Below are positions 1-47,579 of a stretch of 47,579 nucleotides of DNA, piece by piece. Origin of the DNA: Bacteroidales bacterium. GTDB lineage: Bacteria > Bacteroidota > Bacteroidia > Bacteroidales > P3. The first letter of the stretch is position 1. Each line of letters starts with the position of its first letter. The notes beneath the pieces were generated by a model. It was not told where the DNA came from, made no database searches, and was given only the letters and a program-made list of their open reading frames with translations. Where the stretch lies: assembly GCA_024400545.1 (NCBI GenBank), contig JAKSMO010000013.1, forward strand, positions 1 to 47,579, read 5' to 3'. The translations under genes and the position numbers were made by a program.

Positions 1-986
1 TTGTCGGAGATGATACGATATCCTTCTGCAGTCTTACTGAGGTGTCCTTGGAAGAATTCGGGAGTGTGGCGAATCTTGAATTTGACATCAACGGTCTCGC
101 CTGCATCCAGTCGAGCCCCCCAAATATCCTTGCTCAAAAAATAGAAACCCATGAGATTGATTTCGTTGCCATATTGGGTGGCAGGATCGTAGCCTTGAGA
201 AACATAAAGCACATTCTCATCGATGTCCTTTTTAACAACAAACCAAGGACCGCCGCCAAGGAAAAGGCCTTTGCGCTGGCCTATGGTATGAAACCAATAA
301 CCCTTGTGTGTGCCTAAGACTTTGCCCGTCTCCAACTGAACGATCCTACCCTCCTTCTCACCAAGATAGCGACGGATAAAGTCGTTGTAATTAATCTTCC
401 CCAAGAAGCAGATACCCTGAGAGTCTTTGCGGTCGGCACTGGGCAGCTTAGCCTGATGAGCAATTTCGCGCACTTCGCTCTTCATCATGTGACCGATGGG
501 GAACATCAACTTATCAATTTGCTGGAAATTGAGTTGCGAGAGGAAGTCGGTCTGATCCTTGATGGGATCTTTTGCCGTAGCTAGAAAAGTTGTGCCGTCA
601 ACAATATCGGTGGTTGCATAATGTCCGGTAGCGATGCGGTCGAAATCCTTGCCGCGACGTTGTTCAAAAGCTCCGAACTTGATAAGTTTATTACACATCA
701 CGTCGGGATTGGGTGTCAGCCCCTTACGCACCGACTCGATAGTGTACGACACCACATTATCCCAATACTCCTTGTGCAAATTGACTTCCTCAAATCGGCA
801 ACCATATTTGCGTGCTATATAAGAAGTGATTTCTATATCCTCCTCAGCTGGACAATCAATATAACCTTCTTCATCTTCCATACCAATACGGATATAGAAA
901 ATCGTAGGATCGTAGCCCTGTTCTTTGAGCAGATGAACTACAACCGAACTATCGACACCACCTGAAACTAATGCGGCAATATTCAT
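1..986 (-). CDS. mnmA: tRNA-specific 2-thiouridylase MnmA (partial, C-terminus off the left edge)
   Basis: MnmA adds sulfur to C2 of U34 in the anticodon of tRNA-Lys, -Glu and -Gln; it is a cytoplasmic ATP-pyrophosphatase fed by a persulfide relay. The reading frame is open from ATG at 986 down to the window edge, giving about 328 residues of a family usually near 360. The PP-loop SGGVDSSV lies at residues 8-15. The two catalytic cysteines are recognisable by context: NPDVMCN in the first half and GICFLGK further on. ATGHYA and GQRKG motifs are also present. The start lies 20 bp after the stop of the upstream DMT transporter gene, so the two are probably co-transcribed. Only the extreme C-terminal beta-barrel part is missing. 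Confidence 0.95.
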
Positions 987-1006
987 ATAAATAGTAAATA
1001 AATGGG

Positions 1007-1927
1007 TTACGAATTATGAGTTTGTTTTTTGCCTGGCAATACCACAATCAATGTGACTGCTACTAGAATAAGCAGAATACCAATAGCCAGTGTGAGCGTG
1101 AAGCTCTCGCCAAAAATAAAGATGCCAATAAGCACAGCGGTAAGCGGTTCCAACGCACCTAGAATGGCCGTTGTAGTTGACCCCACGAGTTTTGCCGCAT
1201 ATACCATTAAAACCAAAGCCATGATAGCGGGGACAATGGCCAGCCAACCCACAAAGAACCAACTACGCAAAGTGGGTGGAAGAACAAGTGCCTCGCCAGA
1301 AATAAAGGAATAGATGACCATGGCCAAAGCACAATAAAACAAAACGAAGAAATTGATTTTAAATGACGACATTTGCAAATTGGCCCGGTTGACAACAATA
1401 ATATACAACGCATAGGATAATGCTGAGAGCAATACCAACACAACACCAAGCATCGGAAGTATGGCCGTGCCATCGCCCCAATAAAGCAATGCCACTCCTA
1501 TGACTGACAATACTATAGAAGACACTGTCACAAGACCTACCTTTTCATGAAAGAATACGGCCATGATAACAGCTGTCATCACAGGATAGGTAAAAAGTAT
1601 AGTGGACGCAACACCTGCATCCATCATGTGGAAGCTTAAATACAACGTAAGGGAAGAAACTGCGAATAGTCCTCCAAGCAACGATAAGGCACCGAACTCC
1701 TTGAGGGTAACACCAAACGATTCTTTGGCCACGCCACCTTTAGGAATAGCACGCACTGCCATCACCGCGGCAATGATAATCCACGCCATGCCAAAGCGAT
1801 AGAATAATACGCTGCTGGTCTGCATGCCTTCGTTATAAAGATTGAGCGCACCAAAAGGGTTGGTGCCATAGCATATTGCTGCCAAAATACCGCAAAGAGT
1901 GCCAAAGAATCTCGACGACTTTTTCAT
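1007..1927 (-). CDS. DMT/EamA-family membrane transporter
   Basis: This is a 306-residue, very hydrophobic protein with about ten membrane segments arranged as two EamA repeats, the usual size for the drug/metabolite transporter superfamily. It probably sits in the inner membrane and exports or imports a small metabolite. The substrate cannot be told from sequence. The N-terminus ([20 protein letters not shown]) is typical of the first EamA helix, and the short C-terminal tail is basic. It starts just beyond the hairpin terminator that closes the cell-division cluster, so it begins a separate transcription unit with mnmA, which follows 20 bp downstream. Confidence 0.85.
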
Positions 1928-1943
1928 TACATTATCTAGATAG

Positions 1944-1973
1944 AAAACGGTGGGACATAGAGCCCACCGTTTT
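1944..1973 (-). terminator. Rho-independent terminator closing the division/cell-wall cluster
   Basis: A perfect 11-bp stem (AAAACGGTGGG / CCCACCGTTTT, 8-nt loop) begins 19 bp after the ftsZ stop codon. The stem itself ends in a T run on either strand. It separates ftsZ from the DMT transporter gene. Confidence 0.85.
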
Positions 1974-1991
1974 TCTTATTATTACCTATTA

Positions 1992-3695
1992 TTAGTCAAG
2001 CTGAGCATGCAACGAAGGATTGGCGCTAATACTACCATCAGGGTTGAGTGTAGCGCTTGACTCAGACTCGGCAGAGCTCTTTGTTTCGAACATAGGCTCA
2101 CCCATCAGTTCCATAGGGTTCATCCTAGCCACTCTGTCGGGGCCGTCCTCCTGATTGCGCAGCATATCGTGAATCCTTTTGATTCGCTCGGCACGGGTTT
2201 CAGTAACCCGACTTAATGCAACTCGATCGACAGAATTCTCTTCAACAGGAATCACTGGACGCTGTGGGCGACGCCACTCCACACCTTCAGTAAAAGAAGT
2301 TGACTGAGATGCTGAGTGAACAGGGGACGGAGTCGCCTTGGACTCAGGTTCTGCATCCTGACGATTCTTTAGCACAATTCCACCAAGACCTTCAGTCTGT
2401 TGAGATTCACGCGAAGGAGTTGGGGTCGAAACTGTATCCTCTAAAGGAATCACTCTACCAGGATGCGCAGGAGCGACAGGCTCAACGGGAGTGATAGCAG
2501 GAGGAATAGGTTGTAACTCCGGCTGACAGAAAGGATCTTTTGTCACTGCATTTTGGGGAGTTTCAACAGGAGTAACCGTATCGGGACGATTTATAATGGT
2601 GGGCTCAACGGGTTGTGCAGGCGCGGGGTGTGTAGGCGAAACTGGAGCAATAGGAGCATCGGGAGTGAGCACAAAAGTAACGGGTTCTATCTTCTGCTTC
2701 TGCTCAAAACCTGTTGCGATAATGGTGATTTTGAGTTTGGTTCCGAGAGTGTCATCTGTACCAGCGCCCCAAATAACGTTGGTGTCGGGACCGCCGGTCT
2801 TTTCGCGGAGATATTCCGAAATCATGCTCCACTCATCCATGGTAATCTCATTATCGGAACTCCACGACATATATAGCAACACATTTTGAGTTCCTGCAAT
2901 ATCATTATCGTTAAGCAACACGGATGTGGTGGCCTGTTCGATGGCCTGAAGCGCACGATTCTCACCATCGCCTTCACCAACACCCATTAATGCGGTACCG
3001 CTGTTAGCCATAACGGTGTTTACATCGCAGAAGTCGATGTTGACATAGGCATTAAGTGTGATGATTTCGGCAATACCTTTAACTGCGGTGAGCAACACAT
3101 CGTTGGCCATAGCAAAGGCATCCGAAAAGCCCAAATTGCCAAACGAACGCAACTTCTCGTTATTAATGATAAGAATGGAGTCGGTATATTTTCGAAGTTC
3201 ATCAATGCCTTCCTTAGCAGCCTGAAAGCGACGGGTGCCCTCCATCTCGAACGGAGTGGTGACAACAGCCACAACCAAGATCTTATCGGGATCGTCCTCG
3301 TCACAATCTTCCAATTTTATCTCTTTGGCAATACGAGCAATTACTGGAGCAGCGCCCGTACCCGTGCCACCACCCATACCGGCAGTGATGAATATCATTT
3401 TGGTATTGTGCTCGAAAAGTTCTTTGATTTCGGTAGCTTTAGCCTCAGCAGAGCGACGACCTTTCTGAGGACGACCGCCAGCGCCAAGACCATCGTTTCC
3501 GAGAACCAACTTTGTGGGAACCGGACTAATACCGAGTGCCTTGGTATCGGTGTTTGCCACGATGAAATCAACGCCTTGAATTCCTTTGGTAAACATGTGG
3601 TTTACGGCATTGCCACCGCCACCGCCGACACCAATAACTTTGATATAGGAAGACGGATTCTCCGGTGAATCGAAATAAATTTCAGGTACGTCCAT
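1992..3695 (-). CDS. ftsZ: Cell division GTPase FtsZ
   Basis: FtsZ polymerises at mid-cell to form the Z-ring. The tubulin signature GGGTGTGAAP and the synergy-loop region (NIDFCDVNTVM, canonical NxDFADV) are intact, so the GTPase core (about residues 15-325) should work. The protein is 567 residues, much longer than the common 350-450. The excess is a Pro/Thr/Glu/Val-rich, presumably disordered linker from about 330 to 500. It ends in NPSLHAQLD, which resembles the NPSLH tail of Bacteroidetes FtsZ that would bind FtsA. It is the last gene of the cluster, separated from ftsA by 185 bp that contain a promoter, and followed by a strong terminator. Confidence 0.98.
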   Translation of the reverse strand: MDVPEIYFDSPENPSSYIKVIGVGGGGGNAVNHMFTKGIQGVDFIVANTDTKALGISPVPTKLVLGNDGLGAGGRPQKGRRSAEAKATEIKELFEHNTKMIFITAGMGGGTGTGAAPVIARIAKEIKLEDCDEDDPDKILVVAVVTTPFEMEGTRRFQAAKEGIDELRKYTDSILIINNEKLRSFGNLGFSDAFAMANDVLLTAVKGIAEIITLNAYVNIDFCDVNTVMANSGTALMGVGEGDGENRALQAIEQATTSVLLNDNDIAGTQNVLLYMSWSSDNEITMDEWSMISEYLREKTGGPDTNVIWGAGTDDTLGTKLKITIIATGFEQKQKIEPVTFVLTPDAPIAPVSPTHPAPAQPVEPTIINRPDTVTPVETPQNAVTKDPFCQPELQPIPPAITPVEPVAPAHPGRVIPLEDTVSTPTPSRESQQTEGLGGIVLKNRQDAEPESKATPSPVHSASQSTSFTEGVEWRRPQRPVIPVEENSVDRVALSRVTETRAERIKRIHDMLRNQEDGPDRVARMNPMELMGEPMFETKSSAESESSATLNPDGSISANPSLHAQLD

Positions 3696-3746
3696 AGGTT
3701 CTTATATCGCTAAATAATTAATATTTATATCCTTATAAATAATTTT

Positions 3747-3778
3747 CAAAATTATATCAATTTGTAAAATTACACAAA
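3747..3778 (-). promoter_or_regulatory. Bacteroidetes-type promoter for ftsZ
   Basis: On the minus strand TTTG (3778-3775) is followed after 20 nt by TAATTTTG (3754-3747), matching the primary sigma-factor consensus of Bacteroidetes (TTTG, 19-21 nt, TAnnTTTG). A start near 3740 would give a leader of about 45 nt. It would let ftsZ be expressed independently of the upstream cluster. Confidence 0.65.
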
Positions 3779-3880
3779 TATTCCCAATTGCATAATGGCT
3801 GCCAAAATTGTTTTTCAACAGGTTATGAACAATTCGAGAAGCAACTCATCTTTACACACTCAAGCTCAAACACTTACAAA

Positions 3881-5269
3881 CTAGTCGTCAATATCAGAAT
3901 CAGACATAAGGTTGCTCAGCCAATTGGTGACCTTTTTGACGAAACCATCCTTGGCCTTTTTAGCCTTCACATCATCATTGCCATCTGGTTCTTCCACTTC
4001 GGGCTGGGCAGGCTGCGGAGCCTCTACCACCTCTTCCTCTTCTACTTTTTCTCCCTTTTCAACCTCTTCGGATACATGACTAGCAGTCTCAACTCGAGTC
4101 TTTTTCTGGGAATCGAGAATACCATATATCACCAAACCGATACCAGTGGCATACATAGGATGGGCCAAGTCTTCAAAAGGAATGCTGCTATCCTTGTCGA
4201 TGTGCTCGTCGGGAGTGCCAATGCGGGTATCTATACCCAAAACCAACTCGGCAAACTCTTTTGCATGCATCATGCGAGAACCGCCACCGGTAAGCACCAC
4301 TCCTGCGATAAGAGAATCCTGGTAGCCCGACGACTCCAGTTCAAAACCTACCTGTTCGAGCAACATCTGCATACGGGACTTGACGATGCCGGCCAAAGTC
4401 TTCACACTAATCTCACGAGCGGGTTGGTTTCTGATACCAGGAATAGAAATGATATCGTCCTGATTGACGGCGGAAGGCATGCAGGAGCCAAATTTCACCT
4501 TCAGCATCTCGGCCTGTGCACGCATAATCTTACAACCCTCTTTGATATCCGAAGTGATAACATTACCAGCCAGGGGCAATACCGAAGTATGGCGAATAAT
4601 ACCATCTTTAAACAATGCTATATCAGTTGTGCCACCGCCGATATCAACCAAAGCCACACCAGCATCTTTATCAAGATTATCGAGCACTGCATAAGCCGAA
4701 GCGATTGGCTCAAGCACCACGTCAACAATTTTCAAGCCTGCCTCCACCACAGCATCACGAATATTACGGATATTGTCAGCATTACCTGTTACGATATGGA
4801 AATTGGCTTTCAGGCTACGACCATTTACACCAATGGGTGAAATATTCTCGTCGAGCACATCGCCATCCACTTCGAAAGTCTGAGGGAAAACATGGATAAT
4901 CTCCTCGCCGGGATCCAACATCACTCGATATTGGTCAGCAATAAGTCTGTCAACGTCAGATCTATCAATTCTACGATGTCCGTCGGGAATCATAACACTA
5001 CCCTGATTGGGACGACTCTTGATATGCTGACCTGCGATGCCAACATATACTTCTTTGACGTCGAATTTGGCCATTTCCGATGCTTCGGCCACAGCACGTC
5101 GGATAGAGTCGGCCGTATCATCAATGTTCTTCACCACGCCACGCTCCACACCCAATGATTCGGTTTTGCCAAATCCTACAATACGCAACTTGCCGTTTTG
5201 TGCCTGTTCGCCGATAAAACATGCAATCTTCGTCGTTCCAATGTCTAAGCCTACGATGTATTTGTTCAT
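3881..5269 (-). CDS. ftsA: Cell division actin-like protein FtsA
   Basis: FtsA is the actin-fold ATPase that tethers FtsZ polymers to the membrane. The N-terminus (YIVGLDIGTTKIACFIGE) is the phosphate-1 motif of the fold; ALVDIGGGTTDIALF is phosphate-2, and VLTGGGSRM the adenosine motif. I place the start at the ATG at 5269, which puts the first beta-strand at the N-terminus, rather than at an upstream in-frame start that would add a Lys/Ile-rich leader (total 462 residues). After the core comes an acidic Glu/Pro-rich spacer (about 400-435), then an amphipathic C-terminal helix (FVKKVTNWLSNLMSD) suited to membrane binding. The gene starts 20 bp after ftsQ ends. Confidence 0.97.
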   Translation of the reverse strand: MNKYIVGLDIGTTKIACFIGEQAQNGKLRIVGFGKTESLGVERGVVKNIDDTADSIRRAVAEASEMAKFDVKEVYVGIAGQHIKSRPNQGSVMIPDGHRRIDRSDVDRLIADQYRVMLDPGEEIIHVFPQTFEVDGDVLDENISPIGVNGRSLKANFHIVTGNADNIRNIRDAVVEAGLKIVDVVLEPIASAYAVLDNLDKDAGVALVDIGGGTTDIALFKDGIIRHTSVLPLAGNVITSDIKEGCKIMRAQAEMLKVKFGSCMPSAVNQDDIISIPGIRNQPAREISVKTLAGIVKSRMQMLLEQVGFELESSGYQDSLIAGVVLTGGGSRMMHAKEFAELVLGIDTRIGTPDEHIDKDSSIPFEDLAHPMYATGIGLVIYGILDSQKKTRVETASHVSEEVEKGEKVEEEEVVEAPQPAQPEVEEPDGNDDVKAKKAKDGFVKKVTNWLSNLMSDSDIDD

Positions 5270-5289
5270 AATATTGATGTATTTGATTA

Positions 5290-6027
5290 TTATTTTCTTT
5301 TTGTGCAAACCACTTGTCCACGATATTTCACACTCACCTGACTATAGGTTTCCCATCCAGCCTGAGGCAAACCTCTCGTATAAAGAGCGATAAGATTATG
5401 GAATTTCTCGTCCAAATCATTTGCCGACCCGACTTGTACGACATGATTCCCCAACTTGGGAGTCAGAAACAAGTCGCCATTCTCATCGCGATAAATTTGA
5501 TCAAAAAGTGGAGAAACATCGGGATGTGAGTCGAGATACATAGCTAACGACCACACCTCCTTAAGTTTATCGCCCTTGGAAGGAATATTGCCACTTGCCA
5601 CGACCACATCGCACGAACCCACTTTGCTAATGGGTACTCGGCATCCTTGATCATCAAGATAATATTCTTCGCCTTTTGCACATACCCGTACCACAGGTCG
5701 CCGCTGAACCGCATATAGCACAATAGCACCACCAATAGAAGTGCCCGCTTCACATTTGCTTAGGTACGGCGACTTGACCGCCGCTTTCTCCACAGCTTTT
5801 AGATCAACGTCGCGTAGCATGGTTGACTTCAAATCAGGCAATTCCGCAAGTATCAACTTGGACACCTGCGTGGCCTTGACCAATTCTTCGGCCCCCTGGT
5901 AGTCAATATCCACACGGATATCTCTCACAAGCGACCGACTGCGCCAAATGTTAGCCACCACTACTAGCGATACCAACAACACGACACATACGATGGATAT
6001 TATCTTTGATTTCTTTTTCATAGCCAT
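5290..6027 (-). CDS. ftsQ: Cell division protein FtsQ/DivIB
   Basis: This is a bitopic divisome protein with a short basic N-terminus (KKKSK), one membrane helix (ISIVCVVLLVSLVVVANIW) and a periplasmic part of about 210 residues beginning with a POTRA-like segment. It would connect early FtsA/FtsZ assembly with FtsL and FtsI. Sequence conservation is low, as usual for FtsQ, so its position between murC and ftsA carries much of the call. I chose the ATG at 6027, 10 bp after the murC stop. A GTG at 6045 that would overlap murC and an ATG at 6021 are alternatives. Length is about 245 residues. Confidence 0.88.
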   Translation of the reverse strand: MAMKKKSKIISIVCVVLLVSLVVVANIWRSRSLVRDIRVDIDYQGAEELVKATQVSKLILAELPDLKSTMLRDVDLKAVEKAAVKSPYLSKCEAGTSIGGAIVLYAVQRRPVVRVCAKGEEYYLDDQGCRVPISKVGSCDVVVASGNIPSKGDKLKEVWSLAMYLDSHPDVSPLFDQIYRDENGDLFLTPKLGNHVVQVGSANDLDEKFHNLIALYTRGLPQAGWETYSQVSVKYRGQVVCTKRK

Positions 6028-6037
6028 TTCGTCACAT

Positions 6038-7438
6038 TTATTCACCTTTCAACACTGCTTCCAGGCGGGGCACAAGTCGATCGATGTCACCCGCACCCAT
6101 TGTCACCACCACTTCGGGGAAGAGGGCAGGAACGAGCTCAAGGACCTGCTCGGCCTTGCATAAATACTTCGACATTCCGGGAATCTTGTGAAGCAACATC
6201 GACGAAGTCACGCCTGTAATGGGCAATTCTCTAGCCGGATAGATCGGCATCAGCACCACCTCATCGAGCGTTGAGAGCACCTTTGCAAACTCATCGGCAA
6301 AATCGCGAGTTCGCGAATAAAGATGGGGCTGGAACACACCTACTATACGTTTACCTGGATACAAATATCTCACACTTTCCAAACAAGCGGCAATTTCTTG
6401 CGGATGATGGGCATAATCATCAATCATTACCAAATTGTCGGTCTTGATATGATAGTCAAACCTGCGCAGCACACCTTCATAACTCTTAAAGCCTGCGCGC
6501 AACTCATCCACTGTTACACCCAGCGACAACAATATAGCGGCTGCGGCTACAGCATTCTCCACATTATACAAACTGGAGTTCGGCAGTTCCAAATCATAGA
6601 TTACTCCCTCAGGCGTGCGCAAATCAAAAATGATATTGCCTTTATAATTGCGCAAATTCCACGGATAGTAATCTGCCTCCATATTGTGAGCGGAATACAC
6701 CGAAGTGCGGACCTCGGCTCCATGCACATGATGACCATGGCAATGTTCATCGTGATGATGGTGCTCACACTCATGTTCATCCTCACAAAATGGCAGTCCT
6801 TGCTTGAGGATCAAAAAACCTTGGGGATCCGTTTGCGCGGCAAATTGGCGGAAAGCCTCAATCACATTCTCATGCGTGCCATATATATCCAAATGGTCGG
6901 CATCTGTTGCCGTGATTACCGAGCAGAAAGGATGCAACTGCAAGAAGGACCGGTCATACTCATCGGCCTCCACTACCACATACTCGCTCTCAGTATTCAC
7001 CACCATATTAGAGTTGAAATTCTTACAAATTCCACCCAGGAAAGCACTGCAACCCATCTTGGTGCCGCTCAGCACATGGGCTATCAAACTCGACGTGGAG
7101 GTTTTACCGTGAGTGCCTGCTACGGCCACACACTTCTTACCCTTAGTCAGTTCGCCAAGCACCTGCGAACGCTTGCGGATAGGCACTCCTTTTTGAAGCA
7201 AATACTGATATTCCGCTGTCTCAACAGGCACGGCAGGCGTATAAACCACCATATCCACCTCGTCAGGGACGAGCGATGGATCGTCAACATAATGCACATC
7301 AATACCTTCCTTCACCAACTGCTGCGTAAGTGGTGATTCCGTACGGTCATACCCGCTCACCACATCTCCTCGCTGCTTGAAGAAACGTGCTATGGCACTC
7401 ATTCCAATGCCGCCTATGCCCAAAAAGTAATAGTTCAT
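6038..7438 (-). CDS. murC: UDP-N-acetylmuramate--L-alanine ligase MurC (with His-rich insert)
   Basis: MurC adds L-alanine to UDP-MurNAc, the first peptide-stem step, in the cytoplasm. GIGGIGMSAIA (UDP-binding loop) starts near residue 7, the ATP P-loop GTHGKTSTSS near 108, and the downstream RRFDYH and DDYAHHP motifs are all intact, so the enzyme should be active. Length is 466, normal for the family. The oddity is a stretch at residues 218-240 (6719-6787) made mostly of His, Glu, Asp and Cys. It sits in the central domain after LILKQGLPF, before the strand beginning AEVRTSVYS. I know of no such metal-binding-like loop in ordinary MurC. The gene lies 66 bp after murG. Confidence 0.97.
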   Translation of the reverse strand: MNYYFLGIGGIGMSAIARFFKQRGDVVSGYDRTESPLTQQLVKEGIDVHYVDDPSLVPDEVDMVVYTPAVPVETAEYQYLLQKGVPIRKRSQVLGELTKGKKCVAVAGTHGKTSTSSLIAHVLSGTKMGCSAFLGGICKNFNSNMVVNTESEYVVVEADEYDRSFLQLHPFCSVITATDADHLDIYGTHENVIEAFRQFAAQTDPQGFLILKQGLPFCEDEHECEHHHHDEHCHGHHVHGAEVRTSVYSAHNMEADYYPWNLRNYKGNIIFDLRTPEGVIYDLELPNSSLYNVENAVAAAAILLSLGVTVDELRAGFKSYEGVLRRFDYHIKTDNLVMIDDYAHHPQEIAACLESVRYLYPGKRIVGVFQPHLYSRTRDFADEFAKVLSTLDEVVLMPIYPARELPITGVTSSMLLHKIPGMSKYLCKAEQVLELVPALFPEVVVTMGAGDIDRLVPRLEAVLKGE

Positions 7439-7461
7439 ATCGTTTATCGTATTTCATTACT

Positions 7462-7484
7462 TGGCAATCGTCTTCGGATTGCCA
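7462..7484 (-). repeat. Small hairpin between murG and murC
   Basis: TGGCAATC (7462-7469) and GATTGCCA (7477-7484) form an 8-bp stem with a 7-nt loop in the 66-bp gap between murG and murC. No T run follows on the minus strand, so it is not a convincing terminator. It could be an RNA stability or processing element within the operon transcript. Confidence 0.4.
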
Positions 7485-7504
7485 GCTTTTGCGCTACCAG
7501 ATTC

Positions 7505-8620
7505 TTATCTTTTATTCTTTACTAGTTTATCTATTTCGTCAACAATCTTGTCGGCCGCCTTGGGCGATGCCATAGCCTTGATGGCCTCACTCATCTGGTT
7601 GCAGAGCACTTTATCGTTCAACAATTCCAGTGCCATAGGCAAACCCTTGGCTCCGCACTCCACATCTTTCACCATCAGCGCAGCTCCTTTGTTCACCAAC
7701 GCCATTGCATTTTTCGTCTGGTGGTCTTCAGCCACATTGGGCGAGGGAATCAAAATCACAGGCTTGCCCACCAAGCACAATTCAGAAATTGCGATTGCAC
7801 CTGCCCTCGATACCACTACGTCTGCAACAGCATAAGCCAAATCCATACGGCCGATGAACTGATGCACTTTCACCCACTGTTCCAAACCAGCCTTCTGCAC
7901 TTCAGACACTGCTTTCTCATACATCCACTTACCCGTCTGCCAAACAATCTGAACATCATTCTCCTTAAAGAAATTCAGATTGGCAAGTATCATTTCGTTA
8001 ATACTCCGAGCGCCTAAGCTACCGCCCACCGAGAGGATCACGGGCTTAGATACATCCACACCAAAAAATCCGCATCCTTCCTCACGGGTAGCAGTCATAT
8101 TCTCAATATCGGCCCTGACCGGATTGCCTGTATAAACAATCTTCTCTGCCGGGAAGAAACGATCCATCCCATCATAAGCCACGCAAATCGTCTTAGCCGA
8201 CCTAGCCAGCGTTTTATTGGTGAGGCCAGCATAGGAGTTCTGCTCCTGCAAAAGAGTGGTGTATCCCATTCTCGATGCCACTTTCAAAGTAGGTTCACTG
8301 GCAAAGCCGCCTACACCCACCACAATATCTGGGTCAAACTCGCGAATAATGCTTTTCACCATACACTGGCTGCGCACAACCTTGTAAGGCAGCTGCAGAT
8401 TCTTGATAATATTGGACACCGTCAGCTGGCGTTGCAATCCCGCTATGGGCAAACCCTTAATCTCATAACCAGCAGCAGGCACTTTTTCCATCTCCATGCG
8501 GCCTTCCGCGCCAACAAACAATATCTCGGCATCGGCATAACGTGCCTTGATAGCATTGGCTATTGCTACGGCAGGGAAAATATGTCCGCCACTGCCACCT
8601 CCACTAATTATTGCTTTCAT
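7505..8620 (-). CDS. murG: UDP-GlcNAc:lipid I N-acetylglucosaminyltransferase MurG
   Basis: MurG converts lipid I to lipid II on the inner face of the plasma membrane. The N-terminal GGGSGGHIFPAVAIA is the first glycine-rich loop of this GT28 enzyme. GVGGFAS is the second, and SVGGSLGARSIN the third, at the start of the C-terminal GT-B half. The donor-binding region (VVVSRAGAIAISELCLVGKPVILIPSP) is intact. Its 371 residues match the family. It starts 12 bp after ftsW ends, consistent with co-transcription and with lipid II being made beside the FtsW synthase. Confidence 0.98.
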   Translation of the reverse strand: MKAIISGGGSGGHIFPAVAIANAIKARYADAEILFVGAEGRMEMEKVPAAGYEIKGLPIAGLQRQLTVSNIIKNLQLPYKVVRSQCMVKSIIREFDPDIVVGVGGFASEPTLKVASRMGYTTLLQEQNSYAGLTNKTLARSAKTICVAYDGMDRFFPAEKIVYTGNPVRADIENMTATREEGCGFFGVDVSKPVILSVGGSLGARSINEMILANLNFFKENDVQIVWQTGKWMYEKAVSEVQKAGLEQWVKVHQFIGRMDLAYAVADVVVSRAGAIAISELCLVGKPVILIPSPNVAEDHQTKNAMALVNKGAALMVKDVECGAKGLPMALELLNDKVLCNQMSEAIKAMASPKAADKIVDEIDKLVKNKR

Positions 8621-8632
8621 TATGAGTTATTT

Positions 8633-9862
8633 TTATTGTTCAACAGTTTCATTTGATTGTTCACACTCCTGCACTTGTTGCAGCTGGAGCTGTTCTTCGG
8701 CCAACTTTGCTTTTCGGTACTGCTCATTATCTTTATGTGCCACCATCTGTATGATCAAAAAGCCTAAACCATAAACAATATATGCCGTACCGCCATAGCT
8801 GATAAACGGCAAAGTTTGTCCGGTTACGGGACCCGCACCTACTGCCACACACATATTCATCACTGCCTGACCGAAAAACGCCGTTGCCAAACCAGCCACA
8901 CACAATCCGTTAAAGCTGTTCGTGGAGCGAGTTGCAATAAGCATACAACGGAAAAAGAACAGCATATATAATACAAAGATTACTATGGCGGCAATCATTC
9001 CCGACTCTTCTATGATGATAGAAAAAATAAAGTCGTTCTGCGCCTGCGTCATCAATCGGGCATGAATCGTATTGCCGATACCTGCGCCCCAAAAACCTCC
9101 TCTGGCCACAGCCATTCGGGCAATATTATCCTGAGTCAGTTCGTTGTAATTCGTAGGTCCAACGTAATGATGCAAACGACTGTTCCATGTTTGGAATCGA
9201 CCCACTTGAATCTTATCGCCCACATAATAGATAAAGAGGAATAGCGCCACTGCACCTACCATGATGATCAGAAATTGGATAAACCAAGCTTTGTCATTCA
9301 ACCTGCTATAGCAAAGCACCATCAATCCGATAACACCCAACAACAAAGCCATTGATAAGTTACCAGGCCAGACTAGTAGAACAGGTATAAGTATCAAAAT
9401 ATCCGACACAAAAAATGTGATTATTCTAGCTTTCGGATTTGTCTTGCTCAATTTCTTACCTTTGGTAGCAACATAAGCCACACACAACACCATCGTAATC
9501 TTAGCAAGTTCCGAAGGTTGAAAAGTCGGACCACCAACCGTAAACGACAGCCATCGCTTTTCTTCAGTTGTCAGCACCATGCACAAAAGCACAAGTGTCA
9601 ACGCATAAGCAGCCCAAACGGTCAGCTTCGGACGCCGCAGCAAATTAAACCTTGAGCAGAAGATGGTCCCCACCAAAGTCGCAAAAACGAAAATGCAATG
9701 CTTCATAAACTCCCTCACTGGAGCCTTATGAAGAACATCAACGGCAGTCAACCCAACACTAGTATATACCGACATCAGCGATATAAACACTAGGAAGAAG
9801 AACACCACCCACAAAGGCTTGTCGCCAGGTAATATGACTCTAGTTTTATTTGACTTCATCAT
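8633..9862 (-). CDS. ftsW: Septal peptidoglycan glycosyltransferase FtsW (SEDS family)
   Basis: FtsW polymerises lipid II into septal glycan strands together with its class B PBP partner FtsI. The 409-residue protein has around ten membrane helices and the SEDS landmarks GPTFQPSELAKI (the conserved Pro-Ser-Glu loop), a central LSMALLLGVIGLMVL segment and the C-terminal GQTLPFISYGGTA motif. The C-terminal cytoplasmic tail is Gln/Glu-rich. The start (two consecutive ATGs) lies 2 bp after the stop of the truncated MurD-like gene, so translation of the two is probably coupled. Confidence 0.96.
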   Translation of the reverse strand: MMKSNKTRVILPGDKPLWVVFFFLVFISLMSVYTSVGLTAVDVLHKAPVREFMKHCIFVFATLVGTIFCSRFNLLRRPKLTVWAAYALTLVLLCMVLTTEEKRWLSFTVGGPTFQPSELAKITMVLCVAYVATKGKKLSKTNPKARIITFFVSDILILIPVLLVWPGNLSMALLLGVIGLMVLCYSRLNDKAWFIQFLIIMVGAVALFLFIYYVGDKIQVGRFQTWNSRLHHYVGPTNYNELTQDNIARMAVARGGFWGAGIGNTIHARLMTQAQNDFIFSIIIEESGMIAAIVIFVLYMLFFFRCMLIATRSTNSFNGLCVAGLATAFFGQAVMNMCVAVGAGPVTGQTLPFISYGGTAYIVYGLGFLIIQMVAHKDNEQYRKAKLAEEQLQLQQVQECEQSNETVEQ

Positions 9863-9864
9863 TG

Positions 9865-10404
9865 TTACAACTCGTTTACTTCATGACGGAACAGCCTTCC
9901 AGCAGTTTCATCATCCAGGCCCTGCTTCGTAGCGGGCGAGAAGATGACCTTCGCGTTCTCCAACGGACTGTAGCAGGCACGAGTTACTGCTGCTCTAAGG
10001 TTATCCACATCCACAATATCCGACACCACGTCCTTAAACGCTTCGTGCAGTTTGTCGGTATCTGTACCCACGCAGATCAGCATGCGCACTTTGCGCAGTG
10101 CCAAAGGGCGCAAACGGGCATAATCGGCTTCGTTATCACCGCCTAAGGCTATCCAGATTATGTTACCTTCGGTGTTTTCCAAGGTGTACCAAGTTGCATT
10201 CACGCTGCGTGCTGCAGCATCGTTCACAAACTCCTTACCATAAATGCGGGCCACATGCTCCATGCGGTAGTTCATTTCCTCAAAGCGAGCAAAGCAGTTG
10301 CGCAACGAGTTGTCGCGCATCTGACGAAGTTTCGAAGAGTCAACAGATGCCAAACCGCCATACACTCGGTCTCGGCCTTGGGTAGCTAAAAGTTCAATGC
10401 TCAT
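9865..10404 (-). CDS. Truncated MurD-like protein: isolated C-terminal Mur ligase domain, catalytic motif lost
   Basis: The gene fills the slot where murD normally lies, between mraY and ftsW, but encodes only 179 residues against about 440. The text aligns with the MurD C-terminal domain: RDRVYGGLAS resembles the GKHNxYNxxAA end of the central domain. RMEHVARIYGKEFVND resembles HRLExV...GVxFxND, NATWYTLEN resembles NSTWYALE, and MLICVGTD resembles ALICLG. The N-terminal UDP-binding domain and the ATPase domain are absent. The only 58 bp upstream before mraY cannot hold them. The DSKATN motif reads DAAARS, losing the lysine that contacts ATP and the UMAG substrate, and the SPACASFD stretch reads SPATKQG. 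It is open, has a good ATG and sits 2 bp from ftsW. It cannot be a working ligase. It may be a regulatory or structural remnant; a complete murD must exist elsewhere. Confidence 0.8.
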   Translation of the reverse strand: MSIELLATQGRDRVYGGLASVDSSKLRQMRDNSLRNCFARFEEMNYRMEHVARIYGKEFVNDAAARSVNATWYTLENTEGNIIWIALGGDNEADYARLRPLALRKVRMLICVGTDTDKLHEAFKDVVSDIVDVDNLRAAVTRACYSPLENAKVIFSPATKQGLDDETAGRLFRHEVNEL

Positions 10405-10462
10405 AGTTTAGATGTATTTTGTGTGCTTTGATGTATTCGACAGGACTTATTATATTTTGTGC

Positions 10463-11635
10463 TTATCTTAATTTGAGTGTTACTATGCTTACTATTGCCA
10501 GCAATATGCCTATGATGGCGAAACGCTGCACTATTTTGGGCTCTGCCATTCCTTTGCGTTGGAAATGGTGATGGATCGGTGTCATCAGGAACGGCCGCTT
10601 TTCTATCGGTACTATCTGGCCTGCGGGCAACTTATGTTTTTTGCGATACCACTTGCAACTCTGTGTTTGCCAGATCACCGAGAAATCTTCCACCAGATAA
10701 ATGCCACAGAGCACAGGCAGCAAGAGCTCTTTGCGGATCAACAGGGCAAAAACAGCAATAATGCCACCCAACGCCAGCGAACCCGTATCGCCCATAAAGA
10801 TCTCGGCAGGATAGGTGTTGAACCACAAGAAACCCAACGCCGCACCCACAAAAGCAGTGATGAACACGGTCAGTTCGCCAATGTCCGAAAGATACACTAT
10901 ATTCAGATAATTTGCCATCACCACATTGCCCGACAGCCAGGCCAGAATGGCCAACGAACCTCCGATGATACCCGCTGTGCTTGTAGCCAGGCCATCAATA
11001 CCGTCGGTCAGATTGGCGGCGTTCGAAACAGCTGTTACCACAAATATGGCCACCAGCACATACACCACCCACGCATAGCTTTGCGCCCAGTCGCCTAACC
11101 AGCCAATCAACCAGGCATAGTCAAACTCATTACCTTTCACAAAGGGGATAGTAGTTTTGGTTGAAGCAATAGTTGGGTGGAACGACAGCAGCAGGCCTAC
11201 ACCCAATCCAAGCAACACCTGCCCTACCACCTTATATTTGCCAGGCATTCCGTTTTTGTTTTTCTTGAATACCTTAATATAGTCGTCGATAAAGCCAAAC
11301 AAGCCCAACCAAACGGTTGTCACCAACATGGTTACCACATAAACATTGTTGATTTTTGCAAACAACAATGTGGGCACAATGATGGCTGCCAGAATCAGCA
11401 AACCGCCCATGGTGGGAGTGCCTTCTTTTTCTTTCTGTCCCTGCAAACCAAGGTCGCGAACAGTCTCGCCTATCGACTTGCGTTTGATGTAACGAATAAA
11501 GGGCTTGCCGAAAAACAGCATAATCACCAGCGAGGTGATTGCCGACATTGATGCCCTGAACGAGATGTACTGAAACACACCTGCGCCAGGAAAATCAAAA
11601 GCCCGATCCAACCAGTCAAAAAGATAGTATAACAT
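10463..11635 (-). CDS. mraY: Phospho-N-acetylmuramoyl-pentapeptide-transferase MraY
   Basis: MraY transfers phospho-MurNAc-pentapeptide to undecaprenyl phosphate to give lipid I, in the inner membrane. The 390-residue polytopic protein shows PTMGGLLI, the aspartate-rich FIDDYIKV motif, NAANLTDGIDGLA, and the cytoplasmic MGDTGSLALGG and PIHHHFQ motifs, all needed for Mg2+ and UDP-sugar binding. It has about ten membrane segments. Bacteroidetes MraY is somewhat longer than the 360 residues of proteobacterial MraY, and this agrees. It starts 31 bp after murE and is followed after 58 bp by the MurD remnant. Confidence 0.98.
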   Translation of the reverse strand: MLYYLFDWLDRAFDFPGAGVFQYISFRASMSAITSLVIMLFFGKPFIRYIKRKSIGETVRDLGLQGQKEKEGTPTMGGLLILAAIIVPTLLFAKINNVYVVTMLVTTVWLGLFGFIDDYIKVFKKNKNGMPGKYKVVGQVLLGLGVGLLLSFHPTIASTKTTIPFVKGNEFDYAWLIGWLGDWAQSYAWVVYVLVAIFVVTAVSNAANLTDGIDGLATSTAGIIGGSLAILAWLSGNVVMANYLNIVYLSDIGELTVFITAFVGAALGFLWFNTYPAEIFMGDTGSLALGGIIAVFALLIRKELLLPVLCGIYLVEDFSVIWQTQSCKWYRKKHKLPAGQIVPIEKRPFLMTPIHHHFQRKGMAEPKIVQRFAIIGILLAIVSIVTLKLR

Positions 11636-11666
11636 TGTATTATCGTTTATCCGTTTATTATATAAT

Positions 11667-13115
11667 CTAGTTTTCTTTCAACAGTTTCTCCAACTCTTCC
11701 ACATCATCAAAATGATGTTTCACTCCGTTTACATCCTGATATTTCTCATGGCCCTTGCCTGCCACCAGCAAAATATCGCCCTCCTTGGCCATCAACACAG
11801 CGGTCTTGATAGCCTGGCGGCGATCACTGATGCGCACCACCTGGCTCTTCTGCTCATCGGTCAGCCCAGCCTCCATATCGTCCAATATGCGTTCGGGATC
11901 TTCCGTGCGGGGGTTATCCGAAGTCAGCACCAGACGGTCGCTCATCTCGCAGGCTATTTTTGCCATTTCCGGACGTTTGCTGGTGTCGCGGTCACCGCCA
12001 CAGCCCACCACGGTGAAGAGCATCTGTTCCGGGCGACGTATGTCGTTGATTGTCTGCAACACATTCTCCAAAGCATCCGGTGTGTGAGCATAGTCCACTA
12101 TGGCAGTGATACCTTTGCCCGAAACGTACTGGAATCTGCCATCGGCAGCCTGCAGCATACTCAATATGCGCATTGCGTCGTTCTTTTCCATTCCCGCCAA
12201 CACTGCTGCGGCATAAATGGCCGTAAGGTTGTATGCGTTAAACCTTCCCACCAAACGAGTCCACACCTCACAGCCGTTTATCTCCAACTGCAAACCCTGG
12301 AATGTGTCTTCCACCACCTTGCAGCGGAAATCGGCCATCTTGTTCAAACTATAAGTCTGCACCTTGGCCGCCGTATTCTGCACCATGACCATACCGTTTC
12401 TATCGTCAATATTGGTCAGTGCGAAAGCTGTTGCCGGAAGATTGTCAAAAAACATCTTCTTTGCGGCAATATAGTTGGCCATAGTTTTGTGGAAATCAAG
12501 ATGGTCGTGAGTGATATTGCTAAAGATTCCGCCCGCAAATGTCAGTCCGCCTATGCGATGCTGTACCACCGAGTGACTGCTCACCTCCATAAAGGCATAT
12601 TCGCATCCGGCATCTACCATCTGACGCAACAACGAGTTCAGTGCAATTGCATCAGGTGTGGTATGCGTGGCGGGAATTTCCTTCTCGTCAATCTTGTTCA
12701 CTATGGTTGACAATAAGCCCACATGAAAGCCATACTCTCTAAACATGCGGTGCAACAATGTCACCGTAGTAGTCTTGCCGTTAGTGCCCGTAATACCCAC
12801 CAACTTCAGCTCGCGCGAAGGATGACCGTAAAAGTTGTCGGCCATCACGCCTAGAGCCATGTCGGTATTGTCCACCACCACATAGGCCACGCCATCTTTC
12901 ACCTCCTTGGGCATCTCTTGGCACACCACGGCCACAGCACCAGCTTCGATAGTTGCGTCAATATACTTGTGGCCGTCAACTTTTGTGCCCACTTGAGCCA
13001 CAAAACAGCTGCCTTTGCCCACCTTGCGCGAGTCAAAGCAGATATTGTCAACCTCAGGATTGAGATCAACAGGCATCTTAGTTGCAAGACCGTTTATTAT
13101 ATCTAATAGTTTCAT
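11667..13115 (-). CDS. murE: UDP-MurNAc-tripeptide ligase MurE (probably meso-DAP adding)
   Basis: MurE adds the third stem-peptide residue in the cytoplasm. The P-loop GTNGKTTTVTLL lies near residue 110, followed by TTPDA and the SSHS segment. In the C-terminal domain the DNPRTEDPE motif is the one associated with meso-diaminopimelate, rather than the lysine-type motif, so this organism should make DAP-type peptidoglycan, as expected for Bacteroidales. Length is 482 residues, normal. No murF follows in this cluster. The gene lies between ftsI (65 bp) and mraY (31 bp). Confidence 0.97.
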   Translation of the reverse strand: MKLLDIINGLATKMPVDLNPEVDNICFDSRKVGKGSCFVAQVGTKVDGHKYIDATIEAGAVAVVCQEMPKEVKDGVAYVVVDNTDMALGVMADNFYGHPSRELKLVGITGTNGKTTTVTLLHRMFREYGFHVGLLSTIVNKIDEKEIPATHTTPDAIALNSLLRQMVDAGCEYAFMEVSSHSVVQHRIGGLTFAGGIFSNITHDHLDFHKTMANYIAAKKMFFDNLPATAFALTNIDDRNGMVMVQNTAAKVQTYSLNKMADFRCKVVEDTFQGLQLEINGCEVWTRLVGRFNAYNLTAIYAAAVLAGMEKNDAMRILSMLQAADGRFQYVSGKGITAIVDYAHTPDALENVLQTINDIRRPEQMLFTVVGCGGDRDTSKRPEMAKIACEMSDRLVLTSDNPRTEDPERILDDMEAGLTDEQKSQVVRISDRRQAIKTAVLMAKEGDILLVAGKGHEKYQDVNGVKHHFDDVEELEKLLKEN

Positions 13116-13180
13116 TATATTTACATTTTATATGATAGGCCCTTTGCCGTTAGCATTCCGGCCGTTCTTTATTCATTGCT

Positions 13181-15379
13181 TCATGGTTTCAACTCCAACA
13201 CCACTGTGCCGCCTTTTACAATGGGGGTGCGGGGTTTGGGCGACTGGCTCACCACCTTGCCTTGTCCCTGGAATCGCACTTTCATGCCCACTTTGCGCAG
13301 AAGGTTCATTGCATCGCGGATTGTCATACCTGTGCAGTCGGGCACCTGGCCAGTAGGCACCACATAGTTTTTGTAGCTCTCGCTGGCGCCATCAAACACA
13401 GCCCAACCCGAAACCGAGTTCACACTGTCTATCACGCCAAACGGCAGTCCCAGTATCTGATGGGCAGATTCCAACTGCTTGAGGTTTCCTTTGGTCACAA
13501 TAGGATGTGCCACCCTGCCCGAATCCAGCATACGCACACTTCCCAAGTTCTTATCAAAGGCCACCACACAGTCGGCTATCTGTTTAAACACGGGCGCGGC
13601 TGCCATTCTGCCGGCAATACTGGTGCGGCTCACCAGCACAAGACAGGTGTATCTGGGATTATCGGCCGGGAAGAAACCAACAAACGATGAGTTGTGCAAC
13701 GAGCGGTCATTCTGCACCAAGGCAGTACCCGTCTTACCTCCAATGCCATACACCGAATTGCGTATATTATTGCCTGTACCATGTTCCACCACGCCCACCA
13801 GCATTTCACGCATCTGCTTGGCAATTTCTTCGCTGCAAATATGGTCGTTCAACACCACCGGGTTAATTCGAGTACGGCGACGGCCGTCAAGTATTTCTTG
13901 GCAGAACAATGGTTTCACCATCTTGCCATTATTGGCTATAGCATTATAAAAGGCTATCAGTTGCAACGGGGTGGCCGTAGCCGAATAACCGAAGCTCAGC
14001 ACCAAAAAGTCGCGTGCGGAGTTCAACTCGCTCACACGGGTTCTCGACTGTGGTGCCGACACATCGGGATCCAACATTCCAAAGGGGAATATGGCTTCCA
14101 TGCCTTTCTTCAGGTCACCTCGACGGTCGTTATAGTATTCCCAAGCCAGCTCGCACATGCCCACATTCGACGACTTGGCCAAAACACCAGCCAGGTTGGC
14201 CGTATCATGGGCATCGCCATGCTCGTCATCTATGCGGCCGTTTTTCACCGGATAGTTCTTCACACCACCGGCACGCACATGCTTAGAAGTGTCCAGGTTA
14301 TTCTTTCTGTCGTTCAGCATGGCCATCATTGCCACCGTTTTGAACGTCGAGCCCGGCTCGTATCGATCCGATACCGCCACATTGCTCCACAAATTCTCGC
14401 GCAAGGCACCCGAGGTGTCGCGAGTCAGATTACTACACGCCAGCACATAGCCTGTCGAAACCTCCATCAAGATGGCGCAGCCGCGCATACCACCATACTG
14501 GTTCATAGATTTACGCAAAGCACTTTCGGCAATATCTTGGTAGCGCGTATCAATGGTCGATATAATGCTCCTACCATCAATACGTTTCTTTGTTAATGTC
14601 GAGTCTTCCGGTCTCACTAGTCCCCATTCTGGCAGCCAGATACCACGTGTGAGACGGCGGCACAGGTACTCGCCGTCCTGCCCCTTCAGCACCGTATCGT
14701 AATAGCCCTCCAGACCGGTGTAGCCTTCTGCGGCGTCGGTCTTATAGTGAATGCCTATGGTATTCTCACCCAGGTTGCCATAAATATGTGCGCGAACAAA
14801 GCTCGTCAGACTTCCGTCCCTAGTCTTCTCCAGCACGCAACTCTTCCAACCTGGCATCTCCTTAATCTTCTGCCATTTGGAGTAAGGAAGCTTGCGTTCC
14901 ACATACAGGCACCGACTCGGAGATGCGCTATGATAAGAGTTCAGCACACGGTCATAATAATACTGTATGGATTTTTTCGGGTTATTTTCATGCAGTATCT
15001 TGCACACCTTGGGCAAATTGGCCATAAAGGCTGAGTCGTTTTTCACCGCACAGTCTATAATCACCTTGCCCTTGCGGTCGCGCACCACTTTGCCATTCAC
15101 ATCCTTGCGTTCCCAACGGCCCAAATCCAGACACAGGTCGCACACCGGCACAGTTGTGGCCAGCACCTTCCCGTCCGACGAAAAAATAGTACCACGCCTA
15201 GCAGGCTCCACACGTACCATCTCCTCGCGGCTCTTGGCCAGTTCACGCCACATATCGCCCTCTATGTACTGAATCTTAAATATATGGGAAAAAATCAAAA
15301 ATCCTCCCAATATTGCAAGTATCGCATACACAAGGCCCATTTTGACGGCCAACGATTTATTATGTATTTTTCTCTTCAA
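13181..15379 (-). CDS. ftsI: Class B penicillin-binding protein FtsI (PBP3) with C-terminal PASTA domain
   Basis: This is the septal transpeptidase. It has a short basic N-terminus, one membrane helix (about 14-33), a dimerisation domain from about 55, and the transpeptidase core with STFK at 344-347 (catalytic Ser344), SSN at 403-405 and KTG at 549-551, all intact. A single PASTA domain occupies about 670-732 (VPTGQVPDCTGMTIRDAMN onward). The apparent start is TTG at 15379: a stop lies two codons upstream and the next in-frame ATG (codon 14) would remove the basic N-terminus, so I keep TTG. The gene comes 51 bp after the ftsL-like gene. Length is 732 residues. Confidence 0.97.
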   Translation of the reverse strand: MKRKIHNKSLAVKMGLVYAILAILGGFLIFSHIFKIQYIEGDMWRELAKSREEMVRVEPARRGTIFSSDGKVLATTVPVCDLCLDLGRWERKDVNGKVVRDRKGKVIIDCAVKNDSAFMANLPKVCKILHENNPKKSIQYYYDRVLNSYHSASPSRCLYVERKLPYSKWQKIKEMPGWKSCVLEKTRDGSLTSFVRAHIYGNLGENTIGIHYKTDAAEGYTGLEGYYDTVLKGQDGEYLCRRLTRGIWLPEWGLVRPEDSTLTKKRIDGRSIISTIDTRYQDIAESALRKSMNQYGGMRGCAILMEVSTGYVLACSNLTRDTSGALRENLWSNVAVSDRYEPGSTFKTVAMMAMLNDRKNNLDTSKHVRAGGVKNYPVKNGRIDDEHGDAHDTANLAGVLAKSSNVGMCELAWEYYNDRRGDLKKGMEAIFPFGMLDPDVSAPQSRTRVSELNSARDFLVLSFGYSATATPLQLIAFYNAIANNGKMVKPLFCQEILDGRRRTRINPVVLNDHICSEEIAKQMREMLVGVVEHGTGNNIRNSVYGIGGKTGTALVQNDRSLHNSSFVGFFPADNPRYTCLVLVSRTSIAGRMAAAPVFKQIADCVVAFDKNLGSVRMLDSGRVAHPIVTKGNLKQLESAHQILGLPFGVIDSVNSVSGWAVFDGASESYKNYVVPTGQVPDCTGMTIRDAMNLLRKVGMKVRFQGQGKVVSQSPKPRTPIVKGGTVVLELKP

Positions 15380-15430
15380 TTCTTATTCTGTTATAATTGG
15401 TCTGTATTACAATCTCTTCTTATGTCTTTT

Positions 15431-15787
15431 CTAGATCTCATACGGCGGTCCTGCCGTAATTCCCACATCCGAGTCCTCAAGCAGCTCTGCTATCTGCGAA
15501 ATCTTGATGGCCTCTTGATAGTGTTTCTGTAGTTCTATGCGCGTCTCGCGCAAGTAATTGATGCGGCTTTGCGCCTCAATCTTGTCTCTGCACAACTGCT
15601 CCACCGTATAGCGGTTGGTAATTACCAATAGCATATACACCACCAGCAGCAACGCTATGGGCAGCACTCGGGTTGCCACAACCTTCGACTTCAAAAAATT
15701 GCCGTTCAGCAGATTGTTCACCCAGTTAGTCTTCCCTTGGCCTGTTTTAGCCTCGGTTGTTTCATTCACCATGTTCTCGTCTTCCAT
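15431..15787 (-). CDS. ftsL: FtsL-like divisome protein
   Basis: A small bitopic protein of 118 residues: a hydrophilic N-terminus, a membrane helix (VLPIALLLVVYMLLVITN, about 42-59) and a following heptad-rich helix (VEQLCRDKIEAQSRINYLRETRIELQKHYQEA written in two halves here by position 62-93). This is the architecture of FtsL, which forms a coiled coil with FtsB and activates FtsWI. FtsL sequences diverge widely, so the call rests on topology, size and the position between rsmH (7 bp away) and ftsI. Start alternatives are codon 1 and codon 6. Confidence 0.82.
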   Translation of the reverse strand: MEDENMVNETTEAKTGQGKTNWVNNLLNGNFLKSKVVATRVLPIALLLVVYMLLVITNRYTVEQLCRDKIEAQSRINYLRETRIELQKHYQEAIKISQIAELLEDSDVGITAGPPYEI

Positions 15788-15794
15788 AGCACCT

Positions 15795-16691
15795 TTATTT
15801 TTCAGCCACTCGCAACTTGGCGCTGCGGGCTCGATTATTCCTCTGCAACTCCTCTTCGCTAGCCGTAATAGCCTTGCGAGCCACCAGTTTCAGCGGCACA
15901 ATGGGGTTGCCATAAAAATCCTTTTCCAACTTGCCTTCGAAATTGCCGGTCTTAAAGAAATTCTTCACCAGTCGGTCCTCCAGCGAATGATACGACATCA
16001 CCACTAGTCTTCCTCCCGGATTCAGTATTTCCACAGCCTGCTGTAGCATAGCCTGCAATGCTTCCAACTCTCCGTTCACCTCTATGCGCAAAGCCTGAAA
16101 AAGCATAGCCAGATACTTGTTTTCTGCACCGCGAGGCAGATGACGGCTCACAGCCTCACGCAAGTCGAAGGTTGTTTCTATGGGTTTTTCCATACGGGCA
16201 TGGCATATTGCCTTGGCCATCTGAAAAGCATTGGGAAGCTCGCCATACAGACGCAACAACCGAGTGAGCTCACGCTCATCAGCGCTATTCACAATATCCT
16301 TGGCCGTAAGCTCTTGCCGACGATCCATACGCAGATCCAGTTCTCCGTCAAAACGTGTCGAAAAACCGCGGTCGGCCACATCAAACTGGTGCGACGACAC
16401 GCCCAAATCGGCCAACACGCCATCCACTCCTCTCACGCCATGCAGTCGCAAAAAATTCTTCAAATAGCGGAAATTCTCATGTATCAGCGTAAAACGACTA
16501 TCATCCAAAGCATTGGCCAATGCGTCGGCATCCTGGTCAAAACCTATCAGCCTGCCTTCTTGCCCCAGATGTTGCATAATAGCACGAGAGTGGCCGCCAC
16601 CTCCAAAGGTCACGTCCACATAAGTCCCATCAGGACGAATGTTCAATCCTTCGATGCATTCATTCAGCATCACTGGCTGGTGGTAGTCCAT
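15795..16691 (-). CDS. rsmH: 16S rRNA (cytosine1402-N4)-methyltransferase RsmH (MraW)
   Basis: RsmH methylates N4 of C1402 in the 16S rRNA decoding centre using S-adenosylmethionine. The SAM-binding TFGGGGHSRAI motif follows the N-terminal HQPVMLNECIEGL. ADLGVSSHQ, DRGFS and the C-terminal SYHSLEDRLVKNFFK are family landmarks. The length of 298 fits. The start at 16691 lies inside the end of mraZ, a 32-bp overlap, so the two genes are translationally linked, as is usual at the head of dcw clusters. Confidence 0.98.
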   Translation of the reverse strand: MDYHQPVMLNECIEGLNIRPDGTYVDVTFGGGGHSRAIMQHLGQEGRLIGFDQDADALANALDDSRFTLIHENFRYLKNFLRLHGVRGVDGVLADLGVSSHQFDVADRGFSTRFDGELDLRMDRRQELTAKDIVNSADERELTRLLRLYGELPNAFQMAKAICHARMEKPIETTFDLREAVSRHLPRGAENKYLAMLFQALRIEVNGELEALQAMLQQAVEILNPGGRLVVMSYHSLEDRLVKNFFKTGNFEGKLEKDFYGNPIVPLKLVARKAITASEEELQRNNRARSAKLRVAEK

Positions 16692-17133
16692 GCAATTCTC
16701 CTAGTCTTTTATCGACCATCGACGCAAAATCGACAATCTCGTTGTTCATCTCATCGTAAGCCTTGCGCTCCCAGATTTCGATGCACTCACCAGTACTTTG
16801 CAGGACAATCTCCTTCGCATCACCTATCACGCTCTTGCGCTCCGGCGGCACCATCAGACGATCATTGCTGTCCAACTCCACCACATTAGCGCGGGTCATC
16901 TGTCGGATGATCTGCTGGTCTTTGATGCTGTAGGGATTTAACATTTTTCGGAGATTCTCTACTTCCATCTGAAAGCTGGCGTAAGGCCACAGCTCTAAAC
17001 ACTCTGCAGTGAATCCTTGACGGATCACAAAACGGCAATCTTCGCTCTCCAACTGCCTTTTTAAGGCAATTGGGAACTTGAATCGACCGTTCGAATCAAT
17101 CTTACAGTATTCAGTGCCAAGTATTAACGCCAT
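16660..17133 (-). CDS. mraZ: Transcriptional regulator MraZ
   Basis: MraZ is a ring-forming SpoVT/AbrB-like DNA-binding protein that represses the dcw operon in E. coli. Two DxxxR-type motifs are visible, DSNGRFKFP near residue 13 and DSNDRLMVPPE near residue 90, one in each of the two swapped-hairpin domains. Length is 157 residues, close to the usual 145-155. It is the first gene of the cluster. Three TGG repeats with a 10-bp period lie 44-66 bp upstream of its start and look like its own operator. No Shine-Dalgarno sequence precedes the ATG; the leader is AT-rich. Confidence 0.95.
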   Translation of the reverse strand: MALILGTEYCKIDSNGRFKFPIALKRQLESEDCRFVIRQGFTAECLELWPYASFQMEVENLRKMLNPYSIKDQQIIRQMTRANVVELDSNDRLMVPPERKSVIGDAKEIVLQSTGECIEIWERKAYDEMNNEIVDFASMVDKRLGELHGLPPASDAE

Positions 17134-17157
17134 TTATATATATATTTTTTGAGGATG

Positions 17158-17199
17158 TAAAGATACGACAATTTTTCCAATAATTGCCATTTTTTTCCA
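17158..17199 (-). promoter_or_regulatory. mraZ promoter with three MraZ-box-like TGG repeats
   Basis: Reading the minus strand, TGGAA, TGGCA and TGGAA begin at 17199, 17189 and 17179, exactly 10 bp apart. They are followed by a -7-like TATCTTTA (17165-17158). E. coli MraZ binds three TGGGN repeats with 5-nt spacers, which is the same 10-bp geometry. The repeats cover the place of the -33 element, where bound MraZ would block RNA polymerase. The link to MraZ is inferred from position and geometry. Confidence 0.6.
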
Positions 17200-17358
17200 A
17201 AAAAAGTTATTTTCTCTCAAAAACCTTGACAAAATATACGCAAAAACGCCAAAAAGGTTTCATTCCATCCGCATTTTTTTCTCTTCAAATTTAACTTTTC
17301 CGGCATCAATCTACCCCAAAAACACACCTTGCCGAGCCTCTTTCTTTACCCAATTATC

Positions 17359-17418
17359 GCTAACATCATTGTTAACAATTGGTTGTTAGCATCGGGATGC
17401 ATAATTAACAAATCCAAG
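17359..17418. repeat. Cluster of GTTAAC dyads in the divergent mraZ / S46-peptidase region
   Basis: GCTAACA (17359-17365) and TGTTAGC (17384-17390) form an inverted repeat around the perfect 12-bp palindrome ATTGTTAACAAT (17368-17379). AATTAACA and AAGTTAACAACTT follow within 40 bp. Apart from this and the two promoters I see no gene in the 530 bp between mraZ and the peptidase. Confidence 0.45.
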
Positions 17419-17608
17419 TTAACAACTTGCCTTACGCTGACTATCAATTCATAGCACCAATGCTGCCCATTTTCGCCTTGTCAACTCTCTTCCCTACGTT
17501 CATCCCCCGCAGTCAAAAGCGCCCTCGTCCGCCAACAAAAAAAACGCTGAATTCCACCTATTTCACATCAACTTTATCGCAAAAATTCTCTAATCCAAAA
17601 AAAAGTTG

Positions 17609-17616
17609 TACCTTTG
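17609..17616 (+). promoter_or_regulatory. -7 promoter box of the S46 peptidase gene
   Basis: TACCTTTG matches TAnnTTTG and is followed by CACTCGCAAAATTG. The predicted start near 17623 gives a leader of about 42 nt. No clear -33 element is visible. A near-identical box and downstream sequence (TACCTTTGCATTCGCAAATTG) occurs at 26144. Confidence 0.6.
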
Positions 17617-17664
17617 CACTCGCAAAATTGCATTTTAAAAATAAAAACTTAATAATATTATAGC

Positions 17665-19836
17665 ATGAAAAGAATCATTCTTTCCCTCACCTTGGCCCTC
17701 CTCGTTCTGGCTCCCGCCACCATGCGTGCCGACGAAGGTATGTGGCTTCTCTCGCTCATCGGCAAAAACTACGCCGACATGCAGAAAGCAGGCTTCAAAC
17801 TCACTCCCGAAGACATCTACAGCATCAACCAGAACTGCATCAAAGACGCCATCGTAGGCCTCGGCAACGAAGGCTCTCCTTTCTGGCATTTCTGCACCGG
17901 CGAGATCATCTCCGACAAAGGTCTCATATCCACCAACCACCATTGCGGCTACGGCAAACTCCAAGAGCACTCCACCGTCGAACACGACTATCTGCGCGAT
18001 GGTTTCTGGGCCTACACCATGGCTCAGGAGCTCCCCAACCCCGGCCTCACCGCATCCATCCTTGTGCGCATGGAGGACGTCACTGCCCGCGTTATGGAAA
18101 ACCTCTCCGACGACATGAGCGAGTCCGACCGCGCCAAGGCCGTCCGCAACGTTTCTGACCGCATCTGCAAGGAAGCTACCGCTGGCACCGACTACGATGC
18201 AGCCGTCAAACCCATGTTCAACGGCAACCAATACTTCCTCTTCGTCCACATTATCTATAAAGATGTACGCCTCGTAGGTGCTCCTCCTTCAAGCATGGGC
18301 AAATTTGGTGGCGACACCGACAACTGGGCTTGGCCTCGTCACACTTGCGACTTTTCCATGTTCCGTATCTACACCGCTCCCGACGGCAAACCCGCCGCTT
18401 ACGCTAAAGAGAATATCCCTCTTAAACCCAAGCACCACCTTCCCGTCAGCGCCCGCCCCCTCAACGATGGTGACTTCGCTATGGTCCTCGGCTTCCCCGG
18501 CACCACCGACCACTTCCTCACTTCTTATGGCCTCGACGAAACCATGAACATCTCCAACGACCTCCGCTACAAACTCCGCACTGTTAAAATCAACATCCTT
18601 CGCGAAGCTATGGACGCCGACCAAGCTGTGAAAATCAAATACGCTGCCAAATACGCATCTTGCTCCAACTACTGGAAATACTCCAACGAGCAGAATGTAG
18701 CCCTCAAAAAGCTCAACACCATGGCCCTCAAAAAAGACATCGAGCAGGAATACTACGATTGGGCTCTCGACAAAGACCCCAAATACCGTCAGGCACTCAA
18801 CCTCATTGAGAAAAGCTATGCCGACCGTCGCAGCCTCCAGGCTGTAATCACCTACCTCGACGAAGGCCTTCTCGAAGGTCCCGAACTCCTTTACCAGTCC
18901 ACCCTCTTCGCACGCAAACTCCGTGCCCTCCTCACTGAGAATGTGGCTGACGCACGCGAAGCCATCCTCACCGAAATCCAGCAAGAAATCAACGACTTCT
19001 ACAAAGACTACGACGAAGCTGTAGAACAGCGCGTAATGGCTGCCATGATTGAATACACCTATCAGAACATGGACATCCAGTACATCCCCAGTAGTCTTAA
19101 AGTAGCCGACCGCAAATTCCACGGCAACTTCGAGGCCATGGTCAGCTCCATGTTTGCCCGCTCCATCTTCGCCAACAAAGAGTCCTTTGAGAAGTTCCTC
19201 AAAAACCCCTCTCTCAAACAGCTCGAAAACGACGAGATTCTCAAAACCGGTACCGACGTGCTCAACACCTACCGCGAAGTTTATAACTCCATTCCCCGCG
19301 AGAGCCGCGACGCCCTCACCCGCGGACAGCGCGATTTCGTTGATGGTATCCTCCAAATCAACGCTGGTCGCAAACTCATGAGCCCCGACGCCAACTCCAC
19401 TATCCGCCTCACCTACGGCAACGTCAAGGCCTACGACCCCCGCGACGGCGTCACTTACCACCACTATACCACCCTCGACGGTGTTATGCAGAAAGAGAAC
19501 CCCAACAGCACTGAGTTCATCGTTCCTCAGCGTCTCAAAGACCTCTATGCCGCTCAGGACTTCGGCCCCTATGCCAACGCTGAAGGCAAGCTCCCCACCT
19601 GCTTCATCACCAACAACGACATCACTGGCGGCAACTCCGGTTCCCCCGTGCTCGACGCTTACGGCAACCTCATCGGCCTGGCCTTCGACGGCAATGGCGA
19701 AGCCATGTCTGGCGACATCGACTTTGAGGAAAACCTCCAACGCTGCATCTGCCTCGACAGCCGTTACTTCCTCTGGGTTATCGACAAATACGCCAATGCC
19801 CAGAACCTCATCGCCGAGATGGAAATCGTCCGCTAA
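17665..19836 (+). CDS. S46 family dipeptidyl-peptidase, DPP7-like
   Basis: A secreted or periplasmic serine exopeptidase that releases dipeptides, central to protein use by asaccharolytic Bacteroidales. A signal peptide (about 1-22) precedes the chymotrypsin-fold catalytic parts: TNHHCGYG near 90-97, GGDTDNWAW near 215-223 and GGNSGSPV with catalytic Ser658. The residue 18 positions after that serine is Gly676 (AFDGNG). In P. gingivalis this position is Gly in DPP7 and Arg in DPP11, so I infer preference for hydrophobic rather than acidic P1 residues. Length (723) fits. The gene is strongly biased to C-ending codons (CTC, CCC, AAC), more than its neighbours, suggesting high expression. It has its own promoter and a strong terminator. 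Confidence 0.95.
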   Translation: MKRIILSLTLALLVLAPATMRADEGMWLLSLIGKNYADMQKAGFKLTPEDIYSINQNCIKDAIVGLGNEGSPFWHFCTGEIISDKGLISTNHHCGYGKLQEHSTVEHDYLRDGFWAYTMAQELPNPGLTASILVRMEDVTARVMENLSDDMSESDRAKAVRNVSDRICKEATAGTDYDAAVKPMFNGNQYFLFVHIIYKDVRLVGAPPSSMGKFGGDTDNWAWPRHTCDFSMFRIYTAPDGKPAAYAKENIPLKPKHHLPVSARPLNDGDFAMVLGFPGTTDHFLTSYGLDETMNISNDLRYKLRTVKINILREAMDADQAVKIKYAAKYASCSNYWKYSNEQNVALKKLNTMALKKDIEQEYYDWALDKDPKYRQALNLIEKSYADRRSLQAVITYLDEGLLEGPELLYQSTLFARKLRALLTENVADAREAILTEIQQEINDFYKDYDEAVEQRVMAAMIEYTYQNMDIQYIPSSLKVADRKFHGNFEAMVSSMFARSIFANKESFEKFLKNPSLKQLENDEILKTGTDVLNTYREVYNSIPRESRDALTRGQRDFVDGILQINAGRKLMSPDANSTIRLTYGNVKAYDPRDGVTYHHYTTLDGVMQKENPNSTEFIVPQRLKDLYAAQDFGPYANAEGKLPTCFITNNDITGGNSGSPVLDAYGNLIGLAFDGNGEAMSGDIDFEENLQRCICLDSRYFLWVIDKYANAQNLIAEMEIVR

Positions 19837-19860
19837 TCCTCTCACGATAAACAACCATAA

Positions 19861-19895
19861 AGAAAAGGAGCCCCGCCAAGCGAGGCTCCTTTTCT
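19861..19895 (+). terminator. Strong Rho-independent terminator after the S46 peptidase
   Basis: A perfect 12-bp stem (AGAAAAGGAGCC / GGCTCCTTTTCT) with an 11-nt loop starts 24 bp after the peptidase stop and ends in T-rich sequence. Confidence 0.9.
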
Positions 19896-20245
19896 TATAG
19901 CCTAATTTCGGAGAATGATGGCCCGTACCCAACCCATAAACACCCGCACCTCCAAGGCACCATCATGGCAGTCCCACATCAAATCCCTTATCCATCCCAT
20001 ATGTTGCGTATTATAATCCTATTAGCAACATACAACAAGTAGCCATTTTCTTTAGGCCATGATGGGAATATGTGGCGATACTATTGTGGTGGAGAATATC
20101 AGGTTCGCACTAAAAATCTTCTGATTGAAACGGCCCACGTTTTTGCCTAAACTACGGGGTATAAAACCTGACCCCAACATACCTAAAGCAGTCGGTGGAG
20201 TTACGTGGGGGGAATGGATTTTTCACACTCCATTTTGACTTGACG

Positions 20246-20288
20246 GAACTCCGAGGAAGCTCCGAGGAAGCTCCGAAGAAGCTCCGTC
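20246..20288. repeat. Tandem repeat, about four copies of an 11-bp unit
   Basis: The unit GAAGCTCCGAG appears at 20256-20266, with variants GAAGCTCCGAA at 20267-20277, GAAGCTCCGTC at 20278-20288, and a 10-bp version GAACTCCGAG at 20246-20255. It is noncoding in context. Confidence 0.85.
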
Positions 20289-20360
20289 GGGCGGTTCGGA
20301 GAAATAGCAGGTCAAATATGGCTCTAAATTCTATAAAACTAGGGGCTGAATTTGGGCTTG

Positions 20361-20389
20361 GGAGAGCTTAGTTGACCACTAAGCTCTCC
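20361..20389. terminator. Hairpin downstream of yicC, possible terminator
   Basis: A perfect 12-bp stem GGAGAGCTTAGT / ACTAAGCTCTCC with a 5-nt loop starts 9 bp beyond the yicC stop. On the minus strand no T run follows. On the plus strand TGCCACTTTTT follows. It may act from either side or only protect the yicC 3' end. Confidence 0.5.
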
Positions 20390-20398
20390 TGCCACTTT

Positions 20399-21262
20399 TT
20401 ATAGGATATTGCCGAGCTGTTCTTTGATTTTTTCCAGCTCGTCCTTCATCTCTACTACGAGTTTTTGGATTTCGACATGGTTGGCCTTTGAGCCTGTGGT
20501 GTTGATCTCGCGTCCCATTTCCTGCGCAATGAAACCGAGTTTCTTTCCACAACTCTCTTCGGTGTTCATGGTATGGCGGAAATAATCGATATGCTTCTGG
20601 AGACGGATCTTCTCCTCGGTGATATCGAGTTTTTCCAGATAATAAATGAGCTCTTGTTCGAAGCGATTCTCGTCAACATCCTTAACGGCGGCCTCGGCAA
20701 GGAATTTGCGAATACGCTCCTTGGCGGTATCGATACGTTCCGACTCGTAAGTGGGTATTTGGTTGAGTTTCTGCTCAATGAGGTCGATATGCTTAACAAA
20801 GTCGATCTTGAGGATTTCGCCTTCGTGCTGACGGAAATGGTCAACACCATCAATAGCGGAACCTACGCTGAGGGCGAGGGTTTGCCAATCAGATTCGGAG
20901 AGGTCGGTGGTTTCAGGTTTGCTCCACACGTCGGGCATGGCGAGAATGGTTTCGAAGAGCTGGTTGGTCGGACAAGAAAGTGACTGCGCCAGGGTGCTGA
21001 GCTGTTGGTAGCGGTCGGCCACAAGCTCGCGATTGACCTGGTTGAGTGCATTGTTGTCGGTCTCTTCGGTTATATAGATTTCAACCTTGCCACGTTCCAA
21101 CCGGTTGACGAGGCTACGGATTTCGAGTTCTTTGGAGCGCAGCGATGCGGGAGCCTTGAAAATGATATCCAGCGCCTTGCTATTGAGGGTTTTGATCTCG
21201 ATGGTTATTTTTCTGTTGTCCAAAACGCATTGGGTTTGGGCAAAGCCGGTCATTGATTTCAT
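20399..21262 (-). CDS. yicC: YicC family endoribonuclease-like protein
   Basis: The start at 21262 gives the family-typical N-terminus MKSMTGFAQ and 287 residues. A longer in-frame extension upstream is Ser/Pro-rich and overlaps apbE, so I reject it. The C-terminal domain (DUF1732) is recognisable from DVDENRFEQELIYYLEKLDITEE and the ending GKKLGFIAQEMGREINTTGSKANH. YicC proteins are conserved across bacteria. E. coli YicC has been tied to RNA turnover, but the role in Bacteroidetes is untested. It lies 13 bp downstream of apbE on the same strand and is probably co-transcribed with it. Confidence 0.92.
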   Translation of the reverse strand: MKSMTGFAQTQCVLDNRKITIEIKTLNSKALDIIFKAPASLRSKELEIRSLVNRLERGKVEIYITEETDNNALNQVNRELVADRYQQLSTLAQSLSCPTNQLFETILAMPDVWSKPETTDLSESDWQTLALSVGSAIDGVDHFRQHEGEILKIDFVKHIDLIEQKLNQIPTYESERIDTAKERIRKFLAEAAVKDVDENRFEQELIYYLEKLDITEEKIRLQKHIDYFRHTMNTEESCGKKLGFIAQEMGREINTTGSKANHVEIQKLVVEMKDELEKIKEQLGNIL

Positions 21263-21275
21263 AGTTGAGTGGGGT

Positions 21276-22289
21276 TTATTCTTTGATAAGTTGTTGGAAT
21301 TGAGGGGTGGCAAAAGTATGGTATTCGCCGCCCTGGTCGTAGATGAAGAATACGGCCTGGATATCGGGGTCGTCGGGGTGCTGCTGGATGAATTGGAGCG
21401 ATTGGTCGAGGCCCATGACCATGAAGGCCGTGGCCATGGCATCGGCATACCACGACTCACGACTTACAACAGAAACACTGAGGAGGGTATGCTCAACAGG
21501 GCGTCCGGTGGCAGGATTGATGGTATGCGAATAGCGAATGCCGTCCTGCTCGTAGTATTTACGGTAGTTGCCGGAGGTGACGACGGACTGGTCGCAGAGG
21601 CGGATGGCCGTTTCGACCTCCTGTTCGTCGTATTTGTTTTCGGCGGGGCGTTCGATGCCCACCACCCAGTTGTCGCCATTGGGCTTGAGACCTTTGGCTA
21701 TCACTTCGCCGCCTACATCAATGAGGTAGCTGCCAATGCCCAGACTATCGAACATGGCCGCCAAGAGATCAACAGAATAGCCCTGAGCTATGGCGTTGAA
21801 GTCGAACTCCACACCCTGAGCCTTGCCACTGAGGTAACGAGGATCTGAGCCCTCGATGCGGCTACGGTCGGAGCCTATGGCGAGCAAGAGGCTGTCGAGC
21901 TGACCACGAGTGACGTCTTCGCGGTTTTTGAAGCCAAAACCGTAGAGGTTGACAAGGGCACCTATCTTACAGTTAAAAGCGCCCTGGGTATATTGGTTGA
22001 TTTGGAGCGAGCGCTGGAAAAGGTCGGCGAACATATCGTTGACGACGGAGTCTTGCCCACTATTGATGCGACGAATGACAGACCCTTCTTCCCAAAGGGA
22101 GGCGGTGAGGTCGAAGTGGTGGAGAAGGGAGTCGATCTGAGGCTGGAGGTTACGGTGTTGGCTGTCGTAATATATAATACTATAATATGTGCCTTGCGCC
22201 TCGCCTCGGATTTTGACAGGTTGTGAGGTTGGCCGACAAGCCGTGAGAGCCGCCAGGGCCAAGAAACAGATGAGTTGTAACCGTTTCAT
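21276..22289 (-). CDS. apbE: FAD:protein FMN transferase ApbE (lipoprotein)
   Basis: ApbE links FMN covalently to a threonine of periplasmic targets such as NqrB/NqrC and RnfG/RnfD, using FAD as donor. The start at 22289 gives MKRLQLICFLALAALTAC, a lipoprotein signal with the lipobox LTAC at Cys18; an upstream in-frame ATG would add ten hydrophilic residues before it. GTYYSIIYY, the FDFNAIAQGYSVDLL segment, IDVGGEVIAKG and HTINPATGRP are the standard ApbE motifs, and MATAFMVMG near the C-terminus completes the Mg/FAD site. Length is about 337 residues. It starts 68 bp from the end of the T9SS protein gene, so a separate transcript is possible. Confidence 0.95.
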   Translation of the reverse strand: MKRLQLICFLALAALTACRPTSQPVKIRGEAQGTYYSIIYYDSQHRNLQPQIDSLLHHFDLTASLWEEGSVIRRINSGQDSVVNDMFADLFQRSLQINQYTQGAFNCKIGALVNLYGFGFKNREDVTRGQLDSLLLAIGSDRSRIEGSDPRYLSGKAQGVEFDFNAIAQGYSVDLLAAMFDSLGIGSYLIDVGGEVIAKGLKPNGDNWVVGIERPAENKYDEQEVETAIRLCDQSVVTSGNYRKYYEQDGIRYSHTINPATGRPVEHTLLSVSVVSRESWYADAMATAFMVMGLDQSLQFIQQHPDDPDIQAVFFIYDQGGEYHTFATPQFQQLIKE

Positions 22290-22357
22290 TTGGTTGTTTG
22301 AATAAAAAGCGTCCGGCACGAGGTGCCGAACGCTTTAAGGTTTACTCACTAAGATTA

Positions 22358-24037
22358 TTATTTAGTGATGACAAATTTGCGGATGATGTTCTCGCCGTTC
22401 TCAAGAGTGAGGCGGATGGTGTAGGTGCCTTTGCTGAGGTTGGTGAGATTGAGGGTGCTCTTGGTACCAAGGTTGTTGTTGACCATAACCTGCTGACCGA
22501 GGGCATTGAAGATGACAGCCTGGCTGACAGCCTCGGCGCACTCAACGTTGAGCATACCAACGGTGGGGTTGGGATAGAGGCTGATGTTGGCGTTCTGAGC
22601 ACCATTGATGCCTACGAAGGTAACGATGGTGATCCAGCTGGTGTCGTGGCAGGCCACGTTGTTGGCAGGATAGTTGATGGTGGCTTCGAGAGCAACATCG
22701 ATATTGCCAGAGACATTGTAGATACGGAGGGTGTCGGCAGTGGAAGTCTGGTTGCCATAGGTCCAACGATAGGTAGCGCCATCGGTGCAGGTGGGATAGA
22801 GCACAGCGGTGTCGCCAGCATTGAGATGCCATTCGCCATTGATAGCGGAGATGACGGGAGCCTTGTTGACGGTGAGGATGAGAGCCATCATGCTGTCGCA
22901 GCCAAAGGTATCTTTAGCGAAAGCGTAGGTGGGGTTGGTTTCGGGAGTTCTGTAGTAGGTTCTCTTGTTGAGGTTCCAGTAGAAGCTGTCGCAGGCGTTG
23001 GCATAAGTGGTGTCGTAGCCAGATTTGTGAACGGTAACGTTGAGGTGGATGGTGCTGTCATAGCACTTAGCCCAACGACGGTCGGTAAGGGTAGTGTCGA
23101 AGATGACGCTCTCACTGAATTTCTTGGTGGTGCTACCAGCCAAGGAGCTGATGATGAAGTTGATGGTATTGCAGCCAGTGATGGCAGTATCGAGTTCGGG
23201 AGTGCGGGGAGTCTTGATCTTGAGGTCAATGGAACGATAGGTTACGCAGTGGGTATTGCTGTTGGTATCGAGGATGCTATAGATGCCAGTAGCGGTGTAG
23301 TTGGTGCCGCGCCAGGTTTTCTGATAGCAAGCGGAGTCGCTCTCTCTGTTGGCAGTGTCAACCACGATGGTGAGGTTGAGGGTGTGGAGAGTATCGCAAC
23401 CGATCAGGGAGTCGGAGGTGGTGTGGGTGTAAACACCGGTGGTGGTGTAGGTTTCGCCATACCAAGCGTAGTCGCCGCAATGAGCAACGGACTGGTTGTC
23501 ATTGATAGTGGTAGTGATGTTGAGGACGAGCTGCTCGTTGTGGGTGCAGCCAATGGTGCTACCTTCGACAGGGATGAAGGTAGTGACGGTGTAAGTGCCG
23601 GAAGTGGTGTAGGTGCTGTCGTTCCAGGTGTAGCTACCGCAAGCGTGAGCGTTGAAAACTTCGGTTTCAACGGAAGCTACATGGATGTAGGCACTGAAAA
23701 TGCTGTCGCAAAGACCAGAACCTGCAGGAGCGGCAACGGTGTCGGAATAGACGCCAGAGAGGCTGTAGGTGTTGCCACGCCAGTTGTAGGTGCAGCGGTC
23801 AGCGTTGATGGTTTCGTTGGAAACATAAGCATGGTTAACGCTGAGGCTAAGAACGAAAGTGGTGTCGTTGGTAACGTTGGTGTAGGTGACAACGGTATCG
23901 TTGACATAGGTCTGGCCATTGATAGCCCAGGTGTAGGACTCGCAAGCCGAGACGGAAACAGGGACAATGGTACGCTGAGCCATGAGGGGCATGAAAGCAG
24001 CGACCAATAACAGACTTAATAATGCTTTTCTCATCAT
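22358..24037 (-). CDS. T9SS-secreted repeat protein with type A sorting domain
   Basis: A 559-residue protein with a signal peptide (about 1-20, ending MPLMAQ) and a C-terminal type IX secretion tail of about 75 residues (SLYPNPTVGMLNVE..., ending FVITK). The middle is a chain of about six degenerate modules of 45-75 residues following a pattern C-x-(S/D)-Y-x-W-x(4-6)-Y-x(3-4)-G-x-Y. Examples are CGSYTWNDSTYTTSGTY and CGDYAWYGETYTTTGVY. One cysteine per module suggests pairing between modules or with another partner. Such repeats occur in Bacteroidetes surface proteins of unknown role. It has its own promoter. No catalytic domain is visible, so binding or adhesion is a guess. Confidence 0.85.
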   Translation of the reverse strand: MMRKALLSLLLVAAFMPLMAQRTIVPVSVSACESYTWAINGQTYVNDTVVTYTNVTNDTTFVLSLSVNHAYVSNETINADRCTYNWRGNTYSLSGVYSDTVAAPAGSGLCDSIFSAYIHVASVETEVFNAHACGSYTWNDSTYTTSGTYTVTTFIPVEGSTIGCTHNEQLVLNITTTINDNQSVAHCGDYAWYGETYTTTGVYTHTTSDSLIGCDTLHTLNLTIVVDTANRESDSACYQKTWRGTNYTATGIYSILDTNSNTHCVTYRSIDLKIKTPRTPELDTAITGCNTINFIISSLAGSTTKKFSESVIFDTTLTDRRWAKCYDSTIHLNVTVHKSGYDTTYANACDSFYWNLNKRTYYRTPETNPTYAFAKDTFGCDSMMALILTVNKAPVISAINGEWHLNAGDTAVLYPTCTDGATYRWTYGNQTSTADTLRIYNVSGNIDVALEATINYPANNVACHDTSWITIVTFVGINGAQNANISLYPNPTVGMLNVECAEAVSQAVIFNALGQQVMVNNNLGTKSTLNLTNLSKGTYTIRLTLENGENIIRKFVITK

Positions 24038-24126
24038 GTGAAAAATTAATTTGTTTATCCTTTATTTATTTATTATCAATATATTAATTATAATTTATGC
24101 CACATTTAGGGTGCGACATAGATATG

Positions 24127-24134
24127 CAAAGATA
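24127..24134 (-). promoter_or_regulatory. -7 promoter box of the T9SS repeat protein
   Basis: TATCTTTG on the minus strand (24134-24127) fits TAnnTTTG and is followed by CATATC. It gives a leader of roughly 85 nt to the ATG at 24037. Confidence 0.55.
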
Positions 24135-24237
24135 ATATTTTTTTTTTAATCAGCGACTTTTTTTTGAAAATAAGGTATTTTTGGCGAACTTTAGCGGGGT
24201 AGAAATAGGCCTTGCTGACGACCCTAAGACGATACAG

Positions 24238-24283
24238 AAAGCCCGGAGGGCACTGGGCAGAGCCAGATTTCCTTCCGGGCTTT
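24238..24283 (-). terminator. Hairpin terminator after rlmD
   Basis: A 10-bp perfect stem AAAGCCCGGA / TCCGGGCTTT with a long loop lies 37 bp beyond the rlmD stop codon. Confidence 0.65.
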
Positions 24284-24319
24284 GGAGTGGAAAATATTGC
24301 CTTGATTTCTTGCTACAGG

Positions 24320-25741
24320 CTACTTGAGGATGAGCTCGGCAATGTTCTCCACATGCTGGGTGTGGGGGAACATATCGACGGGCTGGATGCGAGCCACACG
24401 GTATTTGGCCGAGAGCATATCGAGGTCGCGCGCCTGAGTGGCGGGGTTGCAGCTGACATATACTATTTTGCGGGGCTGCATGGCCAGGAGTTGCTCGATC
24501 ACTTTCTCGTGCATGCCGGCACGAGGAGGATCGGTGATGACAACATCGGGCTGACCATGGGCTGCAACAAATTCGGGGGTGAGCACTTTGGCCATATCGC
24601 CAGCATGGAACTCGGTGTTGGTGATATGGTTGCGCTGAGCGTTTTCGCGTGCTGCGACGATGGAGTCTTCAACATATTCGATACCCACCACATGTTGGCA
24701 CATACGCGCAAGGAAGAGCGCAATGGTGCCAGTGCCGGTGTAGAGGTCGTAAACGATGTCGGAGGGTTGGATGTCGGCAAATTGGGCAGCGAAGGAATAA
24801 AGACGTTGAGCCTGGGGTGAGTTGGTCTGGTAAAAGGTTTGGGGGCGGATGTTGAAATGAAGTGCGGGGGCTCCGTTGTAGCCCTGCATCACTTCTTCCA
24901 CATGGTCTTGTCCGGCATAGGTAACGGAAGGAAGGTCGGAATAGGAGTCGTTCATCTTATCGTTGAAGATATACTGCAACGATGTGATTTGCGGGAAGTT
25001 GTCGCGCAAGTGGTCCATCAAGCCCTCCCAACCAGGATAATACTCGGCGATGACCACAACAACCATCCACTGACCGGTGCTGGTGTTGCGGATAATGAGA
25101 TTGCGCAGGCAGCCGGTGTGGTTGCGAATGTCGTAGAACGGCAGTTCGTGGGCAATGGCATAATCGCGCACAGAGAGACGGATCTTGTTGCTGAGATCGT
25201 CCTGAAGTGCACAATGCTCAATATTGAGCACTTTGTCGAAAAGGGTGGGGATATGGAATCCCAAAGCACCGGGCTCAGGTGGAGCGTCGGGGCCGGGGAC
25301 AACATCATGCCAGGCTTTGGTGGAGAAAGTGTATTCTAGTTTATTTCTATAATAGAAGATATTGTCGGAGCCACAAATGGGTTGCAAGAGGGAGCAGTCG
25401 ATATGGCCGAGGCGCTCCAGATTGTCCTGCACCTGCTGTTGCTTGGCAGCAAGTTGGTCGGCATAGTTGAGATTTTGCCAACGACAGCCGCCACAAGTGC
25501 CAAAATGCGGGCATTGGAGTGGAGCACGTTTGGGGGAGAACTGCTTGATGTCAACAACACGGCCTTCGGCAAAGTTCTTCTTTTTCTTTATTATTTTGAT
25601 GTCGGCAACATCACCTGGCACCACAAAGGGGACAAACACAACCATGCCGTCGATTTTGGCGATGGCTTTGCCTTCGGCGCCGATATCGGTAATGAGGACG
25701 TCCTCGATGATGGGTTGTTCCTTAGATTTACGCATTTTCAT
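24320..25741 (-). CDS. rlmD: 23S rRNA (uracil-5-)-methyltransferase RlmD (RumA family)
   Basis: This is a SAM-dependent enzyme making 5-methyluridine in 23S rRNA. The N-terminal TRAM-like domain (about 10-66) is followed by the cysteine cluster C77, C83, C86 (CPHFGTCGGC), which with a later cysteine would hold a 4Fe-4S cluster. DLYTGTGTIALFLA is the SAM-binding motif, ITDPPRAGM motif IV, and VSCNPATQARD carries the catalytic cysteine. Length is 473 residues. RlmD, RlmC and TrmA-like paralogues are hard to separate; the intact Fe-S motif argues against TrmA. A strong terminator follows. Confidence 0.9.
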   Translation of the reverse strand: MKMRKSKEQPIIEDVLITDIGAEGKAIAKIDGMVVFVPFVVPGDVADIKIIKKKKNFAEGRVVDIKQFSPKRAPLQCPHFGTCGGCRWQNLNYADQLAAKQQQVQDNLERLGHIDCSLLQPICGSDNIFYYRNKLEYTFSTKAWHDVVPGPDAPPEPGALGFHIPTLFDKVLNIEHCALQDDLSNKIRLSVRDYAIAHELPFYDIRNHTGCLRNLIIRNTSTGQWMVVVVIAEYYPGWEGLMDHLRDNFPQITSLQYIFNDKMNDSYSDLPSVTYAGQDHVEEVMQGYNGAPALHFNIRPQTFYQTNSPQAQRLYSFAAQFADIQPSDIVYDLYTGTGTIALFLARMCQHVVGIEYVEDSIVAARENAQRNHITNTEFHAGDMAKVLTPEFVAAHGQPDVVITDPPRAGMHEKVIEQLLAMQPRKIVYVSCNPATQARDLDMLSAKYRVARIQPVDMFPHTQHVENIAELILK

Positions 25742-25765
25742 AATGGTAAGGATGGGTAATTAAAA

Positions 25766-25796
25766 AAAAGAAGTACTGCACAACAATACTTCTTTT
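25766..25796 (-). terminator. Rho-independent terminator after rpmH
   Basis: A 10-bp stem AAAAGAAGTA / TACTTCTTTT with an 11-nt loop lies 45 bp downstream of the rpmH stop. On the minus strand the stem is followed by TTTTAATTACC. Confidence 0.8.
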
Positions 25797-25841
25797 CTCT
25801 TTGCAAAGAGTCTATAGTTTTTTCCGAAAAAAAATGTCGAA

Positions 25842-25988
25842 CTAGCGCTCGTCGGAAACGGTCAGTTTTTTTCTGCCTTTTTTACGGCGTGCTGCCAAAA
25901 CTTTTCTTCCGTTAGCGGTTGACATTCTCTGGCGAAAACCGTGCTTATTGACTCTCTTTCTGCGTGATGGTTGGAATGTTCTCTTCAT
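25842..25988 (-). CDS. rpmH: 50S ribosomal protein L34
   Basis: This 48-residue frame is the complete L34. It begins [19 protein letters not shown], has the conserved core [20 protein letters not shown], and ends in a short acidic tail TVSDER. Start ATG at 25988, stop TAG ending at 25842. It has its own consensus promoter 23 bp upstream and a terminator behind it. In many bacteria rpmH is next to rnpA and dnaA; here neither is present, and rlmD is downstream. Confidence 0.98.
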
Positions 25989-26010
25989 TTTTTATCAATT
26001 TTTGGAGTTG

Positions 26011-26040
26011 CAAAAGTACTACTTTTTTTTCAATTGACAA
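26011..26040 (-). promoter_or_regulatory. Consensus promoter of rpmH
   Basis: On the minus strand TTG (26040-26038) is followed after 19 nt by TACTTTTG (26018-26011), fitting the Bacteroidetes consensus in both boxes and spacing. The leader is about 16 nt. Confidence 0.75.
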
Positions 26041-26143
26041 GAAAAATTTCGCATTTTTCTTTTTGTCGCACACACAAAACACTGTTTTCCAACAAAATAA
26101 AAATAAAAAATAATTGTTTTTCTTTTGGTTCAAAAATTTTATG

Positions 26144-26151
26144 TACCTTTG
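26144..26151 (+). promoter_or_regulatory. -7 promoter box of the TPR-like protein / secG operon
   Basis: TACCTTTG matches TAnnTTTG. It is followed by CATTCGCAAATTGTGATG, nearly the same initial transcribed region as at the S46 peptidase promoter (17609). Confidence 0.6.
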
Positions 26152-26187
26152 CATTCGCAAATTGTGATGTAAAAAGTTGTTAATGTA

Positions 26188-26823
26188 ATGGATAAAAACT
26201 GTTTTGGCAAATTGCTGGACAATCCCAACAGCCTCACTGCCGACGAGTGGGATGATTTGCGGAGAGAGCGTGACGATTTTCCGTTTTGTGCCCCGCTACA
26301 GGTGCTAACCTTGATGGCCGACAAGATGAGTGATGTGCCGCTGTGGGAGAAAAGATCGCTGCCGAGGGTGGCTTTGTATTGCCAGGATGCCAATCTGCTG
26401 CACGACCAGTTGCAACATATAGCCAGGGCAACAGCCCCACAGCCGAAGCCCAAAGAGACTACCACGAAGCCCGAGATGGCTGCGGATTTTGACGTGCTGC
26501 AGGAGATTAACGCATACCAAGAAGTGTCGTTTAAGACGGCTCCGAAGAGTGTTATTTTGTCGAATTTCTTGGAAAAAGACGCGGGAATGGTGCCTTCTAA
26601 CGAGCCTATTGACGATATTCCAGTGCAAGAACTTGCTAAAAAAAGCATTTCTACAAACGAGTCGTTAGAATCTGAAACACTTGCAATTATACTTAAAAAT
26701 CAAGGTAAATATGAGCAATCTTTGGCCATGTATGAAAAACTTTTGGTCAATAATCCCGAAAAAAGTAGTATTTTTGCAGTTCAAATTGCCGAGCTAAAAG
26801 ATCGGCTTTTGCAAGATAAATAA
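26188..26823 (+). CDS. Hypothetical protein with C-terminal TPR-like hairpin
   Basis: This 211-residue protein has no signal peptide and no membrane segment, so it is probably cytoplasmic. Residues 1-85 are mixed alpha-helical with a WDDLRRERDDFPFC motif, followed by a Pro/Lys/Thr-rich linker (about 85-95). The last 50 residues (LAIILKNQGKYEQSLAMYEKLL followed by NNPEKSSIFAVQIAELKDRL) resemble one tetratricopeptide repeat plus a capping helix. The gene ends 30 bp before secG and shares its promoter. Uncharacterised proteins of this type are, as I recall, common directly upstream of secG in Bacteroidetes. Function unknown. Confidence 0.75.
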   Translation: MDKNCFGKLLDNPNSLTADEWDDLRRERDDFPFCAPLQVLTLMADKMSDVPLWEKRSLPRVALYCQDANLLHDQLQHIARATAPQPKPKETTTKPEMAADFDVLQEINAYQEVSFKTAPKSVILSNFLEKDAGMVPSNEPIDDIPVQELAKKSISTNESLESETLAIILKNQGKYEQSLAMYEKLLVNNPEKSSIFAVQIAELKDRLLQDK

Positions 26824-26853
26824 TATTAAAAGAAAATATAAATAAAAATTACG

Positions 26854-27198
26854 ATGTACACGTTTATTGTTATCCTTATCCTGATTGTTTGCCTGTTCTT
26901 GGCATGTGTCGTACTGGTTCAGAATTCTAAGGGTGGCGGCTTGGCTGCCAACTTTGGTGGAGCCAATCAAGTGATGGGCGTTCGTAGAACTACCGAGACT
27001 ATCGAGAAAATCACCTGGGGTTTGGCTATTGCACTGGTTGTGCTTTCTCTTTTCGCAACTATGGCTATTCCTCGCCACTATGCTGAGGCCAACCTCAACA
27101 CCGAGGTTGACGTGAATGCAGCCAAGAGCCTTGCTCCCGCCGCTAGCGTTCCCACCGCAGCCGAGGCTGCTGCCGAAGCTCCTGCCCAGGCCGAATAA
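26854..27198 (+). CDS. secG: Preprotein translocase subunit SecG
   Basis: SecG is the small SecYEG partner that aids SecA-driven export. It has two membrane helices, at about 2-21 (FIVILILIVCLFLACVVL) and 52-72, joined by the conserved cytoplasmic loop VQNSKGGGLAANFGGANQVMG. The Ala/Glu-rich C-terminal tail (about 85-114) is longer than in E. coli SecG but usual in Bacteroidetes. It is the second gene of a short operon with the TPR-like protein and is followed by a hairpin terminator. Confidence 0.95.
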   Translation: MYTFIVILILIVCLFLACVVLVQNSKGGGLAANFGGANQVMGVRRTTETIEKITWGLAIALVVLSLFATMAIPRHYAEANLNTEVDVNAAKSLAPAASVPTAAEAAAEAPAQAE

Positions 27199-27219
27199 TT
27201 TTTCGAGATAAGCAGATAT

Positions 27220-27255
27220 AAGGAGATTCGCCCCAATGGGGTGGACCTCCTTTTT
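27220..27255 (+). terminator. Terminator after secG
   Basis: An interrupted stem (AAGGAG...CTCCTT outer, GCCCC/GGGGT inner with a 3-nt loop) ends in TTTTT, 21 bp past the secG stop. Confidence 0.75.
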
Positions 27256-27264
27256 CATTCTTAA

Positions 27265-28692
27265 ATGGACAAAGTAGTCAGATACATATTATCACACTTC
27301 CCGCATCAGCCCACCGATGGGCAGTATTGCGCATGCAAGGCCATGGTCGAGTTTCTATATGACGACGACCCCATGTCGGCTTTTGTGCTGAAAGGCTATG
27401 CCGGCACAGGAAAGACCTCGTTGGTGAGCGCCCTAATCAAGTCGCTACCGGCCTTAAAAGTAAAGAGTGTGTTGCTAGCCCCCACGGGCAGAGCGGCCAA
27501 GGTGCTATCGGGCTATGCCGGATGCAGAGCCTACACAATCCATAAAAAGATATACCAGACAATAACCGACGGAAGCGGAATAGTGCGTATGGCCCGAGCC
27601 CTGAACAAGCACAAATACACATTGTTCATCGTTGACGAGGCCTCAATGATAGGGCTTGCCAACGAGATGGGAATGCCACACAGAAGCTTGCTAGAAGACC
27701 TAATAGACTATGTGACCGAGGGCTACAACTGCCGACTGATGCTGATAGGCGACACAGCCCAGCTGCCGCCTGTGGGCGCCGACGAGAGTCCGGCATTGGA
27801 TTTGGAATACCTCAGAGCCATATCGCAGTTGAAAGTACATCATTTCCAGCTCACCGAGGTGGTGCGACAGCAACAGATGTCGGGCATACTCCTCAACGCC
27901 ACAATGCTACGCACCCAGATAGCGCTGTTGGAAGAAGGCGAGCCTCCCGAGCTCCCCCTCTTTGACTTGGCCGACTGCCAAGACATTGTGCGCCTGCAAG
28001 GTGCCGACCTCGAGGAGACGCTGAACATGGAGTACGACGCGCACAATCTGGAGGAGGTGGCAATAGTTACGCGCAGCAACAAGCGGGCCAACCTCTTTAA
28101 CCAAGAAATACGCAACAGGGTGCTTTTCCGCGAAGAGGAAGTAAACGCCGGCGATTTTCTAATGGTGGTGAAGAACAACTATTACTGGCTAGATGCCGAG
28201 AGCGACATAGGCTTTATTGCCAATGGTGATATTGTGGAGGTGTTGAGCGTGCGCAACCATCAGGAATTGTACGGCTTCAGTTTTGTGGATGCCACAGTAC
28301 GTTTTGCCGACTATCCCGATGCGCCATCGCAAGACTGTAAGTTGCTCCTGCAGACCCTACACAGCGAATCACCGTCGCTCACAAGAGAAGAATCGCAGAA
28401 ACTGTTTGATGCTGTGATGGAGGATTATGCCGACATACCTCATAAGGCCGACCGACTGAAGGCAGTGAAACAAGACCCTTTTTTCAACGCCTTGCAAATC
28501 AAGTTTGCATATGCACTGACATGCCATAAGACCCAAGGCGGGCAATGGGACACAGTAATCGTGGACCAGGGATATATGACCGATGAGATGCTTTCGCGCG
28601 AATATCTGCGCTGGCTCTATACAGCAGTGACTCGTGCCACCCGCAAAGTATATCTCCTCAACTTCCAGGATAAATTTTTCCCGGAGGAATAA
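27265..28692 (+). CDS. RecD-like ATP-dependent DNA helicase (superfamily 1)
   Basis: A 475-residue helicase with the Walker A motif GYAGTGKTSL near residue 44, Walker B VDEASMIG, motif III LIGDTAQLPPVG, and a C-terminal UvrD_C_2 region with YALTCHKTQGGQWDTVIVD (motif V) and WLYTAVTRATRKVYLL (motif VI). All ATPase motifs are present. It is shorter than RecD2 (about 730) because the N-terminal HhH region is absent. Bacteroidetes commonly carry such a stand-alone RecD/Pif1-like helicase with no RecB or RecC beside it, probably acting in repair or replication restart. The gene begins 10 bp after the secG terminator. Confidence 0.9.
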   Translation: MDKVVRYILSHFPHQPTDGQYCACKAMVEFLYDDDPMSAFVLKGYAGTGKTSLVSALIKSLPALKVKSVLLAPTGRAAKVLSGYAGCRAYTIHKKIYQTITDGSGIVRMARALNKHKYTLFIVDEASMIGLANEMGMPHRSLLEDLIDYVTEGYNCRLMLIGDTAQLPPVGADESPALDLEYLRAISQLKVHHFQLTEVVRQQQMSGILLNATMLRTQIALLEEGEPPELPLFDLADCQDIVRLQGADLEETLNMEYDAHNLEEVAIVTRSNKRANLFNQEIRNRVLFREEEVNAGDFLMVVKNNYYWLDAESDIGFIANGDIVEVLSVRNHQELYGFSFVDATVRFADYPDAPSQDCKLLLQTLHSESPSLTREESQKLFDAVMEDYADIPHKADRLKAVKQDPFFNALQIKFAYALTCHKTQGGQWDTVIVDQGYMTDEMLSREYLRWLYTAVTRATRKVYLLNFQDKFFPEE

Positions 28693-28763
28693 TATTTATA
28701 AAGATTCTTAGTTATATAATATATTAATCCACCCCCAACGACTGGTGGCCGCACTACGACACT

Positions 28764-31256
28764 ATGAACAACGGACAACGCCAAATACTAAAGCAACAAC
28801 AAAAGCTCTCGCCACAGCAAATGCAGCTGATGGCACTGCTACAACTGCCTATCACTTCGCTGGAACAGAAATTGAAAGAAGAGGTGGAAAAGAATCCAAT
28901 GCTTGAGATAACGAGCGCCGAAGGTAATTACACCGAATCGTTGCCCGAGCAGAATGCTGCCGACGCCGGAGGCGACGTGGGCGTGGATACAGAGGACGAT
29001 GACTATAGCTACCGCGAACGACAGGAACGCGACCGAAACCAAGACCCTCGACAACCAGTCTTTATTTCGGAGACATCATTTGGCGACCATCTGATAGATC
29101 AATTGGCACTGCGCAACCTGTCGCACCGACAGATGCTGATTGCGCAGGAACTAATCGGAAGCATGGACGATGCAGGATATATCGAACGCAGCGTAGAACT
29201 AATATCTAACGATATGGCTTTTTCGCAAGGCTTGGAGGTATCGCCAGCCGAGGTAACCGAGGTGCTGAGTCATCTTCAACAGCTCGACCCCCCTGGCATC
29301 TGCGCTCGCAACTTGCAGGAGTGTTTGTCCATACAACTGCGACGCCTTGCCCAACAAACCGACGCGGTGAAAATAGCACAGCAAATAGTGGACCATTGCT
29401 TCGACTTTTTTGCCAAACGCAACTACGACCGCATCAAAGAGTATCTATCCATTGACGACGACACGCTGCAATCGGCCATAGGCGTGATACAACGCCTTAA
29501 TCCCAAACCAGGATTGGGTGAGAGCGAAACGGCTCATGCACAATACATCATTCCCGACTTTATCGTAACCCGCCGCGACAACCACCTGGACCTGATATTG
29601 GCCGAGACCTACCTACCCCAGCTGCAGATGAACGACTACTACCTAAACATGATGGAGGAGATGTCGGCTAAGGCAAAACTGACAGCAGGCGAGGCTGAGA
29701 CGCTTTCGTTTTTGAAAGCCAACAACGAAAGTGCCAATGTGCTTGTGTCGGCACTGCAGCAACGCCAAACTACAATGCTCACGGTGATGAAAGCCATCAT
29801 GCGGGTGCAGCACAAATTCTTCATGACCGGCGATCCTGCCGATTTAAAGCCACTGCTGCAGAAAGATGTGGCCGCGGCTACGGGATATGACTATTCCACC
29901 ATTTCACGCGTGGTGAACAGCAAATATGTGCAGACGGAGTTCAATACCATATTGCTGAAAGAATGCTTCTCACAGTCCATCACCAACGACGAGGGAGAGG
30001 ACGTTTCGACCGAAGCGGTGCGACAAGCGCTACAAGATGCCGTTGACTCGGAAGACAAGACAAAGCCCTATACCGACGATGCGCTGGTGGGACTGCTTAA
30101 AGCCAAGGGATTTACGGTAGCCCGCCGCACCGTGGTGAAATATAGAGAAATACTAAACATTCCGTCGAGCCGACAACGCCGTATGCTTAAGACCATAGCC
30201 CTGCTGCTAATGGTGGCATTATCGGGTATTACGCATGCCCAACAGCCGCAGAAAGAGAGCTATTTCGACTCGCTACTCAATGCCCGAATACGCGAAGGTC
30301 AAATGCAAGTGCGCCAAGGCAATGCCGACAAGAACAAAGATGCCAAGAAAGGCAAGGCCAAGAAGGGACAGTCGGCTCCGGCACAAACAATCTTAGAGAT
30401 TCACGAGCCCACACCGGAGCCTACGGCAATAGACACAGCACTGGCATTGGGCGACGAACTGATCAATGTAATGTACGACGCTTCGCTACCAGCACCTTCG
30501 GCCTTATGGTATGGCCGCAACTTGTCGGGGGCGCATGTGCGAATGGCCAATCTTTCAATGGATTCTCTGCCTGACGAAATATCCATCCAACTGCTCAAAG
30601 ACAAAGAACGCTTTTGCTTTCCGGTGAAGAATGTGAAGACCTCGCCCTATGGCTGGCGATGGAACAGGCCGCACCGTGGGGTGGACATCCGACTTAACAC
30701 AGGAGATCCCGTACACAGCGCCTTCAACGGAGTGGTGCGCATAGCCCGCGCTATGGGCGGATACGGCAACCTTGTGGTGATACGACACTACAACGGATTG
30801 GAAACAGTGTATGGCCATTTGTCGAAGATAAATGTACGGCCATTGCAAGTAGTTGCCGCCGGACAGGTAATTGGGCTAGGCGGCAGCACCGGTCATTCAA
30901 CGGGCCCGCACCTGCATTTTGAAGTTAGGTTTCAGTATGAGGCTTTCGACCCCGAATGGATTTTGGATTTTTCCAACTACTCGTTGCGCACTCGCCGTCT
31001 TTATCTGGACAAGACCTACTTTGGCATTAAAGCACCCAAGGCTGGCGAGAACGTGAGCTACAAGGCCGACAAAAGCATTGTGCCCGAAGAACAGTCGCGA
31101 GGGAAACAGCCTACAAAGCCCGTGTACGCCACCATACGCAAAGATGAATCGTTGGATGCGTTTGCCAAACGTAACTATACCACTGTGGATAAAATTAAAG
31201 CACTGAACCCCGATATGGGCACACCCAAATCAGGAACCCGAGTGCGTGTAAGATAA
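28764..31256 (+). CDS. rpoN: RNA polymerase sigma-54 factor fused in frame to a secreted M23 peptidase
   Basis: One uninterrupted 830-residue frame joins two unrelated proteins. Residues 1-473 are a full sigma-54: the Gln-rich activator-interacting region I (QKLSPQQMQLMALLQLP), the core-binding middle, and the RpoN box ARRTVVKYREILNIPSSRQRR as the last segment. Where sigma-54 normally stops, the frame continues with Met474 (ATG at 30183), a classical signal peptide (LKTIALLLMVALSGITHAQQ), a Lys-rich linker, an M23 endopeptidase with HRGVD and GPHLHF zinc ligands, and a C-terminal LysM-like segment. Either this is a true fusion with an internal signal anchor, or the peptidase is translated from ATG 30183 and the rpoN stop was lost. 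ATGCTTAA at the junction holds a TAA in the neighbouring frame, so a one-base indel in the rpoN tail is a plain alternative. Confidence 0.9.
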   Translation: MNNGQRQILKQQQKLSPQQMQLMALLQLPITSLEQKLKEEVEKNPMLEITSAEGNYTESLPEQNAADAGGDVGVDTEDDDYSYRERQERDRNQDPRQPVFISETSFGDHLIDQLALRNLSHRQMLIAQELIGSMDDAGYIERSVELISNDMAFSQGLEVSPAEVTEVLSHLQQLDPPGICARNLQECLSIQLRRLAQQTDAVKIAQQIVDHCFDFFAKRNYDRIKEYLSIDDDTLQSAIGVIQRLNPKPGLGESETAHAQYIIPDFIVTRRDNHLDLILAETYLPQLQMNDYYLNMMEEMSAKAKLTAGEAETLSFLKANNESANVLVSALQQRQTTMLTVMKAIMRVQHKFFMTGDPADLKPLLQKDVAAATGYDYSTISRVVNSKYVQTEFNTILLKECFSQSITNDEGEDVSTEAVRQALQDAVDSEDKTKPYTDDALVGLLKAKGFTVARRTVVKYREILNIPSSRQRRMLKTIALLLMVALSGITHAQQPQKESYFDSLLNARIREGQMQVRQGNADKNKDAKKGKAKKGQSAPAQTILEIHEPTPEPTAIDTALALGDELINVMYDASLPAPSALWYGRNLSGAHVRMANLSMDSLPDEISIQLLKDKERFCFPVKNVKTSPYGWRWNRPHRGVDIRLNTGDPVHSAFNGVVRIARAMGGYGNLVVIRHYNGLETVYGHLSKINVRPLQVVAAGQVIGLGGSTGHSTGPHLHFEVRFQYEAFDPEWILDFSNYSLRTRRLYLDKTYFGIKAPKAGENVSYKADKSIVPEEQSRGKQPTKPVYATIRKDESLDAFAKRNYTTVDKIKALNPDMGTPKSGTRVRVR
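30183..31256 (+). other. Peptidase half of the fusion: M23 endopeptidase with signal peptide and LysM-like end, possible independent start
   Basis: Read alone from ATG 30183, this is a normal 357-residue exported murein hydrolase: signal peptide about 1-19 (cleavage after THA), a low-complexity Lys/Ala linker, PYGWRWNRPHRGVDI opening the lysostaphin-type domain, GHLSKI, and GSTGHSTGPHLHFEV closing the zinc site. A C-terminal stretch (ATIRKDESLDAFAKRNYTTV onward) resembles LysM. Its complete signal peptide with its own Met suggests it was a separate gene in the ancestor. It may still be made separately by re-initiation. Confidence 0.7.
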
Positions 31257-31275
31257 CAAAACAAACGGAATAATC

Positions 31276-32217
31276 ATGAAAGTAGTTTTTATGGGAACCC
31301 CCGACTTTGCCGTGGCATCGCTTCACGCAATCTGCTCGGCAGGGCATGACGTGGTTGGCGTTGTTACCGTGCCTGACCGTCAAACTGGCCGCGGACTAAA
31401 AGTCACATATTCCCCAGTCAAACAATCTGCATTGGATCATAACCTGCCCTTGCTGCAACCCGAACGACTGCGCGACGAGCAGTTCCAGCAGGAGTTGAAA
31501 GCCTGGGGTGCTGATATCTTTGTGGTGGTGGCTTTCCGTATGCTACCCCAAAGTGTGTGGGCAATGCCGCCCATGGGCACTTTCAACCTGCATGCTTCAT
31601 TGCTGCCACAGTACAGAGGCGCGGCACCCATCAACTGGGCCATTATCAACGGCGAAACCGAGACGGGCGTTACCACCTTTATGCTCAATGAGCGAATTGA
31701 CGAAGGCGGTATTCTACTGCAGCGCAGCACGCCTATTACCGCCAACGACAATGCAGAAACCCTTCACGACCGACTGGCCGAAATGGGTTCGCAAATGGTA
31801 GTGGAAACCTTGGAGGGGCTGGCCAGCGGAACCCTTACCCCCCAGCCTCAGCCAATGACTGACACACTGCGCCCCGCACCCAAGATTTTCAAACCCGACT
31901 GTGCCATCCAATGGGAACGCTCGGGAAAAGAAATAGTTGACTTTGTGCGCGGACTATCCCCCTACCCTGCTGCCACCATGGTTATGACCGACGACAAAGG
32001 ACGCTTGCAATCAATCAAAGTGTATGAAACCGAATTTGAACCTTGCGATTCTGCAAAAGCCACACAAGTGGTAACCGACAAAAAAAACACGATAAAAATA
32101 GGTGTAAATGACGGATATGTACATATTTTGAGTCTTCAGTTGAGTGGTAAAAAAAGAATTTCGGCACAAGAAATGCTCAGAGGATACGATATAACAAATT
32201 GGAAATTAGAAATATAA
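31276..32217 (+). CDS. fmt: Methionyl-tRNA formyltransferase
   Basis: Fmt formylates the initiator Met-tRNA using 10-formyl-tetrahydrofolate. The N-terminus KVVFMGTPDFAVASL, the catalytic loop LHASLLPQYRGAAPINWAI (Asn, His and the later Asp), and TGVTTFMLNERIDEGGILL are diagnostic. The C-terminal domain with FVRGLSPYPAA is present. Length is 313, standard. It starts 19 bp after the sigma-54/M23 frame and may share its transcript. Confidence 0.97.
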   Translation: MKVVFMGTPDFAVASLHAICSAGHDVVGVVTVPDRQTGRGLKVTYSPVKQSALDHNLPLLQPERLRDEQFQQELKAWGADIFVVVAFRMLPQSVWAMPPMGTFNLHASLLPQYRGAAPINWAIINGETETGVTTFMLNERIDEGGILLQRSTPITANDNAETLHDRLAEMGSQMVVETLEGLASGTLTPQPQPMTDTLRPAPKIFKPDCAIQWERSGKEIVDFVRGLSPYPAATMVMTDDKGRLQSIKVYETEFEPCDSAKATQVVTDKKNTIKIGVNDGYVHILSLQLSGKKRISAQEMLRGYDITNWKLEI

Positions 32218-32244
32218 TTCGTATCAATATCTTCTGCTACAGAT

Positions 32245-32279
32245 TTTTTTTAGGAAAACACTGTGTTTTCCAAAAAAAA
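32245..32279. promoter_or_regulatory. Large palindrome over the -33 region of the HU promoter
   Basis: A perfect 19-bp palindrome GGAAAACACTGTGTTTTCC (32253-32271) is flanked by T8-A on the left and A8 on the right. This extends the symmetry to about 35 bp with one mismatched pair. It begins 27 bp past the fmt stop and ends 5 bp before the -7 box of the HU gene. It could serve as fmt terminator, as operator of the HU gene, or both. Confidence 0.6.
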
Positions 32280-32283
32280 TACA

Positions 32284-32291
32284 TATATTTG
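32284..32291 (+). promoter_or_regulatory. -7 promoter box of the HU gene
   Basis: TATATTTG fits TAnnTTTG; the leader to the ATG at 32331 would be about 34 nt. The -33 position falls inside the palindrome. Confidence 0.6.
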
Positions 32292-32330
32292 CAAGCTGAA
32301 AAAGCATAAAATAATTAAAAACTATTCACT

Positions 32331-32591
32331 ATGAACAAGACCGAATTAGTTGCCGCTATGGCCGAAAAAGCTGGTATCTCCAAGGTTGATGCCGCCAAAG
32401 CCCTCACTGCTTATGTTGATGTAGTAAAAGAACAGCTTGCAAAAGGCGACAGCGTTTCCCTCGTCGGCTTTGGTACTTTCAGCGTTGTTGACCGTCCTGC
32501 ACGCACTGGTCGCAACCCCCGCACCAAAGAGACCATCGAGATCCCCGCAAAGAAACTTGCCAAATTCAAAGCAGGCAAAGGCATCCTCTAA
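32331..32591 (+). CDS. HU family DNA-binding protein
   Basis: An 86-residue HU/IHF-type nucleoid protein. MNKTELVAAMAEKAGISKVDA is the dimerisation helix region. VSLVGFGTFSVVDRPARTGRNPRTKE contains the beta-arm with the intercalating proline (RNPRT), and the protein ends in IPAKKLAKFKAGKGI. It binds DNA without strict sequence preference and bends it. The codons are biased to C-ending types, as expected for an abundant protein. It has its own promoter and a very strong terminator, so it is monocistronic. Confidence 0.97.
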   Translation: MNKTELVAAMAEKAGISKVDAAKALTAYVDVVKEQLAKGDSVSLVGFGTFSVVDRPARTGRNPRTKETIEIPAKKLAKFKAGKGIL

Positions 32592-32623
32592 TCTTTGAAA
32601 TTAGATTTTTAGCGTTTCTCTAC

Positions 32624-32656
32624 AAGAGCCGCAACTCGGTTGCGGCTCTTTTTTTG
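32624..32656 (+). terminator. Strong terminator after the HU gene
   Basis: A perfect 12-bp stem AAGAGCCGCAAC / GTTGCGGCTCTT with a 3-nt loop runs into a stretch of T, 32 bp past the stop. Confidence 0.92.
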
Positions 32657-32698
32657 AAGTCGGCAAAAAGCAATACGACCTCGCAAAAGTGAAAAAAG

Positions 32699-32730
32699 TT
32701 TGTTTATTTGCCAAAAAATTCGTTACTTTG
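32699..32730 (+). promoter_or_regulatory. Promoter of the small lipoprotein gene
   Basis: TTTG (32699-32702), 20 nt, then TTACTTTG (32723-32730), one mismatch from TAnnTTTG. The leader would be about 75 nt. Confidence 0.5.
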
Positions 32731-32811
32731 TAAAATCTAAATTTGGCAATCTGACCTTGCCAAGTTAGTATTGTAAATTGAATACAAATATATTATACAA
32801 ATATTGCAAAC

Positions 32812-33012
32812 ATGAAAAAGAGTGCAAAATTATTCGTGTCGCTACTTTTTGTAGTGGGTTTGATGCTGATGAGCTCGGTGGTAGTGTCCTGTGGTAGCTC
32901 CACCACAACCATGAACCCCAACCCCAAGTATAAGACTAGCAAACCCATTAAGGACAACTACAAGATTCGCGGAACCAATAAGAAAAACGGTTCCACCTAT
33001 CATTCCTATTGA
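32812..33012 (+). CDS. Small lipoprotein
   Basis: A 66-residue protein with a lipoprotein signal: a basic N-terminus MKKSAK, a hydrophobic stretch and the lipobox VVSC with Cys27. The mature part is about 40 residues, rich in Lys, Asn, Thr and Tyr (NPKYKTSKPIKDNYKIRG) and without recognisable fold. It probably sits on the outer or inner membrane facing the periplasm. It is followed after 15 bp by the thioredoxin-like gene, so both may form one transcript. I do not recognise the family. Confidence 0.75.
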   Translation: MKKSAKLFVSLLFVVGLMLMSSVVVSCGSSTTTMNPNPKYKTSKPIKDNYKIRGTNKKNGSTYHSY

Positions 33013-33027
33013 TTTCATTTTGCAATA

Positions 33028-33981
33028 ATGAAACTTTCCTATAGCTCTATGTGGCGCAAGATTTCACGTCTTGTGCGTTTGTGTGTTTGTATGCTGCTCA
33101 TGCAGCCGCTAATGTTGCTTGCTCAAGGATTTGAAATCAGCGGAGAGAGCAGCCTTTCGGGCAATTTCACGCTGACGATATATGATGCCGACTCATCGTT
33201 CCACACATTCACCTGCAAGGCCAACAAAGGCATGTTCTTATTCTCCGGCCAGGTAGCACAGCCGGTGCTGGCTTCGCTGACCCACCCCTCGATGAGCAAG
33301 CCAATGTATTTCTATCTTGAAAACTCAGAGATCACTGTTGCGCTCAATGCCACACACCCCGAAGCATCGGTGGTGCGTAACTCTCGTTCCAACAGCGAAT
33401 ATCGATACCTGATGGAATGCTACCGCACAGCAGCCGACCCCACCTCGTATCTGATACAGTATGCCAAAGAACATCCGTCGTCAATCTATCTCCCCTTTGT
33501 ACTGCACCAACAGATGAACAACATAGATGACGGATCGTTACGCCAGATGATTACACAAGTGGCCGACAAAGGTCGTCACACCTATCATTACACATTATTG
33601 CGCAGATGGATGCGCGAAACCCCAGCAGTTTCAGAAGGTAGCGAAATGCCTAACTTTGCCTACCTCAATGCCGACAAAGTGCGTTGCGAGTTTGCCTCGA
33701 CACGCAATACCGACGGGGCTACACTCATCTTGTTTTCGGCTTCATGGTGCGAACTGTGCCATAACCAACTGGCCACAGCGCAACGACTGATAGGAACAAA
33801 ACCTGTAAAAGTCATCACAATCAATATCGACGACAACCCCAATGGCTGGGATGCCAACTATCTGAAACAACTGTCGGTAGATCATCTGCCATATTTCATT
33901 TTGGTAGATCAGCACGATGTAGTCGTGTCGCGCGATATCCGCATCTGGGAGCTCGAAAAAGCACTTAAACCGATACGTTAA
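33028..33981 (+). CDS. Secreted thioredoxin-like protein (DUF4369-type N-terminus)
   Basis: A 317-residue exported protein. A long signal region (about 1-33, ending MLLAQG) precedes a beta-rich N-terminal domain (about 34-110) resembling the DUF4369 domain that often precedes thioredoxin folds in Bacteroidetes. A helical middle follows, then a thioredoxin fold from about 200 with the redox site WCELC (CxxC) after LILFSASW, and the cis-proline region HLPYFILVD. It probably acts in the periplasm as a disulfide reductase or isomerase; the substrate is unknown. It is 15 bp downstream of the small lipoprotein and 35 bp upstream of manA. Confidence 0.85.
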   Translation: MKLSYSSMWRKISRLVRLCVCMLLMQPLMLLAQGFEISGESSLSGNFTLTIYDADSSFHTFTCKANKGMFLFSGQVAQPVLASLTHPSMSKPMYFYLENSEITVALNATHPEASVVRNSRSNSEYRYLMECYRTAADPTSYLIQYAKEHPSSIYLPFVLHQQMNNIDDGSLRQMITQVADKGRHTYHYTLLRRWMRETPAVSEGSEMPNFAYLNADKVRCEFASTRNTDGATLILFSASWCELCHNQLATAQRLIGTKPVKVITINIDDNPNGWDANYLKQLSVDHLPYFILVDQHDVVVSRDIRIWELEKALKPIR

Positions 33982-34016
33982 CAACCTTAAGTCAACCACT
34001 TTACAAAATATTCACA

Positions 34017-35075
34017 ATGGACACCAACCTCTACCCCATGAAATTCCTCCCCCTCTTCAAAAATACCGTATGGGGAGGCAACAAGATTAAAACCTTAGGT
34101 TTTGACTATTCCCCATTGCCCAATTGCGGTGAATTGTGGGCACTTTCCGGGGTGGAAGGCAACGAGTCGGTTATTGCCAACGGATTTCTGGAGGAGAGCA
34201 CTATCAACGAAGCCCTAGAAGTATATATGGGCGAGCTTATCGGTGAAAAGAATTTCGAACATTTTGGCACCACATTCCCTTTGTTACTGAAGATTATCGA
34301 TGCCAACTCTGACCTTTCCATACAGGTGCATCCCGACGATGCCTTGGCTCAAGAGCGTGGCATGGAGAATGGGAAAACCGAAATGTGGTATATCATGGAG
34401 GCCGACGAAGGTGCTCATTTGGTGGATGGCTTTTCCACGGCAGTGACTCCCGAAGAATATCAACAGTACCTGCAATTAAACAAACTGGAGAATATTCTTC
34501 ACATCGAGCAGGCACAGGCTGGCGATATGTTCTTCATCCCTGCCGGCCGTGTTCATGCTTTGGGCAAAGGACTTCTGCTGGCCGAAGTGCAGCAAAGCAG
34601 CGATTGCACCTACCGCATATACGATTACAACCGTCCTGGCCCCGACGGAAAGTTGCGCGAGTTGCACACCGCCGAAGCCATGGCCGCTATTGATTTTGCC
34701 GAGCTAAAAGATGGTAAAACACATTATAACTATCGCGAAAATATCACCACACAGCTGGCCGAATGCCCCTATTTCACCACCAATCTGCTGCCGCTGACAA
34801 AGCCCATGCGTAAAGACTTCTCCTCCCTCGATTCCTTTGTCATCTATCTTTGTGTGGAGGGTATTGGCGCCGTGAGCACGCTCGAAACCATTGTGCCTTT
34901 ACATGCAGGCGAATGTGTGCTGGTGCCCGCTGTAGCCACAGAAGTTGAACTATTTCCCGAAGGCCCCGCCAAATTTCTCGAAATCTTTATCGATCCCGAG
35001 AAATTAGTGGACAATGGGGTGAACCACGCCCAAGATTTAGACTGGATTGCAGAGTTCATGAAAGGAGGCGAATAG
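34017..35075 (+). CDS. manA: Mannose-6-phosphate isomerase, class I
   Basis: This is a zinc enzyme interconverting mannose-6-phosphate and fructose-6-phosphate in the cytoplasm. The opening KFLPLFKNTVWGGNKI and ELWALSG fit short type I isomerases. LSIQVHPDDALA carries the Gln/His zinc ligands, and FFIPAGRVHALGKGLLLAEVQQSSDCTYR the remaining active-site residues, with the YDYNRPG signature next. Length is 352; codon 8 (MKFLPLF) is an alternative start. The stop lies 14 bp from a displaced copy of the rsgA 3' end, the left boundary of the accessory island. Confidence 0.95.
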   Translation: MDTNLYPMKFLPLFKNTVWGGNKIKTLGFDYSPLPNCGELWALSGVEGNESVIANGFLEESTINEALEVYMGELIGEKNFEHFGTTFPLLLKIIDANSDLSIQVHPDDALAQERGMENGKTEMWYIMEADEGAHLVDGFSTAVTPEEYQQYLQLNKLENILHIEQAQAGDMFFIPAGRVHALGKGLLLAEVQQSSDCTYRIYDYNRPGPDGKLRELHTAEAMAAIDFAELKDGKTHYNYRENITTQLAECPYFTTNLLPLTKPMRKDFSSLDSFVIYLCVEGIGAVSTLETIVPLHAGECVLVPAVATEVELFPEGPAKFLEIFIDPEKLVDNGVNHAQDLDWIAEFMKGGE

Positions 35076-35089
35076 TAGGTCAAAATAGC

Positions 35090-35243
35090 CTACCTCGTCA
35101 CATTCCCGCCCTCAATCTGCTCGTAGATGCCGAGGTAGTTGTTGTAGCGTTCGGCGGAGATTTCTCCGCTATCAACAGCATCTTTCACAGCGCAGTGGGG
35201 CTCGTGGCGATGGGTGCAGTTGGCAAAGTGGCAGTCGTGGAGG
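35090..35243 (-). pseudogene. Displaced copy of the rsgA 3' end (tail copy 1, beside manA)
   Basis: About 150 bp repeat the last 50 codons of rsgA (40283-40436) with only about three mismatches. On the minus strand the text reads LHDCHFANCTHRHEPHC and runs on to GGNVTR and a stop (TAG rather than TGA). It contains the C-terminal zinc knuckle but has no 5' part; upstream of LHDC the similarity stops abruptly. Its position next to manA suggests that it is the original rsgA 3' end, left behind when DNA was inserted. Confidence 0.9.
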
Positions 35244-35504
35244 TTGACTTCAACATAGCCAATTCAACTGCCGAAAAACAATGTCGGACTGAAAGTTGAC
35301 AATACGGCAAATGTAAACATTTAGGCAACCCATTGGCGGAATTATTTTTTTTGCACATATTTGACATGGCCAAGGGGCAGACAGAGAGATAATTGACATA
35401 GGAGTTTTCTTTTTCACACAAATCCAAATATCAATTCGCCGCAGTCCCGTATGTGCGCCCTTTTTCACCCCAACATGAATGACTACTCGACCCACCCGTA
35501 CAGT

Positions 35505-35550
35505 GGACGGATATGGGATGGTAAAGGGACGGATATGGGACGGATATGGG
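35505..35550. repeat. Three copies of GGACGGATATGGG
   Basis: Identical 13-mers lie at 35505-35517, 35527-35539 and 35538-35550, the last two overlapping by 2 bp. Noncoding. Confidence 0.85.
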
Positions 35551-35564
35551 CTATGATGTGGAGC

Positions 35565-35640
35565 TACTGCCTTTTGTCACAAATTGATCTTGGTAAAAAC
35601 AAAAAAAACAGATCAATTCATCCAACAGGTTAAGGCAGTA
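35565..35640. repeat. Nested inverted repeats
   Basis: Outer 9-bp arms TACTGCCTT (35565-35573) / AAGGCAGTA (35632-35640) enclose inner 9-bp arms AATTGATCT (35582-35590) / AGATCAATT (35610-35618). All pairs are perfect. Confidence 0.75.
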
Positions 35641-35705
35641 TAATTATTAAGTGGGTTTTCAGATTCCCTTGAAAGCAGTTACGGCTGTTTCGCTGTCCCA
35701 CATCC

Positions 35706-35830
35706 CCGCCCTTCTCCCGTCCGTTATCCTATATTTATACCTTAGTTATACTATATTTATCCTATACCGAATAAGATAAATATAGTATAACTATAGGATA
35801 AATAAGGTAAAACTAGCAACGAAAGGGCGG
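35706..35830. repeat. Long hairpin element with perfect 19-bp core arms
   Basis: TAGTTATACTATATTTATC (35743-35761) and its exact complement (35775-35793) surround a 13-nt loop. GC-rich outer arms CCGCCCTT (35706-35713) and AAGGGCGG (35823-35830) close a roughly 125-bp element. It has the form of a miniature inverted-repeat element; no target duplication is obvious. Confidence 0.65.
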
Positions 35831-35947
35831 AACCAGTGCTATTTTAGTGGCTGCCGAGCAACTACGAGCTCTCATCCAAAATCGATCTAGAGCCTATAAA
35901 AAAACACTTATTTTTTCACAAAAAAATCCTCATTACAAAAAAGTTTG

Positions 35948-35955
35948 TACATTTG
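35948..35955 (+). promoter_or_regulatory. -7 promoter box of the candidate small RNA
   Basis: TACATTTG fits TAnnTTTG, directly followed by TAACACCG. No clear -33 box is visible. A start near 35962 is implied. Confidence 0.45.
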
Positions 35956-35961
35956 TAACAC

Positions 35962-36215
35962 CGATGCAGAGAGCAATTGCATCGCAATCAATTGAGAAAG
36001 CGCATTATAGCCTTATTCTTAACCTGTGAAACTTCGACAACTTCACTAAAACTAACAAGAATAAGGGTAGATGGATGCTAACTTTGTATGTACTCGTATA
36101 CCTTTACGATACATCTTAGTGGCGCTATTCACCCGTACCTTATTTGTTATTACAGGGAGTCGAAGCCCTACAGGTTAAAGTGAGGTCACAATGGATGGCT
36201 CCACTTTCTTTTTTT
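35962..36215 (+). ncRNA. Candidate structured small RNA or long leader upstream of the LRR gene
   Basis: Between the -7 box at 35948 and a hairpin ending in T7 at 36215 lie about 250 nt with extensive pairing. CCTTATTCTT (36011-36020) pairs with AAGAATAAGG (36057-36066). TAACCTGT (36020-36027) with ACAGGTTA (36170-36177) and CTTCGAC (36032-36038) with GTCGAAG (36159-36165) form a long-range closing stem. The final AAAGTGAG (36177-36184) / CTCCACTTT (36199-36207) plus T-run looks like an intrinsic terminator. No known family is recognised. It could act in trans or as an attenuating leader for the gene at 36260. Confidence 0.4.
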
Positions 36216-36259
36216 ATCAACATCAAACTAGACTTAGAGCCAAAGTCTATAGATTGATT

Positions 36260-37320
36260 ATGAAAAAGGTATTGCTTACCATGCTATTCCTCGTATCAAT
36301 GTTGTGTACATACGCGCAACGTAAGGAAACAATTAAACTGCCATCGGGTCAAGAAGTCATTGTCAAATTGTTCGATGACGATGAATTATCTATTCTAGGG
36401 CCTGTTGACAAGAACATCTCAGGGGTGCTGGACTTTACGTTACAGACAGACTCGCCTGGTTTGATGACAATGCGTTTAAAGATTGTAGTAATATTACTGA
36501 GGTAAAAATTAATGTCAAGGAATTCGGCTGTATATTCCCTAGTGCTTTTGAAAACTGTTCGTCGCTAAAGAAGGTTTCAATACAAGCTGAAATAGGTAAA
36601 ATCAATATTGGTAGCAAAGCCTTTTATAATTGCTCCTCTCTTGAAGAAGTACACTTTTCGATAGCAACGATACCAGTATCAGACGTCTACACGCATGAGA
36701 ATAGGTTTATTGGAGAACGTGCTTTTGAAAAATGTCGGAAACTAAAAGCTATAAATCTAGAAGAAATAAAAAAAATTGATAATGCTGCTTTTGGCGATTG
36801 CTCTTCTTTAGAATCCATAAACCTACAATCAATAATTGAACTTAGAGTGAATGCTTTCTGTGGCTGTAGTAATCTAACAACAGTCAAACTTCCCAATCAC
36901 TATATTGAGTTAGATTATATTCCCCCATTTCATAATTGTTTCAAACTATCGAATGAAACAAAAAGGAACATGATTTCTTGGGCTCAAAAATATTGCCCAC
37001 CTAAGAAAAAAACGCCTTGTTATCTTAGTTTCATAGACTCAAGAGGTATTTATATTACCTTGGTAATACCTAGCCAAAAACGATGTGAAGTCAAAATAAA
37101 TAATAGCCGGTATTATGGAACATGGGAATATAGCGGTGATTACTTTTGGATTGACTTTGACCCTAGTGATTGTCCAACAATTGCGTTCAACGGATCTGTT
37201 GCAAAAAGAACGCGCCTGTATGTATCTTCAAATTTAAAGAACATCGGAGTAAGTGCCATAGCTACGCAATCCCAAAATCCTAAACTAACTTATAGATTGG
37301 CAACTACTCTCGCTTTCTAA
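36260..37320 (+). pseudogene. BspA-like leucine-rich-repeat protein, frameshifted
   Basis: The gene starts at ATG 36260 with a signal peptide (KKVLLTMLFLVSMLCTYAQ) and runs about 60 codons. Its frame then fails (stop at 36503-36505), while a neighbouring frame takes over near 36440-36460 and stays open to the stop at 37320. Joined, the product has about 350 residues: a signal peptide, at least six LRR_5 repeats of the form AFxxCxxLxxxxL (AFENCSSLKKVSI, AFYNCSSLEEVHF, AFGDCSSLESINL, AFCGCSNLTTVKL) and a beta-rich C-terminal domain with no T9SS tail seen. BspA-like proteins act in adhesion. No slippery heptamer is obvious at the junction, so a disabling indel or a sequence error is likelier than programmed frameshifting. 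Confidence 0.8.
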
Positions 37321-37361
37321 TTTCCCGAATAATTATTCACATACTCAAACGACCACGATAA

Positions 37362-37413
37362 ATGGAACTGGACTGTATTTGCCAATTATCTAAGAAATTC
37401 AGTTCAGTTCCAT
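37362..37413. repeat. Inverted repeat upstream of the deaminase-like gene
   Basis: ATGGAACTGGACTG (37362-37375) and CAGTTCAGTTCCAT (37400-37413) pair over 14 positions with a single G-T pair and a 24-nt loop. It lies 42 bp after the LRR frame and 28 bp before the next start, so it may be a terminator, an operator or a leader hairpin. Confidence 0.55.
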
Positions 37414-37441
37414 ATTTGTCATTCTTCATCTTCTCAATGTT

Positions 37442-38197
37442 ATGTACCCTAATTGGATTCAGAATGTTTTGGATTTTCACAAGGCTCTAGTGGAATTAAA
37501 ATGCTTGCGGAACAAATTAGAACAGTACCCTCAATTATATCGAAGTTGGATACAAACCACCATGCTAAGTGGATGCTATGCACTATTTTTTGATGGTACT
37601 CATATGCCATTCTCTTTTCACCCTGCTTCATGCCACAAAGATTGTAGCAAATGCCAAGATAAGTTTTGCTATTTGAGCCCTAAATTGAAGGGGAAGAACG
37701 GAGTATCGACTGCTCTCAATGTACATGGTTTGATGCAATTTCCCATACTCATTTTTTGCCAACATATCAGGAACGAAGTGGCATTGTCATACACAAATCC
37801 CAATAAGAGGGAAGCATATCCAGCAATGGCTGTGGCTTGCCGCAAGCATGGAGACTGGATAATTGAAAGGGACTATACGGGAACATCTGATTGCGGAAAT
37901 CCTAGCACAGTACTTGTGGCGAAAAACACTGATGAGAAAAACTTCTGCGAGAAATTAAGCAGTGCACTAACAAATCGAACCCAAAGTCAGATTGGGCAGA
38001 AAACAGCCTCTTGCAATAACCCAGTTGGACATTGCGCCGAACCGCACGCAGCTAATAAAGTTATGGTTCGAACCAATTGTGATGTTGACGATTTAGAATT
38101 CAGTTTAGCGGTCAGACCAAGAACCCTTGTGGCCCATGATTATTGTAATAACTGTAAAACTGTTTTCCCTTTTTGTAATAACAATCCTATAAAATGA
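37442..38197 (+). CDS. Putative deaminase-fold protein (CAE...CxxC), first gene of an overlapping pair
   Basis: I do not recognise the full-length family. In its C-terminal part, HCAEPHAANKVM (Cys198-Ala-Glu200) is followed by a strand (LEFSLAVRPRT) and YCNNCK (Cys235, Cys238). This order and spacing fit the zinc site of the cytidine-deaminase-like fold, where Cys or His, a catalytic Glu and a CxxC pair bind zinc. The YwqJ-like bacterial toxin deaminases are one family to compare. The N-terminal half has a separate cysteine cluster (C64, C68, C71, C76) that could bind a second metal. There is no signal peptide. It has 251 residues and its TGA stop overlaps the ATG of the next gene by 4 bp. 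Function (effector, nucleotide deaminase or other) is inferred only. Confidence 0.6.
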   Translation: MYPNWIQNVLDFHKALVELKCLRNKLEQYPQLYRSWIQTTMLSGCYALFFDGTHMPFSFHPASCHKDCSKCQDKFCYLSPKLKGKNGVSTALNVHGLMQFPILIFCQHIRNEVALSYTNPNKREAYPAMAVACRKHGDWIIERDYTGTSDCGNPSTVLVAKNTDEKNFCEKLSSALTNRTQSQIGQKTASCNNPVGHCAEPHAANKVMVRTNCDVDDLEFSLAVRPRTLVAHDYCNNCKTVFPFCNNNPIK

Positions 38198-38706
38198 AAC
38201 AAAGTGACAAGATGAGCAACTACGACGAGAACTATGCCCACACACACGACATTGATTTATTCTGTTTAGATAAAAATGGGAACCCTATTCATATTGCCTC
38301 AAACGGTTCACTGATAGCAATATACTTTGATGAGGAAAGGAATGCAGATATTCTCAATAAAATCCTAAGTAGAGAGACCCAATCTAACAAAGAAGTAATA
38401 AACCAGAGAGCTATTGTTGGCACAATCTTAGACCACGCTCACTTTTTCTTTGATAGGGAAACAGCAATAGAAAGCTATTTGTCCTCATTCTCAATGATGG
38501 CACAGCTTGGTTTTTGTTCATACGATGTGATTGGAGAGAAAGACAACCAATTTTATTGTGCAAAAATAGCAGCCCCTAAAAACAACAATGAAAACAACTC
38601 CCCAAATTTTCCAGAACTACCGGTTGAGTGTAAATTGTTGATGTTGAACAGAAATGTGGACGTACAAAATTACTATGCTTCGAAGGACAATAATACTGAA
38701 GAATAA
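38194..38706 (+). CDS. Unknown partner protein of the deaminase-like gene
   Basis: A 170-residue acidic, soluble protein with no signal peptide, no membrane helix and no motif I recognise. It starts by a 4-bp ATGA overlap with the deaminase-like gene (an alternative ATG is at codon 7), so the two are translated together. A central block (AIVGTILDHAHFFFDRETAIES) is helical and the C-terminal 40 residues are Asn-rich. Small acidic proteins encoded directly downstream of deaminase effectors are often immunity proteins, which makes that role possible here; nothing in the sequence proves it. Confidence 0.6.
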   Translation: MKQSDKMSNYDENYAHTHDIDLFCLDKNGNPIHIASNGSLIAIYFDEERNADILNKILSRETQSNKEVINQRAIVGTILDHAHFFFDRETAIESYLSSFSMMAQLGFCSYDVIGEKDNQFYCAKIAAPKNNNENNSPNFPELPVECKLLMLNRNVDVQNYYASKDNNTEE

Positions 38707-38763
38707 GAAATAACCACAAAACTCAAACCACTAAATATCTTCACTTTTACAAGAAGGAAAGGG

Positions 38764-38791
38764 CTCTTCTATTCATAATCGAATAGAAGAG
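38764..38791. terminator. Hairpin after the deaminase-like pair
   Basis: CTCTTCTATTC (38764-38774) and GAATAGAAGAG (38781-38791) form a perfect 11-bp stem with a 6-nt loop, 57 bp after the last stop. No strong T run follows. The inner TCTATTC / GAATAGA halves are the same as those in the Fic leader palindrome. Confidence 0.5.
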
Positions 38792-38880
38792 TTCTTGCAA
38801 TCTATGCATAAGGAATAATACAGAACCTAAAGGATACCGATAATATGTTAATGCATAAATACGGGAACTGTCTCGTCAAA

Positions 38881-38929
38881 TCACCTTGTCACATTGCCAC
38901 CCTCGATCTGCTCGTAGATGCCAAGGTAG
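38881..38929 (-). pseudogene. Short copy of the rsgA 3' end (tail copy 2)
   Basis: 49 bp match the last 16 codons of rsgA with about three mismatches. On the minus strand they read YLGIYEQIEGGNVTR and a TGA stop. It shares the TCACCTTGTCAC end with the functional rsgA copy and not the CTACCTCGTCAC end of copy 1. It divides the accessory island into two modules. Confidence 0.85.
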
Positions 38930-39021
38930 AATTTATTGGTATAGTACAGTGTGCCCAATATTTGCAGCAACATTTTCGTTGCCTATTATAGCTCTATTTC
39001 AAGAGAATTAGAACAAAAAAA

Positions 39022-39051
39022 TTGTCAATCCAAAAATTATCCGTACCTTTG
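39022..39051 (+). promoter_or_regulatory. Promoter of the Fic gene
   Basis: TTG (39022-39024), 19 nt, then TACCTTTG (39044-39051), a consensus Bacteroidetes promoter. Transcription would start near 39058, just before the palindromic operator. Confidence 0.7.
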
Positions 39052-39065
39052 CATTTGAGAAATAT

Positions 39066-39126
39066 GAATAGAATAATTGCGCTAATCTATTCAAATCATG
39101 AATAGATTAGCACTTATTATCTATTC
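39066..39126. promoter_or_regulatory. Symmetric four-half-site palindrome in the Fic leader (putative operator)
   Basis: Inner arms GCTAATCTATTC (39081-39092) / GAATAGATTAGC (39100-39111) and outer half-sites GAATAGA (39066-39072) / TCTATTC (39120-39126) are both centred exactly on 39096. The whole lies between the promoter and the ATG at 39151, where a bound repressor would block transcription. Confidence 0.7.
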
Positions 39127-39150
39127 AAAAAAAAGGTTATACGCAGCAAT

Positions 39151-40260
39151 ATGAGACACCCAATTTGGATATGGCAACAGCCTGACTGGCCGAATTTCAC
39201 ATGGAATAATCAGTTAATTCTTCCACTGCTGACCGCTACCAGCAAGAAACAAGGAGAACTAGTAGGAACATTAAAGGCACTAGGATTTGATATGCAACTA
39301 GACACTGCCTTGGAAAATATGACCGAGGATTTGGTGCGTTCATCGGAGATTGAAGGTGTGTTGCTTAACGAGAACCATGTGCGCTCAAGCATAGCTCGCA
39401 ACCTTGGCCTTCCCAATGAGGGGATGCCTTCTCCCGACCATTACACCGAAGGTATTGTTAATGTAATGATGGACGCCATAAGAAAAGCCCAAGAGCCTAT
39501 TACCTCCGATGATATTTTTCGGTGGCATGCTGCACTTTTCCCTTTAGGACGGAGCGGTGGCTACAAGATTACAGTAGCCCAATGGCGAGAAGGAACTGAA
39601 CCAATGATGATTGTGAGCGGAGCCTTAGGCAAAGAGAAGATTCATTATATTGCCCCTGAAAGTAAAGATGTGTCCCAACTAATGGAGGAATTACTTAATT
39701 GGGTTAATACCAAAGATAATACTCCAGATATCATCAAATCAGCCATAGCCCATCTTTGGTTCGTTGTCATTCACCCTCTTGATGATGGCAACGGCCGAAT
39801 AGCAAGAACTATCTCTGACGTGTTGCTCTCAAAGTCCGACGGGATGCCACATCGATATTACAGTATGTCGGCAGCAATCTTGAATCGCAAGAAAAGCTAT
39901 TACGAGATACTGGAACACACATCGATGGGAAGCATGGATATAACCGAATGGTTGGTCTGGTTTTTGGAAACACTTGACCATGCTATAAGTGATTCGCTGT
40001 CAAGAATTGAGCGCACCTTGAAGAAGTCTCAATTCTGGCAAAGACACGCTGAGAACTCATTCAACGATCGCCAGCGAAAGGTCATCAACCGTATGTTAGA
40101 TGGCATTGAGGGGAAAATGACAACAAGCAAATGGGCTAAAATGACACACACTTCACAGCCAACTGCTTTTCGTGACATTGAGGATCTAATCAACAAAAGA
40201 ATCTTATCAAAAGCAGAGGAAGGTGGACGAAGCACAAATTATATATTGGTTGACAAGTAA
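39151..40260 (+). CDS. Fic family protein (DUF4172-Fic-winged helix)
   Basis: Fic proteins usually transfer AMP from ATP to a hydroxyl side chain of a target. Here the N-terminal WIWQQPDWPNFTWN is a DUF4172 start. The Fic motif H208-PLDDGNGRIAR is complete, including the catalytic His, Asn and Arg. An inhibitory helix S-x-x-x-E-G is seen at S64-G69 (SSEIEG), upstream of the Fic core. It makes this a class II Fic whose activity is held down in cis. The C-terminal 70 residues (from NDRQRKVINRML) resemble a winged helix-turn-helix, so the protein may bind the palindrome in its own leader. It has 369 residues. It lies alone in module B between rsgA tail copies 2 and 3. Confidence 0.93.
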   Translation: MRHPIWIWQQPDWPNFTWNNQLILPLLTATSKKQGELVGTLKALGFDMQLDTALENMTEDLVRSSEIEGVLLNENHVRSSIARNLGLPNEGMPSPDHYTEGIVNVMMDAIRKAQEPITSDDIFRWHAALFPLGRSGGYKITVAQWREGTEPMMIVSGALGKEKIHYIAPESKDVSQLMEELLNWVNTKDNTPDIIKSAIAHLWFVVIHPLDDGNGRIARTISDVLLSKSDGMPHRYYSMSAAILNRKKSYYEILEHTSMGSMDITEWLVWFLETLDHAISDSLSRIERTLKKSQFWQRHAENSFNDRQRKVINRMLDGIEGKMTTSKWAKMTHTSQPTAFRDIEDLINKRILSKAEEGGRSTNYILVDK

Positions 40261-40282
40261 ATAAGAGCATCATCCCGACCCC

Positions 40283-41254
40283 TCACCTTGTCACATTCCC
40301 ACCCTCAATCTGCTCGTAGATGCCGAGGTAGTTATTGTAGCGTTCGGCGGAGATTTCTCCGCTATCAACAGCATCTTTCACAGCGCAGTGGGGCTCGTGG
40401 CGATGGGTGCAGTTGGCAAAGTGGCAGTCGTGGAGGACGCGTCGCATCTCGGGAAAGAAATGGGAGAGTTCCTCGGGCTTGAAATCCACCATGCCAAACT
40501 CTTTAATTCCCGGACTGTCAATGAGTCGTGAGCAACGCCCATCGGCCAATGGCAGAGCGAACATTTCGGCAAAGGTAGTGGTGTGCTTACCCTTCATGCT
40601 CCATTCGCTCACATCGCCCACCCGCAAATCCAATCCAGGCGAAATAGCATTCATCAAGGCAGATTTACCCACGCCTGAATGGCCCGAGAATAACACGGTT
40701 TGTCCGGCAATAAGTGCTCTCAACTCGTCAATTCCATCGCCTTTGTGCGCACTCACGGCATACACCTCGTAGCCGGCCTTCTCATATATGGCCTTCAACT
40801 CATTGTGAATTTCCCATAACGTTTCATCGTAAAGGTCCACCTTGTTCATAACAATGCAAGCCGGTATGTGATAAGCCTCTGCCGTTACGAGCAGTCGATC
40901 GATAAAACCAGTGGAAGTACGAGGAAAACCGAGTGTGGCAACAATGCACAAACGGTCAATATTTGAAGCAATTACATGCGTCTGTTTGCTCAGCTTTGTG
41001 GCTTTGCGAACAATATAGTTTCTTCTGTCGTGCACCATGCTGATAACGCCACTACCATCGTCCTGCAACTCATAATCTACGTAGTCGCCTACTGCCACAG
41101 GGTTAGTCTGTTTGTTGCCCCTCAGGCGATAGTTGCCTCTCAGCCTACAATCCACCATTGCGGTTTCCCAATCCTGTGCCGTTGGCGTGTTGCCGTTGTC
41201 AGTTGGCAGCACCTTATACCAGCTGCCCGTAGTGCGTGTCACTAGTCCAACCAT
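40283..41254 (-). CDS. rsgA: Ribosome small subunit-dependent GTPase A
   Basis: RsgA is a circularly permuted GTPase that matures the 30S subunit. An N-terminal OB-fold is followed by the permuted G motifs in the order G4 (MNKVDLYD), G1 (GHSGVGKSALMN) and G3 (DSPGIKEFG). The C-terminal zinc knuckle reads CHFANCTHRHEPHC, and the protein ends EGGNVTR. Length 323, intact. Its last 50 codons are duplicated at 35090-35243 and partly at 38881-38929, so the present 3' end was probably supplied by inserted DNA. Confidence 0.96.
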   Translation of the reverse strand: MVGLVTRTTGSWYKVLPTDNGNTPTAQDWETAMVDCRLRGNYRLRGNKQTNPVAVGDYVDYELQDDGSGVISMVHDRRNYIVRKATKLSKQTHVIASNIDRLCIVATLGFPRTSTGFIDRLLVTAEAYHIPACIVMNKVDLYDETLWEIHNELKAIYEKAGYEVYAVSAHKGDGIDELRALIAGQTVLFSGHSGVGKSALMNAISPGLDLRVGDVSEWSMKGKHTTTFAEMFALPLADGRCSRLIDSPGIKEFGMVDFKPEELSHFFPEMRRVLHDCHFANCTHRHEPHCAVKDAVDSGEISAERYNNYLGIYEQIEGGNVTR

Positions 41255-41384
41255 AAAGTCTCAAATTCAATTATTGTCAATAAGTAACGCACCACCATTA
41301 ATTTTATTTCATGGCGTGTCATCTTTCTCTGTATTTGTGCCCCAATCGTGCCGATAACAGAGAGCTTTGGCAGTGGAGGTAAGG

Positions 41385-41420
41385 CAAGTCTGCCACCTCG
41401 CAGGATCCGTGGCAGACTTG
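41385..41420. repeat. Hairpin between rsgA and the beta-galactosidase gene
   Basis: CAAGTCTGCCAC (41385-41396) and GTGGCAGACTTG (41409-41420) pair perfectly over 12 bp with a 12-nt loop. No T run follows. It lies about 60 bp upstream of the beta-galactosidase promoter box and may be a regulatory site. Confidence 0.55.
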
Positions 41421-41441
41421 AGCGAATTGGCTTTAAATTAA

Positions 41442-45431
<3,990 letters not shown>

Positions 45432-45439
45432 GCAAACCA

Positions 45440-46495
45440 ATGATATCCATCTTCATATTCCTCTTTTCAGCCATGGGCATCTCCTTCCTTTGCTCCATCT
45501 TGGAGTCGGCATTGATGTCCACCCCCCTTTCGTATGTCAATATGCGCGAAGATGAAGGCTACAAACCGGCCCAACGTTTCAAGGCCTACAAAACCAACAG
45601 CGCACGCCCCATTGCGGCAATCCTATCGCTGAACACGATTGCCAACACCATAGGTGCTGCAGGCGTTGGTGCCATGACCACCAAGGAGTTTGGCCCTGAA
45701 TGGCTTGGTGTGGTATCCGCCATCACCACCATCCTGATTCTCGTGTTCTCCGAGATCATCCCCAAGACCATCGGCACCACTCAGTGGAAGCACCTAATGG
45801 GCTTCACCGCCGGCACCCTGCGCATCATCATTGTGATGATATTCCCTATCGTCTGGGTGGTTGAGAAGTTCTCAAAGACCATCGCTCCCGACGATGACGA
45901 TGAGGCCACCGTGAGCCGCGAAGAGGTTGCCGCTATGGCCGACATGGCTGAGGACGAGGAGGTTATTGATGAGGACGAGAACAAGATTATACAAAATGTC
46001 ATCAAACTCGACGATGTGAAGGCCGAGGACGTGATGACACCCACCACCGTAGCCGAGATAGCCCCCGAGAAGATGACACTCAAAGAGTTCTACAAGATCA
46101 AGAGCTATTCTCATTTCTCCCGCATCCCCGTCTATACCGATTCCGACGAGTACATCACTGGCTATGTGCTGCGCAGCGAGGTGCTGGAGTTGCTGGCTGA
46201 TGACAAATTCGACATGACCCTTGGCGAGATCAAGCGCGAGATACCGCTGTTCAACGAGAAGATGTCGCTCTCCGATGTCTGGGACGAGATGATGAAGCAG
46301 AAAGAGCATATCTCCTGTGTTATTGACGAGTACGGCAGCTTCCAAGGCATCCTAACCTTGGAAGACATCATCGAGACTATCTTCGGTCTCGAAATCATCG
46401 ATGAGCGTGACGATGTTGCCGACATGCAGCAGTATGCCCGCGAATGCTGGCAGAAACGCCAATCCCGCTTCAAAGAAATCCAAATCCCCGAGTAA
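45440..46495 (+). CDS. CNNM/CorC-HlyC-type CBS domain membrane protein
   Basis: A 351-residue inner-membrane protein. The DUF21/CNNM transmembrane domain spans about 1-145 (CSILESALMSTPLSYV, then LSLNTIANTIGAAGVGA and EIIPKTIGTTQW). It is followed by an acidic linker and a pair of CBS domains (about 190-330; DVMTPTTVAEIAPEKMTL and HISCVIDEYGSFQGILTLEDIIETIFGLEIIDE). Proteins of this family are linked to Mg2+ or other divalent cation efflux, although old annotations call them hemolysins. The C-terminal CorC_HlyC domain is missing. It starts 8 bp after the beta-galactosidase stop. Confidence 0.93.
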   Translation: MISIFIFLFSAMGISFLCSILESALMSTPLSYVNMREDEGYKPAQRFKAYKTNSARPIAAILSLNTIANTIGAAGVGAMTTKEFGPEWLGVVSAITTILILVFSEIIPKTIGTTQWKHLMGFTAGTLRIIIVMIFPIVWVVEKFSKTIAPDDDDEATVSREEVAAMADMAEDEEVIDEDENKIIQNVIKLDDVKAEDVMTPTTVAEIAPEKMTLKEFYKIKSYSHFSRIPVYTDSDEYITGYVLRSEVLELLADDKFDMTLGEIKREIPLFNEKMSLSDVWDEMMKQKEHISCVIDEYGSFQGILTLEDIIETIFGLEIIDERDDVADMQQYARECWQKRQSRFKEIQIPE

Positions 46496-46610
46496 TATTT
46501 CACTACAGAAAACACAAAAGTACAAAAATTTTCTGCTCCACCATATACATATAAAACATACAAAAATTGAATGTCTGCGACATTCTTTACGTGACAAACA
46601 CAACAATAAT

Positions 46611-46994
46611 ATGGACAAAGAATTCCTCTATAAAGAAGAATCATATCAAATAATTGGAGCCCTATTCGAAGTTCACAAACAGCTTGGCTGCGGATTCCTT
46701 GAAAAAATATACCAAGAAGCCCTTGCCCTAGAATTCAGTCAGCGAGGGATACCCTTTGAACGAGAAAAGAAGCTAGATGTCCTATACAAAAGTCATCCAT
46801 TAAATTTGCACTATTATGTAGATTTTGTATGCTACGACAAAATTATTGTTGAACTAAAAGCCGTCGAATCCCTCCTCGACTCACATAAATCTCAAATCAT
46901 CAATTACCTCAAAATGGGAAACTACCAGTTAGGAATTCTAGCCAATTTTGGAGAGACTTATATGCAGCCGCTACGTTTTGTAAACATTCCTTGA
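46611..46994 (+). CDS. GxxExxY protein (PD-(D/E)xK nuclease-like, PF13366 type)
   Basis: A 127-residue protein with the family-naming motif G28-FLE-KIY34. A PD-(D/E)xK-like core follows, with Asp71 (YVDFVCYD) and E81-LK83 (IIVELKAV), so the nuclease-type metal site is kept. I use the ATG at 46611; an upstream in-frame start would overlap the CBS gene and add an unrelated leader. Members are scattered among Bacteroidetes and others, and their role is unknown; mobility and DNA repair have been guessed. The upstream leader is AT-rich. An 8-bp stem with a T6 run lies 55 bp downstream. Confidence 0.88.
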   Translation: MDKEFLYKEESYQIIGALFEVHKQLGCGFLEKIYQEALALEFSQRGIPFEREKKLDVLYKSHPLNLHYYVDFVCYDKIIVELKAVESLLDSHKSQIINYLKMGNYQLGILANFGETYMQPLRFVNIP

Positions 46995-47049
46995 TTGATT
47001 ATTCTGCGTTCTCTGTAGTCTAAGCCGCCTCCCTTTTCCGCGTCTTCCA

Positions 47050-47074
47050 CAGATTGCACCGCAATCTGCTTTTT
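47050..47074 (+). terminator. Rho-independent terminator after the GxxExxY gene
   Basis: CAGATTGC (47050-47057) and GCAATCTG (47061-47068) form an 8-bp stem with a 3-nt loop, followed by C and six T. Confidence 0.75.
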
Positions 47075-47164
47075 TCGTACATTTTTTAATCCTCGTCAAC
47101 AATATAGCTCCAAAATTTCCGTTTTTTCTGAGTCTTCTGTAGTCAATCTAGAAAATTATCATAT

Positions 47165-47579
47165 ATGAAGAATACATTATTTATTGCCTTGTTTGCAATC
47201 GCCGCATTCTCTGTATCGGCTCAAACCAAGCCTGTAAAAGTGGCCAAAGGGGCCAACCATTTCCAGTACTCCGCCCGCGACTTCGACAGCGACGCCAGCC
47301 TGACACACCTGTATGTCGCCAACAACCTTATCCACATCGTTGACCAGTCCAAAGACACCTCCATAGCCTTCATTCCCGGCTACTCCACCGAGGAGACCTA
47401 CATCAACCTCGCCTCCGACAGCGTCTTCAACATCACCACCATCATTGATGGCAGCCGCCGTGATGCCTTCCTCACCACCGCACCCTACCAGCCCATGGGC
47501 ATCAAGTTCGACACTGCCAAGGTCGGCGGCCTCACCCGCTACACCTGCTCCATCAACAGCAACAAACTGGAGTTCTACG
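47165..47579 (+). CDS. Secreted protein of unknown function (partial, C-terminus off the right edge)
   Basis: The frame opens at ATG 47165 with a clear signal peptide (KNTLFIALFAIAAFSVSA, cleavage before QTKP) and is still open at the window end, 138 residues in. The visible mature part is beta-rich (LTHLYVANNLIHIVDQSKD, RDAFLTTAPYQPMGIKFDT, GLTRYTCSINSN). No catalytic motif is seen yet. It could be the start of a hydrolase or a surface protein; I do not recognise the family. Codons are biased to C-ending types, like the S46 peptidase. Confidence 0.8.
   Translation, partial: MKNTLFIALFAIAAFSVSAQTKPVKVAKGANHFQYSARDFDSDASLTHLYVANNLIHIVDQSKDTSIAFIPGYSTEETYINLASDSVFNITTIIDGSRRDAFLTTAPYQPMGIKFDTAKVGGLTRYTCSINSNKLEFY

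Follow-up and report, generated by a model that had tools for sequence, protein, structure and literature searches.

A conserved in-frame fusion of sigma-54 to a predicted exported M23 peptidase in a genus of uncultured Bacteroidales

Can a bacterium make its sigma-54 as the front half of an exported cell-wall enzyme? Sigma-54 is a soluble factor that is controlled through AAA+ activators, and a chain that joins it to a wall peptidase raises the questions of whether such a protein exists at all and, if so, what would become of its two halves. The locus that poses them lies in the window, by which we mean the whole stretch of 47,579 nucleotides analyzed here: contig 11 of a draft Bacteroidales genome of 2.64 Mb in 105 contigs, 96% complete and with 8% contamination. 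On its plus strand a single open frame of 830 codons spans 28764-31256, from an ATG at 28764 to a stop at 31254-31256. An initial annotation, made from the letters alone, had read this frame as a full sigma-54 that runs into Met474, a signal peptide, an active-looking M23 domain and a LysM-like end, and had set against it a plainer explanation in which the rpoN stop was lost or was hidden by an indel.

The front part of the chain is a complete sigma-54, as the initial annotation held. Pfam places Sigma54_AID at residues 5-49, the CBD at 101-293 and the DBD at 316-473 (PF00309, PF04963, and PF04552, all above the Pfam cut-off), and TIGR02395 of NCBIfam scores 395 bits against a cut-off of 277. 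By Pfam the sigma class is given by sigma-54 domains only, with no ECF or sigma-70 type, and no anti-sigma family is found among the matches of the window protein at E 0.001. The sigma-54 part closes with NIPSSRQRR at residue 473, and the codon of Met474 stands at 30183; the chain then runs for 357 residues past this end, whereas the usual sigma-54 stop falls ~12-15 residues after the RpoN box. Directly behind NIPSSRQRR come MLKTIALLLMVALSGITHA and then QQ, that is, a hydrophobic run with a signal-peptidase-like site. The arrangement of a signal peptide (basic n-region, hydrophobic core, and signal peptidase site), recognized by sequence pattern only, is thus found in midchain rather than at the N terminus, with 473 sigma-54 residues ahead of the predicted signal and no stop between. 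Peptidase_M23 follows at residues 636-730 (PF01551, 110.8 bits), and its zinc motifs are intact, in line with the active-looking domain described earlier. For the LysM-like end, Pfam gives no match in the window protein; it does match LysM in an unfused family relative of the M23 gene. The features of the gene and its neighbors are collected in Table 1.

Table 1. Features of the fused gene and its neighborhood, in positions of the window
Feature	Position	Strand	Basis
AAA_30/UvrD_C_2 helicase gene, 71 bases upstream of the fusion	27265..28692	+	Pfam
Sigma-54 part, residues 1-473 (AID, core-binding, and DNA-binding domains)	28764..30182	+	Pfam, NCBIfam TIGR02395, PDB sigma-54 chains
RpoN box ARRTVVKYR, residues 453-461	30120..30146	+	Sequence; ARRT[VI]xKYR in 83/86 fused proteins
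Sigma-54 C-terminal tail EILNIPSSRQRR, basic; putative n-region of the signal segment	30147..30182	+	Junction comparison
Hydrophobic predicted export segment, residues 474-492, ending in ITHA before QQ	30183..30239	+	Junction patterns; model helix 469-487
Linker and peptidase predomain, residues 493-635	30240..30668	+	Model confidence low over most of the region
Peptidase M23 (LytM-type) domain, residues 636-730, HxxxD and HxH present	30669..30953	+	Pfam, PDB matches, motifs
LysM-like C-terminal fold, residues 788-828	31125..31247	+	Strand-helix-helix-strand in the model
fmt, 19 bases downstream of the fusion	31276..32217	+	Pfam

Solved structures put the junction in the same place. Sigma-54 chains of the PDB align with query residues 3-475 (9mse chain M) and 106-475 (5nwt chain M), and because they align through residue 475, which corresponds to position 476/477 of 9mse chain M, the extension begins at the natural end of sigma-54. 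The chains solved for Escherichia coli sigma-54 (RpoN) in 5nwt and also in 9mse are 477 residues long and stop at the point where the fusion goes on into its predicted export segment. An AlphaFold model of the whole protein (43 sequences; mean pLDDT 71.5, pTM 0.42) gives the sigma-54 part a fold of high confidence and the M23 part one of moderate confidence; its Foldseek matches are sigma-54 chains of RNA polymerase complexes and M23 peptidases. In this model a single continuous helix, residues 469-487, joins the sigma-54 tail to the hydrophobic run; with a pTM of 0.42, the model settles no arrangement of the domains.

We surveyed 120 genomes of the window's genus, classing the loci by stop-to-stop frames with phmmer within the fetched stretches, and found that the in-frame fusion is real and conserved. 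Sigma-54 and M23 share one uninterrupted frame in 85 genomes, the window's included, and the lowest identity of a fused match to the window protein is 46% (G450). Separate neighboring rpoN and M23 genes are present in 29 genomes; two more (G013 and G445) have a sigma-54 and no M23 in the fetched stretch, and four (G003, G032, G430, and G510) give weak M23-type matches only and no rpoN match. The 85 fused loci and that of another genus (G518) make up the 86 fused proteins compared below. Comparison of the junction in close relatives, which the initial annotation had proposed as a check, therefore bears out the fusion, and the TAA that it had noted in the junction ATGCTTAA does lie in another frame. 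Its plainer explanation fails, since no stop separates the halves in 85 of the 120 genomes and the separate pairs stand in random relative frames. That the frame arose by misassembly, or by a stop lost recently and in the window's genome alone, has next to no probability: this is a draft genome with many contigs and some contamination, but the same junction recurs throughout those 85 genomes, and for five of them it is found again in public MAGs under differing project names (L032-L036). The junction peptides of these MAGs equal those of L093, L094, L003, L004, and L106, so we did not count them again; the named relatives are themselves MAGs, and titles of the relatives' records point to rumen and rectum. 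Outside the genus, large "open_frame_aa" values (G513, G532, G549, G219, G512, and G115) proved on direct reading to be separate frames. Ten order-level loci picked, among the matches listed, for their long frames or extended matches all end normally; fusions may occur elsewhere in the order.

The relative frames of the separate pairs are those expected at random, 10/8/11 of the 29 pairs in the genus and 7/4/9 of the 20 pairs measurable among 27 in other genera. Distances in the fused proteins are all multiples of three, as the definition of the class requires, and come in 30 different lengths (56 of 86 measurable by exact motif). Stop read-through in separate pairs that have the same frame and a single stop between the genes (such as L058, L145, and L154) was considered and set aside, same-frame pairs being at chance level (10/29). 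Over 27 independent pairs, dN/dS is lowest in M23 (0.11), followed by sigma-54 (0.26), the tail and signal (0.31), and the linker (0.38); these values are rough because some of the pairs are distant. Distances in sigma-54 and in M23 correlate at 0.86 across the 86 fused proteins. All 86 keep the M23 zinc motifs HxxxD and HxH, and 83 have a canonical RpoN box, its K being replaced by S or N in the other three (L121, L134, and L144).

The anatomy of the junction could be parsed in 83 of the 86 fused proteins; the remaining three were missed by the box pattern and were read by eye. In ten order-level relatives, sigma-54 ends in R[LM]R[KR]E[LI] and a stop, once with an extra Ala, 23-24 residues from the start of the box. 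In the fused proteins this usual end is replaced, and a basic RLRR passes at once into a run without charged residues, at a median offset of 0 and with a median length of 14 residues (8-19). All but one of the 83 junctions have a candidate signal peptidase site, the loose pattern xx[A/G]Q, no more than 48 residues from the basic pair. The basic tail of sigma-54 is itself the positively charged start of the predicted signal peptide. The earlier description of a signal peptide beginning at Met474 is therefore only half borne out: the hydrophobic segment and its signal-peptidase-like site stand, but Met474 is not a conserved start, the tail taking that part. In 5 of 83 junctions a Met comes immediately behind the first basic pair, in two more (L019 and L172) it comes behind a third Arg, and Gln takes the place of Met474 in four of the nearest relatives (L003, L004, L093, and L094). 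A separate M23 gene beginning at Met474 is ruled out, since this position is not conserved. At least one ATG, GTG, or TTG lies between the box and the hydrophobic start in 75 of the 83 junctions, 35 of which hold an ATG, and an extra, internally started peptidase is therefore possible; 8 junctions have none of these codons. The Val codon of the IPVxR motif is GTG in 37 of 53 cases, compared with a fraction of 0.566 among all Val codons, which is a mild excess among related sequences.

How the two genes came together can be read in part from the rest of the family. From 53 genomes drawn from its other genera came 47 loci, 27 of which carry M23 downstream of rpoN as a separate gene (24 across a gap of about 500-1000 bases, 3 adjacent); 1 is fused (G518), and in 19 the fetched stretch holds no M23, although in one of the 19 it breaks off at the end of a contig. 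The middle gene of L177 encodes a membrane-like protein of 197 residues with no Pfam match. Within the genus the gap between rpoN and M23 is still present in G470 and G444, and because it is common in the family and kept in these two genomes, the path seems to have been loss of the middle gene and then fusion. Of the other fused loci, 43 were examined for an fmt match at any position and 42 have one, as do all 19 of the named loci without a fusion.

On a 162-row tree of sigma-54, three changes account for the fused and separate states, with rows lacking M23 uncounted. In an IQ-TREE analysis of 52 rows, with G013 and G445 left out, all 30 fused rows of the genus fall to the same side of one branch (SH-aLRT 87). 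When these two are included in a 42-row tree, both nest among the fused rows (support 97 with L121, L134, and L144, and 90 at the next fork); hence, the fused rows are not one clade, which an AU test rejects at p of about 1e-43, and four changes are needed. In both genomes sigma-54 is unfused and ends at a normal stop, and the only M23 matches are paralogs of 41 and 46% identity. We read them as two later losses of the M23 half, and, as they are unfused inside the fused clade, the link between sigma-54 and M23 can be given up. The separate-gene genomes L164 and L170/L174 change place between trees, now among the fused rows and now next to them: L170/L174 group with some fused rows in the 162-row tree (support 90), and all three stand beside them, in no clear order, in the 42-row tree. 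The place of G444, G472, and G499, whose genes are also separate, varies in the same way, so further losses or gains, including a return to two genes, are possible. The simplest reading, although not proven, is one old origin in the genus, after which the M23 half was lost two or more times. In G518 the same pair is fused independently, and the pair has thus been fused at least twice overall.

What, then, would become of sigma-54 in such a cell? The window's genome has one match to the sigma-54 DNA-binding domain, and, with one rpoN found and no intervening stop, its sigma-54 must be made with the export segment; because every completed sigma-54 chain carries this segment, free sigma-54 would need proteolysis. 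Our main reading, to which we give a probability of about 0.7, is that one chain has sigma-54 inside and M23 outside and would be cut by signal peptidase, leaving sigma-54 held at the membrane. The chain would consist of a cytoplasmic sigma-54, a signal peptide, and an M23 peptidase that is exported and closes with a LysM-like end. Its internal signal would most likely engage Sec, with sigma-54 remaining inside and M23 passing outside, and signal peptidase would most likely cut after xxA and before Q. Such a cut would free the wall peptidase into the periplasm and leave sigma-54 tied to the inner membrane by what remained of the signal peptide, about 15-20 residues. We favor cutting over a lasting anchor because the hydrophobic run is short and a site is present. 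Free sigma-54 might then come from removal of the remnant, for example by an RseP-like site-2 protease, and the supply of sigma-54 would in that case follow export and membrane proteolysis. An M50 gene (site-2 protease, RseP-like) is present in the window's genome, and RseP of E. coli is described as involved in the elimination of signal peptides (PMC8144685). A bolder version, in which the sigma-54 of this lineage exists only as a membrane-targeted polyprotein, the peptidase is freed, and site-2 clearance of the spent signal is the release switch, we regard as tentative and on balance doubtful; were it true, export and wall growth would drive the control of sigma-54, beside a lone activator without a sensor. 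The fusion may have a regulatory use, by which the state of the envelope would act on sigma-54 transcription.

A fusion that is real need not regulate anything. Deletion of the intergenic region, and of a middle gene before that, may simply have joined two neighbors whose product is cut so quickly that proteolysis restores two proteins, and we judge the chance of this to be not far below even. It would account for a pair that are old neighbors in the family, that have been fused again in a second genus, and that have come apart in two lineages by loss of the M23 half with sigma-54 kept. However, 85 genomes retain the fusion, across a median sigma-54 distance of 0.50, although a two-gene form is found in 29 genomes of the same genus, and a useless hydrophobic tail on every sigma-54 chain should carry a cost.

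The two other alternatives concern how the chain is made or processed. The 830-residue protein could stay uncut, in the manner of ToxR and CadC, as a membrane protein of type II: sigma-54 would lie inside, and the peptidase would be anchored outside at the inner membrane. The direct passage from basic tail to hydrophobic run, continued as one helix in the model, would suit this. Short hydrophobic runs are typical of cleavable signals, and both the median length of 14 residues and the near-constant xx[A/G]Q site, loose as that pattern is, make a permanent anchor unlikely. We consider it more improbable still that the peptidase comes mostly from an internal start in the last sigma-54 codons, with the long chain as a by-product. 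Possible start codons are frequent enough at the junctions for this, ATG among them, but they occupy no conserved position, are absent from 8 of 83 junctions, and include a Met474 that is Gln in four near relatives; moreover, without a stop, each ribosome that completes sigma-54 would still yield the fusion.

The main reading, with sigma-54 inside and a peptidase released outside, recalls several known systems. ToxR and CadC have a cytoplasmic DNA-binding part, one membrane pass, and a periplasmic part, a layout that the proposed topology of the fusion resembles; they are not sigma factors, and no signal peptidase cut is expected in them. M23 peptidases of the MepM, ShyA, and DipM type begin with a signal peptide of their own. 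The fusion shares with these exported LytM-type enzymes the same HxxxD and HxH domain and a fold match (MepM, ShyA, and DipM profile models; PDB 9gy1 and 6ue4), whereas the positive end of its signal belongs to sigma-54. Among sigma factors, the passages of PMC8999054 on IutY of Pseudomonas putida describe an ECF243 sigma/anti-sigma hybrid whose sigma part is freed by Prc and RseP. The fusion would have in common with it a single chain made of a cytoplasmic sigma factor, a membrane segment, and an outside part, but IutY as described there joins an ECF factor (sigma-70 class) to an anti-sigma domain, and the fusion has sigma-54, a wall peptidase outside, and no anti-sigma match in Pfam. ECF52 proteins such as SCO4117 of Streptomyces coelicolor are described in the same source as having a C-terminal membrane portion and an extracytoplasmic carbohydrate-binding domain, so that sigma factor, C-terminal membrane portion, and extracytoplasmic domain would again be shared. 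They belong to the ECF class, have a zinc-finger anti-sigma-like extension, and come from Actinobacteria, with no hydrolase mentioned in the passages that treat them, in contrast to the sigma-54 and M23 hydrolase found here. The fusion would thus act like a tethered sigma factor, but outside the ECF groups of IutY and ECF52.

Among the open-access papers listed, with few subscription journals covered, none concerns, by its title or the opening of its abstract, a sigma-54 fused to a membrane domain. From gene context, Francke et al. (2011) tied sigma-54 to the building of the bacterial exterior, peptidoglycan included, in the passages of PMC3162934 on this subject; the words fused, fusion, and transmembrane are absent from its main text. 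If real in cells, the fusion would be a physical link of the kind argued for in those passages, and, in an uncultured Bacteroidales group, it could tie gene control to the cell envelope. Since sigma-54 appears to be made joined to an exported wall enzyme, where the sigma factor itself is located and how it is proteolyzed must be of consequence. The junction also offers a gene fusion in which the C-terminal tail of one protein would have become the start of another's signal peptide, and a test case in nature of a large folded domain ahead of a signal peptide that would have to work.

The one strong PF00158 protein of the window's genome, a bEBP of 432 aa with GAFTGA present, has the AAA+ domain from residue 12 and an HTH_8 end, and Pfam finds no sensor domain in it. 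A strong bEBP is present in 109 of 119 genomes of the genus (61 of 62 among the most complete), and exactly one in 98 of the 109. A scan of the genome for the sigma-54 consensus gave 3 matches compared with 2 in the control, which is not above control. One of the three, on contig 71, lies inside the end of the preceding gene, and the gene about 108 bases downstream of it is one that we take to be YccA/Bax-inhibitor-like.

The in-frame fusion of sigma-54 (rpoN) to an exported M23 peptidase appears to have been secondarily lost in two genomes nested within the fused clade, G013 and G445, in which sigma-54 is unfused (loci L063 and L173) and M23 is present only as paralogs. In another genus of the same family, the same two genes are joined in frame (L182, genome G518), a fusion that arose independently. 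A fused sub-clade comprising L121, L134, and L144 (G479, G448, and G450, respectively) has replaced the RpoN box lysine, with boxes reading ARRTVASYR, ARRTVSNYR, and ARRTVANYR; this change may alter promoter recognition.

In L177, a relative from another genus, a 197-residue membrane-like protein with no Pfam match is encoded between rpoN and M23, and 24/47 loci from outside the genus have an rpoN-M23 gap of similar size. In the window itself, the second gene upstream of the fusion encodes SecG; before it comes a 211-residue gene without a Pfam hit.

The draft genome holding the window yielded a single strong sigma-54 activator, on contig 95 (L227). Pfam places its AAA+ domain from residue 12 onward and detects no N-terminal sensor domain; about 115 residues stand ahead of the HTH. 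Sites resembling the sigma-54 consensus are no commoner than in the control; one, in L238, lies upstream of a YccA/Bax-inhibitor-like gene.

Coordinates of the features discussed
Feature	Sequence	Position
SecG	window	26854-27198
197-residue protein	L177	2167-2760
Sigma-54 activator	L227	1468-2766
Sigma-54-consensus-like site	L238	~1075-1090
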